Source: Elusimicrobiaceae bacterium (GTDB lineage Bacteria > Elusimicrobiota > Elusimicrobia > Elusimicrobiales > Elusimicrobiaceae). From it: a stretch of DNA of 64,000 nt. Location of the stretch: assembly GCA_017618215.1 (NCBI GenBank), contig JAFZUQ010000007.1:62001-126000 (forward strand), read 5' to 3'. A model generated the notes under the pieces. The model made no database searches, was not told the origin of the DNA, and worked only from the letters and a program-made list of their open reading frames with translations. Both the position numbers and the translations under genes were made by a program. This document shows, piece by piece, positions 1 to 64,000 of this stretch (the stretch's first letter is position 1; every line of letters starts with the position of its first letter).

Positions 1-276
1 TTGAATAGTTACCGGGGAAGAGGATGAGATTTTTTCATCTTTAGGATGAACGGTAAATTCTTCTCCTAAAATGGTATATTGTTCCCCGTTCTTATTAAGA
101 TTTATGCGGACATTTCCTTTTAATTCAGCGGTACCGTCAGTACTATCGTAATTTACTTCATCAGCTGTAAAAAATAAAAAATCTTCTTTATCTGGCGCAG
201 GCAAATTTGAACTTCGGCAAAAAGCGAAAGTACCCAACAAAAGCAAAGATATTAAAAATAAAAATTTATTTTTCAT
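1..276 (-). CDS. OstA/LptA-like envelope protein (partial, runs off window start)
   Basis: The first 92 codons are visible; the frame is open to the window edge, so the C-terminus is missing. An N-terminal hydrophobic stretch (residues 4-18) looks like a signal peptide. It is followed by a segment of the type FTADEVNYDSTDGTAELKGN, which is the usual opening of OstA/LptA/LptD N-terminal domains that bind lipopolysaccharide in the periplasm. The ATG at 276 lies inside the stop region of the ROK kinase gene (11-base overlap), so it is the last visible gene of the long leftward operon. Whether this is LptA or the start of LptD cannot be told from the fragment. Family assignment rests on the short motif and the signal peptide. 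Confidence 0.6.
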   Translation of the reverse strand, partial: MKNKFLFLISLLLLGTFAFCRSSNLPAPDKEDFLFFTADEVNYDSTDGTAELKGNVRINLNKNGEQYTILGEEFTVHPKDEKISSSSPVTIQ

Positions 277-1216
277 TCTTCATACTCAAAGCATACAATG
301 CTGCTCCCAAAGCACCAATATCTTTTATTTTGGGAACTAACAATTTAACGTTTTTGAAAGGTTCATGTATTTTTTGCATTTTAAATACTTTATGCAAAGC
401 AGGTATAAAATACTTTGCTCCACCTGAAACACCTCCGCTAAACGCTACGATTTCAGGATTAAAAATTAAAATTAAATTTGATAAAGCATATCCTAAATGA
501 GTGCCAAAATAATTCCAAATTAACAAAGCATCTTTATCTTTGACCTGCGCAGCAACAGATAATAATTTGACCGAAAATTGCTCCTTTTTCAGTAACTTGG
601 CAAGTTTGCTTTTTGGGTTTTCTTTAACTGCTTGCAAAGTTAATTTTCTTAAATTATTTGTACCGATATAACTTTCAAGGCAACCTCTTGCGCCGCAAGC
701 GCAAATGTTACCGGTATTGGAATCGCTTATTTTTATATGACCAAATTCACCGGCACTACCTGTTGCACCTTGATACAGTTTACCGTCAATAATCAAACCT
801 CCGCCTATGCCCGTTCCTAAAGTGAAAACCAAAATATTTTTATATTTTTCTTTAAGTTCTTTCTTATAAACACCGAAAGCTGCCATGTTTGCGTCATTAG
901 AAACGAAGCATTTGCACGTTGTTAATTTTTTTAGACCGGAAGTAATTTTTAAATTACACCAAGGAATATTTGGTGCAAAACGTAAAATGCCTTTTTTATT
1001 ATCAGTATCACCGGCAATACCAATACCGATAACCGCATTTTTTATTTTTAATTCTTTTTTATATTTATTTACTATCTCTGCTAAAAATTCTAAAAATTTG
1101 GAAGAGGACAAATATCGCGGTGTTTTAAGTTTTTGGTTTTTTAAAACTTTACCGGTTTTGTTTACAGCAACAATTTTTATAAAAGTTCCGCCAATATCTA
1201 TACCAAAAGAAATCAT
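266..1216 (-). CDS. ROK-family sugar kinase (glucokinase-like)
   Basis: A 316-aa cytoplasmic kinase of the ROK family, which phosphorylates glucose or related sugars with ATP. The phosphate-binding motif GIDIGGT is at residues 5-11, the catalytic Asp lies in SNDANMAAF near residue 108, GTGIGGG is near 137, and the ROK zinc motif CACGARGCLE is near 170. Length matches single-domain ROK kinases without the N-terminal helix-turn-helix of repressors, so an enzyme is more likely than a regulator. Its start overlaps the end of the recombinase gene by 4 bases (ATGA), indicating translational coupling. Substrate specificity (glucose, fructose or N-acetylmannosamine) cannot be decided here. Confidence 0.88.
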   Translation of the reverse strand: MISFGIDIGGTFIKIVAVNKTGKVLKNQKLKTPRYLSSSKFLEFLAEIVNKYKKELKIKNAVIGIGIAGDTDNKKGILRFAPNIPWCNLKITSGLKKLTTCKCFVSNDANMAAFGVYKKELKEKYKNILVFTLGTGIGGGLIIDGKLYQGATGSAGEFGHIKISDSNTGNICACGARGCLESYIGTNNLRKLTLQAVKENPKSKLAKLLKKEQFSVKLLSVAAQVKDKDALLIWNYFGTHLGYALSNLILIFNPEIVAFSGGVSGGAKYFIPALHKVFKMQKIHEPFKNVKLLVPKIKDIGALGAALYALSMKNEK

Positions 1217-2100
1217 CCTTGCCCCCCCGTTTTACTCTTTGGATGACTGTGATTATATACTTTTTTAAGACGTTCAAGTGAAACATGTGTATAAACCTGT
1301 GTGGCACTTAAACTTTTATGGCCCAGCATTTCCTGCAAGGTTTTTAAATCACAACCGTTATTTAATAAATGTGTAGCAAAACTATGTCTTAAACTATGCG
1401 GAGTTATGTGACGAACAAGTTTTGTATTTATTGCACTTTGTTTAATAATTTTTCTTATACCTTCTCCACTGATACGTCGGTTATAACTGCTTAAAAATAA
1501 TGGCTCGGTACTTGAATAATGTGTACGCGTTGTAAGATAATTTTGAATACTATCGAGAGCAATATCGGTTATCGGTACAATGCGTTCCTTAGAACCTTTA
1601 CCTAAAACTTTCGCATAACCTTGTTCAAAATTAATATCACAAATGTTTAAATTTACAAGCTCACTACGACGCAAACCACTTGAATATAAAAGTTCCAAAA
1701 TAGCTTTATTTCTTAAAGCGTGCAATTTGCTTGGGTACGCTTCCATCAAATTTGAAGCTTCTTCTTCCGTCAAGAATTTAGGTAGTAATTTTTCGCGTTT
1801 CGGTGCATCAAAAAGTTTGAAAGGATTTAATTTAATTAAACCGCGTGTTTCTAAAAATTTTGCGAAACTCCTTAAGGAACTTATTTTGCGAAGCATGGTA
1901 TTACGTTTAATTTGTGTATTATTTTCTACCGAAAGATATGCGCGAATATTCCTTATATTAAAATCTTTTATCTGAGTTAAATTATTTTTTGCAAAAAAGG
2001 CCCAGGCCGTATCCAAATCTTTAGTATAGGCCCTTAAAGTATGCGCAGACATATTACGCACTTTCAAACTCTGCAAAAAATTATTTATCTGCTGTTGCAT
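1213..2100 (-). CDS. Tyrosine recombinase XerC/XerD type
   Basis: A 295-aa site-specific recombinase of the size of the Xer proteins that resolve chromosome dimers at dif. The N-terminal SAM-like DNA-binding domain (about 1-90) precedes the catalytic domain. The catalytic Arg is in SGLRRSEL (near 142), the second motif HSLRHSFATHLL near 235 gives the HxxR pair, and LGHKSLSATQVYTH (about 260-272) supplies the third His and the nucleophilic Tyr. It starts inside the 3' end of topA (20-base overlap) and overlaps the ROK gene by 4 bases. Placement beside topA and dprA supports a housekeeping chromosomal Xer rather than a mobile integrase. XerC and XerD cannot be separated from this sequence alone. 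Confidence 0.9.
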   Translation of the reverse strand: MQQQINNFLQSLKVRNMSAHTLRAYTKDLDTAWAFFAKNNLTQIKDFNIRNIRAYLSVENNTQIKRNTMLRKISSLRSFAKFLETRGLIKLNPFKLFDAPKREKLLPKFLTEEEASNLMEAYPSKLHALRNKAILELLYSSGLRRSELVNLNICDINFEQGYAKVLGKGSKERIVPITDIALDSIQNYLTTRTHYSSTEPLFLSSYNRRISGEGIRKIIKQSAINTKLVRHITPHSLRHSFATHLLNNGCDLKTLQEMLGHKSLSATQVYTHVSLERLKKVYNHSHPKSKTGGQG

Positions 2101-4357
2101 TTTTCGCTTCTATTTCTTTTATTTCTTCCGGGGTAACTTGTACTATTGTTTTGCATTTCGGATACCCGGAACAACCCAAAAATGCACCACGCGCGGAATG
2201 ACGAAGTAACATCGCTTTTCCGCAATTCGGGCATTTTTTACCGGAATCTAAAGCTTGTTTTGTTGCTACTTTTTTACCTTCTGAATCTATGGAATATGTG
2301 TTTTTGCACTTTGGATATGCCGAACAAGCCATAAATTGACCGCGGCGGCCTGTTCTTATAACCATGGGTGCACCGCATTTATCGCAAACTTCATTTGTTT
2401 GTTGAATAGGTGCAGAAGTTGTAGCATTTAAATTCTTTTTTCCTTTACACTTCGGATAATCTGAGCAAGCTAAATATTCACCGTAACGACTATGCTTTAA
2501 AAGCATAGGTTTTTGGCAAATAGGACATTTTTCATCTGTTTTAACAGGTACAGAAGATGCCATATTTTGTGAAGCATTTTTTAAATCACGGGAAAATCCT
2601 GTATAAAAATCAGATAAAACCGCTACCCATTTTTTATTACCTTCTGCGATATCGTCGAGTTTTTCTTCAACACCGGCAGTATAAGAAAGGTCCATAATGT
2701 CTTTGAAAAACTCTTTTAAATGTTCTGTAACTCTTATACCGAGTGGTGTTGCAGTAAGTTTCGTGGTTTTAGGAAGTTTTTCAATATACTTCCTATCCAT
2801 GATTGTTTTTATGGTCGGTGCATAAGTAGATGGGCGGCCGATACCATGCTTTTCCAAAGTTTTAATTAAACTTGCTTCATTATAATTTGGCGGTGGGGCG
2901 GTTTTATGATCTTTAGTTTCAATATCAACCAAATTGAGAGTATCCCCTTCCTCTAAAATAGGTAAAAGTGCAGAGGATGTTTCTTCCTTTTCATTATCTT
3001 CGGGTTCTTCATCTTTATAAACAGATAAATAACCTTCAAATTTAACTGTTCTGCCTGTTGCACGGAGTAAGCAATTTTCCTTGCTTTCTGCGGAAATATC
3101 AATGCTTACAGTATTAAAAACAGCATCAGCCATTTGTGAGGCGACAAAACGCAACCAAATAAGTTCATAAAGTTTATATTGATCTGAAGTTAAAGAATCC
3201 TTTATGCTTTGGGGTGTTTTAAAAACATCTGTTGGATGGATTGCTTCATGGGCTTCTTGCGCACCTTTTACTTTTCCTTTATAAACAGGAGCTTTTGCCG
3301 GGGCAAACTGCGGCCCGTATTTTTCCTTAATAAATTTATTTGTTTGGGTTTGAAGAAGTTTTGATACGTTAAAAGAGTCTGTTCTCATATAAGTAATCAA
3401 ACCGACATTTTTGCCTGCGATTTCCACACCTTCGTACAAGGATTGTGCCGTCTGCATTGTTTTTTGCGGAGAAAAGCCAAGTTTATTATAAGCATCTTGT
3501 TGTAAAGTACTGGTAATGAAAGGTGGTTTAGGATGTTGTTTTACTTCCTTTTTTTCAACTTTTTCAACCGTTAAAGGTCCTTTACGCAATGCAGCATTTA
3601 CAACGGCTAAACTTTCATTGGTATCAAAAACTGTTGATTTAACTTTATAGTCTTCCGCAAAAAGTTTATAAGTTGTTGTGCTTTCAACATTTTTGCCTTG
3701 CCATTTTAAAACACGTGCAAAGAATTGAGGTTTTGTATCTTTCTTTTCGAGTTTAGCACGCAAAGTCCAATAAACTTTGCTTTTAAATTCTGCTATTTCT
3801 TTTGCTCTTTCTGCAAGTAAACGAACCGCAACAGATTGTACGCGCCCTGCACTTAAACCGCTTGTAATTTTACGCCATAAAAGCGGGGAAATTTTATAAC
3901 CTACAAGCCTATCTAAAATACGGCGGGCTTGTTGGGCATCAACCAAATTATGGTCGATAGCACGGGCATTATCAAAACTTTCCTTGATGGCAGTATCGGT
4001 AATTTCATGAAAGAAAATACGACGTGTATTTTCCGGTTTAAGTTTTAAAAGTTGTTCAAGATGCCAAGCGATAGCTTCCCCCTCACGGTCAGGGTCGGTA
4101 GCAAGATATACAATAGATGCTTTTTTAACTGCCTCTTTTAAATCGGCAATAATTTTTGGTTTACCGCTTACTACATAAGTAGGTTTGAAATCATGTTGTT
4201 CATCAACACCGATTTCTTTTGAGGGCAAATCCCTAACATGCCCAAAGGAACTTTTAACTATATAATTAGGCCCTAAAATTTTACTGATAGTGCGTTGTTT
4301 TGTGGGGGATTCCACAATTACAAGGGCTTTGCCTGTTGTAGATTTTTGTACTGTCAT
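2081..4357 (-). CDS. topA: DNA topoisomerase I
   Basis: A 758-aa type IA topoisomerase that relaxes negative supercoils. The TOPRIM domain opens with LVIVESPTKQRTISKIL and contains ATDPDREGEAIAWH. The active-site Tyr is in GLITYMRTDS near residue 322. The C-terminus carries three CxxC...C zinc fingers of the topo I type near residues 610, 657 and 707, each ending in a CSxYPKC-like motif. Length is normal for the family. It lies 20 bases after dprA in the same operon, and xer starts within its last codons. The comM-dprA-topA-xer run is a common bacterial arrangement, so the identification is secure. Confidence 0.97.
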   Translation of the reverse strand: MTVQKSTTGKALVIVESPTKQRTISKILGPNYIVKSSFGHVRDLPSKEIGVDEQHDFKPTYVVSGKPKIIADLKEAVKKASIVYLATDPDREGEAIAWHLEQLLKLKPENTRRIFFHEITDTAIKESFDNARAIDHNLVDAQQARRILDRLVGYKISPLLWRKITSGLSAGRVQSVAVRLLAERAKEIAEFKSKVYWTLRAKLEKKDTKPQFFARVLKWQGKNVESTTTYKLFAEDYKVKSTVFDTNESLAVVNAALRKGPLTVEKVEKKEVKQHPKPPFITSTLQQDAYNKLGFSPQKTMQTAQSLYEGVEIAGKNVGLITYMRTDSFNVSKLLQTQTNKFIKEKYGPQFAPAKAPVYKGKVKGAQEAHEAIHPTDVFKTPQSIKDSLTSDQYKLYELIWLRFVASQMADAVFNTVSIDISAESKENCLLRATGRTVKFEGYLSVYKDEEPEDNEKEETSSALLPILEEGDTLNLVDIETKDHKTAPPPNYNEASLIKTLEKHGIGRPSTYAPTIKTIMDRKYIEKLPKTTKLTATPLGIRVTEHLKEFFKDIMDLSYTAGVEEKLDDIAEGNKKWVAVLSDFYTGFSRDLKNASQNMASSVPVKTDEKCPICQKPMLLKHSRYGEYLACSDYPKCKGKKNLNATTSAPIQQTNEVCDKCGAPMVIRTGRRGQFMACSAYPKCKNTYSIDSEGKKVATKQALDSGKKCPNCGKAMLLRHSARGAFLGCSGYPKCKTIVQVTPEEIKEIEAKNATADK

Positions 4358-4377
4358 GTCACACCTCTATAAATAAA

Positions 4378-5490
4378 TCAAATTTTTGCTTTTGAATATT
4401 TACCGTCTTCACAACGTAAATATCCGCTTATTTCCAGTGAAAATAAAACTGTTGATAAACTAGGAACATCCATATTTAATTTTACGGAAAGTTCATCTAT
4501 CGTACTTTCCCCACTGCCAATAGCTTCTATAATTTTAGCTTCTTCCGGAGACAAATCTGAAATTTCTTCCTTTTCTTTATAAATTTCTTGTGTCTTTAAA
4601 GTGCTTTTTATATTGACGGGTAAAGCATCTATAATATCTCGTGCATCCAAACAAATGCCGGCACCTTCTTTGATAAGTTTATTCGGTCCACCGCTTGTGG
4701 GGGAATCAATCGGGCCGGGAACGGCAAAAACATCAAGCCCTTGTTCTAATGCCATTTTTGCGGTTATCAAAGCACCTGATTTTACTTCGCCTTCAACAAT
4801 TAACGCAACTCTTGAAAGAGCTGCAATTAATCGGTTCCTTCTCGGAAAATGTTGGGCAAGAGGGGCTGTCATAAAAGGATATTCAGAAATTATTGCCCCA
4901 CCGTTTTCAATAATACCTAAGGCTAGTTCTTTGTTTTCCGCAGGATAACATCTGCCGATACCCGTGCCTATTAAAGCCCAAGTCGGTTTTTTACGCTTAA
5001 CAGCTTCTGCGTGGGCAACGCTATCAACACCACGCGCAAGACCGCTGACAATAATAACACCTGCATCTGCCAAATCACCGGCAAGTTTTATTGTCGCACG
5101 TCTACCATAGGGTGTTATTTTCCTCGTTCCTACAATAGCAACCGTAGGTGCTAACTTTGTGTTTAATTCTCCACGAACATAAACAACTAATGGTGGTTCT
5201 TTGATATTTAAAAATTCTTCGGGGTAGCCTTCTTCCCCTTTAATATAAATATGCCCTCCGGCTTTATAGGTATTTTCTACTTCTTTTTCTGCATCTAATT
5301 CTAATGCTGATTTTAAAAAATATTCCGCAGTTTCAAGTGAAATTTTGCCTTCCTCACTTAAAGTTTGTGGAGTTTGTTGTAAAATCTCTTGCCCGGTACC
5401 AAAAATTTCAAGCAATCTTTCAAGCCAATCTGTCCTAAGATAGTTAAAGGCATTGATTTTAATTAGCGCTAATTTTTCTTCTGCTTTCAT
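4378..5490 (-). CDS. dprA: DNA processing protein DprA
   Basis: A 370-aa DprA/Smf protein, which loads RecA onto incoming single-stranded DNA during natural transformation. The extended Rossmann fold covers about 100-300, with VAIVGTRKITPYGRR, SGLARGVDSVAH, GTGIGRCYPAEN, the FPRRNRLIAALS motif and the VEGEVKSGALITAKMALEQ segment. A C-terminal winged-helix-like region (about 310-370) follows. The start codon overlaps the comM stop by one base. Pairing with comM suggests competence, but dprA also occurs in bacteria not known to be competent and no other competence gene is in the window. Confidence 0.95.
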   Translation of the reverse strand: MKAEEKLALIKINAFNYLRTDWLERLLEIFGTGQEILQQTPQTLSEEGKISLETAEYFLKSALELDAEKEVENTYKAGGHIYIKGEEGYPEEFLNIKEPPLVVYVRGELNTKLAPTVAIVGTRKITPYGRRATIKLAGDLADAGVIIVSGLARGVDSVAHAEAVKRKKPTWALIGTGIGRCYPAENKELALGIIENGGAIISEYPFMTAPLAQHFPRRNRLIAALSRVALIVEGEVKSGALITAKMALEQGLDVFAVPGPIDSPTSGGPNKLIKEGAGICLDARDIIDALPVNIKSTLKTQEIYKEKEEISDLSPEEAKIIEAIGSGESTIDELSVKLNMDVPSLSTVLFSLEISGYLRCEDGKYSKAKI

Positions 5491-7034
5491 TAAATATCAC
5501 TAACTCCTTTCCTATCTAAAGGACGATATTGCATAACTTCTATAATATGCTCTTTTTTAATATCTTTGCTGCCTTCCAAATCTGCGATTGTGCGGGCGGT
5601 TTTTAAAATTTTATCTAAACTTCTGGCGGAAAGGCCGAGTTTTTTCATCGCAAGTTCAAGTATTTCCCCCCCGCCTTCCGGTAAAGGACAATATTTTTTT
5701 ATTTCAGAAACAGTCATAAAAGCATTGGCTGTCGTTTTGGAATTTTTAAATCTTTCTTCTTGAATCTTGCGGGCTTTAATTACACGTTCACGAATTTGTG
5801 CGCTTGTTTCACCTTCGCTTTTGGCTTGCCAATCTTTGTAATTTACTGGGTTTAAATTAACCGTTAAATCAATCCTATCAAGCAAAGGGCCGGAAACTTT
5901 TGATTTATATCTGCTGATTTGCACCGGTGTACAATTACAAGTTTTTACCGGATGACCGTGATAACCGCACGGGCAAGGATTCATTGCCGCAATTAAAGTA
6001 AATTTTGCCGGGAAAGTTAAAGTATCTTTTGCTCGTGCTATAGTAACTTTAAAAGTTTCTAAAGGTTCACGCAAAACTTCAAGTGAATTACGGGAAAATT
6101 CTGCAAATTCATCTAAAAATAAAATACCGTTATGTGCCAAACTTGCTTCGCCGGGTTTTGGGTTTGCACCGCCACCGATTAAAGCAATATTTGAAATTGT
6201 ATGGTGTGGCTCCCTAAAAGGTCTTTGAAAAATTTTTTTACCTTTCCCGAGCATGCGGCAGATGGAATAAATTTGCAAAATCTCAAGCATTTCGTCTTTA
6301 GTTAAAGGCGGTAAAATACTTGAAAAACGTTTTGCCAACATGCTTTTACCCGTACCGGGTGTACCTATCATTAAGACATTATGACCGCCGGCAGCGGCAA
6401 TTTCCAAAGCACGTTTGGCAAGTGCTTGGCCCTTAACTTCTGAAAAATCTTCCTTTAAATCAAAGCCTTCTAAATTTTCTTCAACTTTCGGGGTTTGATA
6501 CTCTTGATGGAATAAAATTTTACCTTCCAGTAAATCAACGACTTCTTTTAAAGAACTTGCTCCGAAATTTTGGACTTCAGCGAATTCCCCTTCTTCTTTA
6601 TTCGCTAAAGGAATAACTGCTTTTTTGGTACCAATTTTCCTTAAAGAAATGAGCATAGGCAAAACACCGGCACAAGCGTGAACTTTACCATTTAAACCAA
6701 GTTCACCGATAAATACCATTTCATTTAATTTGTTTTGTGCTTGATTGCTTAATTCCCCGCTTGCCGCTAAAATACCTAAGGCGATAGGTAAATCAAAATG
6801 CGTACCCGTTTTTTTAATCTCGGCAGGAACTAAATTAACTGTAATTTTCCTTAAAGGGAAATCAAAACCGCTGTTTCTTATTGCAGCTTGAACACGGTCT
6901 TTTGCTTCTTTGACTTCTTGTTCAGGTAAACCTACAATAGTAAAAGTGGGCGCACCCCCGGCAATGTCAATTTCTACTTTGACAATAAAGCCCTCTAAGG
7001 CTTTTATCGCGGAGGATAACACACTTGATAACAT
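5490..7034 (-). CDS. comM: YifB/ComM-family AAA+ ATPase (Mg-chelatase-like)
   Basis: A 514-aa member of the YifB/ComM family. ComM is a hexameric helicase that promotes branch migration during recombination of transformed DNA. The N-terminal Lon-like domain (about 1-170) has the typical AxxGxEGxxVxVE start pattern. The AAA+ domain shows Walker A GTPGTGKS near residue 225, Walker B GILFLDEF near 306, the family motif NPCPCGYHGH and a C-terminal helical domain with LGLSARSLDKILKTARTIA. It overlaps dprA and the upstream lipoprotein gene by a base each, consistent with co-transcription. Length is normal. Confidence 0.94.
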   Translation of the reverse strand: MLSSVLSSAIKALEGFIVKVEIDIAGGAPTFTIVGLPEQEVKEAKDRVQAAIRNSGFDFPLRKITVNLVPAEIKKTGTHFDLPIALGILAASGELSNQAQNKLNEMVFIGELGLNGKVHACAGVLPMLISLRKIGTKKAVIPLANKEEGEFAEVQNFGASSLKEVVDLLEGKILFHQEYQTPKVEENLEGFDLKEDFSEVKGQALAKRALEIAAAGGHNVLMIGTPGTGKSMLAKRFSSILPPLTKDEMLEILQIYSICRMLGKGKKIFQRPFREPHHTISNIALIGGGANPKPGEASLAHNGILFLDEFAEFSRNSLEVLREPLETFKVTIARAKDTLTFPAKFTLIAAMNPCPCGYHGHPVKTCNCTPVQISRYKSKVSGPLLDRIDLTVNLNPVNYKDWQAKSEGETSAQIRERVIKARKIQEERFKNSKTTANAFMTVSEIKKYCPLPEGGGEILELAMKKLGLSARSLDKILKTARTIADLEGSKDIKKEHIIEVMQYRPLDRKGVSDI

Positions 7035-8137
7035 TATATGAATTCCATTGTAATACTATCGGCAGAAGTATTTACAATCGTAAAATTAGCTACATTTTTA
7101 CGCAAAATTTTAGCGGAAAATTCCTCTGCAGTGGAAACTTTTGCCTGTACTGAAAAAGTAGCGGTAGAGTTTCTGTATTTTACTAAAGCAAAATCTTCGA
7201 CATCCCTTTGTGAACGCATGATATTTTGAAGTTTTTCTAAACGTTCAATAGTATTAACATTTGTAACTATAAAATTAAAAGTCTTTGCAGAATTAATTGC
7301 CTGAGTTATATCTTCTTCCACTTGCTCCGCAGCAGTTTGACAGGCATTCATTAAAGCTTTTTGTTCTGCTAAAGATTGGACAGCATCAAGACCACTGGCA
7401 TTTTCTGACGATTGTGCTACAAGTTGATAATTGCTTGTTGCCATCACTTTTAAATTCACTTTAGCGCGAATAGGTTTAAAGGTTGTTGTCAAAGCAGCCG
7501 CGCTTTCAAGAGGTGCTGCATCTGCTTCCGCTATAATAACAAAGCGAGCCCCTTCTTTTTTTGCTTTATCGATAAAAGAAGTTGTATCGGTTAAATTATT
7601 TTCACTTAAAGTTCCTCCATCAAGTAAAGTGTACGGAAAATTTTTAAGAGCTTTATAAACACCTTGCCGGCAATATTGCTTTAAGGAAACTTCACCGTTA
7701 ATAATCTCTCTGGAAGCGACTAAAATATTTGTTTTACGGACATAAGAGCTGTCTTCTATCTCTTTAACTTTGGTAGCTAAATCGCTCACTAAAACCATTA
7801 CGCGCCCTTCAACAAAAAATTTATCACCCTTTCTATAAGAAGAAGTCACATACGAACGCCTTATATAGTTTTTGTAATTATCTAAAATATCTGTTTTTAC
7901 TCTTTCGGGATATTCTATTAAACTATTGGAAGAAAGGAAAACCCTTGCTGCTTTCTCTACGGCTACTTTTTCAGCTAATACTAAGCCTTCTTCCTTCATA
8001 GAAGAAACAGAGCCTTCAACGAAAGGAACTTCCGCACTTGCCATAACATATTCACCTTCTCCTTTAGGGCCTATATTCATCCTCTGGCAAGAAGTTAATA
8101 AAAAACAAATAACCATTAAGGAAAGAATCTTTTTCAT
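7034..8137 (-). CDS. Predicted lipoprotein of unknown function (LPP20/FlgT-N-like region)
   Basis: A 367-aa protein with a clear lipoprotein signal: a charged start MKK, a hydrophobic stretch and the lipobox LLTSC with Cys at residue 17. After it, residues 30-125 have the look of LPP20/flagellar-assembly-T N-terminal domains (AEKVAVEKAARVFLSS, then a basic patch and KFFVEGRVMV), a weak resemblance judged by eye. The remainder (about 130-367) alternates strands and helices with no catalytic motif that I recognise. It sits 9 bases after the DnaA-like gene and overlaps comM by one base. Function is unknown; the sequence supports a membrane-anchored periplasmic or envelope role. Confidence 0.75.
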   Translation of the reverse strand: MKKILSLMVICFLLTSCQRMNIGPKGEGEYVMASAEVPFVEGSVSSMKEEGLVLAEKVAVEKAARVFLSSNSLIEYPERVKTDILDNYKNYIRRSYVTSSYRKGDKFFVEGRVMVLVSDLATKVKEIEDSSYVRKTNILVASREIINGEVSLKQYCRQGVYKALKNFPYTLLDGGTLSENNLTDTTSFIDKAKKEGARFVIIAEADAAPLESAAALTTTFKPIRAKVNLKVMATSNYQLVAQSSENASGLDAVQSLAEQKALMNACQTAAEQVEEDITQAINSAKTFNFIVTNVNTIERLEKLQNIMRSQRDVEDFALVKYRNSTATFSVQAKVSTAEEFSAKILRKNVANFTIVNTSADSITMEFI

Positions 8138-8146
8138 TTATGCTCC

Positions 8147-10918
8147 TTATCTCAAGATATCTCCAAGCATTTTAATATAGGCACTTGGTTTTTTAATATC
8201 TTCAAAATTAATAGTACCACAACGAATCATCATCACTTCTAACATATGTGTTAAAATATCATAGAAATTATCCCTGATAGGTTCTTTACATTCCGAGAAA
8301 GAAGGGCCTAAAATAACTGCCCCTTTTAAGTTCTTTAAATCACAAATATTGGCGATTTTAAAAGCTGCAGAAATTATATGATCAGTTGAATAAGCAGATT
8401 TTAAAGCATAATTAAAACCTCCCTTTATTCCTAATTCTTTTGCAGCTTCTTGCGCAGCAAAAGCAACCCAGCGAAATTTATCTATCTGTGAAGCAGGAAA
8501 AAAGAAACCGAAATTTCCCCAAGATCCTTCTTTGTTTTTTTCTAATGCAGTAATTTCTCCAAAATCTTTTGTACAAATATCACTATCGGAATTTTCCCCA
8601 TTAACTGCCGTCATTTGTTGCAAAATTTCTTCATAGGACAGTTTTTTAATGCCGCTACTTTCTATACGTCTGGAAAGGACTTTTACCCTCTTAACGTTTC
8701 TTGCGACATCTCCTAATGATGTGCTTTTTTGGGCAAAGAAAGTGTCTATTTCTTTTTCTGTTAGATCCATAAATGAAGAGGTAACAATTCTGCTAGTTAG
8801 TTTGTTGAAATGAGCTTTTCCGGGAACTTTTAGTTCGGCAATTGTTCCTATTGAAAATTTAAAATTAACTAATTCTTCAAATCTTTTTAAACTTTCAGGA
8901 GGATATTTAGAAGATAAGATAATTTGTTTTTTGTTTTTTAAGAAATCATTTAAGACCGCTGAAATATATTCTCTATTATGCTCGTTTACAGCTGTTAAAT
9001 GAACATCATCAATAATAAGAACTTCAGCTTCACTGAAGAAATTATCCAACTTTTCTTTTTGACCTTTTTCTAACAAATATTGAACACCTCTGGAAAAACG
9101 AACGCCATTTGTAAATAATATTTTAGCTTGTGGTATTTTTTTAGAAATTTCATAACCCATTGCATGCAGAAAATGCGTTTTACCTGTCCCGCTGGTACCT
9201 TGCAACAAGAAAGGATTGTTTCCCCTTCCCAAATCATCCAAGGTAGCCATTGCCATAGCATGAGCAAAACGGATGGCAGAAATATCCATAGTAGAAAAAG
9301 TATATGTCGGTACTAAAGGCATTTCTATAGGATAATTTCTATATTTTGTGTCTTTCGTAGGAGTAGCAATATGCAGTGTATGGTCTATTTTCATAGTCTT
9401 TTTTATCGCTCCATTACTAATATGTGATGTTTTATTCAAAGATTGATTGTTTCCCTTAATTGTAGAAGCCGCCGCTATTTCTTGTTTTTCTTCTTTCATA
9501 TTTTCTTTTACCTCTTCCTCATCAAATTTATTTTGTTGTTTCTCTTCTTTTGTCTCTTTTATTTTTTTATTTATGTTCTCAGTATGTTCACTTATCGTGT
9601 CCCTTTGTTTTTGATCATTGATTTTTTCATCCTTAATAGGGGGATTTTCCGTTTTTTGAGTTTTTTCTTCACGAGGATTTTCTTCCTTATTCTCTAAGTC
9701 GTTTTGTGAAAAAATTTGTTTTGGAAAAGAAAGACTCATATCATCATCTTTATTATTTTCCAAAGATATTTTCACATCTGATAAAGTTTCGTCTTTTGCG
9801 GAAAAAGAATTTTGTACAGCCTCATTGTCGTCTGTTTGATTTTCCAAAATTTCTAGAGGACTCTTTTCTCCCCTTAAAACATTCTCTTTACTTTGTACTA
9901 GTCCCTCCGACTGATTTTCATCATAAAAATCGCAAACAGTTTCTGCATCAAAAATATCATCCACCTTTATCTTTGCAGTAACAGGATTTCCTGATAACCC
10001 TTTTTGCTTTTGTTCAAAAGCTTCCGGGGAAATGTCTTCTTCCAATACGTTGTTTTTAATGATAATACCTTCCCCTAAATTTTGGAAAGGATCTCCTTCT
10101 TGTTCAGATGTACTCTTTTTTTGCTGCAAATCATTATTTATTTTCTTTGACTTCTTTTTCCTAAAAGAGAAAGTTTGTTCCCGATTTTCTTTTGTAGTAT
10201 GGATAGCCGTTTTAATTTTACCAACAATATTTCCCAATAATCCTGTCTTGCCCATTTCTTCCTTTGTTGCTACTATTTGAACATCTTCTATCTCTTTAGA
10301 AGAAGGAGGGAATATCTTTTCATTGTTTTGTTCTATATCAGGCGTCTCTTTCTCCGGTTTGTTTTCTTTCTCTACGACACTTGGTTCCTTTTGTTGAATA
10401 TCTGTAAAAGTTTTCGCTAATTCCAAAGAAGTGTTTCCAATATTTATATTTTTTTCATCTCCGGAAACTAAGGAAGTGCTTGTTATAAGATCTCTAAAGA
10501 CTGTCTCTGTCCTTTCTTCTTTTGAGACAGGAAAACCTGTATCTGCAAGGTTTATGAAAGAATCCTCGTTCTTTCGCATTGTGTTTTGTCCTTTGCCTGT
10601 TCGTTGTTCCCCTCCCCCTAAATTAGAGGCTGACAAATCTATTGTTAAAGTTCTTGATGAATTATTGAAAGTTTCTGTAATTCCGTTAGAAGAAAGAAAC
10701 TCTACTCTTGTTTTTATTTTCTCCAACGATTTTTCATCTGTGATACCGGAAAGTTCAAAAATATAATTAAAGCCCGGAATAGATGTTTTTATTAATTTAC
10801 AATGACCTGCAAGATCTCTTTGTATATCTTTACAACCTTTTTCATCCGCTTTTAAAAGAAGAAGATATACGGAATTTTGTGTTAAAGAATTTTCTCTTAT
10901 CTCATAATTGCTGATCAT
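8147..10918 (-). CDS. DnaA-like AAA+ ATPase with long acidic low-complexity linker
   Basis: A 923-aa protein that is not a normal initiator. Residues 1-100 form a compact ordered-looking domain. About 100-530 are rich in E, K, N, D and S and probably disordered. Residues about 535-720 are a DnaA-type AAA+ domain: TYTFSTMDISAIRFAHAMAMA, Walker A QGTSGTGKTHFLHAMG near 575, Walker B EVLIIDDVH near 634 and a sensor-like ILSSKYPPESL. The C-terminal part (about 780-923) is an unfamiliar domain and lacks the DnaA domain IV signature, so oriC binding through that fold is not expected. The genuine dnaA is at 22223-23581. It lies in the tpiA-topA operon, between deoC and a lipoprotein gene. Function unknown. 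Confidence 0.8.
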   Translation of the reverse strand: MISNYEIRENSLTQNSVYLLLLKADEKGCKDIQRDLAGHCKLIKTSIPGFNYIFELSGITDEKSLEKIKTRVEFLSSNGITETFNNSSRTLTIDLSASNLGGGEQRTGKGQNTMRKNEDSFINLADTGFPVSKEERTETVFRDLITSTSLVSGDEKNINIGNTSLELAKTFTDIQQKEPSVVEKENKPEKETPDIEQNNEKIFPPSSKEIEDVQIVATKEEMGKTGLLGNIVGKIKTAIHTTKENREQTFSFRKKKSKKINNDLQQKKSTSEQEGDPFQNLGEGIIIKNNVLEEDISPEAFEQKQKGLSGNPVTAKIKVDDIFDAETVCDFYDENQSEGLVQSKENVLRGEKSPLEILENQTDDNEAVQNSFSAKDETLSDVKISLENNKDDDMSLSFPKQIFSQNDLENKEENPREEKTQKTENPPIKDEKINDQKQRDTISEHTENINKKIKETKEEKQQNKFDEEEVKENMKEEKQEIAAASTIKGNNQSLNKTSHISNGAIKKTMKIDHTLHIATPTKDTKYRNYPIEMPLVPTYTFSTMDISAIRFAHAMAMATLDDLGRGNNPFLLQGTSGTGKTHFLHAMGYEISKKIPQAKILFTNGVRFSRGVQYLLEKGQKEKLDNFFSEAEVLIIDDVHLTAVNEHNREYISAVLNDFLKNKKQIILSSKYPPESLKRFEELVNFKFSIGTIAELKVPGKAHFNKLTSRIVTSSFMDLTEKEIDTFFAQKSTSLGDVARNVKRVKVLSRRIESSGIKKLSYEEILQQMTAVNGENSDSDICTKDFGEITALEKNKEGSWGNFGFFFPASQIDKFRWVAFAAQEAAKELGIKGGFNYALKSAYSTDHIISAAFKIANICDLKNLKGAVILGPSFSECKEPIRDNFYDILTHMLEVMMIRCGTINFEDIKKPSAYIKMLGDILR

Positions 10919-10937
10919 TTGTTCTCTCCATTTCTTG

Positions 10938-11573
10938 TTAAGAAACTATTTTTATTCCAGCGCTTGCCCCTAACCGTGAAGCACCGGCGTTTATCATAGC
11001 TAACGCATCCTCTTTAGTGCGAACACCTCCAGATGCTTTAACTTTTATACCACTTGCTTCCTTCATAAGTTTTACATCTGCTACTGTTGCCCCCGCGGTT
11101 GAAAACCCCGTAGAAGTTTTTACGAAATCAGCCCCTGCTTTTGCAGCAAGTTGACAAACTATTCTCTTCTCTTCATCGGTTAAATAAGATGTTTCAATGA
11201 TAACTTTTAAAATTTTACCTTCACTTGCTTTACGTACAGCCAAAATGTCTTGGTAAACATAATCTTTATTACCTTCTTTTACTGCGCCTATATTTATAAC
11301 CATATCAACTTCGTTTGCACCTTGTTTTATGGCAAGAGCGGTTTCCTCAGCTTTAATTTGTGAAGTATTCGCTCCTAAAGGGAAACCTATAACCGTACAA
11401 ACATTAACACCTGTACCTTTTAAAATTTCTGCACAAAGTGAAACCCAACAAGGGTTTACACAAACAGATGCAAAATGATATCTTTTTGCTTCCTCACAAA
11501 GCTTTAAAATATCTGCTTTGGTTGCAACAGGTTTAAGTAAGGTATGGTCTATATAAGACGCTAAATTATTCAT
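10938..11573 (-). CDS. deoC: Deoxyribose-phosphate aldolase
   Basis: A 211-aa class I aldolase that splits 2-deoxyribose-5-phosphate into glyceraldehyde-3-phosphate and acetaldehyde. I chose the ATG at 11573 ([15 protein letters not shown]), whose codon overlaps the tpiA stop. An upstream in-frame ATG at 11603 would add ten residues atypical of the family. The Schiff-base Lys is in DFVKTSTGF near residue 149, and the second Lys is in VKASGGVRT near 178; [14 protein letters not shown] holds the conserved Asp. Its product feeds directly to the neighbouring triosephosphate isomerase reaction. Confidence 0.95.
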
Positions 11574-12318
11574 AATCAATAATCCTGGTAAATTTTTCTG
11601 CAATTAAAGCTTGCCCGCCTACTAAAACTCCGTCAACATTTTCTTTAGCCATAATTGAATCAACATTTTCCGCTTTAACACTTCCGCCGTATAAAATGCG
11701 TATATTATTTGCAAAATCTGCACCTAACATTTTAGATAAAACTTTTCTGATTAAAGCATGAACTTCTTCCGCTTGCTCAGGTGTAGCGGTTTTGCCTGTA
11801 CCGATAGCCCAAACAGGTTCATAAGCAATAACCAAAGTTTTTAAATCTTCAGCAGTATATCCTTTCAACCCTTCAATGAGTTGGGATGTAATTACTTGCT
11901 CTATTTTATTTGCCTCGCGTTCTGCCAAAGTTTCGCCAACACAATAAATAACTTGTAAATTATGCCTTAAAGCTGCGGCAATTTTTTTATTTAAAATTTC
12001 ATTTGTATCCCCAAATAATGCACGGCGTTCACTATGCCCCAAAATAACGGCAGTAGCACCGGCTTCTTTAACTTGAGAAGGTGAAACCTGTGAAGTAAAT
12101 GCTCCCTTTTCTTCAAAATAACAATCTTGTGCTGCGACTATAAAACCCGTACCTTTCAAAGCATTTGCCACAGCATTAATTGCTGTAAAACTGGGTGCTA
12201 CCATAATATCGGCATTATTTTTATTCTTTGCTGCTTTAAGTGCATTAACTAAAGTTACCCCTTCTTGAATAGTGTTATTCATTTTCCAATTACCAGCTAT
12301 AAAAGGCTTTCTTGCCAT
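11566..12318 (-). CDS. tpiA: Triosephosphate isomerase
   Basis: A 250-aa TIM-barrel enzyme that interconverts dihydroxyacetone phosphate and glyceraldehyde-3-phosphate. Catalytic Lys is in GNWKMN (residues 9-14), the His is in ILGHSERR near 94, and the Glu is in [18 protein letters not shown] near 167. The phosphate-binding YGGSVK is near 211. A good ribosome-binding site (AAAGAGGT) precedes the ATG. It is the first gene of the leftward operon, and its promoter region is shared divergently with folD. Confidence 0.97.
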
Positions 12319-12370
12319 AAATATACCTCTTTACTTAATTTTTTATATTTGCGACACCGCGCTATAATAT

Positions 12371-12400
12371 ATATTAACATTTTATACATTAATATGGCAA
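12371..12400 (-). promoter_or_regulatory. Putative sigma70 promoter of tpiA operon
   Basis: On the minus strand a -35-like TTGCCA (12395-12400) is followed after 18 bases by a -10-like TAATAT (12371-12376), which places the start about 45 bases before tpiA. The region is AT-rich, so other registers are possible. Confidence 0.4.
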
Positions 12401-12429
12401 AAGTTTTTTAAATTTTATAAAATTTCTAT

Positions 12430-13305
12430 ATGGCAAATATACTTGAGGGAAAAACCCTGGCAAAACAAATTAAAGCCTCTTTACAGGAAAGAGCATACAA
12501 AATTTATAAAAAAATGGGAAGGCGGGCAAGCCTTGTAGGCTTTGGGTGGAAAGGCGATGCCGCCGGCTTTTATTATTTAAATAAAGAGGTGGAAGCCGCC
12601 CGCAAAATAGGAATAGATGCAGATATCGTTTTGCTTGAAAACAACACAAAACCAAAACAACTTTTTACTTTACTTGATGCTGTTTTTCAAAAATCAACTA
12701 CCATTGATGCCCTGTTAATTGCAAGGCCTTTACCACCGCAACTTAATAATTTAGATATTGCCGCAAATATCAACCCTGCGCAAGATATTGACGGTGCAGG
12801 TTTAATCAGTATGGGCCGTTTATTTATGTGTAAAACTTGGCAAGATATTGAAAATTTACAGACATTTATTCCTTGTTGCCCAAAAGCTGTTGTGCGTTTA
12901 CTTGATTATCACAAAATAAAGCTGGAAGGTGCAAAAATTGCCGTTATAGGCAGAAGTAATACCGTTGGTTCGCCTTTAGCAAAAATGTTAACTGCCAAAA
13001 ATGCGGTTGTTACCTTGTGCCACACCAAAACAAAAGACTTAAGAGAAATAACTTTAAACAGTGATATTATAGTTTCTGCAGCAGGTAAAATAAATTTAAT
13101 TAAAAAAGACTTTGCAAAAAAAGGTACAATACTTATAGATGTTGCAACTGTTGTAAATGAACAAGGCAAATGCGTAGGCGATATAGATTTTGAAAATTTA
13201 AAAGAAATTTGTCCTATTTCACCTGTACCGGGTGGCGTAGGACCTGTAACTTTAGCGTGTTTGCTTGAAAATATTATTATTTCTGCCGAGAGGAAAATAA
13301 AATGA
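12430..13305 (+). CDS. folD: Methylenetetrahydrofolate dehydrogenase/cyclohydrolase FolD (divergent)
   Basis: A 291-aa FolD family protein, which oxidises 5,10-methylene-THF and hydrolyses the methenyl product. Recognised by FYYLNKEVEAARKIG (the Y...K catalytic pair), PAQDIDGAG, the nucleotide-binding GRSNTVGSPLAKML and the C-terminal PVPGGVGPVTLACLLEN. It is divergent: the segment usually reading QLPLP is ARPLP, and the usual PCTP is PCCP. The stretch before the catalytic Tyr is also longer than usual. These changes may affect the cyclohydrolase half. The ATG has no clear Shine-Dalgarno sequence. It overlaps the next lipoprotein gene by 4 bases. Confidence 0.88.
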   Translation: MANILEGKTLAKQIKASLQERAYKIYKKMGRRASLVGFGWKGDAAGFYYLNKEVEAARKIGIDADIVLLENNTKPKQLFTLLDAVFQKSTTIDALLIARPLPPQLNNLDIAANINPAQDIDGAGLISMGRLFMCKTWQDIENLQTFIPCCPKAVVRLLDYHKIKLEGAKIAVIGRSNTVGSPLAKMLTAKNAVVTLCHTKTKDLREITLNSDIIVSAAGKINLIKKDFAKKGTILIDVATVVNEQGKCVGDIDFENLKEICPISPVPGGVGPVTLACLLENIIISAERKIK

Positions 13306-13835
13306 AAAAAACTTTTTCTTTAATAGTTCTTATTTTTTCTTTGATTTGTATTAACGGTTGTATTTCAAAGGAAGGTTATCCTACTACATTTGAAAAGGAA
13401 TATAAAAAACTTGAATTAGAAACAAGAAATTATACCGATACAGATTTTTATGATGCTGATAAAAGATCTGCCGATGATAAGAGAGCCTTAAGCGAAGGCG
13501 ACCGTATGGCTGCTATTGCTGAAGAAGCACAAAAAGAAAGACGGGCAAAAACAGTGGTAGAATCTGACTATTATTTCCAAGTTTATCCAGGCAGAAAAGA
13601 ATCTTATTCTTATAATGAGTATAATGAGGTTTGGTCCGATGGATATCCTCTTAATGCTTATAAAGAAACACAAAGGCTCTGGAAAAAACCACAAAAATTT
13701 AAACCGGAAGATTATGAAGGCATCCCGGATGACGGTTTGGTAACAGAACAAGCTATAGCAGCCGCGGAAGAGGCCGCCCGTAAAGCGGAACAAGAGGCAG
13801 CTGCCGCAGTTGAAAATGATGCTGTCTATGAGTAA
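13302..13835 (+). CDS. Small predicted lipoprotein, unknown
   Basis: A 177-aa protein with a lipoprotein signal peptide (MKKTFSLIVLIFSL then INGC, lipid-attached Cys at residue 20). The mature part is highly charged and rich in Tyr, Glu and Ala: a central Tyr-rich patch (YYFQVYPGRKESYSYNEYNE) and an Ala/Glu-rich helical tail (AAAEEAARKAEQEAAAA). No domain is recognised. It overlaps folD by four bases (ATGA) and ends just before a terminator. An envelope-anchored role is all that can be inferred. Confidence 0.75.
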   Translation: MKKTFSLIVLIFSLICINGCISKEGYPTTFEKEYKKLELETRNYTDTDFYDADKRSADDKRALSEGDRMAAIAEEAQKERRAKTVVESDYYFQVYPGRKESYSYNEYNEVWSDGYPLNAYKETQRLWKKPQKFKPEDYEGIPDDGLVTEQAIAAAEEAARKAEQEAAAAVENDAVYE

Positions 13836-13850
13836 TTTTTAAATTAATAA

Positions 13851-13886
13851 AAAACACCTCTGTAAAAATACACAGGTGTTTTTTAT
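13851..13886. terminator. Bidirectional intrinsic terminator
   Basis: AACACCTCTGT and ACACAGGTGTT form an 11-bp stem with one mismatch around a 6-base loop, with a T-run on the plus side and an A-run before it. It lies between the convergent lipoprotein and glycerophosphodiesterase genes and can serve both. Confidence 0.85.
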
Positions 13887-13896
13887 TGTAAAAAAT

Positions 13897-14574
13897 TTAT
13901 AGAGTTCCCCCCAGTGAAAAGAAATTAGATGATGATAAGACAGGATTGTCACTAAAAATTCCATCAACTTTCCATTTCTTTAATTTTTGATAAATCTGCA
14001 AATCATTAACTGTATAAACTAAAACTTTTAAACCGTTTTTGTGGCAAGTTTCAACAATTTTTTTTGTTACTCTTTTTACACTTATGTTTACACTTTTTGC
14101 CTTTAAAGATAATGGGGTTTTCAGTTCAAAATTACGGGTTAAAATGCCAATGTTTATTTGTTTATCCAAAGAGTGAATTTTTTGTAAACTATCTACGGCA
14201 AAAGAAGAAATTAAAATTTGTTCTTTTGCAATATTTTTTGCTTTTTTTAATTCCTCTAAAATCTGTTTCTCTATACCGGGGTAAATGTTATCATCATTCT
14301 TTATCTCTAGATTTAAAGTAAAATTTTTAGGCGTAATTTTTAGTAAATCAACCAGCGTAGGTATGTCAAATTTTTTTAAATATTCAAAAGTACTATCTTT
14401 AATTTTTTTACCGTTTTTTAAATTGTAATCGTGATACAAAACAAGTACGCCGTCTTTAGAACGTTGAATATCTGTTTCGAGCCAGGATGCTCCTAATTTA
14501 AAAGCTAAATCAAAAGCTTTTAAAGTGTTTTCTTTTGCGTAGGCACTAGCCCCGCGGTGTGCAATTACTAACAT
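13897..14574 (-). CDS. Glycerophosphodiester phosphodiesterase
   Basis: A 225-aa GDPD-family enzyme that hydrolyses glycerophosphodiesters to glycerol-3-phosphate and an alcohol. Diagnostic motifs are IAHRGASAYAKENT (residues 4-17), LETDIQRSKDGVLVLYHD with the metal-binding Glu/Asp and general-acid His, and LNLEIKND. The C-terminal VDGIFSDNP motif is also typical. There is no signal peptide, so it is cytoplasmic. It follows the PHP gene with a 2-base gap, in one operon with the NifU-like gene. Confidence 0.93.
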   Translation of the reverse strand: MLVIAHRGASAYAKENTLKAFDLAFKLGASWLETDIQRSKDGVLVLYHDYNLKNGKKIKDSTFEYLKKFDIPTLVDLLKITPKNFTLNLEIKNDDNIYPGIEKQILEELKKAKNIAKEQILISSFAVDSLQKIHSLDKQINIGILTRNFELKTPLSLKAKSVNISVKRVTKKIVETCHKNGLKVLVYTVNDLQIYQKLKKWKVDGIFSDNPVLSSSNFFSLGGTL

Positions 14575-14576
14575 AA

Positions 14577-15386
14577 TTAAAAAAATGTTGAATATAATTT
14601 ATCGTAAACTTCTTGCGGAACTTCTCGCCCCGGAACAAGTACTCTCCCGGCAATATTGCCATGGAAATCAGATCCTCCGGAAACAAGCAGATTATATTTT
14701 TTTGCAATTCGCAAAAGTTCCTCACGCATGGCTTCGCGATGTGAAGGATAATAAATTTCTATTCCATCTAGTCCCCAAGAAACCCATTTTTCGAAATCCC
14801 AACAATCTCTAACAAGGCCCGGGTGAGCAATAAAACATTTTCCCCCTGCTTCTTTAATAGCTTCTATGGCTTCTTTAACTGTTACAGCCATAGGAGGAAC
14901 ATAAGCCGGGCAGCCCTTACCTAAATATTTTTTAAAAATATCAGAGCGCATATAACCAAGATGTCGCCGACGTAAACAGTCTGCAATATGTGCACGGGAA
15001 GAAACTCCTTTTGTTATTTTTAAAACTTCTTCCTCTGTAATTTGTATTTTAATTTCCTGCAACAGTTTAACTGTTTTTTTAACGCGTTCAAGACGTAATT
15101 GAGTATTTGTTTCTAGTAATTTTTTTAAGGCAAGATTTTCCGGATCAAAATTGTATCCTACGAAATGCAAGTTATCGTGGTCACGAGTACTAATTTCCAC
15201 CCCATTAACAAAAATCATGTTGTATTTTGCAGCTTTTGTTCTGGCTTCTGCAAGACCTAAAATACAATCGTGGTCTGTAAGAGACATCATTTCTACACCG
15301 GCTTTACTGTAAGTATATAATAATTCGGCGATGCTTACTGCACCGTCCGAATATCTTGAGTGGGAATGTAAATCAATTACCGGCAT
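14577..15386 (-). CDS. PHP-domain metal-dependent phosphoesterase
   Basis: A 269-aa protein of the YciV/TrpH (RNase AM-like) PHP group. The metal site is built from DLHSHSRYSDG (residues 4-14), LTDHD (37-41), the Glu in NGVEIS, FIAHPG near 190 and SGGSDFHG near 238. Characterised relatives are 3',5'-nucleoside bisphosphate phosphatases or 5'-3' exoribonucleases, so it may act on pAp or on RNA ends. It overlaps the upstream NifU-like gene by one base. The exact substrate is not decided by the sequence. Confidence 0.88.
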   Translation of the reverse strand: MPVIDLHSHSRYSDGAVSIAELLYTYSKAGVEMMSLTDHDCILGLAEARTKAAKYNMIFVNGVEISTRDHDNLHFVGYNFDPENLALKKLLETNTQLRLERVKKTVKLLQEIKIQITEEEVLKITKGVSSRAHIADCLRRRHLGYMRSDIFKKYLGKGCPAYVPPMAVTVKEAIEAIKEAGGKCFIAHPGLVRDCWDFEKWVSWGLDGIEIYYPSHREAMREELLRIAKKYNLLVSGGSDFHGNIAGRVLVPGREVPQEVYDKLYSTFF

Positions 15387-15610
15387 TAAACCCTTTCAAC
15401 AGAAGTTACTTGAGGTATGCTTTCTTTCAAATATGCCTCTATGCCATTTTTGATTGTCATAGTTGCCATAGGGCAACCGGCGCAAGCACCTTGCAATTTA
15501 ACTTTTACGATACCGGTTTTTTCGTCAAAAGAAACGAATTCCACATCACCGCCATCAGCTTGTAAAGCGGGGCGGATTTTTTGAATTAATGCTAAAATTT
15601 GTTTTTCCAT
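15386..15610 (-). CDS. NifU C-terminal-domain Fe-S scaffold/carrier
   Basis: A 74-aa stand-alone NifU C-terminal (Nfu) domain that carries or delivers Fe-S clusters. It shows the pattern IRPALQADGGDVEFVS and the cluster-binding CAGC pair (Cys43, Cys46) in GACAGCPMATMTIKNGIE. Single-domain Nfu proteins of this size are common in anaerobes. It is the first gene of the Nfu-PHP-GDPD group, just downstream of the gyrA terminator-like hairpin. Confidence 0.92.
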   Translation of the reverse strand: MEKQILALIQKIRPALQADGGDVEFVSFDEKTGIVKVKLQGACAGCPMATMTIKNGIEAYLKESIPQVTSVERV

Positions 15611-15628
15611 AAATACCTTCTTAAATTT

Positions 15629-15652
15629 GCGCCGCCCAATTAAGAGCGGCGC
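15629..15652. terminator. Hairpin between gyrA and nfu-like gene
   Basis: A perfect 7-bp GC stem (GCGCCGC / GCGGCGC) with a 10-base loop. The T-rich side is on the plus strand; on the minus strand, where gyrA is read, only AAATTT follows. It may be a weak gyrA terminator or a processing hairpin. Confidence 0.5.
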
Positions 15653-15661
15653 TTTTATATT

Positions 15662-18190
15662 TTATTTACTTTCTTTTACTTCTTCTAAAGAAAGGTCCTC
15701 TTTTGTCTTTTCTTCTTCCTCTTTAACTACGGGGGTTACTTTAGCAATCTTATCGCCTTCATCAAGTTTGACTAAACGGACACCTTGTGCATTCCTTCCA
15801 ACAGAACGTATTTGTTCACAACGTATACGAATAGCCATACCTTTTTCGGTAATAACCATTAAGTCTTTGGTTTCATCAACTAATTTAATACCAACGACTT
15901 TTCCGTTTCTTTCGCTTGTCTTGATAGTGATAACGCCTATACCACCGCGATGCTGTGTCCTATATTCACTAAACTCTGTGCGTTTACCGTAACCGTTTTC
16001 ACAGACGGACAAGACATCCGGTTGTTCACCTTCTCTTTGGCCTTGTTCCATACCGATCACGACATCACCTTCTGCAAGTTTAATAGCTCTTACACCGTGT
16101 GCTGTGCGGCCCATGGCGCGAACTTGGTTTTCATCAAAGCGTATAGATTTACCATTTCTTGTTGCAACAATAATATCTGATTTGCCGTGTGTTTCTTGTA
16201 CAGAAACCAAAACATCACCTTCGTCTAAACCTATAGCAATAATACCGCTGCGGCGAATGTTAGCAAAGTTTTCTAAGCTAACACGTTTCATTGTGCCGAA
16301 ACGTGTGCACATTGTAAGATAAGTTTCACCGCAATTTTTAGGATCAAAATCCTTAAATGCAACTGCTGATGTTACTTTTTCTTCGCCGGTAATTTGGAGC
16401 ATATTTACAATTGCTTTACCTTTACCTTGGCGGTTGCCTTCAGGTATTTCATATGCTTTTAAAGCAAACACTCTGCCGCGGTTTGTGAACATCAAAATAG
16501 TTGCATGGCTTGAAGTTACAAAGAGATGTTCAATAAAATCTTCCTCTTTTGTTTTTCCGCCGATTATACCTTTACCACCGCGATTTTGTGAACGATAAGT
16601 ATCAAGAGGTATACGTTTTGCATAACCACCATGTGAAAGAGTGATAACAACATCTTCTTCTTCAATAAAATCTTCCACGGAGAAATCTGTAACATCTGTT
16701 GAAATCTCTGTGCGGCGTTCGTCACCGTAATCCTTTTTCATTTTAGTAAGTTCTTCAACAATAATATCTAAAATTCTTTGAGGATTCCCTAAAATATCTT
16801 GAAGTTCTTTAATTAAAGCTTTTAAATCTTTTTGCTCTTGCTCAATTGCAATAGAGGAAAGTTGTGTAAGTTGATGCAAGCGCATTTCCAAAATTGCTTG
16901 AGCTTGAGGTTCAGTAAATTTAAAGCGTGCCATTAAATTAGTACGGGCTTCGGGGGCATCTTTAGATTTGCGGATAATTGCAACAACTTCGTCTAAATTT
17001 GCGATTGCCAAAAGCAACCCGTCCAAAATATGTGAACGTTTTAAAGCTTTATTTAAATCAAAACGCGTTCTGTTTGTAATAACTTCTTGGCGGTGCCTGA
17101 TATATTGGCGCATGGCTTCTTTCATGCTTAAAACACGAGGTTTACCATCAACGATAGCAAGCATATTTACACCAAAAGAAGTTTGAAGTTGAGTGTGTTT
17201 AAATAATTGGTTTAAAACAACCTGGCCTGTTGCTTCGCGTTTAAGTTCAATAACAAGGCGCATACCACGGCGGTCAGATTCATCGCGAATATCGGAAATT
17301 TCTGTAATCTTTTTATCTTTAACAAGGCCGGCAATAGTTTCAATTAAAACTGTCTTGTTTACCTGATAAGGAATTTCCGTTACGATAATGGCTTCACGCC
17401 CGCCTTTCATTTCTTCAATTTCTGCGCGGGCTTGAATTTTTAAAGAACCGCGGCCGGATTCAAAGTAATCATAAACACCTTTTGTACCGCGTAAAATACC
17501 GCCGGTAGGAAAGTCAGGCCCTTTAACGATTTGCATCATTTCTTTAGTGGAAATTGCCGGGTTTTTAATTAAAGCAATAATACCGTCGCAAATCTCCGCT
17601 AAGTTATGTGTCGGAATATTTGTTGCCATACCGACTGCGATACCGTTTGAACCGTTAACTAAAAGTTGCGGCATCTTTGCAGGTAAGACTGCCGGTTCCA
17701 TTAAAGAACCGTCGTAGTTTGGAACAAATTTGACTGTATCTTTATCTAAATCTTCCAAAAGCTCATCGGCAATATGATTTAAACGAACTTCGGTATAACG
17801 CATAGCAGCCGGGCTGTCACCGTCGATAGAACCGAAGTTTCCTTGACCGTTAACTAAAGTATTTCTTATTGAAAAGTTTTGTGCCATACGAACTAAGGCA
17901 TCATAAACTGAACTGTCCCCGTGTGGATGGTATTTACCCAAAACGTCACCGACTACACGAGCTGATTTCTTAAACGGTTTATTATATTTTAAACCCATTT
18001 CCTGCATGGCATATAAAATGCGTCGGTGAACAGGTTTTAAACCATCTCTTGCATCAGGTAGTGCACGGCCTATAATTACGCTCATAGCATAATCGATATA
18101 GGAATTACGCATTTCCTCGCCGATATCTCGTTGGTGTATTTGGTCAAATAATTCTGTGGAATTTGTTTGGTTGTTATTATTATCTGTCAT
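15662..18190 (-). CDS. gyrA: DNA gyrase subunit A
   Basis: An 842-aa gyrase A subunit that cuts and religates DNA during negative supercoiling. The catalytic Tyr is in AMRYTEVRL near residue 130. The quinolone-determining region reads [13 protein letters not shown], with Ser and Asp at the positions where resistance changes usually arise, so it looks quinolone-sensitive. The C-terminal beta-pinwheel contains the GyrA box as QNRGGKG (one deviation from the common QRRGGKG), which favours gyrase over topo IV. It starts 8 bases after gyrB with an AGGAG site. Confidence 0.98.
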
Positions 18191-18198
18191 AAAAACTC

Positions 18199-20679
<2,481 letters not shown>

Positions 20680-20970
20680 TTATTTAATTAAAATTCTTTT
20701 TATCCAAGGCTTATTAAAATTCTTATTTAACTCTTTTATTATTTCCTTTTCCTTTAATAAAAGTTCGTGCCTTGCCGGGGACGATTTTACTCTTACAAAA
20801 ATTATTCCCCCTTGTACTGAATCTAACTCCCAAAATTTAGCCCTGTTTTTTAAAACTATCGGCCACAAATTATCAAGTAAAATTAAGTTATTTAATTTTA
20901 AATTTAAATGACAAAATTTCTTAGTTAATTCTGAAGAATTATGCCAATTAATTTCTTTTTTTATTTTCAT
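20680..20970 (-). CDS. DUF721/DciA-like protein
   Basis: A 96-aa protein located between dnaN and gyrB. The pattern LWPIVLKNRAKFWELDS, a strand IIFVRVKSSPARHELLL and a closing helix with IIKELNKNF fits the DUF721/DciA fold, whose members load the replicative helicase. DUF721 genes commonly occur at this position. Similarity is weak over a short protein, so the family call is moderate. recF is absent between dnaN and this gene. It abuts dnaN with no gap. Confidence 0.65.
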   Translation of the reverse strand: MKIKKEINWHNSSELTKKFCHLNLKLNNLILLDNLWPIVLKNRAKFWELDSVQGGIIFVRVKSSPARHELLLKEKEIIKELNKNFNKPWIKRILIK

Positions 20971-22080
20971 TTAAACCCTAACAGGCATGATAATATATTT
21001 GTATTTTGTGTTTCCTTCCGGTTCTATTAATACGGGTTGTGTTGCATTTACAAAAGAAAAATTAACTTTATCTGTATTAACACTTTTTAAAACATCTATT
21101 AAATATTGTGGGTTAAAAGATGTCTCAAAATCTTCACCGGAATAATTTATTTTTACTTCATCGGAAAATGACATTTTTGATGAATTTGCGGTTATCAAAA
21201 TATTATTTTCGGTTAATTGATATTTTACCGTTCCGCCTAAATCGCTTGCACAAATTGAAGCGCTTTTTGTAGAAGATAAAATATTTGAAGTTTCCGCTAA
21301 GAAAGTAATATTTTTTTTACCTGGAATAACTTGTTCATAGTTAGGGAAATTACCTTCTATCAAACGGGAAATTAAAACTGTTTCTTTAATTTTAAAACTT
21401 ATTTGATTTGCGGAAGTTGTAACATTTATAACTTCATCTTCTTTAAATTTATTTAAACCGATAAGTTTTAAAACTTCATTTAAAACTTTACTTGGAACAA
21501 TAATTTTAAATTCTTTAACCCCTTCTAAAACCGGGTTTATACATAGGGCTAAACGGCGACCGTCTGTAGAAACAACTTCAAATTTATCTTTAGTATTATT
21601 CCAAAGTAAACCGTTTAAAACGTAACGTGTTTCTTGTGTAGAAGCTGAAAAAATAGTTTTTTCTATCATCTCTTTTAATAAATTTGCTTTTATACTAAAA
21701 CTTTCATTTTTTTCAATTTCCGGAATAATAGGATATTCTGATTTAGGTGTTCCGATAAGCCAAAATTTTGAGCGTCCGCTTTTAATATGTAATTTATTAT
21801 CTTCATCACTTTCTAAAAAAATTTCTTTGCCGGAAGGTAAATTTTTTAATATGTCTGAAAAATCTTTTAAAGGAACAGTTATTGAACCATTATCTAGAAC
21901 TTCAGCTTTAAAAGTATGAATAATAGCCATTTCCATATCAGTTCTGGTTAATTTAATAGTTCCGTCTTTAGCTTCTATTAAAAAGTTAAAAAGAATTGGT
22001 AAAGTAGTTCTCCCCCCAACTGATGATTGTATAATTTGAATTCCTTCTGAAAGTTTTTCTTTAGTAATATTAATTTTCAT
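20971..22080 (-). CDS. dnaN: DNA polymerase III beta clamp
   Basis: A 369-aa sliding clamp with the expected three-domain length. Family features include LPILFNFLIEAKDG, LTRTDMEMAI, TRYVLNGLLWN, STDGRRLALC, EGNFPNYEQVIP and the terminal YIIMPVRV motif that forms the partner-binding pocket. It is located after dnaA and the DnaA-box region, as in many chromosomes. Start ATG at 22080 has an AAGGATAAT site upstream. Confidence 0.98.
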   Translation of the reverse strand: MKINITKEKLSEGIQIIQSSVGGRTTLPILFNFLIEAKDGTIKLTRTDMEMAIIHTFKAEVLDNGSITVPLKDFSDILKNLPSGKEIFLESDEDNKLHIKSGRSKFWLIGTPKSEYPIIPEIEKNESFSIKANLLKEMIEKTIFSASTQETRYVLNGLLWNNTKDKFEVVSTDGRRLALCINPVLEGVKEFKIIVPSKVLNEVLKLIGLNKFKEDEVINVTTSANQISFKIKETVLISRLIEGNFPNYEQVIPGKKNITFLAETSNILSSTKSASICASDLGGTVKYQLTENNILITANSSKMSFSDEVKINYSGEDFETSFNPQYLIDVLKSVNTDKVNFSFVNATQPVLIEPEGNTKYKYIIMPVRV

Positions 22081-22235
22081 ATTATTATCCTTATTATTAT
22101 ATTATCCTGTGGATTTAGTGGAAAAATGTTAATTATCTATACAAAAAATTTAATAATTTGTTGATAACTTTTAAATTCTATCCACACAGTCCACAAGCAA
22201 AAATCTTACCCACAAAAAATATTTAGTTATCCACA
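22081..22235. other. Probable oriC: DnaA-box cluster and AT-rich stretch
   Basis: The dnaA-dnaN spacer and the end of dnaA contain several DnaA-box-like 9-mers. TTATCCACA at 22227-22235 is a perfect match and TTACCCACA (22206-22214) and CTATCCACA (22178-22186) have one mismatch. CAGTCCACA (22187-22195) has two mismatches. On the opposite strand, 22159-22167 reads TTATCAACA (one mismatch) and 22108-22116 has two. An AT-rich run (22081-22105) next to dnaN could be the unwinding element. Gene orientation diverges nearby. This is strong but indirect evidence for the origin. Confidence 0.75.
22096..22124 (-). promoter_or_regulatory. Putative dnaN promoter
   Basis: On the minus strand TTTCCA (22119-22124), 17 bases, then TATAAT (22096-22101), which is about 16 bases before the dnaN ATG. 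It overlaps a DnaA-box-like site at 22108-22116, which would allow control by DnaA. Confidence 0.5.
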
Positions 22236-23581
22236 GCTTTTATTTCCTCTGTTATCAAATTAATAACAGGTATAAAAAAGGTATTATTTTTAATTTCCTC
22301 TTTTACTTTTTCTTTAGCATGAATAACTGTTGTGTGATCCCTATTAAATTCCCTCCCGATTTCCGGTAAAGATAAAGAAGTTAATTCTGTTGCCAAATAC
22401 ATAGCAATTTGCCTTGGCCAAGCAATAGAATTATTTTTCTTTTTAGAATTTAAATCTTCTAAATTAACTTTATAATGTTTACATACTGCTTCTTTTATTT
22501 TATTTATACTGATATTGTATTTTTGTTCTTCTAAATTTATAATATCTGCCAAAACTTCTTTTGCAATACTTATAGTTGCATTTACTCCATGGATACTTGC
22601 ATAACTATTTAAACGATATAAACAACCTTCAAGATTTCTAATACTTGCTTGTACACCTTGTGCTATAAAAGATAAAACATCATCAGAAATATCAAAATTA
22701 TTTACATCTCTTTTATGACGTAAAATTGCAATTCTTGTTTCCAAATCCGGCCTTTTAATTTCGGCTGAAATACCGCTTAAAAGGCGGGAAGATAAACGTT
22801 CACTAAAACCAAGTTGAATAGGTGTTTTATCACAAGTTAAAACGATTTGTTTTTGATTATTAAATAAAGAATTAAATACATAGAAAAATTCTTCTTCAGA
22901 ACGATTTCTACTTAGTAAATATTGTATATCATCTATAAGAAAACAATCAATATTATCATATTGTTTATGATAAGGAGTTGTTGTTTTTTTTGACAAGTGT
23001 TCTATATATTGAGTAACAAAATCTTCCCCAGACATATACAAAACTTTTGCATAAGGGTTGTTTTTTAAAAGTTCATTTCCGATAGCGTGTAAAAGATGTG
23101 TTTTACCAAGCCCCGGTGCGCTGAAAATTACAAAAGGATTATTTGCGCGGTTGCCTATTTTTTTGACGACAGCTTCAGACGCTTTATAAGCAAAGCGGTT
23201 TGACGGGCCTTCAATAAAACCTTCAAAAGTATAATGTGGGTCAAGGTGTGTTTCTTCCAGCGGAGTTCTTTTACTAAAATTTTGAACTTTTACGACGGGA
23301 GGAATTTGCAAAGTAGGAACATCTTGTTGTTTTTGAATTACATAATCGACGGTGCAAGGGAAATTTGTTGTTTCGGTTAAAGCATGTAATAAAGGTGTTT
23401 CGTATCTGTCTTTAATTGTTTTAAGCCAAGATTCATTAGGGACTTCAATTTTAAAAACACCTTCACTGAACTCCAAAATTTTCATGGGCTTTAACCACAT
23501 ATCGCAAATATCTTTACCCAAAGTTATTTCTAACTTTTTTATTGAATTTGCCCAAATTTCGTTTATATCGTTGTTTTCCAC
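22223..23581 (-). CDS. dnaA: Chromosomal replication initiator DnaA
   Basis: A 452-aa initiator with all four domains. Domain I includes IWANSIKKLEITLG, the AAA+ core has Walker A SAPGLGKTHLLHAIG near 157 and Walker B FLIDDIQYL near 217, and domain IV has the signature REFNRDHTTVIHA near 413. The start codon is GTG at 23581, placed 6-10 bases after AGGGGC; no ATG gives a better N-terminus. It is followed by the DnaA-box cluster and dnaN. It should not be confused with the longer DnaA-like protein at 8147-10918. Confidence 0.98.
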   Translation of the reverse strand: MENNDINEIWANSIKKLEITLGKDICDMWLKPMKILEFSEGVFKIEVPNESWLKTIKDRYETPLLHALTETTNFPCTVDYVIQKQQDVPTLQIPPVVKVQNFSKRTPLEETHLDPHYTFEGFIEGPSNRFAYKASEAVVKKIGNRANNPFVIFSAPGLGKTHLLHAIGNELLKNNPYAKVLYMSGEDFVTQYIEHLSKKTTTPYHKQYDNIDCFLIDDIQYLLSRNRSEEEFFYVFNSLFNNQKQIVLTCDKTPIQLGFSERLSSRLLSGISAEIKRPDLETRIAILRHKRDVNNFDISDDVLSFIAQGVQASIRNLEGCLYRLNSYASIHGVNATISIAKEVLADIINLEEQKYNISINKIKEAVCKHYKVNLEDLNSKKKNNSIAWPRQIAMYLATELTSLSLPEIGREFNRDHTTVIHAKEKVKEEIKNNTFFIPVINLITEEIKAVDN

Positions 23582-23628
23582 AGTTAGCCCCTGTTATATG
23601 GTTTTTGTTAAAAAACTCAATATAACTA

Positions 23629-23657
23629 ATTTTAGCAGTTTTTTAGCAAAAAGTACA
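23629..23657 (-). promoter_or_regulatory. Putative dnaA promoter (extended -10)
   Basis: Minus-strand TGC+TAAAAT (23629-23637) forms an extended -10, with a weak -35 TGTACT (23652-23657) 17 bases upstream. The leader to the GTG start would be about 40 bases. Confidence 0.4.
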
Positions 23658-23715
23658 GTTTTTTGTAAAATTATCCAAAATTATGAAAAATGTGCATAAG
23701 TGCCATAATAAATGT

Positions 23716-23727
23716 TATAATATTTGC
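23716..23727 (+). promoter_or_regulatory. Extended -10 promoter abutting lepB start (leaderless candidate)
   Basis: TGT+TATAAT, with the hexamer at 23716-23721, ends six bases before the ATG at 23728. A transcript starting at the normal distance would begin at the start codon, and no Shine-Dalgarno sequence is present. Confidence 0.55.
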
Positions 23728-24696
23728 ATGGAACAGCATTTGTTTATAACCGCAGTAATAGCTTTTGCTTTTGATAGAATATCTAAATATTGTATCAAGA
23801 AAAATTGTTTTGAGAAAACTTCTGTTTTTGCCGTATGGAACGCATTGTTTGCTTTTATTGCCGGTATTTTGGTGTTCTATATTTTGAATTTTATGACATC
23901 AAACGGTGCGACTTTCGGGCTTTCAAAAACAACGTTTTCTTTAATTTTACTAATTACTTTAGGTTATACTTTTTCAAAATATTTTAAAGCAAAAAAAGCC
24001 GGGAAAAAGGAAAAACAGGCAATTATTGCCTTCAATTTAGATTGGGCGCAAACAGTTTATTTCGCAGCTTTTTTTGCTTCAATATTTATGTTCTTTTTCT
24101 TGCAAGCATTTAGGATACCTTCCGCTTCAATGAGGAATACTTTGCTTGAAGGCGACAACCTTTTTGTAAACAAAGCTTATTACGGTATGCGCTTACCTTT
24201 TGTTAAAGACAATTTTATAAACTTCCATGATATCAGCCGCGGCGATATTATAATCTTCAGATTCCCGGCAAAAGACAGAGAACAATCAAATTGCGGTGAG
24301 CCGCAGTATGGCAGAGATTTTGTTAAAAGAGTTATTGCCCTGCCCGGTGAAACCGTTGAAGTTAAAAATCACACCATATATATAAACGGTAAAGAACTTC
24401 CCCCCCAAGATTACGCTATTTTCAGCGAACATGATGTTTTAGACATTACCAACCCTTTAACCCAAGAAGAATACCAAAAATTATGGGAAGACCGTAAATT
24501 AGAAAAATATTTCGGGATATCTTTAAGAGATAGTTTTGGTCCCGTAATTGTGCCAGAAGGGCAGTATTTTGCTATGGGCGACAATAGAGATTTTTCCTGT
24601 GACTCCCGTTTTTGGGGTCCCGTACCTAAAGAAAATATTAAAGGTAAAGCCTGGCTTTTACACTGGCCTTTAAACAGATTTAGAATTATTAAATAA
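23728..24696 (+). CDS. lepB: Signal peptidase I
   Basis: A 322-aa membrane serine/lysine protease that removes signal peptides. Three hydrophobic segments occupy about the first 130 residues. The nucleophile Ser lies in RIPSASMRNTLLEGDN, the general-base Lys in RDFVKRVIALPGETVEV, and GDNRDFSCDSRFWGPV is the conserved C-terminal box. I chose ATG 23728 (MEQHLFITA); an in-frame ATG at 23683 would add a polar Cys/His/Asn-rich stretch and lies upstream of the -10 element. The N-terminal membrane region is longer than in minimal Gram-positive enzymes. Confidence 0.94.
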   Translation: MEQHLFITAVIAFAFDRISKYCIKKNCFEKTSVFAVWNALFAFIAGILVFYILNFMTSNGATFGLSKTTFSLILLITLGYTFSKYFKAKKAGKKEKQAIIAFNLDWAQTVYFAAFFASIFMFFFLQAFRIPSASMRNTLLEGDNLFVNKAYYGMRLPFVKDNFINFHDISRGDIIIFRFPAKDREQSNCGEPQYGRDFVKRVIALPGETVEVKNHTIYINGKELPPQDYAIFSEHDVLDITNPLTQEEYQKLWEDRKLEKYFGISLRDSFGPVIVPEGQYFAMGDNRDFSCDSRFWGPVPKENIKGKAWLLHWPLNRFRIIK

Positions 24697-24712
24697 GTTT
24701 TCACGTGAAATC
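24697..24712. promoter_or_regulatory. parS-like site 1
   Basis: GTTTTCACGTGAAATC contains the 12-base core TTTCACGTGAAA of the bacterial parS consensus and differs at the two outer positions on each side. It lies directly after the lepB stop and before parA-parB, where ParB loading sites are expected. Confidence 0.65.
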
Positions 24713-24734
24713 AAAACAAACCAAACTTAAAAAA

Positions 24735-24750
24735 GTTTTCATGTGAAAAC
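24735..24750. promoter_or_regulatory. parS-like site 2
   Basis: GTTTTCATGTGAAAAC is a near-perfect palindrome of the same design as the site 38 bases upstream, with one core change (CATGTG for CACGTG). The pair sits just before the parA promoter, so ParB bound here could also affect parAB expression. Confidence 0.55.
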
Positions 24751-24760
24751 TATAAATAAT

Positions 24761-24789
24761 TTGACACTTTATTTAATTTATTATACAAT
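24761..24789 (+). promoter_or_regulatory. Promoter of parAB
   Basis: TTGACA (24761-24766), 17 bases, TACAAT (24784-24789): near-consensus sigma70 elements. An AAGGAG ribosome site follows, six bases before the parA ATG. Confidence 0.75.
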
Positions 24790-24808
24790 ATTTGTATAAG
24801 GAGATAAT

Positions 24809-25642
24809 ATGAGTGAAATCGTCTGTGTAGCAAACCAAAAAGGAGGTGTAGGTAAAACTACCACCTCTATAAATTTGGCTTATGCCTTAGCTTACCTCGG
24901 GCAAGAAGTCCTTTTAGTTGACTTTGATCCTCAAAGTAATGCGAGTTCCGGACTAGGGGTTAATTTAAAAGAAGATGAAAAATCTGTCTATAATTTCCTA
25001 ACTAAGACCGCAACTTTTAAAGAAGTTGTACACCAAACTTCTAATGAATTATTAGATATTTTACCGGCAAATAAAAACTTAGCCGGTGCGGAAGTAGAGC
25101 TTGTCAATACTCCGCAAAGGGAGAAATTCTTAAAACAAGCCTTAGATCCTATTAAGAGGATGTATAACTTTATTATTATTGATTGCCCCCCCTCTCTCAG
25201 TTTACTTACAATTAATGCTTTGGTTGCCGCAGATAGTGTAATAACTCCTATACAATGCGAATATTATGCTATGGAAGGGCTTGCTAATTTTATCAATACA
25301 ACCGGCAAAGTAAAACAGTTTTTAAGCCCTAATTTAAAAGTGGACGGCGGTATTTTAACTATGTTTGATACCCGTATGAATTTATCTAAACAAGTTAAGG
25401 AAGATGTTTCCAAATTCTTTGGTTCAAAAGTGTACAAAAACCCTATACCGCGCAATATTCGTTTAGCGGAAGCGCCGAGCTTCGGGCAAAGTATTTTTGA
25501 ATATGAACCGTCTTGCCGCGGGGCGCGTGCTTACCTTGATTTAGCAATAGAATTTTTAGTTCGCCGCGGTGCGAAAGCAGAGGATTTTGAATCTTTTAAA
25601 GCCTCTGTAAATAAGAATAATGATTTTGATTTCGGAGGTTAA
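24809..25642 (+). CDS. parA: Chromosome partitioning ATPase ParA/Soj
   Basis: A 277-aa Walker-type partition ATPase. The deviant Walker A with signature Lys is NQKGGVGKTTTSINLA (residues 8-23), followed by LLVDFDPQSNASSGLG and the IIDCPPSLSLLTINAL Walker B region. The length and lack of an N-terminal HTH match chromosomal Soj proteins. It works with ParB to segregate or regulate origins and may modulate DnaA. A strong AAGGAG site and promoter precede it. parB starts three bases after its stop. Confidence 0.96.
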   Translation: MSEIVCVANQKGGVGKTTTSINLAYALAYLGQEVLLVDFDPQSNASSGLGVNLKEDEKSVYNFLTKTATFKEVVHQTSNELLDILPANKNLAGAEVELVNTPQREKFLKQALDPIKRMYNFIIIDCPPSLSLLTINALVAADSVITPIQCEYYAMEGLANFINTTGKVKQFLSPNLKVDGGILTMFDTRMNLSKQVKEDVSKFFGSKVYKNPIPRNIRLAEAPSFGQSIFEYEPSCRGARAYLDLAIEFLVRRGAKAEDFESFKASVNKNNDFDFGG

Positions 25643-25645
25643 TTT

Positions 25646-26524
25646 ATGAGAAAGGCTTTAGGAAAAGGTTTGGATGCTTTGCTTGGCTCTTCCTTTGAAA
25701 TGGAAGAAGAACTTAATAATATTGCGGAGGGGAAAAGGAATATTCAAAAGATTTCTATTGACAAAATCATCCCCAACAGATATCAACCCAGAAAGAATTT
25801 TAAAGAAGATTCTTTGAAAGATTTGGCACAATCAATTAAGCAACATGGTTTAACTCAACCGGTAGTTGTAGTTTATGATGCAGGGCTTGATAAATATGAA
25901 CTTGTGGTGGGGGAAAGACGTTTCAGAGCCAGCGAAATGGCAGGCTTTAAAGAAATTGATTGTATTGTACATAGCAAGCTCGATGACAAACAACTTTGCG
26001 CTTTGGCTTTAATTGAAAATATTCAAAGGGAAGATTTAAACCCTATTGAAACCGCACAGGGTTATAAAAATTTGATGCAAAAATTTATGGTTTCCCAGGT
26101 GGAACTTGCCGAATATTGCGGTAAATCTAAAGCGGCGGTATCAAATTCCTTACGCTTATTAAACCTCTCCCAAGAGATTCAAAATGCCTTGCAAGACGGC
26201 ACAATTTCAGAGGGCCATGGGCGCGCACTTTTAATGGTAGGTGACGAGGGAAAAAGGGCTGTTTTATTCAAAAGAATAATTGGTTCCAAAATGTCTGTCC
26301 GCCAGGCAGAAAATGCTGCCAGAGTGATTTTGGAAGGCAAAACCATTGCGCCGAAACAGAACAAAGATCCCAATACAGTTGCCTTTGAGCAGTCCTTGCA
26401 AGAGGCCTTAAAAACTAAAGTTGAAATTAAGGAAAACGGCAAAGGCAAAGGCACTTTGACCTTGCACTTTAATTCTTACGAAGAGTTAAATGTATTGGGT
26501 GACAAGTTAAAAACTTTGGTTTAA
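25646..26524 (+). CDS. parB: Chromosome partitioning protein ParB/Spo0J
   Basis: A 292-aa CTP-dependent DNA clamp. The N-terminal start MRKALGKGLDALLG is typical. The ParB/Srx domain shows IIPNRYQPRKNF and LVVGERRFRASEMAG; ENIQREDLNPIETAQGY leads into the HTH with VELAEYCGKSKAAVSNSLRLL. A C-terminal dimerisation region ends the protein. The two parS-like palindromes upstream of parA are its probable loading sites. It is followed by a strong terminator. Confidence 0.96.
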   Translation: MRKALGKGLDALLGSSFEMEEELNNIAEGKRNIQKISIDKIIPNRYQPRKNFKEDSLKDLAQSIKQHGLTQPVVVVYDAGLDKYELVVGERRFRASEMAGFKEIDCIVHSKLDDKQLCALALIENIQREDLNPIETAQGYKNLMQKFMVSQVELAEYCGKSKAAVSNSLRLLNLSQEIQNALQDGTISEGHGRALLMVGDEGKRAVLFKRIIGSKMSVRQAENAARVILEGKTIAPKQNKDPNTVAFEQSLQEALKTKVEIKENGKGKGTLTLHFNSYEELNVLGDKLKTLV

Positions 26525-26542
26525 CTTTTCTTATTGATAAAC

Positions 26543-26570
26543 AAAACCCCGGTTAAAGCCGGGGTTTTTT
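26543..26570 (+). terminator. Terminator of parAB
   Basis: A GC-rich stem AAAACCCCGG / CCGGGGTTTT with a 6-base loop, running directly into TTTTTT. It is symmetrical, with an A-run on the other side. Confidence 0.92.
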
Positions 26571-26601
26571 ATTATAATAAATCTTTATTTAAAATTTAAT
26601 A

Positions 26602-26665
26602 AACAAAAAGGTCATCATTACCTCACACGCTTCTACAAGCCGTGTCTGTTGGTAATAACGACCTA
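26602..26665 (-). ncRNA. Predicted ~60-nt small RNA with own promoter
   Basis: Read on the minus strand, a long imperfect hairpin starts at 26665. Its pairs are AGGTC/GACCT, ATTACC/GGTAAT, ACACG/CGTGT and CTT/AAG, with a 4-base loop and two internal loops, about 19 bp in all. It ends in TTTTTG near 26605, which resembles a terminator tail. The predicted start from the promoter at 26672-26700 falls exactly at the base of the hairpin. No reading frame of note lies in it. I do not recognise the RNA family; it could instead be the last hairpin of a peptidase transcript. Confidence 0.55.
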
Positions 26666-26671
26666 TCTATA

Positions 26672-26700
26672 GTATAGCAACAAAAGAGAGATTTGTCAAC
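26672..26700 (-). promoter_or_regulatory. Near-consensus sigma70 promoter for small RNA
   Basis: Minus strand TTGACA (26695-26700), exactly 17 bases, TATACT (26672-26677). No coding gene follows on this strand for several hundred bases; the hairpin RNA begins about 7 bases downstream. Confidence 0.75.
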
Positions 26701-26880
26701 CGCGATTTTTTGAAATTGCTATTAATTTTCAAATTCTTCGTCGTAAAAAATCAAAATCAAATAAAAACAGCCAAAATTTTTGTTTGTTTTTAAAAAACAG
26801 TAACTGTATTAAATTTAAGCAAAAATCAAAATTTGGGCCGTTTTCGGCTAAAAAAGGCTATTTTTAGCAATATTTACACA

Positions 26881-26922
26881 AAAAACACCCCCAATTTTTA
26901 AAAATTTAAAAAGAGGGGGGGA
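26881..26922 (-). terminator. Probable terminator of M3 peptidase gene
   Basis: On the minus strand C-rich and G-rich runs (CCCCC / GGGGG) enclose a self-complementary A/T segment, and the stem is followed by TGTTTTTT. It lies about 40 bases after the peptidase stop codon. Confidence 0.7.
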
Positions 26923-26962
26923 AACTTTTAAAAAAATCACACAAAAATTTCACTAACTATTT

Positions 26963-29008
26963 TTAATTAGTTCCTAAACCTATGTGTTTTAAGAAAGGTT
27001 CATTTGAAATTTTGCGGCCCAAAAAGTTTTGAACAAGTTCTTCTTCATCATAAGAACCGCCGACAGCCAAAATTTCTTTGCGATATTTTTTACCTAGTTC
27101 TTTATTAAACAAACCGTGTTTTTGGAATTCTGAGAAGAAGTCCTGTGCAATAACTTCCGCCCACAAATAACCGTAATAACCGGCATCATAACCGCCCATA
27201 AGATGATCGAAACTTGCTTGAGGGTAGGTGTCTTTTGTCATCGGTGTAAGTTTAATTTTTGCTGCATATTTTTCCCACATTGCCGTCGTATCTGCAGGCT
27301 TTGTTAAGGTGTGGTATTTCATATCAATTTGCGCTAAAAAGTTTTGCCTGATATAGAAATTTGCGGCAGCATGATTTTTTGCGGCAAGCATTTTTTGAAT
27401 GGTAGCGTCGTCTAAACTTTTACCTGTTTTATAATGCTTGGAAATTTGTTTTAATACCGTCGGTTCCCATGCCCAATTTTCTAAAAGTTGAGAAGGAACT
27501 TCCACAAAATCTTGGCTAACTGCGGTGCCTGAAATTGATGAATATTTTGCTTCCGTTAAAACATTGTGTAAGACGTGCCCAAACTCATGGAACAAAGTTT
27601 CAACTTCACCGTGTTTTAAAAGGGAGGGGGTATCTTTCGTCGGCGGATTTAAATTTGCAACAATTGCGGTAAACGGTTTTTGATAAGTGCCGTCTTTTAA
27701 AAGTTTGCCTTCCACCAAGTCAAAACATGCGGCGTGTTTATATTTCCCGTCGCGCGGAAACAAATCCATGTAAATGTAGCCGAGAACTTTTTGTGAATCT
27801 TCGTCTATGACTTCATAACTTTTTACACTTTCATGCCACACGGGAATTTTAACTTCTTTAAATTGTACGCCGAATAAATTACCAAAAATATCAAACATAT
27901 TTTTTATTACAATATCGGTTTGAAAATATTCTTTTATAATTTCCGGGTCGATATTATAATTTAATTTTTTGTGTAAATTTATCCAATAAGCACTTTCCCA
28001 AGGTTGTAAAACTTTTGATTTTACACCTGTTCTTTCTTCTTTTAATTTCAAAAATTCTTTTTGTTCTTTTTTAGCAAGCGGTTTTAATTTCTTTTCTAAA
28101 TCTTTTAAGAAATTATTGACGTTTTTAACATTTTTTGCCATGCGAATATCAAGGCGGTTTTCGGCGTGATTTTTGTAGCCGAGCAACCTTGCGCTTTTGT
28201 ATCTTAACATTAAAGTATCTTCAAAAATTTTTACGTTTTCTTTACCGCCGCGGCGTGAATATTTATATTCCAAAATTTTGCGCGGCTCTTCTTTAACTGC
28301 ATTTAACATAAAGGGGCCATAGTCGGGGTAATCTAAAGTGACGCGGTATTTTCCGTCGACCTTTTCAAGTTTATTTTTAAAGTCTTCCGGCAAACCTTCT
28401 AGTTCTTCTTCGGTAACATCTAAATAATCTTTATAATCCCTGATATTTTTTGAAAAGTTTATTGAGTTTACTGATTTTTGTTTTGCGATTTCTTTAAACT
28501 TTTCCAAATTTTCATCGTCTAAAGCAAGACCTGATTTTTTAAAACCTATCATTGTGTCTTTAAGCATTTTTGCTTCGATTTTAGGAAGTTCGGGTTTTAA
28601 ATCTTCAAGTTCTTTAAATGCTTTATAAATGTCGCGGCGCGTTGCAACTTCCACCATATATGCACTTATAATTTGTGCTTGTTCAAGCGCGGCATTTCTT
28701 AATTCTTCGTCGGTAGAAACATAAGCCAAAAACCCTGCTTGGCCCAAAGCATCACCATAAGTATCAAGGGCTTCTTCATAAGCAAGCAAAGTGTTTTCAA
28801 AAGTTCTTTCACTAGCCGGAATATTTGCAATTTTGTTTAGAGAGTTTTCCAAAGCAACACGTGCTGCCTTTTCTTTAGGGGCAAGTTCGCTTGCCTTATA
28901 ATTAAAATGAAGAAGACCTTTATCGTCGTACATATCAACCTCCGCACCCCTCAAAGCAAGGGGGCATAAAAAAAGTATTGAAAAAATAATTAACCATTTG
29001 TGTAACAT
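26963..29008 (-). CDS. Secreted M3-family zinc metallopeptidase
   Basis: A 681-aa peptidase of the thimet/oligopeptidase A/Dcp family, which cuts short peptides. The zinc site is LFHEFGHVLHNVL (HExxH) near residue 474, and the downstream third ligand Glu is in the SQLLENWAWEP region. The C-terminal AASFDHLMGGYDAGYYGYLWAEV motif is typical of the family. An N-terminal signal peptide (hydrophobic 5-20, then LRGAE) suggests a periplasmic enzyme, so it may act as a dipeptidyl carboxypeptidase in peptide feeding. It is monocistronic, divergent from pdaD. Confidence 0.92.
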   Translation of the reverse strand: MLHKWLIIFSILFLCPLALRGAEVDMYDDKGLLHFNYKASELAPKEKAARVALENSLNKIANIPASERTFENTLLAYEEALDTYGDALGQAGFLAYVSTDEELRNAALEQAQIISAYMVEVATRRDIYKAFKELEDLKPELPKIEAKMLKDTMIGFKKSGLALDDENLEKFKEIAKQKSVNSINFSKNIRDYKDYLDVTEEELEGLPEDFKNKLEKVDGKYRVTLDYPDYGPFMLNAVKEEPRKILEYKYSRRGGKENVKIFEDTLMLRYKSARLLGYKNHAENRLDIRMAKNVKNVNNFLKDLEKKLKPLAKKEQKEFLKLKEERTGVKSKVLQPWESAYWINLHKKLNYNIDPEIIKEYFQTDIVIKNMFDIFGNLFGVQFKEVKIPVWHESVKSYEVIDEDSQKVLGYIYMDLFPRDGKYKHAACFDLVEGKLLKDGTYQKPFTAIVANLNPPTKDTPSLLKHGEVETLFHEFGHVLHNVLTEAKYSSISGTAVSQDFVEVPSQLLENWAWEPTVLKQISKHYKTGKSLDDATIQKMLAAKNHAAANFYIRQNFLAQIDMKYHTLTKPADTTAMWEKYAAKIKLTPMTKDTYPQASFDHLMGGYDAGYYGYLWAEVIAQDFFSEFQKHGLFNKELGKKYRKEILAVGGSYDEEELVQNFLGRKISNEPFLKHIGLGTN

Positions 29009-29013
29009 ATTTG

Positions 29014-29021
29014 TTATAATT
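29014..29021 (+). promoter_or_regulatory. Extended -10 promoter upstream of pdaD
   Basis: TGT+TATAAT with the hexamer at 29016-29021, about 55 bases before pdaD. No good -35 was found. The -10 overlaps the start region of the divergent peptidase transcript. Confidence 0.5.
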
Positions 29022-29076
29022 ATTTTATAAAATAATTGCCCCTTGTGGCTATTTTAATTAAAAAGAGGAAAAGAAA

Positions 29077-29628
29077 ATGTACGAACCGTTTATCCCGAAA
29101 GAGATATTCTTAACAAAAGGTGTAGGTAGACATAAAGAAAAATTAGCAAGCTTTGAGGAAGCCTTGCGTGATGCAAAAATTGCGAAGTTTAATTTGGTAC
29201 CGGTGTCAAGTATTTTCCCGCCGAGATGTAAAGTTGTGTCCATCTCCAAAGGTTTGCAACACTTATCAGCAGGACAAATTTTACACTGCGTTATTAGCCG
29301 CAACACAAGCAATGAAAACAGACGTTTAATTTCTGCTTCAGTCGGTCTTGCAATCCCCAAAGATAGAAATACCCACGGTTATATTTCAGAACACCATAGT
29401 TTTGGTGAAGCCGATCAGAAAGCTGGTGATTACGCCGAAGATTTGGCTGCAATGATGTTATCAACTACTTTAGGTATGGAATTTGATAATGATACTACCT
29501 GGAACCAAAAAGAAGAAATTTGGAAAATGAGCGGTAAAATCGTCAAGACAACCAACATCACACAATCTGCAATTTGCGTTGACGGTTTGTGGACCACAGT
29601 CGTTGCCGCCGCTGTTTTTGTGAGGTAG
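29077..29628 (+). CDS. pdaD: Pyruvoyl-dependent arginine decarboxylase
   Basis: A 183-aa proenzyme that self-cleaves to form a pyruvoyl cofactor and converts arginine to agmatine. The cleavage site is NLVPVSSIFPPRCK, with the Ser pair at residues 44-45; cleavage between them makes the pyruvoyl group. GLAIPKD and the Glu-bearing EEIWKMSGK region complete the fold. The family was first described from archaea and Chlamydiae and occurs scattered in bacteria. speB follows after 12 bases, giving a two-step arginine-to-putrescine route. Confidence 0.93.
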   Translation: MYEPFIPKEIFLTKGVGRHKEKLASFEEALRDAKIAKFNLVPVSSIFPPRCKVVSISKGLQHLSAGQILHCVISRNTSNENRRLISASVGLAIPKDRNTHGYISEHHSFGEADQKAGDYAEDLAAMMLSTTLGMEFDNDTTWNQKEEIWKMSGKIVKTTNITQSAICVDGLWTTVVAAAVFVR

Positions 29629-29640
29629 TTTTTAGTTTTT

Positions 29641-30531
29641 ATGTTAAAACCCAGCAGTAACAACTTTTTAGCATTGGACGGCGAATTTTGCGATATTAAA
29701 ACCGCTAAATTCGCCGTTATTCCTGTTCCGTATGAAAGGACCGTATCTTATTTCGGCGGAACTAAACTTGGCCCTGCGGCAATTTTAGAAGCATCCAGCC
29801 AAGTAGAATTTTTTGACGAAGAAACAAAAACCGAAACTTTCCGTCAAGGCATTGCAACTTTTGAAGAAATAAAATGCGAAGGCACCGAAGAAGAAGTTTT
29901 TGCACGCATTGAAAATTTCGTCAAAAATTATATTAAAACTTATAAACAATTTCCTTTTTATTTAGGGGGGGAACACTCAATTTCACAAGCATTAATTAAC
30001 CCCTATATCGAAAAATACGGTAAAGAACTTTCCATATTGCATTTTGATGCACATGCCGATTTAAGAAAGGAATATTATGGTGATGAACGTTCACACGCTT
30101 GTGCTTTATACCCTGCTTCCCGCAAAGTTCGTGTTGTGCAAGTAGGTATTCGTTCCATCGGACTTGAAGAAAAAGATAATGTAAATTCCGGTAATGTAAA
30201 AACATTTTTGATGCACGAGAATTTGGACCAAAAGAAGTTAATCAAAGATGTTCTTGCAAATTTAACTGACACAGTTTATATGACTATTGACGTCGACGGT
30301 TTTGATCCTTCTGTAATTCCCGGAACAGGCACGCCGCAACCCGGCGGTTTTATGTGGTATGACGCTTTGAATTTATTTAGGGAAGTTATTAAGCATAAAA
30401 AAATCGTCGCTGCGGATATTGTGGAAACCGCACCGATGAAAGATAACCCCATCAGCGAATTTAATGCCGCAAAACTTATCTATCGTTTAATGGGTTATTT
30501 AACTTTAAAAAATGAGGAGAAATTAAAATGA
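29641..30531 (+). CDS. speB: Agmatinase
   Basis: A 296-aa ureohydrolase that converts agmatine to putrescine and urea. Binuclear manganese ligands are visible in YLGGEHSISQ, LHFDAHADLRKEY and TIDVDGFDPSVIPGTGTPQPGG. Immediately downstream of pdaD, which makes its substrate; this context favours agmatinase over arginase or formiminoglutamase. It overlaps the rubrerythrin gene by four bases (ATGA). Confidence 0.95.
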   Translation: MLKPSSNNFLALDGEFCDIKTAKFAVIPVPYERTVSYFGGTKLGPAAILEASSQVEFFDEETKTETFRQGIATFEEIKCEGTEEEVFARIENFVKNYIKTYKQFPFYLGGEHSISQALINPYIEKYGKELSILHFDAHADLRKEYYGDERSHACALYPASRKVRVVQVGIRSIGLEEKDNVNSGNVKTFLMHENLDQKKLIKDVLANLTDTVYMTIDVDGFDPSVIPGTGTPQPGGFMWYDALNLFREVIKHKKIVAADIVETAPMKDNPISEFNAAKLIYRLMGYLTLKNEEKLK

Positions 30532-31103
30532 AATCTTTGAAAGGCACACAAACAGAAAAAAATATTTTGACAGCTTTTGCCGGTGAATCTCAAGCGAGAA
30601 ACCGCTACACTTTCTTTGCAAGCAAAGCAAAAAAAGAAGGTTATGTACAAATCAGTAAATTTTTTGAAGAAACCGCAAATCAAGAAAAAGAACATGCAAA
30701 ACGTTTATTCAAATTTTTAGAAGGCGGTGCAGTTGAAGTTACAGCAGCTTTCCCTGCCGGAATTATCGGTGACACTTTAACAAATTTGGCAGCTTCTGCC
30801 GCCGGTGAAGATGAAGAATGGCAACATATGTATCCTTCTTTTGCAAAAACCGCACGCGAAGAAGGGTTTGAAGAAATTGCCGTTGTTATGGAAAATATTG
30901 CCGTCGCAGAAAAAGAACATTCAAGGCGCTATAAAGCATTTTATGAAAACATCTCCGAAGGTAAAGTTTTCAAAAAAGATCAAACCGTTAAATGGAGATG
31001 CATAAATTGCGGTTTTGTTTATGAAGGTAAAGAAGCACCCCAAAAATGCCCCGCTTGCGCCCATGAACAAAGCTACTTTGAACTTTTGAGTGAGAACTGG
31101 TAA
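30528..31103 (+). CDS. Rubrerythrin
   Basis: A 191-aa peroxide-scavenging protein of anaerobes. The N-terminal ferritin-like domain provides the diiron ligands in AFAGESQARNRY, EETANQEKEHAKR and NIAVAEKEHSRRY. The C-terminal rubredoxin-like domain has CINCG and CPAC pairs (about residues 155-175). Length and domain order are standard. It is translationally coupled to speB (4-base overlap), yet its role fits the oxygen-defence genes that follow. Confidence 0.97.
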   Translation: MKSLKGTQTEKNILTAFAGESQARNRYTFFASKAKKEGYVQISKFFEETANQEKEHAKRLFKFLEGGAVEVTAAFPAGIIGDTLTNLAASAAGEDEEWQHMYPSFAKTAREEGFEEIAVVMENIAVAEKEHSRRYKAFYENISEGKVFKKDQTVKWRCINCGFVYEGKEAPQKCPACAHEQSYFELLSENW

Positions 31104-31130
31104 TATTTACCATGTTGAGGAAATAATTTA

Positions 31131-31162
31131 AACGCGCCTTACCCGCTAAGGCGCGTTTTTTG
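31131..31162 (+). terminator. Strong intrinsic terminator after rubrerythrin
   Basis: AACGCGCCTTA / TAAGGCGCGTT forms an 11-bp perfect stem with a 5-base loop followed by TTTTTTG. Confidence 0.93.
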
Positions 31163-31254
31163 TAAAAAGGAAAAATATGGATATAAATGGAAATTTTAGT
31201 TGTAATTTTTTCGGTAAAATAACAGGAAAAATTATAATAAAAAAAGGGGGAAGC

Positions 31255-31644
31255 ATGGAAATAAACGAAATATATAAATGCGAAGTTTGCGGCAATGTTG
31301 TAGAAGCCGTACAGTTTGCAACGGGGGAAATATCTTGTTGCGGCAAAGAAATGGTAAAACTTGTTCCTAATACCAAAGATGCCGCAACCGAAAAACACGT
31401 ACCCGTCGTAGAAGAAAAAGACGGCGGTTATTTGGTAAAAATAGGTTCAGTTGCACATCCGATGTTAGAAGAGCATTTTATAGAATTTATTGAAGTTATT
31501 TATGATAACAATAAAATCATGCGTGCATATTTAAGGCCCGGTGTTAAACCGGAGGCATGGTTTCCAAAGACCGACGGAAATATCATTGAAGCAAGGGAAT
31601 ATTGTAATTTGCACGGCCTTTGGAGTAATAAAAAAAATGCTTAA
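31255..31644 (+). CDS. Desulfoferrodoxin (superoxide reductase, two-iron type)
   Basis: A 129-aa protein that reduces superoxide to peroxide. The desulforedoxin centre is Cys9, Cys12, Cys28 and Cys29 (YKCEVCG, ISCCG). The catalytic iron ligands lie in EKHVPV, GSVAHPM and REYCNLHG. I chose ATG 31255, preceded by AAGGGGG; an in-frame ATG at 31177 would add 26 unlikely residues upstream of the TATAAT-like element at 31233-31238. The next gene overlaps its stop. With rubrerythrin and rubredoxin nearby it forms a complete NAD(P)H-to-superoxide/peroxide defence chain. Confidence 0.95.
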   Translation: MEINEIYKCEVCGNVVEAVQFATGEISCCGKEMVKLVPNTKDAATEKHVPVVEEKDGGYLVKIGSVAHPMLEEHFIEFIEVIYDNNKIMRAYLRPGVKPEAWFPKTDGNIIEAREYCNLHGLWSNKKNA

Positions 31645-32149
31645 TTTAAAAACTCTTTTTACTTTAAATTATGGGCTTTATATTGTTTCTTCCGTTTCAA
31701 AAAGCGGTAAGATTAACGGTATGATTGCAAATTCTGTTGAGCAAATTACTGCAGAACCTGTACGTCTTGCGGTTACTTTAAATAAAGAAAGTTTAACACA
31801 TGAATATATAAAAGAAACAGGTTTAATTTGTGTTCAGCCTCTGACGGAAAAAGCAAATATGGTATTTATTGGAAATTTCGGTTTTAGAACAGGCCGTAAT
31901 TTCGATAAATTTGCAAAAATTGCCCATAAATTAACTAAAGAGGGTTTACCGATTGTTACTGATAATACTTCGGCTTATTTAATTTTGAAAGTAAATAACA
32001 GTATTGATTTAGATACACACACAATGTTTATCTGCTCATTACTTGATGCTGATATTTTAGATGCAAATTGCCCACCGATGACTTATAGTTTTTATCATCA
32101 GGAATTAAAAGGCAAAACACCGAAAGGTGCAGTAACTTATCAAAAATAA
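31637..32149 (+). CDS. Flavin reductase-like FMN-binding protein
   Basis: A 170-aa protein of the flavin-reductase/flavoredoxin split-barrel family, beginning LFTLNYGLYIVSSVSKSGKINGMIANSVEQITAEP, which is the typical FMN-binding opening (G-x-x-x-x-x-S pattern and N-S-x-x-Q-x-x-x-x-P). I chose the ATG at 31637, overlapping the desulfoferrodoxin stop by 8 bases; a start further upstream would lie inside that gene. It probably feeds electrons to rubredoxin, desulfoferrodoxin or rubrerythrin. The exact partner is inference from order. Confidence 0.88.
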   Translation: MLNLKTLFTLNYGLYIVSSVSKSGKINGMIANSVEQITAEPVRLAVTLNKESLTHEYIKETGLICVQPLTEKANMVFIGNFGFRTGRNFDKFAKIAHKLTKEGLPIVTDNTSAYLILKVNNSIDLDTHTMFICSLLDADILDANCPPMTYSFYHQELKGKTPKGAVTYQK

Positions 32150-32161
32150 AAGGAGAAAAAT

Positions 32162-32320
32162 ATGAAATACGTATGTAATGTTTGCGGTTATGTTTATGAT
32201 GAAGAATTAGGTGATCCGGAACACGGAATTCCGGCCGGAACAGCCTGGAAAGATGTTAAGGAAGATTGGGTTTGTCCGGTTTGCGGAGTTGGTAAAGACC
32301 AATTTAATCCTGAGAATTAA
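32162..32320 (+). CDS. Rubredoxin
   Basis: A 52-aa electron carrier with a single Fe(Cys)4 site. [16 protein letters not shown] supplies the first CxxC pair and [12 protein letters not shown] the second; [11 protein letters not shown] sits between them as in all rubredoxins. AAGGAG lies 7 bases before the ATG. It is the last gene of the desulfoferrodoxin-flavin reductase-rubredoxin group and ends before a strong terminator. Its likely role is donating electrons to superoxide reductase and rubrerythrin. Confidence 0.97.
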
Positions 32321-32325
32321 GATTA

Positions 32326-32356
32326 AAAAAGGCCTTCCAAACGGAAGGCCTTTTTA
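32326..32356. terminator. Terminator after rubredoxin
   Basis: AAAAGGCCTTCC type stem (GGCCTTCC / GGAAGGCC) with a 4-base loop, followed by TTTTT. The A-run on the other side lets it serve the convergent GH13 gene too. Confidence 0.92.
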
Positions 32357-32367
32357 TCTAATAAAAT

Positions 32368-33840
32368 CTAAAAATCAAAAGAGTAAATCCTGATTTCAAA
32401 CGGTTTTAAGGTGACAGGGAAACCACCGTCTTGTTTGAAAGCAGATATAGGTAATTCTTTGGTACTGCCGGAAATTTCTTCGGTAAATTTAATTTGTTCC
32501 TTGTTTGTTTTAGGAAATTTATCTGCGTTAATTCTAAAATTTGATTGATTACCACTGTAATTAATGAAAACTAATTTACAACAAGTGCTTTGCCACCAAA
32601 GCCAAGCTAAAACATTTTTATAGCTATTATCATCCATATTGATTGAATTTATTGGTTTTAAGGACCATTGCCCACCATGAAAACAAGGGTGATTTATTAC
32701 TCTTAATAATGTCTCATAAAAAGCAACAACTTTTGAGTTCACTTCCTCTTTTGGAATGTATTGAATAGGATACCTTACCCTTGCACCATAAATTTGATTT
32801 AAGGTAAACAAACGCGCACCTTCAATAGTATAACAGGCAGCAGCGGCTGCAGAAGATCTTTCTACACCAAAAGCTTTTATAGGAGGCTCTTCATCGTGGT
32901 TTGCAATAAAGCGAAGAGAGCGTTTTTGATATAAATGCTCTGCATTTAAATGGCCTTGAATATCTTGCGGTGTAGAAAGCAAAAGGCGGTCATACAAAGT
33001 CTTATCGTAAGTGAAATCAAAACCACTTTCCTGCACTTCCCAATCAAGTCCCCAATAAACTTCGGCAAGAAAAATAAAATAATTATTTTTTTCTTTAATT
33101 TCTTTAATTGCTTTTGGCCAAAATTCTTCTTGTGGGGATCCATTTCCGAGGTACATTTTCCAAGTTTCAGCAAAAACTTTATTAAGCATTAACATGACCA
33201 TATCACAACGCAAACCGTCGCAAATAGTGGAAAGATATTTTAAAATATTGAGCAAAAATTCGCGTGTTTTTGGGTTAAATAAATTTAATTGTGCAGTATC
33301 ACTCCATGAATAAAAATGGGGATCCCTTCCATGTGCAAAATATTTGCCGTCCGGCCCTTTAAAGAACAAACCTTCTTCTTCGGGGCCAATATTTTTTTTG
33401 CTGATAAAATATTCCGAATTAGTTTTTAAGTAAGGGGTATCACAAGACATGTGATTACCGGCGAAGTCCAAAATAAGTTTTACACCCAAGTCATTTAAGC
33501 GTTTCTTAAAAGACAAAAGAGCCACTTCGCCGCCAAAGTCAGGGTTTACTTTATAATCATAAATTGCGTACAATGACGGGCCTATATCTTTAGGATCGAA
33601 ATCAGGTTTAACTTTTGCAAGATAATTTAAAATGTCGGGGTGATTTCTTGCAATTTCCGCACTTTTAGGACTTTGCTGCCAAACGCCCATAAGCCATAAA
33701 GCATCAAAGCCTAAATCTTTAATTTCTTGTAAATAATTTTGGGGAACATCGGCGAGGGTTATTGTTTTATTCAATTCCCGTGATAGTTTTTTTAACCAGA
33801 CTTGAGTATTGATTTCTAGTATATGTGGATTTTTGCGCAT
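32368..33840 (-). CDS. GH13 (alpha-amylase family) glycoside hydrolase
   Basis: A 490-aa TIM-barrel enzyme. Region I is VKLILDFAGNH, region II is GLRCDMVM with the nucleophile Asp near 214, region III is FLAEVYW with the acid/base Glu near 259, and region IV is FIANHDEE with the third Asp near 316. All three catalytic acids are present. There is no signal peptide, so it acts inside the cell, perhaps on glycogen or maltodextrin; glgC at 54.7 kb shows that glycogen synthesis is likely. Subfamily not determined. Confidence 0.9.
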   Translation of the reverse strand: MRKNPHILEINTQVWLKKLSRELNKTITLADVPQNYLQEIKDLGFDALWLMGVWQQSPKSAEIARNHPDILNYLAKVKPDFDPKDIGPSLYAIYDYKVNPDFGGEVALLSFKKRLNDLGVKLILDFAGNHMSCDTPYLKTNSEYFISKKNIGPEEEGLFFKGPDGKYFAHGRDPHFYSWSDTAQLNLFNPKTREFLLNILKYLSTICDGLRCDMVMLMLNKVFAETWKMYLGNGSPQEEFWPKAIKEIKEKNNYFIFLAEVYWGLDWEVQESGFDFTYDKTLYDRLLLSTPQDIQGHLNAEHLYQKRSLRFIANHDEEPPIKAFGVERSSAAAAACYTIEGARLFTLNQIYGARVRYPIQYIPKEEVNSKVVAFYETLLRVINHPCFHGGQWSLKPINSINMDDNSYKNVLAWLWWQSTCCKLVFINYSGNQSNFRINADKFPKTNKEQIKFTEEISGSTKELPISAFKQDGGFPVTLKPFEIRIYSFDF

Positions 33841-33860
33841 ATATTATTTTCCCCAAACAT

Positions 33861-33889
33861 AGTATAACTATTTAAAAGTGAAAATGCAA
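33861..33889 (-). promoter_or_regulatory. Promoter of GH13 gene
   Basis: Minus strand TTGCAT (33884-33889), exactly 17 bases, TATACT (33861-33866). The start would fall about 14 bases before the ATG, with a GGGG ribosome site between. Confidence 0.7.
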
Positions 33890-34078
33890 GTGGGGAAATA
33901 GGGAATCTACAGCTTTTTGTTTTTTGCCAGCAAAGTCTTTTTGGTAAATTTTTTACTTCTAAAGTATCGAGAGTTGCTTCTCTCCCGTTCTTCTGGGTAC
34001 ATGTCGTCAAAGTAAAATTGAAATTTCTTTAAAAATACTTGACAGATATTGCGTATGGTTTGGCTTTATTAAAATTCA

Positions 34079-34107
34079 TTGACATGGAAAAATGTTTTTA
34101 ATATAAT
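34079..34107 (+). promoter_or_regulatory. Consensus sigma70 promoter of membrane-protein pair
   Basis: TTGACA (34079-34084), 17 bases, TATAAT (34102-34107): both hexamers match the consensus perfectly. The ATG of the first membrane protein is 42 bases downstream with TTAGGAG before it. Confidence 0.85.
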
Positions 34108-34149
34108 TTTTGAGTAGTAAGTTTTGATAAGCATTTCTTAGGAGAATTT

Positions 34150-35025
34150 ATGGAAAAATCTTTCGGTGAAATTTTGACAGAATCTTTTACCACTTTTAAA
34201 AAATCTTTTCTTCCCGCTTTGGGAATTCAAGCAGTATTATTGGGAGTGATTATTATTTTTGTAATTTTTGCAGTAATAGTTGCGATGTTAACTGCAGGGA
34301 TAGGAAGTGCAAAAAGTATGCAAAATATACAAAATATATCCGATTTTCTTACAGTAGGAATACCTTTTCTTATTGAATTTGTGTTATTTTTTTGTACAAT
34401 TTTCTTTGTCTCTTATCTTATGCAGTCTTGGGTTATACTAGTTATAAGAAACAATGTATTAGTTAGCAAAAGTTTTTTTAAAGAGAGTTTTTTTGAAACA
34501 GTGAGAAAATTTTTTAAAGTTGTTTTCTTTTTTCTACTTGTCGTAGGGTTTTTAGCATTAGTGGTTGCTGTGATAGCGTTTTTAAGTTATCTATTAGGCT
34601 CAAAATATATTTTACTTTTGCTGTTACTTTTGTTACCCTTGGGTATAATATTGGGACCGTCATTAATGATGGCATTTTACGGTGTTTTGTGCAGAGAAGG
34701 TAAATTTTGGGATATTATTTCCGAGGCTTTTTCTTTAGGTTTTGCAAAATGGGGTAAGATTTTTTGCTATAACTTTTTGTTTTCAGCCAGTTGCATATTT
34801 ATTATGTTTTTAATTGCTTTTGGTATAGGCAATTTTGATGGAACAATGTTTGGGAGATTATTGGGAGCAATTTTTCCAATTTTTCAATTTTGTATGACAT
34901 TATTTATGCAATGTTTCTATACAATATTTTATTTAGATTTAGCTGGCATTAAACCGCAACAAACTGAAAATTTAACTGAAACAAATCAAATAAATCAAAG
35001 CGATCAAGGTCAAATAATGCCATAG
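34150..35025 (+). CDS. Multi-pass membrane protein, unknown (paralogue 1)
   Basis: A 291-aa integral membrane protein with about six hydrophobic segments (near 20-45, 70-95, 118-145, 150-178, 200-225, 235-262). The N-terminus is MEKSFGEILTESFTTFKKSF; a conserved-looking core, GPSLMMAFYGVLCREGKFWD, is shared with the next gene, as is the tail motif LAGIKP. No enzyme motif recognised. The overall pattern recalls the broad group of YciC/DUF975-like membrane proteins, but that is only an impression. It is preceded by a perfect promoter. Confidence 0.75.
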   Translation: MEKSFGEILTESFTTFKKSFLPALGIQAVLLGVIIIFVIFAVIVAMLTAGIGSAKSMQNIQNISDFLTVGIPFLIEFVLFFCTIFFVSYLMQSWVILVIRNNVLVSKSFFKESFFETVRKFFKVVFFFLLVVGFLALVVAVIAFLSYLLGSKYILLLLLLLLPLGIILGPSLMMAFYGVLCREGKFWDIISEAFSLGFAKWGKIFCYNFLFSASCIFIMFLIAFGIGNFDGTMFGRLLGAIFPIFQFCMTLFMQCFYTIFYLDLAGIKPQQTENLTETNQINQSDQGQIMP

Positions 35026-35043
35026 AGTTACTTACGGTATTTA

Positions 35044-35880
35044 ATGAATTTTATGAACAAAAGTTTTAAAGCCATTTTTTGGGAAAGTATTTCTGCCTTG
35101 CGCAAATCGTTATTAACCTTAATATGGATATATTTGGGATGGATGTTTTTTATTAGCATTTTGGGGAGCCTAGTATCATTAATGGGAGGTAAAGAAACAT
35201 TTACGGTGTTATTTGCATCGATAAAAAACCCCGCTGCTTTAAACGTTACCAAAGAACAATCGGGGGCAGTCTTTTTGTGGGGGCTATTTATTTCGGGTAC
35301 TTTTTATTTAACCTGTTTTTGGGCAATACTCGTCATTAGAAATAAAATTTTATCTGGGCAAAGTTTGATAATAGAGGCATTCATTGAATTTTGTAGAAAA
35401 TTATGGAAAATAATATTTGTTAATGTTCTTTTAGTTTTTGTTGAGTTCGCTGCTTTATTTGTTTCAATTCTTTTGTTTAATAAATGGTTTCTGATAATTT
35501 TTATTCCTTTTTTCATTTTTATAGGACCTATGTGCTTTACATCTTTATATGGTATTCTTTGCCAAAACGGAAAGTTTTGGAAAATAATAGTACAAAATAT
35601 TTCTTTAGGATATCATAATTGGTTAAACATAACCGTTAAAATGATTCTATTACAGTTAACGTTGATATCGCTTATCATACTTTTGACATGCTTTGATTTT
35701 ATATTTAGGATAATGGGGATTAATATTGTAGTTAACTTAACTGAGACATTATTTACAATCTTTATTGCAACCTTTTTACCTTGTTTTGCCACGGTGCTAT
35801 ACTTAAATGTCACAGGCCTTAAGCCACAAGAAACAGCCTTTAAGCAAAATGCTACGAAAATAATTACACGATCTAATTAA
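35044..35880 (+). CDS. Multi-pass membrane protein, unknown (paralogue 2)
   Basis: A 278-aa integral membrane protein and clear relative of the upstream gene. Shared blocks include MNKSFKAIFWESISALRKS (N-terminus), WAILVIRNKIL, GPMCFTSLYGILCQNGKFWK and the closing VTGLKPQET. About six membrane segments. The ATG at 35044 or the in-frame ATG at 35053 (MNKSF) may be used; neither has a strong ribosome site, and the upstream gene ends 18 bases before. The tandem pair probably arose by duplication and may form one complex. Function unknown. Confidence 0.75.
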   Translation: MNFMNKSFKAIFWESISALRKSLLTLIWIYLGWMFFISILGSLVSLMGGKETFTVLFASIKNPAALNVTKEQSGAVFLWGLFISGTFYLTCFWAILVIRNKILSGQSLIIEAFIEFCRKLWKIIFVNVLLVFVEFAALFVSILLFNKWFLIIFIPFFIFIGPMCFTSLYGILCQNGKFWKIIVQNISLGYHNWLNITVKMILLQLTLISLIILLTCFDFIFRIMGINIVVNLTETLFTIFIATFLPCFATVLYLNVTGLKPQETAFKQNATKIITRSN

Positions 35881-35884
35881 AATA

Positions 35885-35893
35885 TGCTATAAT
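35885..35893 (+). promoter_or_regulatory. Upstream extended -10 promoter for rplJ operon
   Basis: TGC+TATAAT (hexamer 35888-35893) immediately after the second membrane-protein stop. No clear -35. Confidence 0.45.
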
Positions 35894-35925
35894 ATTATAA
35901 GTAGCCTGCGGATAATCTTTGCATG

Positions 35926-35954
35926 TTGCAAATGGCAGCTTAATTTGATATAAT
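35926..35954 (+). promoter_or_regulatory. Main promoter of rplJL-rpoBC operon
   Basis: TTGCAA (35926-35931), 17 bases, TATAAT (35949-35954). It gives a leader of about 215 bases before rplJ. Confidence 0.75.
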
Positions 35955-35960
35955 ATTTAA

Positions 35961-36178
35961 AAGACGTATTGGGAACTTAAAGCAATTTTTGTAAATTATA
36001 GATGCTTTAAGTGGTCCATTTTCCGCTTAAAAATGTAAAGCCAAAAATGGTATTTTACGACGGATATTTTAAACAGCAGTGTTAACTGTATGTTGAAGGG
36101 TTTTTGCCCGCGTTTTTTGCGTTTATATAAACAAAAAAAGCAAAGGCGAAAGCAGTAAAGTAGTAAATTGTTAAAAGT
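35961..36178 (+). promoter_or_regulatory. Structured leader of rplJ (L10-leader candidate)
   Basis: The ~215-base untranslated leader can form two mutually exclusive stems. ACTTAAAGC (35975-35983) pairs perfectly with GCTTTAAGT (36004-36012). Alternatively TTTAAGTGG (36006-36014) pairs with CCGCTTAAA (36023-36031). In many bacteria the L10-L12 complex binds such a leader to repress its own operon, so this is the expected place for an L10 leader. I did not match it to a known consensus. No coding frame was seen in this stretch. Confidence 0.55.
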
Positions 36179-36709
36179 ATGAACTTAACAAAAGAACAAA
36201 AGAAAGAAAGGTCCAGCAGTTTAGCAAACGACATTAAAGAAGCCGCTGGCATTTTCTTTACCGCATATCAAGGTTGTAAGTTCACCGAACTTGCAGGCTT
36301 AAGAGGAAAACTTGCAGACGCTAAATGTAAATTTAGAGTTGAACGCAATTCTATCTTAGAGCATGCCTTAAAACAAGCCGGTATAGAAGGTGTTGATGCT
36401 TCCCTTTTAAAAGGGCCGACAGCTGTTGCTATCTTGAAAAAAGATGGTGATGTTGCCTTGTCCGCAAAAGGTTTAACGGAGTTTGCAAAAACTAATGCAG
36501 CCTTTAAAATCAGGGCTGGCTTTACCGATGGTACTTGGTATGATGAAGCGCAGATTAAGATTCTTGCTACCCTTGGTAGTAAAGAAGAAAATATCGGTAA
36601 ACTCGCCAACGCTTTATATAGCGTTGTTGCAAGTTCTGCACAAGTGCTTCAAGCCCCGATTAGAGATTTTGCTTATGTACTGCAAGCTGTTGAAAACAGC
36701 AAAAAATAA
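36179..36709 (+). CDS. rplJ: 50S ribosomal protein L10
   Basis: A 176-aa stalk-base protein that anchors L7/L12 dimers. It shows MNLTKEQKKERSSSLANDIKE, the mid-domain VERNSILEHALKQAG and GPTAVAI, and a C-terminal helical L12-binding region. Length is normal. rplK and rplA, usually just upstream, are absent here. The ATG has only a weak ribosome site, so its translation may depend on the leader structure. Confidence 0.96.
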   Translation: MNLTKEQKKERSSSLANDIKEAAGIFFTAYQGCKFTELAGLRGKLADAKCKFRVERNSILEHALKQAGIEGVDASLLKGPTAVAILKKDGDVALSAKGLTEFAKTNAAFKIRAGFTDGTWYDEAQIKILATLGSKEENIGKLANALYSVVASSAQVLQAPIRDFAYVLQAVENSKK

Positions 36710-36716
36710 GCAAAGT

Positions 36717-36767
36717 CAAACCCGCCTTAGAGCGGTAGTAGTCCGAAAGGATAAATGCACGGGTTTG
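36717..36767 (+). promoter_or_regulatory. Structured RNA element in rplJ-rplL spacer
   Basis: CAAACCCG (36717-36724) pairs with CGGGTTTG (36760-36767) and encloses smaller stems, one being TCC-GAAA-GGA with a GNRA-type tetraloop. No T-run follows, so it is not a terminator. It may be a processing or protein-binding site that helps set the higher output of L7/L12. Confidence 0.5.
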
Positions 36768-36818
36768 AGCTCGGCTTAAACAGAAGGCAGCTACTCAAAA
36801 ATGAAAGGAAATAAAAAA

Positions 36819-37205
36819 ATGGCAAAATTAACAAAAGATGAAATTCTTAATGCTATTGCAGAAATGACAGTACTCGAGCTTTCTGAGCTCGTTAAAGCAG
36901 TTGAAGAAAAATTCGGCGTAAAAGCACAAGCCGCCGCTGTAGCAGTTGCTGCAGCCCCCGCAGCCGGTGCTGCTGCCGCCGCAGAAGAAAAGGACGAATT
37001 TAACGTCGTTCTCAAATCAGTTGATGCTGCAAAGAAAATCGCAGTAATCAAAATCGTTCGCGAAATCACCGGTTTAGGTTTGAAAGAAGCCAAAGACTTA
37101 GTAGATGGCGCTCCTAAAGCTGTGAAAGAAGGCGTTGCCAAAGCTGAAGCAGAAGAAATGAAAAAGAAAATCACTGAAGCTGGCGGCGTAGTAGAACTCA
37201 ACTAA
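36819..37205 (+). CDS. rplL: 50S ribosomal protein L7/L12
   Basis: A 128-aa stalk protein. I chose ATG 36819 ([13 protein letters not shown]), which follows GAAAGGAAAT; an in-frame ATG at 36801 lies at that ribosome site itself. The N-terminal dimerisation helix, the Ala-rich hinge (about 40-58) and the factor-binding C-terminal domain with [25 protein letters not shown] are all present. Preceded by a structured spacer and followed by hairpins before rpoB. Confidence 0.97.
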
Positions 37206-37213
37206 AAAATATC

Positions 37214-37266
37214 AAGACCTAAACCTCGCAAGGGGTTTAGGTCTTTGTGCATTAACCGGAATGCAC
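37214..37266 (+). terminator. Double hairpin between rplL and rpoB (attenuator/processing site)
   Basis: AAGACCTAAACC / GGTTTAGGTCTT (37214-37225 with 37234-37245) is a 12-bp perfect stem with only TTT overlapping its end. GTGCATT / AATGCAC (37247-37253 with 37260-37266) follows at once. A partial terminator or RNase III site here would lower rpoBC relative to rplJL, as in E. coli. Confidence 0.65.
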
Positions 37267-37290
37267 CGAAGTAGGTAGGGACCAAATAAA

Positions 37291-40200
37291 ATGGAACAAT
37301 TAAATTTCGGCAAAATTAAAACCAAAGTTGCAATGACACATTTGCTTGCCATGCAACACCAATCATTTAATAACTTTTTGCAAAGATATACAGACCCTAA
37401 AAAGAGGGAAACACGTGGTCTTCAAGGTGTATTTGAAGATATTTTCCCGATAGAAGCCCCAGATGGGAGCATGAGATTAGATTTCGTAAAATATACTATT
37501 GGTGAAGAAAAATATGCTTCACCTATGGAAGCAATTAATAGGGACGGTACTTACAGCGTTCCTTTAAAAGCAACTTTACGTTTAAGTTTTTATAAAGTAA
37601 AAAAAGATAAAGGTACAAGAGATTTTATTAAAGCTGAAGAAGAAGATATTCTTCTTTGCGATTTACCTGTTATGACGGAAGCAGGCTGCTTTGTTTACAA
37701 CGGCGATGAACGTGTTGTTGTAAGTCAGCTGCACAGATCCCCCGGCATAATTTTTGAAGAAGACGAAGAAAAACAACAAAGTACTTTAGGTAAAAGATTA
37801 TACGTCGCACGTATTATTCCTTATAGAGGTGCGTGGATTGAATTTCAGTTTGATATTGCAAACGTTTTGTGGGTGCGTATTGATAAAAAGAAAAAGTTCC
37901 TCGCAACCACATTTTTACGCGCATGCGGCCTTGAAACAAATGCACAAATTTTACAGGCTTTCTACCCTACGGAAACCATACAAGTAAAATTAAACGATAT
38001 TGATAATGTCGTCGGCCGCTATGCAGCAGAAGATATTGTTAACGATCAAGGCGAAGTTCTTTGGAACTTAGATGAAAAAGCCGCAACACCGATTGATGAT
38101 AAAACCTTCGGTATTTTAATAGAAAACAAAATCAAAACAATTAAAGTTTTAAGCGGAAATCCGCGTCAAGATAACCCCGGTATTTTAGTTACCTTGGAAG
38201 CAAATAAAAAAGATGAACCTAGAACAAAAGGCGAAGCCCAATATGAAGTTTACAGAAAAATGCGTGGGCAAGACTTTATTGTTAAGGAACAAGCGGAACA
38301 CTTTTTAGACAGCTTAATTTTTAAAAATATTAAAAGATATGATTTGAGTTTTGTCGGCCGTTTCAAAATTAACAAAAAATTTGATTATTTCTTTGAAAAA
38401 TTAGCCAAACAAAACAAAGAGTATGCAAAACCGAAAGATAATGCAAGAACTTTATCAACACAAGATGTTATCGTTACATTGCAATACCTATTAGCATTAA
38501 ACGCAGGTGAAGAAGTTTCTTCAGAAATGTACAAAGATTTCACCTTTAAAATAGATGATATTGACCACTTGGGTAACAGACGTGTACGTGGTATCGGTGA
38601 ACTTTTAGAAAACCAAGTTCGCATCGGTTTATCACAAATGGCAAAAATCGTCCGCGATAAAATGACTAAAGAAAACGGTAACAGAAAAATTACACCTAGA
38701 ACTTTAGTTAATGATCAACAAATCCGTGTTTGTATCAGAAGATTCTTTGGTACTCACCAACTTTCACAGTTCATGGATCAAATTAACCCTCTTTCAGAAC
38801 TTACGCATAAGAGACGTTTATCAGCATTAGGCCCCGGTGGTTTGAACAGAAAACGCGCAGGATTCGAAGTTCGCGACGTCCACTACACACATTATGGTCG
38901 CCTTTGCCCGATTGAAACACCGGAAGGGCCGAACATCGGTTTGATCACTTCTTTAGCTTGCTATTCAAAAGTCAATGAATACGGTTTACTTGAAACCCCT
39001 TTCAGAAAAGTTAAAAATGGTAAAGCAACTGACGAGGTTTCCTATTTAACTGCTGACCTCGAAGATGATTTCATGGTAGCCCAATCAAATACCCCGTTAG
39101 ATGCAAAGGGTAATTTAGCAACAGATCAAGTCGCTTGCCGTGTCAGGGCAGATTATCCTATCGTTACTCCGACAGAAGTTGACTATATGGATATTTCACC
39201 GCTTCAGGTCATTAGCGTTTCAGCGGCTTTGATTCCTTTCTTGGAGCACGACGATGCTAACCGTGCTCTGATGGGTTGTAACATGCAACGTCAGGGTGTA
39301 CCTTTACTTAATACAGAAGCACCTTTAGTAGGTACCGGTATTGAAGAAATTGTAGCACACGACTCCGGTACAACAATTGTTGCAAAACGCGCCGGTAAAG
39401 TCGTTTTATCTTCAGCGGATTTAATTGTTGTTGAAGCAAAAGACGGTGATAAAAAAGGCAACAAATATGATACTTACGAACTCGTAAAATATAAACGTTC
39501 TAACCAGGATACATGTATTAATCATAAACCGTTAGTAAAAACCGGTGATATGGTTAAAGTTGGCCAAACATTAGTTGATGGGCCAGCAATGAAAGACGGT
39601 ATTTTATCTTTAGGCCGCAACTTGCTCGTTGGTTTTATGAGTTGGGAAGGATATAACTACGAAGACGCTATATTAATTTCCAATCGTTTAGTTAAAGAAG
39701 ATATTTTAACTTCTATACACTTACACGAATTTTCTACCGATGCAAGAAGCACAAAACTCGGTGCGGAAGAAATCACAAAAGATATCCCAAATATTGCAAA
39801 TGATACTTTAGCTCACTTAGATAATGACGGTATTATTTTACCGGCAACAGTTGTTGGCCCGGGCGATATTTTGGTAGGTAAAGTTACACCGAAAGGTGAA
39901 CAACAACTTACTCCGGAAGAAAGACTTTTAAAAGTAATCTTCGGTAAAAAAGCAGATGATGTTGTTGATGCTTCTCTCCGTGTTCCACCGGGCACAACAG
40001 GTAAAGTTATCGGTACAAGAGTTTTTGTCCGTATGGAAAAGAACTATGACGATAAGATTGAAAAAATTACCAAAAAAGTTGTTGAAGCTGTTTCCGCAAA
40101 AGAAAAACGCGAAGCACTTGCAAGCATTGATGCAGAATTAGAAAAGATTGCAAGAACCAAACACGATAGAATGTCCAATTTCGTTAAGAAATTAAAAGAA

Positions 40201-41244
40201 ATTCGTGATGAACATATTGCTGATACGGCGGCAGTACATGAAGCAAGAACTATTGCTTTAGCAGAAGCCAAAGAAAAATATACTAAAGCAGCAGACTTAA
40301 AAAAAGAACAAGAATCTATTAATAGTCTTTATAAGGAATTAGAAGAAAAAGTTTTTAATAAATGCATTGCAGATATTAAACTTTTACAAGCTGGCGACGA
40401 AAATTTAGCGGTTGTCGTGAACAAATCAGTTAAAGTATTTATTGCCTCAAAACGCAAAGTACAGGTGGGGGATAAACTCTCCGGCCGCCATGGTAACAAA
40501 GGTATTGTAGCAAGAATTTTACCGGAAGAAGATATGCCTTACTTACCTGATGGCACACCTTTAGACGTCGTTCTTTCACCGTTAGGTATTCCGTCAAGAA
40601 TGAACGTGGGGCAGCTATTAGAAGTCATGCTTGGTTGGGCAGCGCACCACTTAAACATTAATACCGCAACACCTGTATTTGATGGTCCTAGCGAAGAAGA
40701 AGTCAAAGAACAAATAAGGAAAGCAAAAGCAGTATTGCGTAAAAAAGGTGTACCAGAGCAATATTTGCCGGATGATTATTGCCGTATTACTTTATATGAC
40801 GGGCGCACCGGCGAACCGTTTGAAGAAAAGGTTACAATCGGTTACATGTATATCATGAAACTTATTCACTTAGTTGAAGATAAAGTACATAGCCGTTCAA
40901 CCGGGCCGTACAGCTTGATTACACGCCAACCGTTAGGTGGTAAAGCCCAGTTCGGTGGTCAGAGATTCGGTGAAATGGAAGTTTGGGCCATTGAAGGTTA
41001 CGGTGCAACTTATACATTGCAAGAGTTCCTAACAGTTAAATCAGACGATTTTAACGGTAGAACCAAAATGTATGAAGCCATCGTTAAAGGTCAATTACCG
41101 ACACAACCCGGCGTGCCGGAATCTTTCAAAGTTCTCGTAAAAGAACTGCAAGCCCTCGGGCTTAGCGTGGAGTTGCCAAGAATAACTAAAAATACAAAAA
41201 CCGCAAAAACTCCAGCCGTAGAAAAAGAAGAGAAGGTTAAATAG
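37291..41244 (+). CDS. rpoB: RNA polymerase beta subunit
   Basis: A 1317-aa beta subunit. The rifampicin-binding region reads [15 protein letters not shown] then [13 protein letters not shown]. The Asp, His and Ser positions most often changed in resistance are wild type, while the position equivalent to E. coli Asn518 is Ile. GHQ-type and [15 protein letters not shown] motifs and the terminal [17 protein letters not shown] are present. A Lys/Glu-rich coiled-coil region (about 930-1040) interrupts the C-terminal half. It is 11 bases before rpoC. Confidence 0.98.
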
Positions 41245-41255
41245 GAGCATATAAA

Positions 41256-44200
41256 ATGTTTGAAGCAAATAAGAAAAACAAAAAAGCAGGAGAACTTAAC
41301 TTCTTTGATTTTGATGCTATTAAATTAGGTATAGCGAGCCCGGAACAAATTTTATCTTGGTCTTATGGCGAAGTTAAAAAACCGGAAACAATTAACTACA
41401 GAACTTTAAAACCGGAGAGAGACGGTTTATTCTGTGAACGTATTTTCGGTCCTACCAAAGACTATGAATGCGCCTGCGGTAAATATCGCTGGGTAAAATT
41501 TAAAGGTATGTGTTGCGATAGATGCGGTGTTGAAATTACCGAATCAAAAGTCCGCCGTGAAAGAATGGGCCATATTGAACTTGCAGTTCCCGTAACACAT
41601 GTTTGGTTCTTAAAGAAAACCCCGTCAAGAATCGGTGTTTTACTTGATATGAGAACTATAGACCTTGAAAGAGTTGTTTACTATGCAAGCTATGTAGTTC
41701 TTGAAGATGCAGTAGATTCCGTAACCGGCAGAACAGACTTTAAAAAAGGTGATATTTTATCTGAAGAACAAGTCCGTGAAGCACGCAAAAAATACGGTTC
41801 TAAACTTAAAGCAGATATCGGTGCACCCGCTATCCAAGCTTTACTTGCAAGTTTAGATTTCAACAAAGAAATTCCCGCACTTGAAGCACAATTAAAAGAA
41901 ACACAAAGCGAAGCAGAAAGAACAAAACTTATCCGCCGTATTAAAATGATGAAGGAATTTAAAGATTCCGGTAATAAACCCGAGTGGATGGTATTATCCG
42001 TTCTTCCTGTTATTCCGCCAGATTTGAGGCCTTTAGTTCCTCTCGACGGCGGTCGTTTTGCCGCTTCTGATTTAAACGATTTATACAGACGTATTATTAA
42101 CAGAAACAACCGCTTAAAACATATTAAATCTTTGCAAGCGCCTAAAGTTATGGTTTATAACGAAATGCGCTTGTTACAAGAAGCAGTTGACGCTTTAATT
42201 GAAAACGGTGCCCGCGGTAAAGTTTTCTTAGGGCCCGGTGGCAGACCTTTAAAATCTTTATCTGATTCTATTAAAGGTAAACACGGTAGATTTCGCCAAA
42301 ACCTCCTCGGTAAAAGGGTGGACTATTCAGGCCGTTCAGTTATCGTCGTCGGTCCGAGCTTAAAACTCAATCAATGCGGTTTACCGAAATTGATGGCTTT
42401 GGAACTTTTCAAACCTTTTATTATCGGCGAACTGATGAAGAAAGAAGGAGTAACTTTAAAAGCCGCTAAAAAGAAACTTGAAAGAGTGAGCCCCGAAATT
42501 TGGGATATTTTAGAAAAGGTTACAAAAAATCACCCGGTACTTTTAAACCGTGCTCCGACATTGCACCGCTTAGGTATCCAAGCTTTTGAACCGGTTTTGA
42601 TTGAAGGTAAAGCTATTCAACTTCACCCGCTCACTTGTGCAGCTTTCAACGCTGACTTCGACGGTGACCAGATGGCTGTTCACGTTCCTTTAACAATTGA
42701 AGCACAAATCGAAGCAAGAACTTTAATGCTTGCTACAAATAATATTTTATCACCTGCTTCAGGCAGGCCTATCGCAAGCCCTTCACATGATATGGTTTTA
42801 GGTGTAAACTATATTACCAAAATCAAAGATAATGATTTGGGTGAAGGTTCCTTATTTGCCGATAGTGAAGATGCTTTAACAGCATTAGAATACGGTAAAA
42901 TTTCCTTACATGCCAAAATCAAAGTTGGCGGTATTACAAAGAAAATGAATGAAGGTAAAGATGTTGCCAAATGGACAGATTATACTTCCGTTGGCCGCAT
43001 TATCTTTAACCAAATTTTACCGAAAGGTTGGCCTTTCTTAAATAAAGATATAGGTAAGAAAGAACTTGCCAAAATGGTAAGCGATTGTTATAAAGATCCG
43101 AAATACGGGCATTATGAAACCGTTCAATTTTTGGACAGAATTATGTCCCTCGGTTACAAATATGCAACCAAATCCGGCCTTTCAATTTCCATCGCAGACA
43201 TGATTGTTCCTGCCAGCAAAGAAAAGAAAGTTAAAGAAGCACAAAAGAAAGTTAAAGCAATTCAGGAACAAGCAGAAACAGGTACAATCACCGAAGGTGA
43301 AAGGTACAATAAAGTTATCGATATTTGGACCAAAGTTACAGATGATATCGCAGAAGAACTTTTCAAAGAAATGGCAGATGTTGAAAAGAAACCTGTTAAA
43401 AAAGGTGAACAAAAATTCAACTCAGTATTCTTAATGGCCAATTCCGGTGCCCGTGGTTCAAGGCAACAGGTTAGGCAGCTTGCTGGTATGCGCGGTTTGA
43501 TGGCAAAACCTCAAAAGAAACTTACCGGTGGTGCTGGTGAAATTATTGAAAACCCAATTACCGCGAACTTCCGTGAAGGCTTGTCAGTTTTGGAATACTT
43601 CATTTCAACACACGGTGGTCGTAAAGGTTTGTCAGATACCGCTTTGAAAACAGCAGACGCAGGTTATTTGACAAGACGTCTTATTGACGTTGGCCACAAT
43701 TTAGTAGTTACCGAAGATGACTGCGGTACAACAGAAGGTGTCGTCCTCCGCGACTTAAAGAGCGGTGAAGAAATTATTGAACCGCTTTCCGAGCGTATAG
43801 TAGGCCGCACTTCTTTGGAAGATGTCAAAGTTAAAGATGGTGATAAAGAAATTACCATTATTAAAGCCGGTGATCTTATTACCGCCGCACAAGGTGATTT
43901 GGTTAAGAAATATGAAGTTGAATCTGTAAGGGTTCGCTCCGTATTAACTTGTAATTCCAAACATGGTATTTGTGCAAAATGTTATGGTAACAGCTTGGCA
44001 ACCGGTATGCTTGCCCGCGTCGGTGATACAGTAGGTATTATCGCAGCACAATCAATCGGTGAACCTGGTACACAGTTAACTTTGAGAACCTTCCACATCG
44101 GTGGTGCGGCATCACGTGTTTTAAGCCGCTCCCAAGCGATGGCAGAAATTAACGGTAAAGTTACCTTTAAAGATATTAAAGTTATTGAAGACAGATTTGA

Positions 44201-45362
44201 AAATAAACTCTGTCTTTCCAGAAACGGCTCAATCTTCGTAGAAGATGAAAAAGGCAATGTTAAAGAGTATAAAATCCCATACGGTGCAAAAATCTTGGTT
44301 AATGATAAATCAAAAGTTACCAAAGATACCATTATGGCTGAATGGGATCCGCACTCATTACCTTTGATTGCTGAAAGAAACGGTAAAATTAAACTCCTTG
44401 ATGTTGTGGAAGGTATCACACTTCAAGAAGAACGCAACAAAGTTACAGGTATTATTGAACGCAAAATTACCGCCAGCAAAATGGGCCGCAAAAACCCGCG
44501 TATTATCATAGATAAAGTTCCTTATCCTTTAACTATCGATACTATCTTATTAGTTGAAGAAGGTGAGGAAGTCCAAGCGGGTGATATTTTAGCAAAAATC
44601 GCTAAAGAAACAGGCGGAACAAAAGATATCACCGGCGGTTTGCCGCGTATCGCTGAGTTGTTCGAAGCCAGAACACCCAGAAACCCCGCCATTATCGCAG
44701 AATTTGCAGGTGTGATTCGCTTAGAAACCTCTTCTAAGGGCTTGACTGAGGTAGTCCTTAGTAATGAGGAAATTCAACAAGAAAAGCATTACCCGATTCC
44801 GCAAGGTAAACACTTAAGAGTTTACACCGGAGATAAAGTTGCAAAAGGTGATGCTTTAACCGATGGTGCTATAGATCCACACGACGTGCTGCGCGTGAAG
44901 GATATTCAAGAAGTGCAGGAATTCTTGCTTAACGCCATTCAGGAGGTTTACCGCTTACAGGGTGTTACGATTAACGACAAACATATTGAAGTTATCGTTC
45001 GCCAAATGTTAAGCAATGTGAAGATCCAAGAAGTTGGTGATTCAACCTTCTTAAAAGGCCAAATTGTTAGCAAATCCGAGTATAGAAAGGAAAATGAACG
45101 CTTAGAAGCAGAAGGTAAAAAACCTGCTTTTGCAAAACCTATCTTACTTGGTATCAGTAAAGCATCTTTGGCGTCTGAGTCATTTATCTCAGCAGCTAGC
45201 TTCCAGGAAACAACCCGCGTGTTAACAGATGCAGCTATCAAAGGGCAAGTTGACGACTTAGAAGGCCTCAAAGAAAACGTAATCGTAGGCCATTTAATTC
45301 CCGCAGGAACAGGTATAGCTACCAAAAATATCAAGCGAGAATTTGAAGAGAAAGCAAAATAA
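41256..45362 (+). CDS. rpoC: RNA polymerase beta' subunit
   Basis: A 1368-aa beta' subunit. The N-terminal zinc finger is [21 protein letters not shown] (split by two CxxC pairs), the catalytic Mg loop is [12 protein letters not shown], and the second zinc site includes [25 protein letters not shown] marks the bridge/trigger region. Length and order are typical. rpsL follows after 19 bases with an AGGAG site. Confidence 0.98.
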
Positions 45363-45381
45363 AATAGGAGAAAAGAAATAA

Positions 45382-45762
45382 ATGCCGACAGTAAATCAAT
45401 TAATTAAACACGGCAGAAGCAAAACGGAGTTTAAAACCAAAGCTCCAGCTTTAAACAGCTGCCCGCAAAGACGTGGCGTTTGCACCCGTGTCTATACGAC
45501 AACCCCTAAAAAGCCGAACTCAGCTTTGAGAAAGGTTGCCCGTGTAAAGTTAACCTCCAAAATGGAAGTAACTGCTTATATTCCGGGCGTAGGTCATAAT
45601 TTGCAAGAACACTCCATCGTGTTAGTTCGCGGTGGACGTGTTAAAGACTTACCGGGTGTAAGATATCACATCATCCGCGGCGCATTAGACGCAAGCGGCG
45701 TAGAAAATAGAAAGCAAGGCCGTTCACTTTACGGTGTAAAAAGGCCTAAAGCTGGTAAATAG
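45382..45762 (+). CDS. rpsL: 30S ribosomal protein S12
   Basis: A 126-aa decoding-centre protein. [16 protein letters not shown] and [17 protein letters not shown] keep the two Lys residues whose changes give streptomycin resistance, so the sequence looks sensitive. [11 protein letters not shown] is also intact, including the site of Asp methylthiolation region. Gap to rpsG is 14 bases. Confidence 0.98.
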
Positions 45763-45776
45763 GAGATTAACTTAAT

Positions 45777-46256
45777 ATGCCTAGAAAAGGTTTAAGACCA
45801 AGAGATCGTCGCCCCCTTCCCCCGGCAGATTATAAATATAATTCTGTCTTAATGGCGAGATTCATCAATAAAATCAATTTTGAAGGGAAGAAAGCCACTG
45901 CTGAAAAAATCGTCTTTGATGCTTTAGATATCATCAAAGCAAAAACCAAAGCAGATCCGATGGAAGTTTTCAACAAATGTATTGAAAACGTCCGCCCTCT
46001 TTTAGAGGTTAAAGCCCGCAGAGTCGGCGGTGCAACTTATCAAGTGCCTGTTGAAGTAAAACCTTTAAGAAGCACCTCAGTTGCAATGCGCTGGTTACTT
46101 GCTGCTGCACAAGGTCGCAAAGGGCGCCCTATGGCTGAAAAATTAGCCGAAGAAATTATTTTGGGTTCCAAAAAAGAAGGTACTGCCTTTAAGAAACGTG
46201 AAGATACTCACAAAATGGCAGAAGCAAACCGTGCCTTTGCACACTTTAAATGGTAG
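45777..46256 (+). CDS. rpsG: 30S ribosomal protein S7
   Basis: A 159-aa primary 16S rRNA-binding protein. [37 protein letters not shown] and the C-terminal [16 protein letters not shown] identify it. The N-terminus is slightly longer and more Pro/Arg-rich than the usual MPRRxxxxxR start. It is 6 bases before fusA. Confidence 0.98.
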
Positions 46257-46262
46257 GTTATT

Positions 46263-48365
46263 ATGGCTGACGATTTGCAAAAATTTCCTTTAGAGAAAAT
46301 TAGAAATATCGGTATTATCGCGCACATCGATGCCGGTAAGACAACCACCACAGAACGTATTTTGTATTATACGGGCCGCACCCACAAAATCGGTGAAACA
46401 CACGACGGTGCATCAGTTACTGACTGGATGGAACAGGAACGCGAAAGAGGTATTACCATTACCTCAGCCGCTGTTTACTGCAAATGGCGTGATTGCCAAT
46501 TCAACATCATCGACACCCCGGGACACGTGGACTTTACTGCTGAAGTAGAACGTTCACTCCGCGTCCTTGACGGTGCAGTATGCTGCTTCGACGGTGTACA
46601 AGGTGTTGAACCTCAATCTGAAACAGTTTGGCGCCAGGCAGATAAATACGGTGTTCCGCGTATCGCTTACATCAACAAGATGGATAGAGTTGGTGCAAAT
46701 TTCCAACGCTCAGCAAAATCTATCGTCGATAAATTAGGCGGTAATGCTTGCCCGATTCAAATCCCAATCGGTGCGGAAGACCAATTTAAAGGTGTTGTAG
46801 ATATCATTAAAATGAAAGGCCTCATATGGTCCGGCGATCATAACGGCGCTGAATTTAATGAAGTCGATATCCCGGCAGATTTAGTTGAAGAAGCACAAGC
46901 AGCACGCACACACATGCTTGAAAAATTAGCAGACTTTGACGATAAAATTATGGAACGCTATTTAAACGGCGAAACCAATTTTACCGAAGAAGAAATCCGC
47001 GCTGCTATCCGCAAAGGGACATTAACCGGTAAATTCTTCCCGGTTGTTTGCGGTTCTTCTTATAAAAACAAAGGCGTTCAGCCTTTACTCGATGCGGTAT
47101 GCTATTATTTGCCTTCACCGCTTGATATTCCTCCTGTAAAAGGTACAAATCCTGATACTGGTGAGGAAGTTACCAGAAGCCATTCTGATAAAGATCCGTT
47201 CTGTGCTTTACTCTTCAAAATCCAGACGGACCCTTATGTCGGCAAGTTATCTTTCTTCAGAATTTATTCCGGTAAACTTGATGCAGGCGATACAGTTCTG
47301 TTCCCATCTAAAAATGCGGAAGAACGCGTCGGCCGTATCATGCGCTTACACGCAAATAAGAGGGAAGAAGTTAAGTCCCTCAGAGCAGGCGATATCGCAG
47401 CAACAGTCGCTTTGAAAAATGCATCTGTGGGGCAAACTTTCTGCTCCCCGGATCATCCGATTGTTCTTGAAAGTATTACTTTCCCTGAACCGGTTATTTC
47501 AATCGCAGTTGAACCGAAGTCTAAAGACGATTCAGATAAAATGTCTAACGCTTTGGCAAAACTCGCAGAAGAAGACCAAACCTTCCGCGTTAAAACTGAC
47601 GAAGAAACCGGCCAAACCGTTATTTCCGGTATGGGTGAATTGCACTTAGATATTTTGGTTGACCGCATGAAACGCGAGTTTAACGTTCAAGCAAATGTCG
47701 GTGCACCGCAAGTTGCTTATAGGGAAACTATTACAAAAACAGTCGAACAAGAAAGTAAATTTATCAGGCAGTCCGGCGGTAAAGGTCAATACGGGCATGT
47801 ATTCTTGCGCCTCGAACCGCTTCCTGCTGGTAAAGGTTTTGAATTTGTCAATGAGATTACCCAAGGTCGCATCCCGCGTGAATTTATTCCCGCAATTGAA
47901 AAGGGTTGCCGTGAAGCTCTTGAAAGTGGTGCTTTGGCAGGGTATCCCCTTGTTGATATCAGGGCCGCTGTTTACGACGGTTCCTTCCACGAAGTTGACT
48001 CTTCAGAAATGGCATTTAAGATTGCCGCCTCTATGGGTTTAAAAGAGGGTGCTAAAAAAGCAAATCCTGTGTTACTTGAACCTATCATGAAGGTTGAAGT
48101 TGTAACCCCCGAATCTAATATGGGCGACATCATGGGTGACTTAAGTTCAAGAAGAGCCAAAATCGGCGAAATGGGCGACAGAGGAAATGCAAAATATATT
48201 AAAGCACAAGTTCCTCTCGCTGAAATGTTTGGTTATGCAACAACAGTACGTTCACTTTCTCAAGGGCGTGCATCATTTACCATGGAACCAAGCCACTATG
48301 AGCCTGTTCCGGGTAACGTAGCCAAAACTATTATTGAGAAGAAAACAGCCGTAGCGGCTAAATAA
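46263..48365 (+). CDS. fusA: Elongation factor G
   Basis: A 700-aa translocase GTPase. G1 is [19 protein letters not shown], switch II is [16 protein letters not shown], and NKMDRVGAN is G4. Domain II-V landmarks include [21 protein letters not shown] and [10 protein letters not shown]. Full length, with no sign of the fusidic-acid-resistance type paralogue. It stands between rpsG and tuf as in the classical str operon. Confidence 0.98.
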
Positions 48366-48370
48366 AATTT

Positions 48371-48392
48371 GCCCGCCCCTTAGCGGGCGGGC
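48371..48392 (+). terminator. GC hairpin between fusA and tuf
   Basis: GCCCGCC / GGCGGGC with a short loop; only CTTAATTT follows, so termination is probably partial and tuf may be read through. Confidence 0.55.
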
Positions 48393-48412
48393 CTTAATTT
48401 AAAGGAGATATT

Positions 48413-49600
48413 ATGGCAAAGGAGAAATTCTCAAGAAGCAAACCACACGTTAACGTTGGTACAATCGGCCACGTTGACCACGGTAAGACGACCTTAACCG
48501 CAGCAATGACGAAAGTCTTAGCAAGCGAAGGTAAAAGTAAAGAAATGGCCTACAGCGATATTGCAAAAGGCGGTGTAGTACGTGACGCAAGCAAAATCGT
48601 AACAGTAGCAGTTTCACACGTTGAATACGAATCAGACAATAGGCACTATGCCCACATTGACTGTCCGGGCCACGCTGATTATATTAAGAACATGATCACC
48701 GGTGCCGCACAAATGGACGGTGCAATCTTGGTAGTATCAGCAGTAGACGGTGCAATGCCCCAAACCAAAGAACACGTATTGTTAGCAAAACAAGTTAACG
48801 TACCGAAGTTAGTAGTATTCTTAAACAAAGTCGATTTAGTAGAAGATAAAGACATGCTTGACTTAGTAGAAGAAGAAGTAAGAGATTTATTAGTTAAGTA
48901 TGGTTTTGATAAAGATACCCCGATTATCCGCGGTAGTGCATTAAAAGCAATTGAAGGCGATACAAGCGAACTTGGTATTCCTGCAATTAAGAACTTACTT
49001 AATGCATTAGATACATGGATCCCTGAACCGAAACGCGAAACCGATAAACCTTTCTTGATGGCAGTAGAAGACGTCTTCTCCATCACCGGTCGCGGTACAG
49101 TTGCGACAGGTAGGATTGAAAGAGGTAAGGTAAAAGTCGGTGATCCGTTAGAAATCATCGGTTTTAGAGACACATTAAATACCGTTGCAACCGGTATTGA
49201 AATGTTCCGCAAATTACTCGATGAAGGTTTAGCAGGTGATAACGTAGGTATCTTGCTCCGCGGTATTGATAAGAATCAAGTTGAACGCGGTCAAGTACTT
49301 GCAGCACCTAAGACCATTACCCCGCATAAGAAATTTACAGGCCAAGTTTACATCTTGAAGAAAGATGAAGGCGGCCGCCATACACCTTTAACACCGGGTT
49401 ATAAACCGCAGTTCTATTTCAGAACTACCGATGTAACCGGTGAATTACAATTCAAAGGTGACATGATTATGCCGGGCGACAATGCCGAAATCGAAGTTAC
49501 ATTGATTACCCCGATTGCAATGGAAGAAGGCGTAAGATTTGCAATCCGCGAAGGTGGTCATACAGTTGGCGCCGGTGTTGTTACCAAAATTATTGAGTAA
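48413..49600 (+). CDS. tuf: Elongation factor Tu
   Basis: A 395-aa GTPase that delivers aminoacyl-tRNA. G1 [17 protein letters not shown]3 [27 protein letters not shown]4 NKVDLVED and RGITI-equivalent region reading [28 protein letters not shown]: the effector segment is unusual, since the common PEEKARGITIN stretch is replaced by [14 protein letters not shown]-terminal [21 protein letters not shown] is normal. AAGGAG precedes the ATG. Confidence 0.96.
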
Positions 49601-49620
49601 ATAATTTAACTAACAAAAAG

Positions 49621-49647
49621 AACCCCCGTTTAACACGGGGGTTTTTT
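49621..49647 (+). terminator. Strong terminator after tuf
   Basis: AACCCCCGT / ACGGGGGTT with a 5-base loop and a TTTT tail, ending the str operon. Confidence 0.94.
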
Positions 49648-49663
49648 ATTTTTCTTAAAATAC

Positions 49664-49691
49664 TTGACAAGTTGATAAAATAAATGATAAC
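49664..49691 (+). promoter_or_regulatory. Promoter of ferritin-like gene
   Basis: Perfect TTGACA (49664-49669), 16 bases, GATAAC (49686-49691). The leader is AT-rich; an AAAGGGGG site precedes the ATG. Confidence 0.6.
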
Positions 49692-49738
49692 CTAAATTAA
49701 CTATTATATATAATATAAAATAGTTAAAGGGGGTAAAT

Positions 49739-50248
49739 ATGGGAAAGTTAGCAGTAAATATTGTAGATAAAGCGGGGGTAAGAGTTCCTTTACTCATTGA
49801 GGAATTAAATAAAGCTTATAGTGATGAATGGCTTGCATATATTCAATATATGGCAGGGGCGCAAGTTGCAAGCGGTATGCCGCGCCCTAATTTAGTAGTC
49901 GAACTTGAGGAACATGCCAACGAGGAATTAGACCACGCCAAAAAACTTGCCAAGCGCATTATTGAACTTGGCGGTACACCGATAATTGAACCTAAGATGT
50001 GGTATAAATATTCCACTTGCGGTTATGCAGCGCCGAAGGATCCTGATGCAAAAGTTATTCTTGAACAAAATTTGCGTTCCGAACGTTGCGCGATAGCGGT
50101 TTATAATAAACTCATCAATATTCTTGACGGGAGAGACCCTATAACACATAAACTTCTTGTTAAAATATTAGAAGAAGAAATTGAACATGAGCAGGATCTT
50201 GAAGATATAGAAGCAGACGTTAAGAGCCTAAATTTCAAGAAAAAGTAA
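49739..50248 (+). CDS. Ferritin-like diiron protein (DPSL/thioferritin-like)
   Basis: A 169-aa four-helix ferritin-fold protein. Diiron-type ligands are seen in LNKAYSDEWLAYIQYM, EHANEELDHAKKLAKR, QNLRSERCAIAVYNK and EEEIEHEQDLED. Two Cys residues (STCGYAAP and SERCAIA) are placed as in Dps-like thioferritins, which protect anaerobes from peroxide and store iron. It has its own promoter and terminator. Bacterioferritin proper is less likely because of the Cys pair, but the subfamily call is by eye. Confidence 0.82.
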   Translation: MGKLAVNIVDKAGVRVPLLIEELNKAYSDEWLAYIQYMAGAQVASGMPRPNLVVELEEHANEELDHAKKLAKRIIELGGTPIIEPKMWYKYSTCGYAAPKDPDAKVILEQNLRSERCAIAVYNKLINILDGRDPITHKLLVKILEEEIEHEQDLEDIEADVKSLNFKKK

Positions 50249-50280
50249 AAAGTTATTGCAGATATAAATATTTCTATATA

Positions 50281-50313
50281 ATAGCCCTACCCGTCGTGTA
50301 CAGGTGGGGCTAT
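50281..50313. terminator. Bidirectional terminator between ferritin-like and ankyrin genes
   Basis: ATAGCCCTACC / GGTGGGGCTAT forms an 11-bp stem with one wobble pair and an A/T-rich flank on both sides, between convergent genes. Confidence 0.7.
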
Positions 50314-50326
50314 ATATAACTAAATT

Positions 50327-52165
50327 TTAGTTAGCGTTATTTTTGGAATCAGATTTTTCTTTTGATTCTTGTTTTGATTTTTCCTTTAATTCCTTACCGC
50401 TTTTTGCCCCGTGTGAAATTAGAAATTGTTTCATTTCGTCCGAGCGTGCACAATCTAAAGCAGTATATCCGTAGTCATCTTGCATATTAATATCAAAACC
50501 GTGTTCTAATAAAAATAATACCATTTCTTTGTCACCTTTCCAGGCATAATCACATAGTGCACGGCTACTTTTTGCACCGTGTAAAACTAAAAATTGTTTC
50601 ATATCATTTGTTTTATCATTTATTAAATGATCAAAAGCTGTAAAACCATACTTATCTTTTAGATTAATATCAAAGCCATGTTTCAGTAAAAATTCTATCA
50701 TTTCTTTATTACCTTTGGCAGCATAATAACGTATTGCATAATCACTTTTTGCACCCAATTTAACAAGTATTTTTACTAAACCGATAGAGTAGGAATGGTA
50801 TTCATCTTGATCTATAACTTCTTCAAGCGCATTAGGTCTTGGATGTTCTCCTTCATATTTCATATTAATATCCGCACCGTATTTGATCATCATTTTCAAT
50901 ATTTGTTCTCTTTTCTTTAAAGGGCAATTATCCTGAGGCAAAGCCGCCAGGGCTATCATAGGAATACCGTTTAAAAACACATTGACTTCTGCTTTATTCT
51001 TCAATAAAATTTCAATAGCTTTCTTGTTGCATAATAAGCAAGGACCTTCCAATATGGGGATACTATCAAACTCTGGATGATGATTAAACTTTGTATTAAC
51101 ATCTGCACCTTTTTTAATTAGGTATTCCATAACTTTTGTGTGATTCCTTTGAGCGGCGAAATAAAGAGGGTTAGCGCCTAAAAATTTAGCATTAACATCT
51201 GCACCGTTATTTACCAAAAATTTAACCATTTTAAAATTTCCTCTTATTGCGGCATGATGGAGAGGAGTTACTTTATCAGTTTCATTTAAATTTTGTAATG
51301 AAAAATAATTAATACTATCAGCAAATGCACCTTCATCTTTATTTACTACATTTACATCTACGCCTTTGCTGATTAATAATTTGGCAACCTCAACTTCATT
51401 ATAGTATGCTGCATCATAAAGCAGCATTGCAAGTTCTTCATCAGAATAATTTTCTTTATTAATAAATTCTTTTGCTAATTTTGTTTTACCTGCTGCTATT
51501 GCTTCACGAGCATTATTTATTTTTGCACCTTTCGAAACAAGATACTTAGCTTTTTTTCTATCTCTTAATTTAACAATTAAAGATGTATTATTTTTATCTA
51601 CGGAATTAACATCTGCACCCTTGTCAATTAAATATTCGGCTATATTTTTTGTTTTTGCAAAGAATAAAGGTGTGTTTCCTTTATCATTTTGCGCGTTAAC
51701 ATTTGCTCCTTTTTCAACTATATATTTTATTATGTCTAAACTACTTTTTGTGTTTAAATTATTTTTTGACCAAAATAGAAAATTACTTTTAGACCAAACT
51801 AGATAGTGAAGCGGTGAATTACCTTTGATACACTTTGCATTTATATTTGCCCCGTTATCAATTAAAAGTTTTACTATATCGTCGTTACGTACATAGTGTG
51901 TTGCAATACAAAGTGCTGTTGTTTTATTATTAACTAATTCGTTTACGTCTGCTCCGTCTTTTATCAAAGTTTCTATTTGTTTGAGGTCTTTTTTAAATAT
52001 TGCAATAGCTAAAGGATTATTTATACAGTTGTTTGGTCTATCAAAATAATAACAAATATTATTACTACCAAAAGATTTATGGATTACATAGCCACCGGAT
52101 ATATGATTCGCCTGCAGCACGCCGCAGGTTAGAAGGCATAAAAATATAAATAATAATTTTTTCAT
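50327..52165 (-). CDS. Exported ankyrin-repeat protein
   Basis: A 612-aa protein with a signal peptide (MKKLLFIFLCLLTCGVLQA) and about fourteen ankyrin-type repeats, each showing a GADVN- or GFDIN-like turn and a TPLHHAA-like or TALDCA-like helix start. The last two repeats are close copies of each other. A Lys/Ser/Glu-rich tail (KEKSKQESKEKS) ends it. No enzymatic domain is attached. Ankyrin repeats mediate protein binding; export points to the periplasm or outside the cell. Role (stress protection, host contact or other) is not shown by context. Confidence 0.9.
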   Translation of the reverse strand: MKKLLFIFLCLLTCGVLQANHISGGYVIHKSFGSNNICYYFDRPNNCINNPLAIAIFKKDLKQIETLIKDGADVNELVNNKTTALCIATHYVRNDDIVKLLIDNGANINAKCIKGNSPLHYLVWSKSNFLFWSKNNLNTKSSLDIIKYIVEKGANVNAQNDKGNTPLFFAKTKNIAEYLIDKGADVNSVDKNNTSLIVKLRDRKKAKYLVSKGAKINNAREAIAAGKTKLAKEFINKENYSDEELAMLLYDAAYYNEVEVAKLLISKGVDVNVVNKDEGAFADSINYFSLQNLNETDKVTPLHHAAIRGNFKMVKFLVNNGADVNAKFLGANPLYFAAQRNHTKVMEYLIKKGADVNTKFNHHPEFDSIPILEGPCLLCNKKAIEILLKNKAEVNVFLNGIPMIALAALPQDNCPLKKREQILKMMIKYGADINMKYEGEHPRPNALEEVIDQDEYHSYSIGLVKILVKLGAKSDYAIRYYAAKGNKEMIEFLLKHGFDINLKDKYGFTAFDHLINDKTNDMKQFLVLHGAKSSRALCDYAWKGDKEMVLFLLEHGFDINMQDDYGYTALDCARSDEMKQFLISHGAKSGKELKEKSKQESKEKSDSKNNAN

Positions 52166-52321
52166 AATATTATATCTCCGCTAAAATTTGTTTACCGATA
52201 CTTTCATTTTAGCATAAATTAGCTTAGTGGGCAAAAATGTTATTTATGAATAAACACCTCTAAATTTGGTACAATTCAAAATATAATGCAATAAAATTTT
52301 GGGGTTCTGCGTTTAACTAGT

Positions 52322-52867
52322 ATGAAAGAGATAAAAGAGCAAGAAATAATTAAAGAAGTTAAGAGTGGAAATGTTGAAGCTTTCGGGTTGCTTGTAGAAC
52401 AATATAAAGAAAGTTTATATTCCTTTATATTTTACAGTGTTAAAAACGAGGCAGCCGCGCAAGATATTTACCAAGATACTTTGGTGAAGGCTTTAACAAA
52501 ACTTAAAAATTATCGCGAAGAAGGCAATTTTAAAGCATGGCTCTTTACAGTAGCAAGGAATAATATAACGGATTATTTCCGTGCCGGTAGTAAATTAGCA
52601 AGTTTGCCGGAAGACGAAAGCGCGGATATTTTCCCTTCTAAAGAAAACACGGAAAAGCAGGTTATGGAAAAAATTTCTTTAGATAATATCCTTGCAAAAA
52701 TTGAAGAGTTACCTGAGAAAGATAAAGAAATTATTTTGCTTAGACAATATTTAAGTTTTAAAGAAATTGCAGAAGTTTTAAATTGCCCGATAGGTACAGC
52801 ATTGGCGCGGTTAAACAGGGCAATTAAAAAATTACAGTCAAGCTTGGGGGAAGAATATGCCTTGTAA
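52322..52867 (+). CDS. ECF-type RNA polymerase sigma factor
   Basis: A 181-aa sigma70-family factor with only regions 2 and 4. Region 2 includes VEAFGLLVEQYKESLYSFIFY, DIYQDTLVKALTKL and FKAWLFTVARNNITDYFR; region 4 is LPEKDKEIILLRQYLSFKEIAEVLNCPIGTALARLNRA split over a helix-turn-helix. It overlaps the anti-sigma gene by 11 bases, so the two are coupled. A TATAAT-like element (52282-52287) lies 35 bases upstream of the ATG. Probable target includes the secreted protein gene two positions downstream. Confidence 0.93.
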   Translation: MKEIKEQEIIKEVKSGNVEAFGLLVEQYKESLYSFIFYSVKNEAAAQDIYQDTLVKALTKLKNYREEGNFKAWLFTVARNNITDYFRAGSKLASLPEDESADIFPSKENTEKQVMEKISLDNILAKIEELPEKDKEIILLRQYLSFKEIAEVLNCPIGTALARLNRAIKKLQSSLGEEYAL

Positions 52868-53297
52868 AGAAGAAAATAATGCTTTGCTCTATGCTTACGG
52901 CGAACTTGAGGACGCCAAAACAGCAGCTTTTTTGGAGCATTTAAAGACTTGCAAAGAGTGTCAAAATATTGTGCATATGTGCGCTTTAACAACGGCTTCT
53001 TTGGCACCCAAGCAAGCCCCGGCCTTTTCAGTAGCCGAAAGTGTTGTTCAAGAAAAAACAACAAGTTTTAACTTTGGTTTCTTGAAAGGTTTTAAAGGTT
53101 TTAGATGGGTTTATCCGGCCTTTGCAATCGGTGCCTTTGCACTTGCTATTGGCTTTATGGCTTTTGAGTTTACGACTAAAAAGCCATTGGTTAGTATTAA
53201 ACAACCTGTAAGTTTAAATTTAGAAGATGTTAATACTGACCTGACAGATTTGGAAACAGAATTTGATGATCTGTTTTCCTATATGCAAGAATTCTAG
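52857..53297 (+). CDS. Anti-sigma factor (zinc-finger type, membrane-anchored)
   Basis: A 146-aa protein. The N-terminal cytoplasmic part has the anti-sigma zinc motif HLKTCKEC (H-x3-C-x2-C, near residues 29-36), and one membrane helix follows (VYPAFAIGAFALAIGFMAF, near 83-101). The short external part is acidic (DVNTDLTDLETEFDDLF). The layout and overlap with the ECF sigma gene indicate that it holds the sigma factor inactive at the membrane until an envelope signal arrives. Start is at 52857 with GGGGGA upstream. Confidence 0.85.
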   Translation: MPCKEENNALLYAYGELEDAKTAAFLEHLKTCKECQNIVHMCALTTASLAPKQAPAFSVAESVVQEKTTSFNFGFLKGFKGFRWVYPAFAIGAFALAIGFMAFEFTTKKPLVSIKQPVSLNLEDVNTDLTDLETEFDDLFSYMQEF

Positions 53298-53305
53298 GAG
53301 AGATT

Positions 53306-53887
53306 ATGAAAAAGTTTATACTCGCAATAGTTTCCGTGGCTTTTTTAGCCGGTGCCGGAACTTTTGTTAATGCAAAAGATACTCCGCGCGACGATATGAA
53401 AAAGTCTATCGAAGAAATGAACACGCTTGTTGAAAAATACAATAAAGCGTCTGACAAGAAAAAACCGGCTATCGAAAAACAAATTAAAGAAAAAGTTGCC
53501 GCAAATTATGACAAGCATTTAAAACAAATGGAAGAACGTAATGCACAACTTGAAAAACGCGTTGTCGAAATGAAAGCGGAACTTGAAGAAATGAAAACCG
53601 AAGAAGCCAAAACTAAACATGTTGACGAAATAACCAAGAAAATTATTTCCGGCGAAAAGCCCATGTTGTTTAGGCCTCCTTTTAAGGGTGGGGAAAAGTT
53701 TCAAGGCCCTAAAGGGATGAAAGGTTTCGGACATAAAGGTCATTTTAAAGGGCCGAAAGGTGAAAAGGGAGAAAAAGGTTGCCCTTGTGCCAAAGGTGAG
53801 AAAGGCGAAAAAGGGGAAGGCTGCCCTTTTGCTAAAGGCGAGATGTTGCCTCCGCCACCTCCACCGGCTGAAGAAGCATCAAAATAG
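53306..53887 (+). CDS. Secreted coiled-coil protein with collagen-like Gly-rich tail
   Basis: A 193-aa protein with a signal peptide (MKKFILAIVSVAFLAGAGTFVNA). Residues 24-112 form an EKQI/MKAEL-rich coiled coil. Residues about 125-180 hold a Gly-X-Lys rich collagen-like tail (for example GPKGEKGEKG) with two cysteine pairs (GCPCAKG and GCPFAKG), followed by a poly-Pro stretch. The Met/His/Lys-rich coiled coil recalls periplasmic chaperones and metal sensors of the Spy/CpxP type, but no direct match is claimed. It follows the ECF/anti-sigma pair by 8 bases and ends at a strong terminator, so it is probably part of that regulon. Confidence 0.8.
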   Translation: MKKFILAIVSVAFLAGAGTFVNAKDTPRDDMKKSIEEMNTLVEKYNKASDKKKPAIEKQIKEKVAANYDKHLKQMEERNAQLEKRVVEMKAELEEMKTEEAKTKHVDEITKKIISGEKPMLFRPPFKGGEKFQGPKGMKGFGHKGHFKGPKGEKGEKGCPCAKGEKGEKGEGCPFAKGEMLPPPPPPAEEASK

Positions 53888-53906
53888 TTCTTATTAACTG
53901 ACTACA

Positions 53907-53946
53907 AAAACTACCGTGGGTGCAAACTTGCGGTAGTTTTTTTTGT
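53907..53946 (+). terminator. Terminator of ECF operon
   Basis: AAAACTACCG / CGGTAGTTTT stem with a 14-base loop followed by TTTTTG. The next promoter element overlaps its end. Confidence 0.9.
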
Positions 53947-53952
53947 TATAAT
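53944..53952 (+). promoter_or_regulatory. Extended -10 promoter for small membrane protein
   Basis: TGT+TATAAT (hexamer 53947-53952) overlapping the tail of the preceding terminator, 19 bases before the ATG and just ahead of an AGGAG site. Confidence 0.55.
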
Positions 53953-53970
53953 GGTTTGTAGGAGAAAGCT

Positions 53971-54297
53971 ATGAATATAGGGTGTTTAGGCGTAATTGTT
54001 TTATGGTTACTTATAGTAATGGGTTTTTTTATATTTTTTTCACCTTTAATTCTTTTGATGCTTGCCACGATATGTATATTTAAAATTATTTGTTTGTTAA
54101 TAGATAAAAAATGGAAAGAAACTGCGAAATGGCTAATTTTATTATTAATAACAATATTATTTTTATTCTATGGAAAAGTTGTTAATAAAGATTCTAAAAC
54201 AGATTATCCCGTTAATACTAAAATAGAACAAATTACGGATAATGCTTCACAGCAAGATTATGAAATACAAAAAGAAACGGAAAGTAGTATTAAATAA
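53971..54297 (+). CDS. Small membrane protein, unknown
   Basis: A 108-aa protein with two or three hydrophobic segments (about 4-45, partly charged, and 52-68) and a polar tail rich in Gln, Glu, Asn and Ser. A clear AGGAG site lies 7 bases before the ATG. It stands alone between the ECF operon and the convergent ybeY gene (one base between the stops). No family recognised. Confidence 0.65.
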   Translation: MNIGCLGVIVLWLLIVMGFFIFFSPLILLMLATICIFKIICLLIDKKWKETAKWLILLLITILFLFYGKVVNKDSKTDYPVNTKIEQITDNASQQDYEIQKETESSIK

Positions 54298-54298
54298 T

Positions 54299-54733
54299 TT
54301 ATTTTTTCTTTAAAAATTTTGTGGCAATATTTTCGGCAACAGTGTTCATTTCGTTGCGCTTTTTAAGCGTATCATCATCATAGCCGATTAAGTGCAAAAT
54401 GCCGTGAATTATGACGGTTAAAAACTCTTTGCGGAAGTGTTTCCCAAGTTCCTGTGCCTGTTTTTTTGTTTGTTCAAAACAAACAAAAATATCTGCATAA
54501 ATTTTATTGTTTACAGGTGAAGGATTTTCAAAAGTAATAACATCGGTCACATAATTGTGGCCCAAAAATTCTTTGTTAATTCTTAAAATTTCTTTAGGTG
54601 AAACAATAATAATATTTATCACTTCAAATTTATTTTTTTGTTTACCAAGTGCAAAAGAAACCGCCGCCTTATACAATTTTGTTTTTTTGTAATAAGGCGG
54701 CAACTTTGTTTGATAGAAAAAATTTATGTCCAT
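54299..54733 (-). CDS. ybeY: Endoribonuclease YbeY (16S rRNA maturation)
   Basis: A 144-aa YbeY-family protein. The metal motif is HGILHLIGYDDD near residues 113-124, where the family normally has HGxLHLxGYDH: the third zinc His is replaced by Asp. VTDVITFENPSP and ADIFVCFEQ are normal. Its position overlapping glgC by one base is unusual; ybeY often sits near phoH or a diacylglycerol kinase gene. The fold call is secure, activity less so. Confidence 0.88.
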   Translation of the reverse strand: MDINFFYQTKLPPYYKKTKLYKAAVSFALGKQKNKFEVINIIIVSPKEILRINKEFLGHNYVTDVITFENPSPVNNKIYADIFVCFEQTKKQAQELGKHFRKEFLTVIIHGILHLIGYDDDTLKKRNEMNTVAENIATKFLKKK

Positions 54734-55944
54734 TATAAGAATTTTGTTCTTCCGCGCGGGATAATTACAATGCCCGACGGATCAATGAAGTAATTTTGGC
54801 TGTCTTCATCTTTATCTAAGCCGACTTTCATACCGTTCGGTAAAGTATTAAAGCGGTCAATAATAGCTTTTTTGATATGGCAGTTTTTGCCTATTACACA
54901 ATTATCCATAATCACGCTGTCTTCCAAAACCGAACCTTCTTCCACAATAATATTGCTTGCCAAAACGCAGTTTTTAATTACGGTATTTTTGCTGATTCTG
55001 CACCCGTTACTGACGGTGCTGTTTATAATTTCGCCGCCTAAATAAGCCGTAGGCGGAAGGTTATGGACCGAGGTGTTTATCGGCCAAAGCGGATTATTTA
55101 AATCAAATCTCGGCTTTTCGCCAAGTAAATCCATATTGGTCTGCCAGAAGGACTGAATTGTACCTACATCGCGCCAATAGCCCTTTTCTTCATAACTTTT
55201 AACACCCGGCAATTTTTGAGAAGGAAAATCATAAGCAAAAGTTCTGTATTGTTTTAAAATTACAGGTATAATATTTTTCCCGAAATCCAGAGAAGGAATA
55301 TCACAATATTTTTGTTGCAAGATTTTAAGTAAAACATTTTTGCTGAAAATATAATTGCCCATAGAAGCATACGCTTTTGTTGGGTGGCCGGGGATACATT
55401 TAGGGTTATCAGGCTTTTCTTCAAAATTTATGATTCTGTTCTGGTTATCAACGGTCATTACCCCAAAAGAACGCGCCTCTTTTAAAGGTACCACATTCGC
55501 GGAAACGGTTACATCAGCATTGTTTTTTACGTGGAAATCTATCATTTTACTGATATCCATGCGGTAAATATGGTCGGCACCGAAAATAGCAATTAAGTCC
55601 GGTTGAAAGTCATTTATTAGACTCATATTTTGCCTGACGGAATCAGCAGTACCCCTATACCAAATTTCACCGAGCCTCATTTGCGGAGGAACGACAGTTA
55701 AAAAATGGTCTTTACTGATACCTTGGGTGGGCCAGGAACTACGGACATATTCAATTAAAGATTGTGAGAGATATTGAACTAAAATATAACAAGAAAATAT
55801 ATTCGAGTTTACAAAGTTGGACAAAACAAAGTCTATAATTCTGTATTTTCCGCCGAAGGGAACGGCAGGTTTTGAGCGTTCTTTTGTTAAAGGAAACAAA
55901 CGCTCCCCTTTTCCACCTGCCATTATCATGCCGAGAACTCTCAT
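54733..55944 (-). CDS. glgC: Glucose-1-phosphate adenylyltransferase
   Basis: A 403-aa ADP-glucose pyrophosphorylase, the committed step of glycogen synthesis. The N-terminal nucleotidyltransferase domain has IMAGGKGERLFPLTKERSKPAVPFGGKYRIIDF (split over the signature and activator loop), ADHIYRMD and FEEKPDNP. A left-handed beta-helix of hexapeptide repeats occupies about 290-400. AGGAG precedes the ATG. It is transcribed with thyX and ybeY. Together with the GH13 enzyme it indicates glycogen turnover. Confidence 0.96.
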   Translation of the reverse strand: MRVLGMIMAGGKGERLFPLTKERSKPAVPFGGKYRIIDFVLSNFVNSNIFSCYILVQYLSQSLIEYVRSSWPTQGISKDHFLTVVPPQMRLGEIWYRGTADSVRQNMSLINDFQPDLIAIFGADHIYRMDISKMIDFHVKNNADVTVSANVVPLKEARSFGVMTVDNQNRIINFEEKPDNPKCIPGHPTKAYASMGNYIFSKNVLLKILQQKYCDIPSLDFGKNIIPVILKQYRTFAYDFPSQKLPGVKSYEEKGYWRDVGTIQSFWQTNMDLLGEKPRFDLNNPLWPINTSVHNLPPTAYLGGEIINSTVSNGCRISKNTVIKNCVLASNIIVEEGSVLEDSVIMDNCVIGKNCHIKKAIIDRFNTLPNGMKVGLDKDEDSQNYFIDPSGIVIIPRGRTKFL

Positions 55945-55952
55945 AAAAACTC

Positions 55953-56642
55953 CTATTTTTCTTCTTTGGTTAAGTTTTCAAAAGCTTGCCAAGTCCAGGG
56001 TAATTTCTCTCTGAAAATCTTTTTAATTGCTTCTGCGTAAACGCGTATTTCATATTGTGCATGGTTATCAGCGCGAAGCCTGATAAAATTTAATAATGCA
56101 CGAGCATTAACCGTCCAATAAAATTGTGTATATTGGCTGACGGGAAGTACGCAACGTGCCATTTCACGCGCCACACCTGCCGCCAAGAGTTTTTTGTAAC
56201 TTTCGTAAGAATTTTCAATACTTTTGTTATAAATTTCAAGCAAGGCTTTATTATCAAGATCTTTGCTTACTACGCTGCCTTGGCGGTTTGCAATATCTTG
56301 TACGCGGAATTCGGTCGGAGTATAAAATTCGTCTTTGACTTCTGTGTAACGTGCGCTGATTTCATTATATGAACAAATGCGGTGGCGCATCCATTGGCGT
56401 GCTACAAAAATCGGGCATTTAATGTGGAATTGGAAATAACAATGTTCAAAAGGGGAATGGTGTCCGTTTTCGACGAGATATTTAATTAAAAGTTTATCTT
56501 TTTCTTCTCCTTTACTTACACCACCGAAAGAGACACGTGCAGAACTTACCGCCCTTAAATCAGAGCCCATAAAATCAACAAGTTTGACGAAACCTTTATC
56601 TAAAACTTCAATATAATTTTCTTGGGGGGTATTGTTTTGCAT
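55953..56642 (-). CDS. thyX: Flavin-dependent thymidylate synthase
   Basis: A 229-aa ThyX that methylates dUMP with methylene-THF and FAD. The signature RHRICSYNEISARYT is near residues 86-100 (RHRx7S). SPFEHCYFQFHIKCPIFVARQ and the C-terminal RADNHAQYEIRVYAE are characteristic. It replaces ThyA and links to the folate pool served by FolD. It begins the thyX-glgC-ybeY group; an AAGGAG site precedes the ATG. Confidence 0.96.
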   Translation of the reverse strand: MQNNTPQENYIEVLDKGFVKLVDFMGSDLRAVSSARVSFGGVSKGEEKDKLLIKYLVENGHHSPFEHCYFQFHIKCPIFVARQWMRHRICSYNEISARYTEVKDEFYTPTEFRVQDIANRQGSVVSKDLDNKALLEIYNKSIENSYESYKKLLAAGVAREMARCVLPVSQYTQFYWTVNARALLNFIRLRADNHAQYEIRVYAEAIKKIFREKLPWTWQAFENLTKEEK

Positions 56643-56661
56643 AATGTCTCCTTAAATGATT

Positions 56662-56691
56662 ATTCTAAACATATTGTATATTATTTAGCAA
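56662..56691 (-). promoter_or_regulatory. Putative promoter of thyX-glgC-ybeY
   Basis: Minus strand TTGCTA (56686-56691), 18 bases, TAGAAT (56662-56667), about 20 bases before the thyX ATG. A second possible -10, TACAAT, lies within the spacer. Confidence 0.4.
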
Positions 56692-56719
56692 CTTTTTGCA
56701 CATATTGTGTTTGGGTAGT

Positions 56720-56744
56720 CCTTAATTTGCTAGAATAGTAGTAT
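56720..56744 (+). repeat. 25-bp direct repeat, copy 1 (promoter of radical SAM cassette)
   Basis: CCTTAATTTGC followed by TAGAATAGTAGTAT, identical over 25 bases to 59883-59907. It contains an extended -10 (TGC+TAGAAT, 56729-56736) only 6 bases from the ATG at 56743, so the transcript probably starts at or next to the start codon. Confidence 0.85.
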
Positions 56745-58062
56745 GAAACAGAAGACAAAGGCATTATGCCCTGTTTGCTTAGAAACGGTGGAAGCCGTAA
56801 AAGAGCAAAAAGGCAGTGATGTTTGGTTACATAAAACTTGCCATAAACACGGTTCTTTTTCAGTAAAAGTAGCAAAAGATGCCGCCCGTTTTTTTGATAA
56901 AACTTATGATGTAGAAGGTAAGCCGTTTAAAGCAATTACAAAATTTAAAGAAAATTGCGGCACCGATTGCGGTTGGTGCGAAAAGCATAAACAGCATATC
57001 TGCACCGGGCTTATTGAAGTTACAGAGGCTTGTAATATGTCTTGCCCGATTTGTTATTTCGGCAAAAAAGCACCCAAGCATATTTCTGTAAATGAATTTA
57101 AAGCGCGTCTACAAATTTTATTAACAGTAGAAAATGGGCATTTAGATGTACTTCAAATCAGCGGCGGTGAATGTTTGTTGCACCCTAAGTTTAAAGAAAT
57201 TTTACAGACGGCTTTAAAAGAAGATATAGGCCGCATTTTAATTAATACAAACGGTCTTAAATTGCTTGAAGATAATGATATTTTTGAACTTATCAAAAAG
57301 CATAAAGACCGTGTGGAAATTTATTTACAGTTTGATGGTTTTGACGATGAAGTTTATAAAACTTTACGCGGTAGAACTCTTTTAAAAGAAAAACAAGAAA
57401 TTTTGGAACTTTTAAATAAAGCAGGAATTAAAATCTGTTTGGCTGTTACCGTATATCAAGGTAATTTAAAAGAAATACCTGCTATTTTAAAATTATCTAC
57501 GGAGTTAAAACATATTTCCGGTATAACTTTCCAGCGTTTAACCAAAGTGGGTAGCGCAGCAGGAACAAAAATACCGTCTGTATTACAGGAAGATATTTTG
57601 CTTGCCGCCGCTAATAGCGGTTATATGAAATATAAAGATTTGATACCTTTACCTTGTTCTCATGAAAATTGCACAAGTTTGGGTTTCTTATTTTGCCAAG
57701 GTAAAAAAGTCTATTCTTTAGGCGATTATGTAGATTATTCGAAATGCAAAACGCAAATATCTAACCGTATTGCTTTTGATAAAACTATTTTAGATTATAT
57801 GCAAAAAAATGTTTGCAAATGTTTTGTGGGCCGCGTTTTAGGCAGTAATTTTATGTTAGATAAATTACAGGAATTTGCACAAGGGAAAGGCTCTTGCCAC
57901 AAAGATATGAAAATTGTTCGCATCATCATAAAAAATTTTATGGATGCAGATACTTTTGATTGGCAACGTGCGCAAAAATGTTGTACGGGTGTCAGCGTCG
58001 GAAATGGCAAAGTTGTTCCGTTTTGTATACATAATACTTTAAAAGGGAAAATAAAATGGTAG
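56743..58062 (+). CDS. Radical SAM enzyme of the MJ0619/Tes-like group
   Basis: A 439-aa radical SAM protein. Cys97, Cys101 and Cys104 (ACNMSCPICYF) form the 4Fe-4S site that cleaves SAM. Extra Cys clusters are CPVC (9-12), NCGTDCGWCEKH (72-79), CSHENC near 305, CKC and CCTGVSVGNGKVVPFC near the C-terminus. This Cys-rich frame around the core matches the family that includes archaeal tetraether lipid synthase (MJ0619-type) and bacterial relatives proposed to make membrane-spanning lipids. There is no ribosome site; the start abuts the -10. The small gene downstream overlaps it by 7 bases. Lipid or another hydrophobic substrate is inference from family and from neighbours. Confidence 0.85.
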   Translation: MKQKTKALCPVCLETVEAVKEQKGSDVWLHKTCHKHGSFSVKVAKDAARFFDKTYDVEGKPFKAITKFKENCGTDCGWCEKHKQHICTGLIEVTEACNMSCPICYFGKKAPKHISVNEFKARLQILLTVENGHLDVLQISGGECLLHPKFKEILQTALKEDIGRILINTNGLKLLEDNDIFELIKKHKDRVEIYLQFDGFDDEVYKTLRGRTLLKEKQEILELLNKAGIKICLAVTVYQGNLKEIPAILKLSTELKHISGITFQRLTKVGSAAGTKIPSVLQEDILLAAANSGYMKYKDLIPLPCSHENCTSLGFLFCQGKKVYSLGDYVDYSKCKTQISNRIAFDKTILDYMQKNVCKCFVGRVLGSNFMLDKLQEFAQGKGSCHKDMKIVRIIIKNFMDADTFDWQRAQKCCTGVSVGNGKVVPFCIHNTLKGKIKW

Positions 58063-58274
58063 AAAAAAACAATCAATCTTCAGAACAAGAATATCAGAGG
58101 TTGCAACAAGTATTGTCGCAAGGTCCTGAAAGGGAATATTCAAAACAACCAACAGAAAAAACTTCGACAGGTAAAAAGGTAATTAAAGTCGTTTTAATTA
58201 TACTTGGAGTAGCAATTGCAATACCTTTCCTATTATTTCTTACTTGCTTGGGTATAGTAGCAGTTTCTAATTAA
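58056..58274 (+). CDS. Small single-pass membrane protein in radical SAM cassette
   Basis: A 72-aa protein: a polar, Gln/Glu-rich N-terminus (1-40) and one hydrophobic helix (about 44-66, VIKVVLIILGVAIAIPFLLF). It overlaps the radical SAM gene by 7 bases and is 2 bases from the Lgt-like gene, so it is translated from the same message. Function unknown; it may anchor or recruit the other cassette proteins. Confidence 0.7.
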   Translation: MVEKNNQSSEQEYQRLQQVLSQGPEREYSKQPTEKTSTGKKVIKVVLIILGVAIAIPFLLFLTCLGIVAVSN

Positions 58275-58276
58275 TT

Positions 58277-58912
58277 ATGTTAGCATACGCGATTTGTTCT
58301 ATTGTCGGTTTAATAGCCGGTGCTTTGGTCGCCTTAAAATTAGACATGCCGCGCCCGCCGAAACACGTACAAATGCCTTATTATGTTTGTGCTTTTGTAG
58401 GTGCTATTTTGGGTGCTAAGGTGCCTATTTGGCTGTCTTATGGTTTTACAAATTATATAATTCAGGGCAAAAGTGTTATGGGCGGTATGCTTGGTGCTTT
58501 TTTGGCAATAAATTTGTATAAAATATGTTCCGGGCATAAAGGCGGTTTTGGCGGACGTTTTGTAATTCCTTTGGCTGTTGCTATCGGTTTTGGTAAAATG
58601 GGATGTTATTTAAACGGATGTTGCGGTGGTACTTTAATTTTCCCGGTACAACTTATTGAGAGTCTTTTCCAATTCATAACGGCAATTTGTTTGTATCAAT
58701 TTTACCTTCGTACCAAAAGGGCGGATTTATTATTCCCAATATATTTGCTTGCTTATTTGTGTATGCGTTTTATAATTGAATTTTGGCGAGTGGAACCGCG
58801 TGTTTTGTTTGACTTAACCGCATATCAATATTTAGCTTTGGTATTTATTCCTGTCTGTATTTTAATTATTTGGAGGCGTACCCATGTTAACATGGCTTTT
58901 GCAAGTAAGTAA
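58277..58912 (+). CDS. Lgt-like (prolipoprotein diacylglyceryl transferase family) membrane protein
   Basis: A 211-aa polytopic membrane protein. The stretches GKSVMGGMLGAFLAINLYK, GFGKMGCYLNGCCGGT, FPVQLIESLFQF and CMRFIIEFWRVEP follow the Lgt family pattern in order. It is shorter than housekeeping Lgt (around 260-290 aa). The position of the family Arg in the GRxGCFxNG box reads Lys (GKMGC). Set beside a lipid-type radical SAM enzyme and an ICMT-like protein, a specialised lipid or lipid-linked transfer role is more likely than ordinary lipoprotein processing. Its 3' end overlaps the next gene by 29 bases. Confidence 0.78.
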   Translation: MLAYAICSIVGLIAGALVALKLDMPRPPKHVQMPYYVCAFVGAILGAKVPIWLSYGFTNYIIQGKSVMGGMLGAFLAINLYKICSGHKGGFGGRFVIPLAVAIGFGKMGCYLNGCCGGTLIFPVQLIESLFQFITAICLYQFYLRTKRADLLFPIYLLAYLCMRFIIEFWRVEPRVLFDLTAYQYLALVFIPVCILIIWRRTHVNMAFASK

Positions 58913-59870
58913 AAATTCCCAAAACTCTATGCTTTTTTTAATAGGTATCTGTTTGTTATATATTACGGGTATTGTTCTTTTAGCAGCGGTTGTGTGGAAA
59001 TTTTATCAATATAAAGAAGTTAAACCGGCGCTTGAAAAACAACGCAAACATTTCTTTTCCACTCGGGAAATGTTAATTTTAGTATTAATACTTTTCCCTT
59101 TTTGGATAGGTTCTTTCGGGCAAGTACATTTGCTGGAAATTGCTTATTACTTTTTCTTTAGTATCGGTATTATTTGCGTATTATTTGCAACCGTTTGGCA
59201 TATTTGGGCAAAATTTAATATAGGGCGTTTATGGTCCGACGGTATAGAAATCAAGGAGAAGCACCCCTTGCAAACTACCGGCGCTTATGCTTTGGCAAGG
59301 CATCCGATGTATGCCTCACTTTTACTTTGGTGCTGGGGCGGCAGTTTGATTATGGCAAACGCCATTACATTTTTAGTTGTAAGCCTTGTGTTTTTGCCGT
59401 TAATGGTTTACCGCGCAAAAGCGGAAGAGGCTTGGCTGCTTCAAAAAAACCCTGATTATGCTTTTTACCAAAACAATGTAAAAATGTTAACCGTTACGAT
59501 ATCTGGCGGATGGAGTGTTCTTGTTCGTTTGATATTAGCCTTGGCCCTATGTTATTTTACGGTGGCACATCAAATTACATTGGCCGTACTTGGTGCACTT
59601 GTATTTGTGCATCTTTACTTGGGTTATAGTTTAGTACCGGAAAAGACGGCATTTTCCTACCGTTCCAAATCCGGTATGATGGCGGTATTTGGGCTTTTAG
59701 GGCTTTATGTAAGTCCTGTTTTCTTTTACTTTTTCTATATAATTGTTGCCATGTGTTTGTATGGTTTAAAATGGAATTGCCCTTGTATGTTGGTATATGA
59801 AAAGTACCATGGTTGTCCTTGTTTCGCTTTGCTGAAAAAATGCAGTTTGCGTAAAAAAGCGGACAGATAA
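58884..59870 (+). CDS. ICMT/PEMT-like membrane methyltransferase with Cys-rich tail
   Basis: A 328-aa integral membrane protein. The central part (about 100-210) has the isoprenylcysteine/phospholipid methyltransferase pattern: TTGAYALARHPMYASLLLWCWGG, then AKAEEAWLLQ and YAFYQNNV. Membrane helices flank it, and a C-terminal domain (about 215-328) ends in a Cys-rich segment CPCMLVYEKYHGCPCFALLKKC. That tail is not part of the usual ICMT fold, so this looks like a fusion. A strong GGAGG site lies within the Lgt-like gene and supports the ATG at 58884. It is the last gene of the cassette. Confidence 0.75.
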   Translation: MLTWLLQVSKNSQNSMLFLIGICLLYITGIVLLAAVVWKFYQYKEVKPALEKQRKHFFSTREMLILVLILFPFWIGSFGQVHLLEIAYYFFFSIGIICVLFATVWHIWAKFNIGRLWSDGIEIKEKHPLQTTGAYALARHPMYASLLLWCWGGSLIMANAITFLVVSLVFLPLMVYRAKAEEAWLLQKNPDYAFYQNNVKMLTVTISGGWSVLVRLILALALCYFTVAHQITLAVLGALVFVHLYLGYSLVPEKTAFSYRSKSGMMAVFGLLGLYVSPVFFYFFYIIVAMCLYGLKWNCPCMLVYEKYHGCPCFALLKKCSLRKKADR

Positions 59871-59882
59871 ACACGAAGCAGG

Positions 59883-59907
59883 CCTTAATTTGCTAGAATA
59901 GTAGTAT
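59883..59907 (+). repeat. 25-bp direct repeat, copy 2 (promoter of nadK)
   Basis: Exact second copy of the sequence at 56720-56744. The extended -10 TGC+TAGAAT is at 59892-59899, 8 bases before the nadK ATG. Together the copies bracket the radical SAM cassette. Confidence 0.85.
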
Positions 59908-60735
59908 ATGGAACTTAAGACTATCGCCCTCTTTTTCAATTCAAAGCGTGAAACTTGCAGTAAAGCCGCTAAAGATTTAAAAACAAGTTTGGAAAAAGAG
60001 CATATAAAAACAAAAATACTGCCTTATGATAATTTAAAAATCAATCAAAATTTTGATTTGATTTTTTCTCTCGGCGGCGATGGTTCTTTGCTTAAAATCG
60101 TGCGCAAATCCGCACACCGTAAAATAAAAATACTCGGTTTAAATTTCGGGCATCTTGGGTTTTTAACTTATGATAAAAATGCCGGCATAAAGGCACTTTT
60201 AAAAGCTTTGAAAGCAGATAAATTTTGCCTTCAGGAAAGGGCATTGCTTGACGTGCAAGTTATAAGAAATAAGAAAATTGTTTTTAAAGGTATTGCCTTA
60301 AACGAGTGTACAATAAAATCAAACAAAGCGCGCGCTATACACTTAAATACTTTTTACGAAAAGAGTGAACTTAAAGAATATTTTGCCGACGGTTTAATGC
60401 TTTGCACACCGACAGGCTCAACAGCCTATAATTTAGCTGCCGGCGGCCCGATTTTAGAACCTTCTTTGGAAGCTTTTACCTTAACACCTATTTGCCCGCA
60501 TACTTTGGCGCAGCGGCCTTTAGTTTTAAAATTAAAATCTCCGCTTTTTATTGACGGGCAGGAAGAATCACACCTTTGTTTAGACGGGCAGGTATTTTTT
60601 AAATTGTCTAAAAAAGATAGGGTGCAAATAAAAAGAAGTCCATTAAATGCGAAAATAATTTTTGCTGAAGATTATGACTTTTTTAAACTCTTAACACAAA
60701 AACTTACTTGGGGCGGGAACTGTAAAAATGCTTAA
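59908..60735 (+). CDS. nadK: NAD kinase
   Basis: A 275-aa kinase that makes NADP from NAD. SLGGDGSLLKIVR carries the GGDG motif near residue 56; GLNFGHLGFLTYD and TPTGSTAYNLAAGGPILEP follow as in the family. The start has no ribosome site and directly follows the repeated promoter, so it may be leaderless. It overlaps recN by 8 bases, a frequent gene pairing. Confidence 0.95.
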   Translation: MELKTIALFFNSKRETCSKAAKDLKTSLEKEHIKTKILPYDNLKINQNFDLIFSLGGDGSLLKIVRKSAHRKIKILGLNFGHLGFLTYDKNAGIKALLKALKADKFCLQERALLDVQVIRNKKIVFKGIALNECTIKSNKARAIHLNTFYEKSELKEYFADGLMLCTPTGSTAYNLAAGGPILEPSLEAFTLTPICPHTLAQRPLVLKLKSPLFIDGQEESHLCLDGQVFFKLSKKDRVQIKRSPLNAKIIFAEDYDFFKLLTQKLTWGGNCKNA

Positions 60736-62374
60736 AAACATTGAGATAAAAAAATTTGCTTTAATTGACAATTTAACTTTGGAGCTTTCCAAAGGATTAA
60801 ATATTTTTACAGGTGAAACGGGCGCCGGCAAGTCAATCGTAATTGAAGCTTTGAGTTTCGTTTTGGGTGCGCGCGGTGATAGTGGTCTTATCAAACAAGG
60901 TGCAAATAAAATGGAAGTTTCCGCTATTTTTGAAAGTGTTATTTGGCCCAAAAATATTAAAGAAAAATATAATTTAACAAGTAATTTAAATTTATACCGT
61001 TCCTTAGATTTGCATGGGAAGAATACCGTTAAAATAAATGGTAAAGCTTATAGCGTGCAAGTGCTAAACGAAATAGGAAATTCTTTAATAGATTTCCATG
61101 GTCAACACGAACACCAAAAACTTTTTAATCCGGCGGAGCATTTGGCCTTACTTGATACTTTTGCCAAAAACGAAAAACTTTTAAAAGAAACGGAAATTGC
61201 CTATCAGGAATATCAAATTTTAAAAACTAAAGCCGATGCCGCTAAAATGAGCGAAGAAGAAAAAGCCCGCCTTTTGGACCTTTATTCCTATCAATTAAAA
61301 GAAATTAAAGATGCTGCTTTAAAGCAGGGGGAAGAAGAAGAAATAAATGAAAAACTTCCGTCTTTAAAATATGCCGGACGCCTAAAAGAAAGTGCAAAAG
61401 ATTTATGTGATTTATTGGATAGCGAAGGCGCCGCATGTGAGCGTTTAAATAAAGCTGCACAAATTTTGGAAGATATGGCACAAACCGATAAAAGTTTGGA
61501 AGATTTGTCAAAAGAGTTAGCCCAAACCGCAAACAGTGCTCAGGAAATTACTTCCGCTTTAGTTGATTATGCGGAAACTTTAGATATCGACCCGCAAGTT
61601 TTGGATAATATGCTAAGCCGCCAAGAAGAAATCAAAAAAATTAAACAAAAATACGGCCCGGCTTTAGAGGATGTTTTTGAAAAACAGAAAGAACTTGAAA
61701 ATAAGTTAAATGCCTTACAAAATGCCGAGCAAAATATTCAGGCTTTAAACAAAGCACTTGAAAAGCAGGCCCAAAAACTTATATCTTGTAGTGAGGGCTT
61801 AAGAAATCAACGTAAGAAAGCTGCCAAGCTTTTAAGCGAGCAAGTTATAAAGGAAATTAAACCTCTCGGCTTTAGTGAAGTCCGTTTTGAAGTGGCATTA
61901 GAGCCTTTAGATTTCCCGGGCCCGAAAGGTTTTGATAAAGCGGAATTTTTATTTTCCGCTAATGCCGGGCAAAGTTTACGTCCTTTAAGAAGTATAGCAA
62001 GCGGTGGGGAAATTTCCCGCTTAATGCTGGGTTTAAAAGTACTTTTGGCCGGAGATGTTCAGACCATGATCTTTGATGAAGTGGACACAGGTATCAGCGG
62101 AAACACGGCAAAACTTGTTGGTAAAAGTTTGGCTAAACTTGCAAATAACCGTCAAGTACTTTGTGTCACGCATTTAGCGCAAGTTGCCGCTTATGCAAAT
62201 AAGCATATTAAGGTGGAAAAACTTGCAAAACAGGGTAAAACTGTAATCAGCGTTCTTCCTCTTGAGGAAAAAGATAAAGCCCTTGAAATTGCCCGAATGA
62301 TCGGCAGCACAAATGCAAACAGCGCAGGTTTTAAGCATGCCTGTGAATTACTTAAAGAAGCAAATAATGCTTAA
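60728..62374 (+). CDS. recN: DNA repair protein RecN
   Basis: A 548-aa SMC-like ATPase in double-strand break repair. Walker A GETGAGKSIVIEALSFVLG is near residue 32, a long coiled coil spans about 150-400, and ASGGEISRLMLGLK plus MIFDEVDTGISG form the C-terminal ABC signature and Walker B. Slightly shorter than many RecN proteins but complete. Coupled to nadK by overlap. Confidence 0.96.
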   Translation: MLKNIEIKKFALIDNLTLELSKGLNIFTGETGAGKSIVIEALSFVLGARGDSGLIKQGANKMEVSAIFESVIWPKNIKEKYNLTSNLNLYRSLDLHGKNTVKINGKAYSVQVLNEIGNSLIDFHGQHEHQKLFNPAEHLALLDTFAKNEKLLKETEIAYQEYQILKTKADAAKMSEEEKARLLDLYSYQLKEIKDAALKQGEEEEINEKLPSLKYAGRLKESAKDLCDLLDSEGAACERLNKAAQILEDMAQTDKSLEDLSKELAQTANSAQEITSALVDYAETLDIDPQVLDNMLSRQEEIKKIKQKYGPALEDVFEKQKELENKLNALQNAEQNIQALNKALEKQAQKLISCSEGLRNQRKKAAKLLSEQVIKEIKPLGFSEVRFEVALEPLDFPGPKGFDKAEFLFSANAGQSLRPLRSIASGGEISRLMLGLKVLLAGDVQTMIFDEVDTGISGNTAKLVGKSLAKLANNRQVLCVTHLAQVAAYANKHIKVEKLAKQGKTVISVLPLEEKDKALEIARMIGSTNANSAGFKHACELLKEANNA

Positions 62375-62387
62375 ATAAGGAGAAATT

Positions 62388-62699
62388 ATGAAAGAAGAAA
62401 ATCAAACAAATGAATCTTGCAAATGCAATAAAAAGCCTTGCCTTTGCCATAAAATTTTAGGGTTAAAAGGTTTATCAATGATATACAAAATATTGAGCAT
62501 AATTGTAATTGTGATAATGTTTGTACAATTAGGAATTGGCTGGTATGATATTATCAGCGCGAAATTACCTATCAAAGATGGGCTTTTATGGAGCCTTGAT
62601 ACTTTCATCCGCTTTATGTTTACTGCCCTTGTTTTATTCACAATTTCAAAGATTTTGAAAGTCCTCAAGAAAATCAAATACGCAGTAAGTAATAAATAG
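62388..62699 (+). CDS. Small membrane protein with Cys-rich N-terminus, unknown
   Basis: A 103-aa protein. The N-terminus has four close cysteines (SCKCNKKPCLC), possibly a metal site, then two hydrophobic segments (about 27-50 and 65-88) and a Lys-rich end. AAGGAG lies 6 bases before the ATG. It follows recN by 13 bases and precedes the GC hairpin at 62709. No family recognised. Confidence 0.65.
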   Translation: MKEENQTNESCKCNKKPCLCHKILGLKGLSMIYKILSIIVIVIMFVQLGIGWYDIISAKLPIKDGLLWSLDTFIRFMFTALVLFTISKILKVLKKIKYAVSNK

Positions 62700-62708
62700 T
62701 TTATTTAT

Positions 62709-62734
62709 CGCGCCTTGCTTTCTGGTAAGGCGCG
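62709..62734 (+). promoter_or_regulatory. GC hairpin directly before start of outer-membrane-type gene
   Basis: CGCGCCTT / AAGGCGCG forms an 8-bp perfect stem (extended by a closing pair) around a 10-base loop. It ends 7 bases before the ATG at 62742 and has no T-run. The only AAGG near the start lies inside the stem, so it may control translation, or be a weak terminator of the preceding gene. Confidence 0.5.
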
Positions 62735-62741
62735 GATTATT

Positions 62742-63992
62742 ATGAAAAAGATCTTTATTTTTTTGTTTGCTTTAACCTTTACGATACCTGTTTTTTGTGA
62801 AGCTATCAAATTAAAAAACGGATTGATTGTTAATGGTTCAATTATTGATCGAAGTGAATATATTTTAAAAGTGCAGACTTCTTATGGCGTAATTTCCTTA
62901 AACCAAAGGGAAATAGAAAAAATTATGCCGGACCTTCACCGTGTTTTTTTAAAAGGCGGGGGGGAATACGTTGGCACAGTTGTAGACTTAGATGATTTTA
63001 ATTTAACTTTAAATACAGACAGCGGGCTTGTAAATATCGATGTAGCACAAATAACTTCGATGGAAATTTATGATTATGAAGAAGCCGCAAAACAAAAAAA
63101 ATATATTGAAACAAAAATAGAACAAGAAACACAGGAAAAAGCCTCAGAAGAAGATAAAAAACAAAAAGCTGTAGCAAAGACTATGGGTACTTCCGGCTTA
63201 AGTTTTGATGAAGATTTGGAAAAAGTTTTCCCTTCAAAACCGGAGGAAACGGAAGAAATAAAATATATTTACAGGACACATGAAGATACTCCAGAACAAA
63301 TAAAAGCAGCAGCGGAAGAAAAAGCTGCAGCTGAAGCACTAACCTCGGCAGAGCAAGAACAGAAAATAAAGGAAGAAGCCTTGTCTTTCGACCAAAATAA
63401 AAAAAGAAAGAATGCCAAAAATTATTTTGCATTACATCTAGGCGCACTTAATACAAAATTGAATGTAGATATTTCCGATTTATATGGTCCAAATAATTTC
63501 GAAGTAGCAGGTTCCGGTGTTTCATTTGGGCTTGCTTATATGCGCAAATTAACAAACCGTTTTTGGTGGGGCGGTGGCGCTGCTTTCGCAATGTTACCTA
63601 AAAAAAGAACTCGCTATGATTACACTACTACTCAGCGTGATACGCAAATCAGCGGGCAGATTTATGATTTAAATGCTTTGTTTAATTTTTATCTTAATCC
63701 ACAAAACCCTTTTAGGGTTTATTTAACCGGTGGTGCAAGTGTAAGTTCTTTAGGAATTGATAAAAGTTATAGTGATTATAATACCGCAACGGAAAGTTGG
63801 GGTGGTGCTATAACAAAAGATACAACCCAAACAGCCTTCGGAGGCAATGTAGGGGTTGGGCTTGAGTGGACAGTGCAAGATATAAATATCGGCCTTGAAA
63901 CACGCTTGAAATATACGACCTTAAAAAAGGAACTTTCAGATTCCCCAAAAACAAGTGTGCTTGTAACTTTAAAGACAAGTTGGTTTTTTTAA
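62742..63992 (+). CDS. Exported protein with C-terminal outer-membrane beta-barrel-like domain
   Basis: A 416-aa protein. The ATG at 62742 gives a good signal peptide (MKKIFIFLFALTFTIPVFCEA); an upstream in-frame ATG at 62715 lies within the hairpin and would add ten residues. Residues 20-110 contain two Sm-like or beta repeats (IKLKNGLIVNGSIIDRS and VFLKGGGEYVGTVVDLD). A Glu/Lys/Ala-rich coiled region spans about 115-220. From about 225 the sequence alternates hydrophobic strands rich in Gly, Tyr, Phe and Thr and ends in WFF, the C-terminal aromatic signal of outer-membrane barrels. Specific role unknown. Confidence 0.75.
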   Translation: MKKIFIFLFALTFTIPVFCEAIKLKNGLIVNGSIIDRSEYILKVQTSYGVISLNQREIEKIMPDLHRVFLKGGGEYVGTVVDLDDFNLTLNTDSGLVNIDVAQITSMEIYDYEEAAKQKKYIETKIEQETQEKASEEDKKQKAVAKTMGTSGLSFDEDLEKVFPSKPEETEEIKYIYRTHEDTPEQIKAAAEEKAAAEALTSAEQEQKIKEEALSFDQNKKRKNAKNYFALHLGALNTKLNVDISDLYGPNNFEVAGSGVSFGLAYMRKLTNRFWWGGGAAFAMLPKKRTRYDYTTTQRDTQISGQIYDLNALFNFYLNPQNPFRVYLTGGASVSSLGIDKSYSDYNTATESWGGAITKDTTQTAFGGNVGVGLEWTVQDINIGLETRLKYTTLKKELSDSPKTSVLVTLKTSWFF

Positions 63993-64000
63993 TGAAGACA
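63992..64000 (+). CDS. Possible start of next gene (cut by window end)
   Basis: ATGAAGACA overlaps the preceding stop codon as TAATG, a common coupling arrangement. Only three codons are visible, so nothing can be said about the product. Confidence 0.3.

Follow-up and report, generated by a model that had tools for sequence, protein, structure and literature searches.

Gene organisation of the locus

Four adjacent open reading frames on the forward strand of the window (the whole 64,000-nt stretch that was analysed, from an Elusimicrobiota-type bacterium) encode a radical SAM protein (rSAM), a small one-helix membrane protein, a paralogue of Lgt and an ICMT/PEMT-like methyltransferase. The ORF listing of the window confirmed all four at the positions given below. 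The gene order, the spacing of neighbouring genes (overlap of 7 bases, gap of 2 and overlap of 29) and the motifs claimed in an earlier sequence-only reading of this DNA were reproduced.

56717..56744, + strand, direct repeat, left copy, 28 nt, promoter-like (27/28 identical to 59880-59907; repeat search)
56743..58062, + strand, rSAM, Tes-fold radical SAM protein, 439 aa (ORF; PF04055 and PF23545)
58056..58274, + strand, small one-helix membrane protein, 72 aa, proposed lipid acceptor (ORF)
58245..58247, + strand, Cys64 codon, context IPFLLFLTC/LGIVAVSN, proposed lipidation site (invariant in the alignment; context common to other phyla)
58277..58912, + strand, Lgt paralogue, 211 aa (PF01790; aligns to Lgt 5azb)
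58466..58486, + strand, GKSVMGG motif of the Lgt paralogue (14 paralogues aligned with 13 other Lgts)
58592..58630, + strand, GKMGCYLNGCCGG, counterpart of the Lgt signature with Lys for Arg (alignment, 32 rows)
58884..59870, + strand, ICMT/PEMT-like membrane methyltransferase, additional membrane domain at the C-terminus, 328 aa (PF04140; model compared with 4a2n)
59778..59822, + strand, CPC...CPC C-terminal motif, residues 299-313 (four Cys invariant in 23/23 rows)
59880..59907, + strand, direct repeat, right copy, native nadK promoter region (repeat search; cassette-free loci)

The cassette is flanked on both sides by the 28-nt direct repeat, and the last two bases of the left copy open the rSAM start codon. 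The 24-nt core of the repeat has just these two copies genome-wide, allowing up to 3 mismatches. Cassette-free nadK loci (L099, L100 and L102) harbour one recognisable copy upstream of nadK (2, 5 and 4 mismatches in 24, respectively). No structured RNA was detected at the gathering threshold in 56600-60000.

Within the genus the cassette is patchy, being carried by 4 of 18 genomes. This patchiness and the flanking repeats would suit an anti-phage or stress accessory module not involved in lipid building, but the PADLOC hits covered the viperin radical SAM core alone (residues 92-244, in a defence screen confined to the cassette), and the cassette is present in 32 of the 118 genomes sampled from the class of Blastopirellula. 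We regard this explanation as extremely improbable, and viperin-type defence was ruled out by the restriction of the match to the radical SAM core.

Recurrence of the gene set

The genes for rSAM, the small membrane protein and the Lgt paralogue recur together in distant bacterial phyla, which rules out a chance neighbourhood. These three genes, the small protein being Cys-tipped, form the recurring core, and the ICMT-like gene is present in 27 of 80 loci. Searching for the genes together across genomes, as had been suggested for checking the conservation of a four-gene cassette, thus revealed clustering of the first three genes, while the fourth is restricted to a part of the loci. Of 20 extended loci, 7 have no Lgt, although for L216 the relevant side is cut off by the end of the contig. 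A weaker upstream-type Lgt (104-141 bits), missed at the 150-bit threshold, is located in the flanks of several loci, so that one of the two trees labels too many loci as Lgt-free.

Two paralogue clades are co-inherited in the gene set, and the cassette Lgt paralogue forms its own clade, apart from the other Lgts (87 rows of the Lgt tree were labelled as linked by a score above 200 bits; both trees come from fast searches, have SH-aLRT as their sole support measure and carry long-branch warnings). Among the papers listed by searches of open-licence PMC, none described Lgt and a radical SAM gene as parts of one system; PMC7641849, one of the hits, proved unrelated.

The small Cys-tipped membrane protein

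A counterpart of the 72-aa protein was present in 8/8 aligned Elusimicrobiota proteins (including that of the window), with Cys64 invariant. Cys64, in its sequence context, is the feature common to the different phyla, and the small protein was underrated in the earlier reading. What is conserved in the peptide is a membrane helix; unlike in a strict lipobox, T, I or V frequently precedes the Cys.

Proteins of this Cys-tipped class were enriched at the cassettes (hydropathy signature, with flank and opposite-strand controls, 65 loci), in an analysis whose signature was worded after the cassette proteins had been seen and whose ORFs were not gene-called and loci are mutually related. A first, stricter count showed no enrichment (11/17 near vs. 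2/4 far, p=0.62; longest-ORF filter, 24 loci, few ORFs kept). A separate signature ORF was not found at 5 of the 65 cassettes, in one of which (L008) it is fused to rSAM. Natural rSAM::peptide fusions also exist in P0019 (also L090), P0021 and P0102. Tandem small proteins with differing N-terminal parts were observed in L037, L045 and L217 (three each) and in L211 (about four).

The fusions, together with the 7-base overlap of the small-protein and rSAM genes, are what would be expected if the Cys-tipped protein were a lipid carrier or anchor of rSAM, its Cys being loaded by the Lgt paralogue and the tethered rSAM processing the lipid and passing it on. Such a role is unlikely, as two to four tandem copies with differing N-terminal parts at several loci suit products better than a single carrier.

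The Lgt paralogue

The Lgt paralogue belongs to the family by profile (Pfam LGT PF01790, 64.8 bits vs. a gathering cut-off of 24.9) but failed the NCBIfam Lgt equivalog cut-offs (38.8 vs. 334 bits for NF000778 and 32.5 vs. 118.9 bits for TIGR00544). A second, stronger, housekeeping-type Lgt is encoded elsewhere in the genome (G000:C6:179747-180466).

Invariant Tyr160, Arg164, Glu168 and Arg171 and the nearly invariant Gly118 align with Lgt 5azb, and R164, E168 and R171 of the RFxxEFxR region were invariant in 32/32 rows. By contrast, the loop corresponding to GxxxH/Y lacks a His or aromatic residue: G[KR][ST] is followed by Met, Leu, Ile or Thr in the paralogues (Phe in L030) and by His, Tyr, Trp or Phe in 12 of the 13 other Lgts, the 13th being misaligned. 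Moreover, the signature Arg of Lgt, which we take to be E. coli R143, is replaced by Lys107 (GKMGC). The Lys noticed in the earlier reading is therefore real, but it is confined to the ICMT-bearing group, whose outermost members differ (Ser in L030, Arg in L033); the planctomycete rows have Arg. C110, C115 and C116 were invariant in the 32-row alignment. GCC was discarded as a mark of the paralogue, because it also occurs in housekeeping Lgts, including that of the same genome.

The ICMT-like methyltransferase

The fourth protein exceeded the gathering cut-off of Pfam ICMT PF04140 (49.1 vs. 24 bits) but scored below the NF040696 cut-off (66.7 vs. 160 bits). Its model resembled Ma-ICMT (PDB 4a2n; TM-score 0.77 by target) in the core (profile positions about 43-205), with RHPMY and the conserved RAxxEE region. 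Unlike Ma-ICMT, it has an extra C-terminal membrane domain with the CPC...CPC tail, and this C-terminal part matched no solved structure in Foldseek. The fusion to a Cys-rich tail described previously is genuine: C299, C301, C311 and C313 were invariant in 23/23 aligned homologues (L033, outside the alignment, has no tail).

The radical SAM protein compared with Tes and TrsS

The rSAM model matched the full-length fold of Tes (GDGT-MAS, MJ0619; PDB 7tol and 7tom), and alignment to 7tol together with residue counts located the Tes rubredoxin ligands (CxxC, C and H), the N-terminal cluster and the CX3CX2C radical SAM cluster. The putative ligands assigned by alignment are C9, C12, C33 and H36 (rubredoxin-like site), C72, C76 and C79 (N-cluster) and C97, C101 and C104 (radical SAM cluster), together with the C-terminal cysteines C305, C310, C413, C414 and C428. 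In the ICMT-bearing clade, C310, C413 and C428 align with the C-terminal cysteines of Tes, whereas C305 and C414, an invariant pair in rSAM, never occur together in 7tol or the two Tes rows. Tes uses its C-terminal cluster for C-C coupling. In a mixed, mostly Lgt-linked sister group of 17 rows, residues that align with this cluster's ligands have been lost, Asp replacing the cluster-aligned Cys at position 428 in 16/17 rows; consequently, the C-C coupling chemistry of Tes cannot be assumed.

By the numbering of the 7tol alignment, Lys397 probably occupies the position of Tes Met439 and Val417 that of Tyr459. Lys was present at the Met439 position in 30/30 rows of the ICMT group, and Thr in 65/68 planctomycete rows. 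Excerpts of PMC9433317 describe the rubredoxin, N-terminal cluster and radical SAM cluster motifs of Tes, and report complete conservation of the labile Met439 and of Tyr459 in 1000 archaeal Tes homologues; they also report that the M439A variant was still active, so that replacement of Met439 is compatible with Tes chemistry. Against the Tes profile (NF045702) rSAM scored 175.7 bits, below the cut-off of 450. The rSAM gene adjoins the Lgt paralogue, whereas the two loci over the Tes cut-off (L181 and L182) have no such neighbour in a flank of ~1.4 kb. The assignment of rSAM to the MJ0619/Tes type thus stands for the fold but not for the family score or for Met439.

These data bear on a membrane-spanning-lipid operon, in which rSAM would couple free phospholipid tails like Tes, the Lgt-like and ICMT-like enzymes would dress the head groups and the small protein would hold the complex in the membrane. 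The Tes fold and most Tes metal ligands are indeed present, and brGDGT synthesis has been proposed for bacterial Tes homologues (in an excerpt of PMC8941075). Nevertheless, the low Tes score, the replacements at Met439 and position 428, and a dedicated lipoprotein-type transferase and a conserved small-protein cysteine that such an operon leaves unexplained make it an improbable alternative.

The best NCBIfam match of rSAM was the radical SAM (seleno)protein TrsS (NF045646), over the whole length, with 243.4 bits vs. a cut-off of 490. This cut-off was passed by 0/247 genomes sampled in the phylum, and TrsS membership was ruled out. Peptide-maturase families matched the radical SAM core alone, far under their cut-offs, the full-length matches being TrsS and Tes; rSAM did not group with enzymes of a clearly non-lipid chemistry. 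A RiPP-like system, in which rSAM would modify the peptide (e.g. by cross-linking it at the Cys or close to it) and the Lgt paralogue would do no more than anchor it, is accordingly very unlikely, the more so as the conserved peptide part is a membrane helix.

Predicted function of the cassette

Since the first three genes recur in distant phyla, we tentatively predict, at somewhat under even confidence, that the cassette is a conserved lipidation module that attaches and then remodels a lipid on the small membrane protein. The proposal that the set builds or modifies an unusual membrane lipid or lipid-linked molecule is upheld by the clustering, the Tes-type fold and the lipid-enzyme partners, but a free membrane lipid fits less well: with a core of rSAM, Lgt paralogue and Cys-tipped protein, and the ICMT-like gene in a part of the loci, a lipid on a protein cysteine fits better.

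In the predicted lipidation module, the small protein would adopt an N-in/C-out topology that places Cys64 on the outer side of the membrane, the site of Lgt action. The Lgt paralogue would form a thioether at Cys64 with a phospholipid donor, as Lgt does on prolipoproteins; granted the module, we give this step an even chance. Acting after the Lgt paralogue, on the lipid chain or the surrounding peptide, rSAM may remove a hydrogen at an unactivated carbon in the bound lipid and form a new bond at that position, a step that is doubtful even within the module. Finally, methylation of the product by the ICMT-like enzyme could follow in the ICMT-bearing clade, which, again given the module, is slightly less probable still.

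Several points speak against the predicted module. The rSAM and ICMT chemistry is expected to be cytoplasmic and that of Lgt to occur on the outer side. By alignment, the paralogue lacks the His/aromatic residue of GxxxH/Y and, in the ICMT-bearing clade, the signature Arg, and the frequent T, I or V preceding the Cys departs from a strict lipobox. The rSAM::peptide fusions also suit an anchor role, and there are cassettes without a separate signature ORF and extended loci without Lgt (5/65 and 7/20, see above).

A bolder version, which we consider unlikely as a whole, is a new bacterial protein-lipidation pathway: a dedicated second Lgt would act on the peptide-tip Cys, rSAM would join the lipid chain tail-to-tail to a second chain, or back onto the peptide, to give membrane-spanning lipid-stapled peptides, and one clade would add an ICMT-type methyl cap, a bacterial counterpart of CAAX processing.

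If the lipidation module is real, several bacterial phyla would harbour a second route to lipoproteins, one that has a dedicated Lgt and separate substrates and is linked to radical chemistry of the kind known from archaeal membrane lipids. The predicted attachment and remodelling of a lipid on the small protein would then represent a novel type of protein modification. The module would also assign a function to a large bacterial clade of Tes relatives and would warn against inferring membrane-spanning lipids wherever a bacterial Tes homologue occurs; an excerpt of PMC9433317 mentions that Tes relatives exist in bacteria for which biphytanyl chain synthesis is not known. Carriers of the module include Blastopirellula marina DSM 3645 (L052), Lacipirellula limnantheis I41 (L080) and Rhizomicrobium electricum DSM 21034 (L021).

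The four genes and their insertion site

The four ORFs and the gene order proposed in the sequence-only reading matched the window exactly, as did their spacing (7-base overlap, 2-base gap and 29-base overlap). The cassette and its neighbours, the latter named by sequence recognition, are:

55953-56642, minus strand: ORF, presumably thyX
56743-58062: Tes-fold radical SAM protein (rSAM)
58056-58274: 72-aa membrane protein
58277-58912: Lgt-like protein (Lgt paralogue)
58884-59870: ICMT-like protein
59908-60735: ORF, presumably nadK (NAD kinase)

Pfam/NCBIfam searches backed the labels given to the rSAM (radical SAM plus PF23545 zinc ribbon), the Lgt-like protein (LGT) and the methyltransferase (ICMT/PEMT); the 72-aa protein matched no family over cut-off. 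The rSAM is single-copy in the window's genome.

A 28-nt direct repeat (27/28 identical) was present on both sides of the cassette (56717-56744 and 59880-59907), and its 24-nt core had no further copy in the window's genome at up to 3 mismatches. The right copy is the native promoter region of nadK. In three loci of the same genus (L099, L100 and L102), thyX and nadK are present with no intervening cassette, together with a single recognisable repeat copy (2, 5 and 4 mismatches in 24 respectively). Judged from these sequences, the cassette is an insertion sitting between duplicated copies of the nadK promoter. In locus L003 the cassette occupies the same thyX-nadK site and both repeat copies are present, one of them carrying one mismatch; in genome G251 this site is empty and the rSAM is on a different contig. 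The cassette was found in 4 of the 18 genomes of the genus, several of them incomplete assemblies (G250: 76%).

Recurrence of the rSAM and Lgt genes

An alignment of 29 rSAM proteins (the window's and 28 of 259 matches) was used to scan named genomes, giving 455 relative-encoding stretches, of which the best 79 loci were taken on. The co-occurrence elsewhere that the sequence-only reading had proposed as a check was found: among these 79 loci and the window, 66 of 80 had an Lgt homologue, usually immediately downstream of the rSAM (3.5 kb off in L063). An ICMT homologue was present in 27 of the 80. Fourteen of the 80 lacked Lgt; in eight of these the locus stops no more than 700 bases downstream of the rSAM. 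Carriers were Elusimicrobiota, Alphaproteobacteria including Rhizomicrobium electricum, Kiritimatiellota, many Planctomycetota and one Polyangia bin.

In the class of Blastopirellula, the rSAM was present in 32 of 118 sampled genomes (E <= 1e-40). Lgt was found within the first flanks in 23 of the 30 loci listed, and in 26 once three more were read to 3.5 kb. Twenty loci first classed as lacking Lgt were read further out (among them L149, already with a cut-off Lgt, and L094, with an ICMT match), revealing Lgt in 13, five downstream and eight upstream of the rSAM, and none in the other seven. The eight upstream Lgts overlap or abut the rSAM and are of a divergent type (104-141 bits, under the 150-bit threshold used first).

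Co-inheritance and phylogeny

Among 247 Elusimicrobiota genomes, 13 encoded the rSAM and 14 the Lgt paralogue, namely the same 13 and G165, in which the Lgt copy is interrupted by an in-frame stop and no rSAM was found at E <= 1e-30. In the Lgt tree, one branch (SH-aLRT 99) set all 99 Lgts from rSAM loci apart from the 13 others, which come from the window's genome and nine carriers. The housekeeping-type Lgt of the window's genome (L081, C6:179747-180466) has GRIGCFLAGCCYG where the Lgt structure 5azb shows the GNFINGE signature; several other Lgts of these phyla share this variant.

The rSAM tree (134 rows) contained an ICMT-bearing group (30 rows, support 98), a planctomycete group (68 rows, support 100) and a mixed group (17 rows, support 92). 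L181 and L182, which are over the Tes cut-off, fell with other deep relatives outside these groups, and none of them had an Lgt match of at least 150 columns in the flanks. Tandem Tes-like rSAM genes were seen in two planctomycete-sample genomes (L186, L205, L206 and L210, in G440 and G420), with no Lgt match nearby. Loci L219, L220 and L222-L227, with Lgt upstream of the rSAM, belong to the mixed group. In that group the C-terminal cluster-aligned residues of the rSAM are mostly lost, a natural test of the role of the C-terminal cluster.

Small membrane proteins and proposed function

Cassette loci encode one to several small membrane proteins, whose genes sit in the rSAM-Lgt interval, on the downstream side or, in most planctomycete loci, upstream of the rSAM. 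The only notable trait common to these proteins is a cysteine within or ending a hydrophobic helix: IPFLLFLTC in the window, AVLFGTC or LLIAGC in alphaproteobacteria, IIFFIVC or AFFVTC in planctomycetes and LLNAAC in deeper loci. In eight aligned Elusimicrobiota proteins (mean column identity 56%), Cys64 is invariant.

ORFs for such proteins, recognised by a hydropathy signature and counted up to 1.5 kb upstream of, up to 0.8 kb downstream of or between the cassette genes, occurred in 60 of 65 rSAM+Lgt loci, at 0.579/kb in this range vs. 0.013/kb in distant flanks and 0.006/kb on the opposite strand; the signature was worded after inspection of the cassette proteins, the loci are interrelated and the ORFs were not gene-called. 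They were missing in L008 (there fused to the rSAM), L046, L047, L060 and L076. A stricter first count of Cys-bearing ORFs showed nothing (11/17 near vs. 2/4 far). Peptide-rSAM fusions occur in L008, P0019 (also L090), P0021 and P0102.

Among 66 dereplicated contexts, the protein ends within 14 residues of the Cys in 20, and a zinc-ribbon-like CxxC pair precedes the helix in 23. K/R residues ahead of the helix outnumbered those after it in 49 contexts, with the reverse in 10 and equal numbers in 7, which suggests that the Cys faces the outer side. Because a dedicated Lgt clade travels with Cys-tipped membrane proteins, the arrangement most simply points to lipid transfer to that Cys. The Lgt paralogue would place a lipid on the small protein, the adjacent Tes-fold rSAM would act on this lipid by radical chemistry, and a methylation step may also be involved.

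A family scan of ten proteins (nine small and one PilS-like) gave DUF7577 just above cut-off in L052, SHOCT just below cut-off in L009 and weak zinc-ribbon matches in L037. Fourteen loci have a membrane protein of about 230 aa close to the peptides (e.g. L035:6748-7386 and L061:6729-7424); the L035 copy gives a PilS-like match (PF25323) just below cut-off.

Other features of the window

Two further regions were assigned by recognition:

50327-52165, minus strand: presumably a 612-aa protein with many ankyrin-like repeats and a signal-like N-terminus
52322-53887: what we take to be an ECF-type sigma factor, then a probable anti-sigma factor, then a secreted-looking 193-aa protein

The 193-aa protein has collagen-like KGEKGEKG and CPC stretches.
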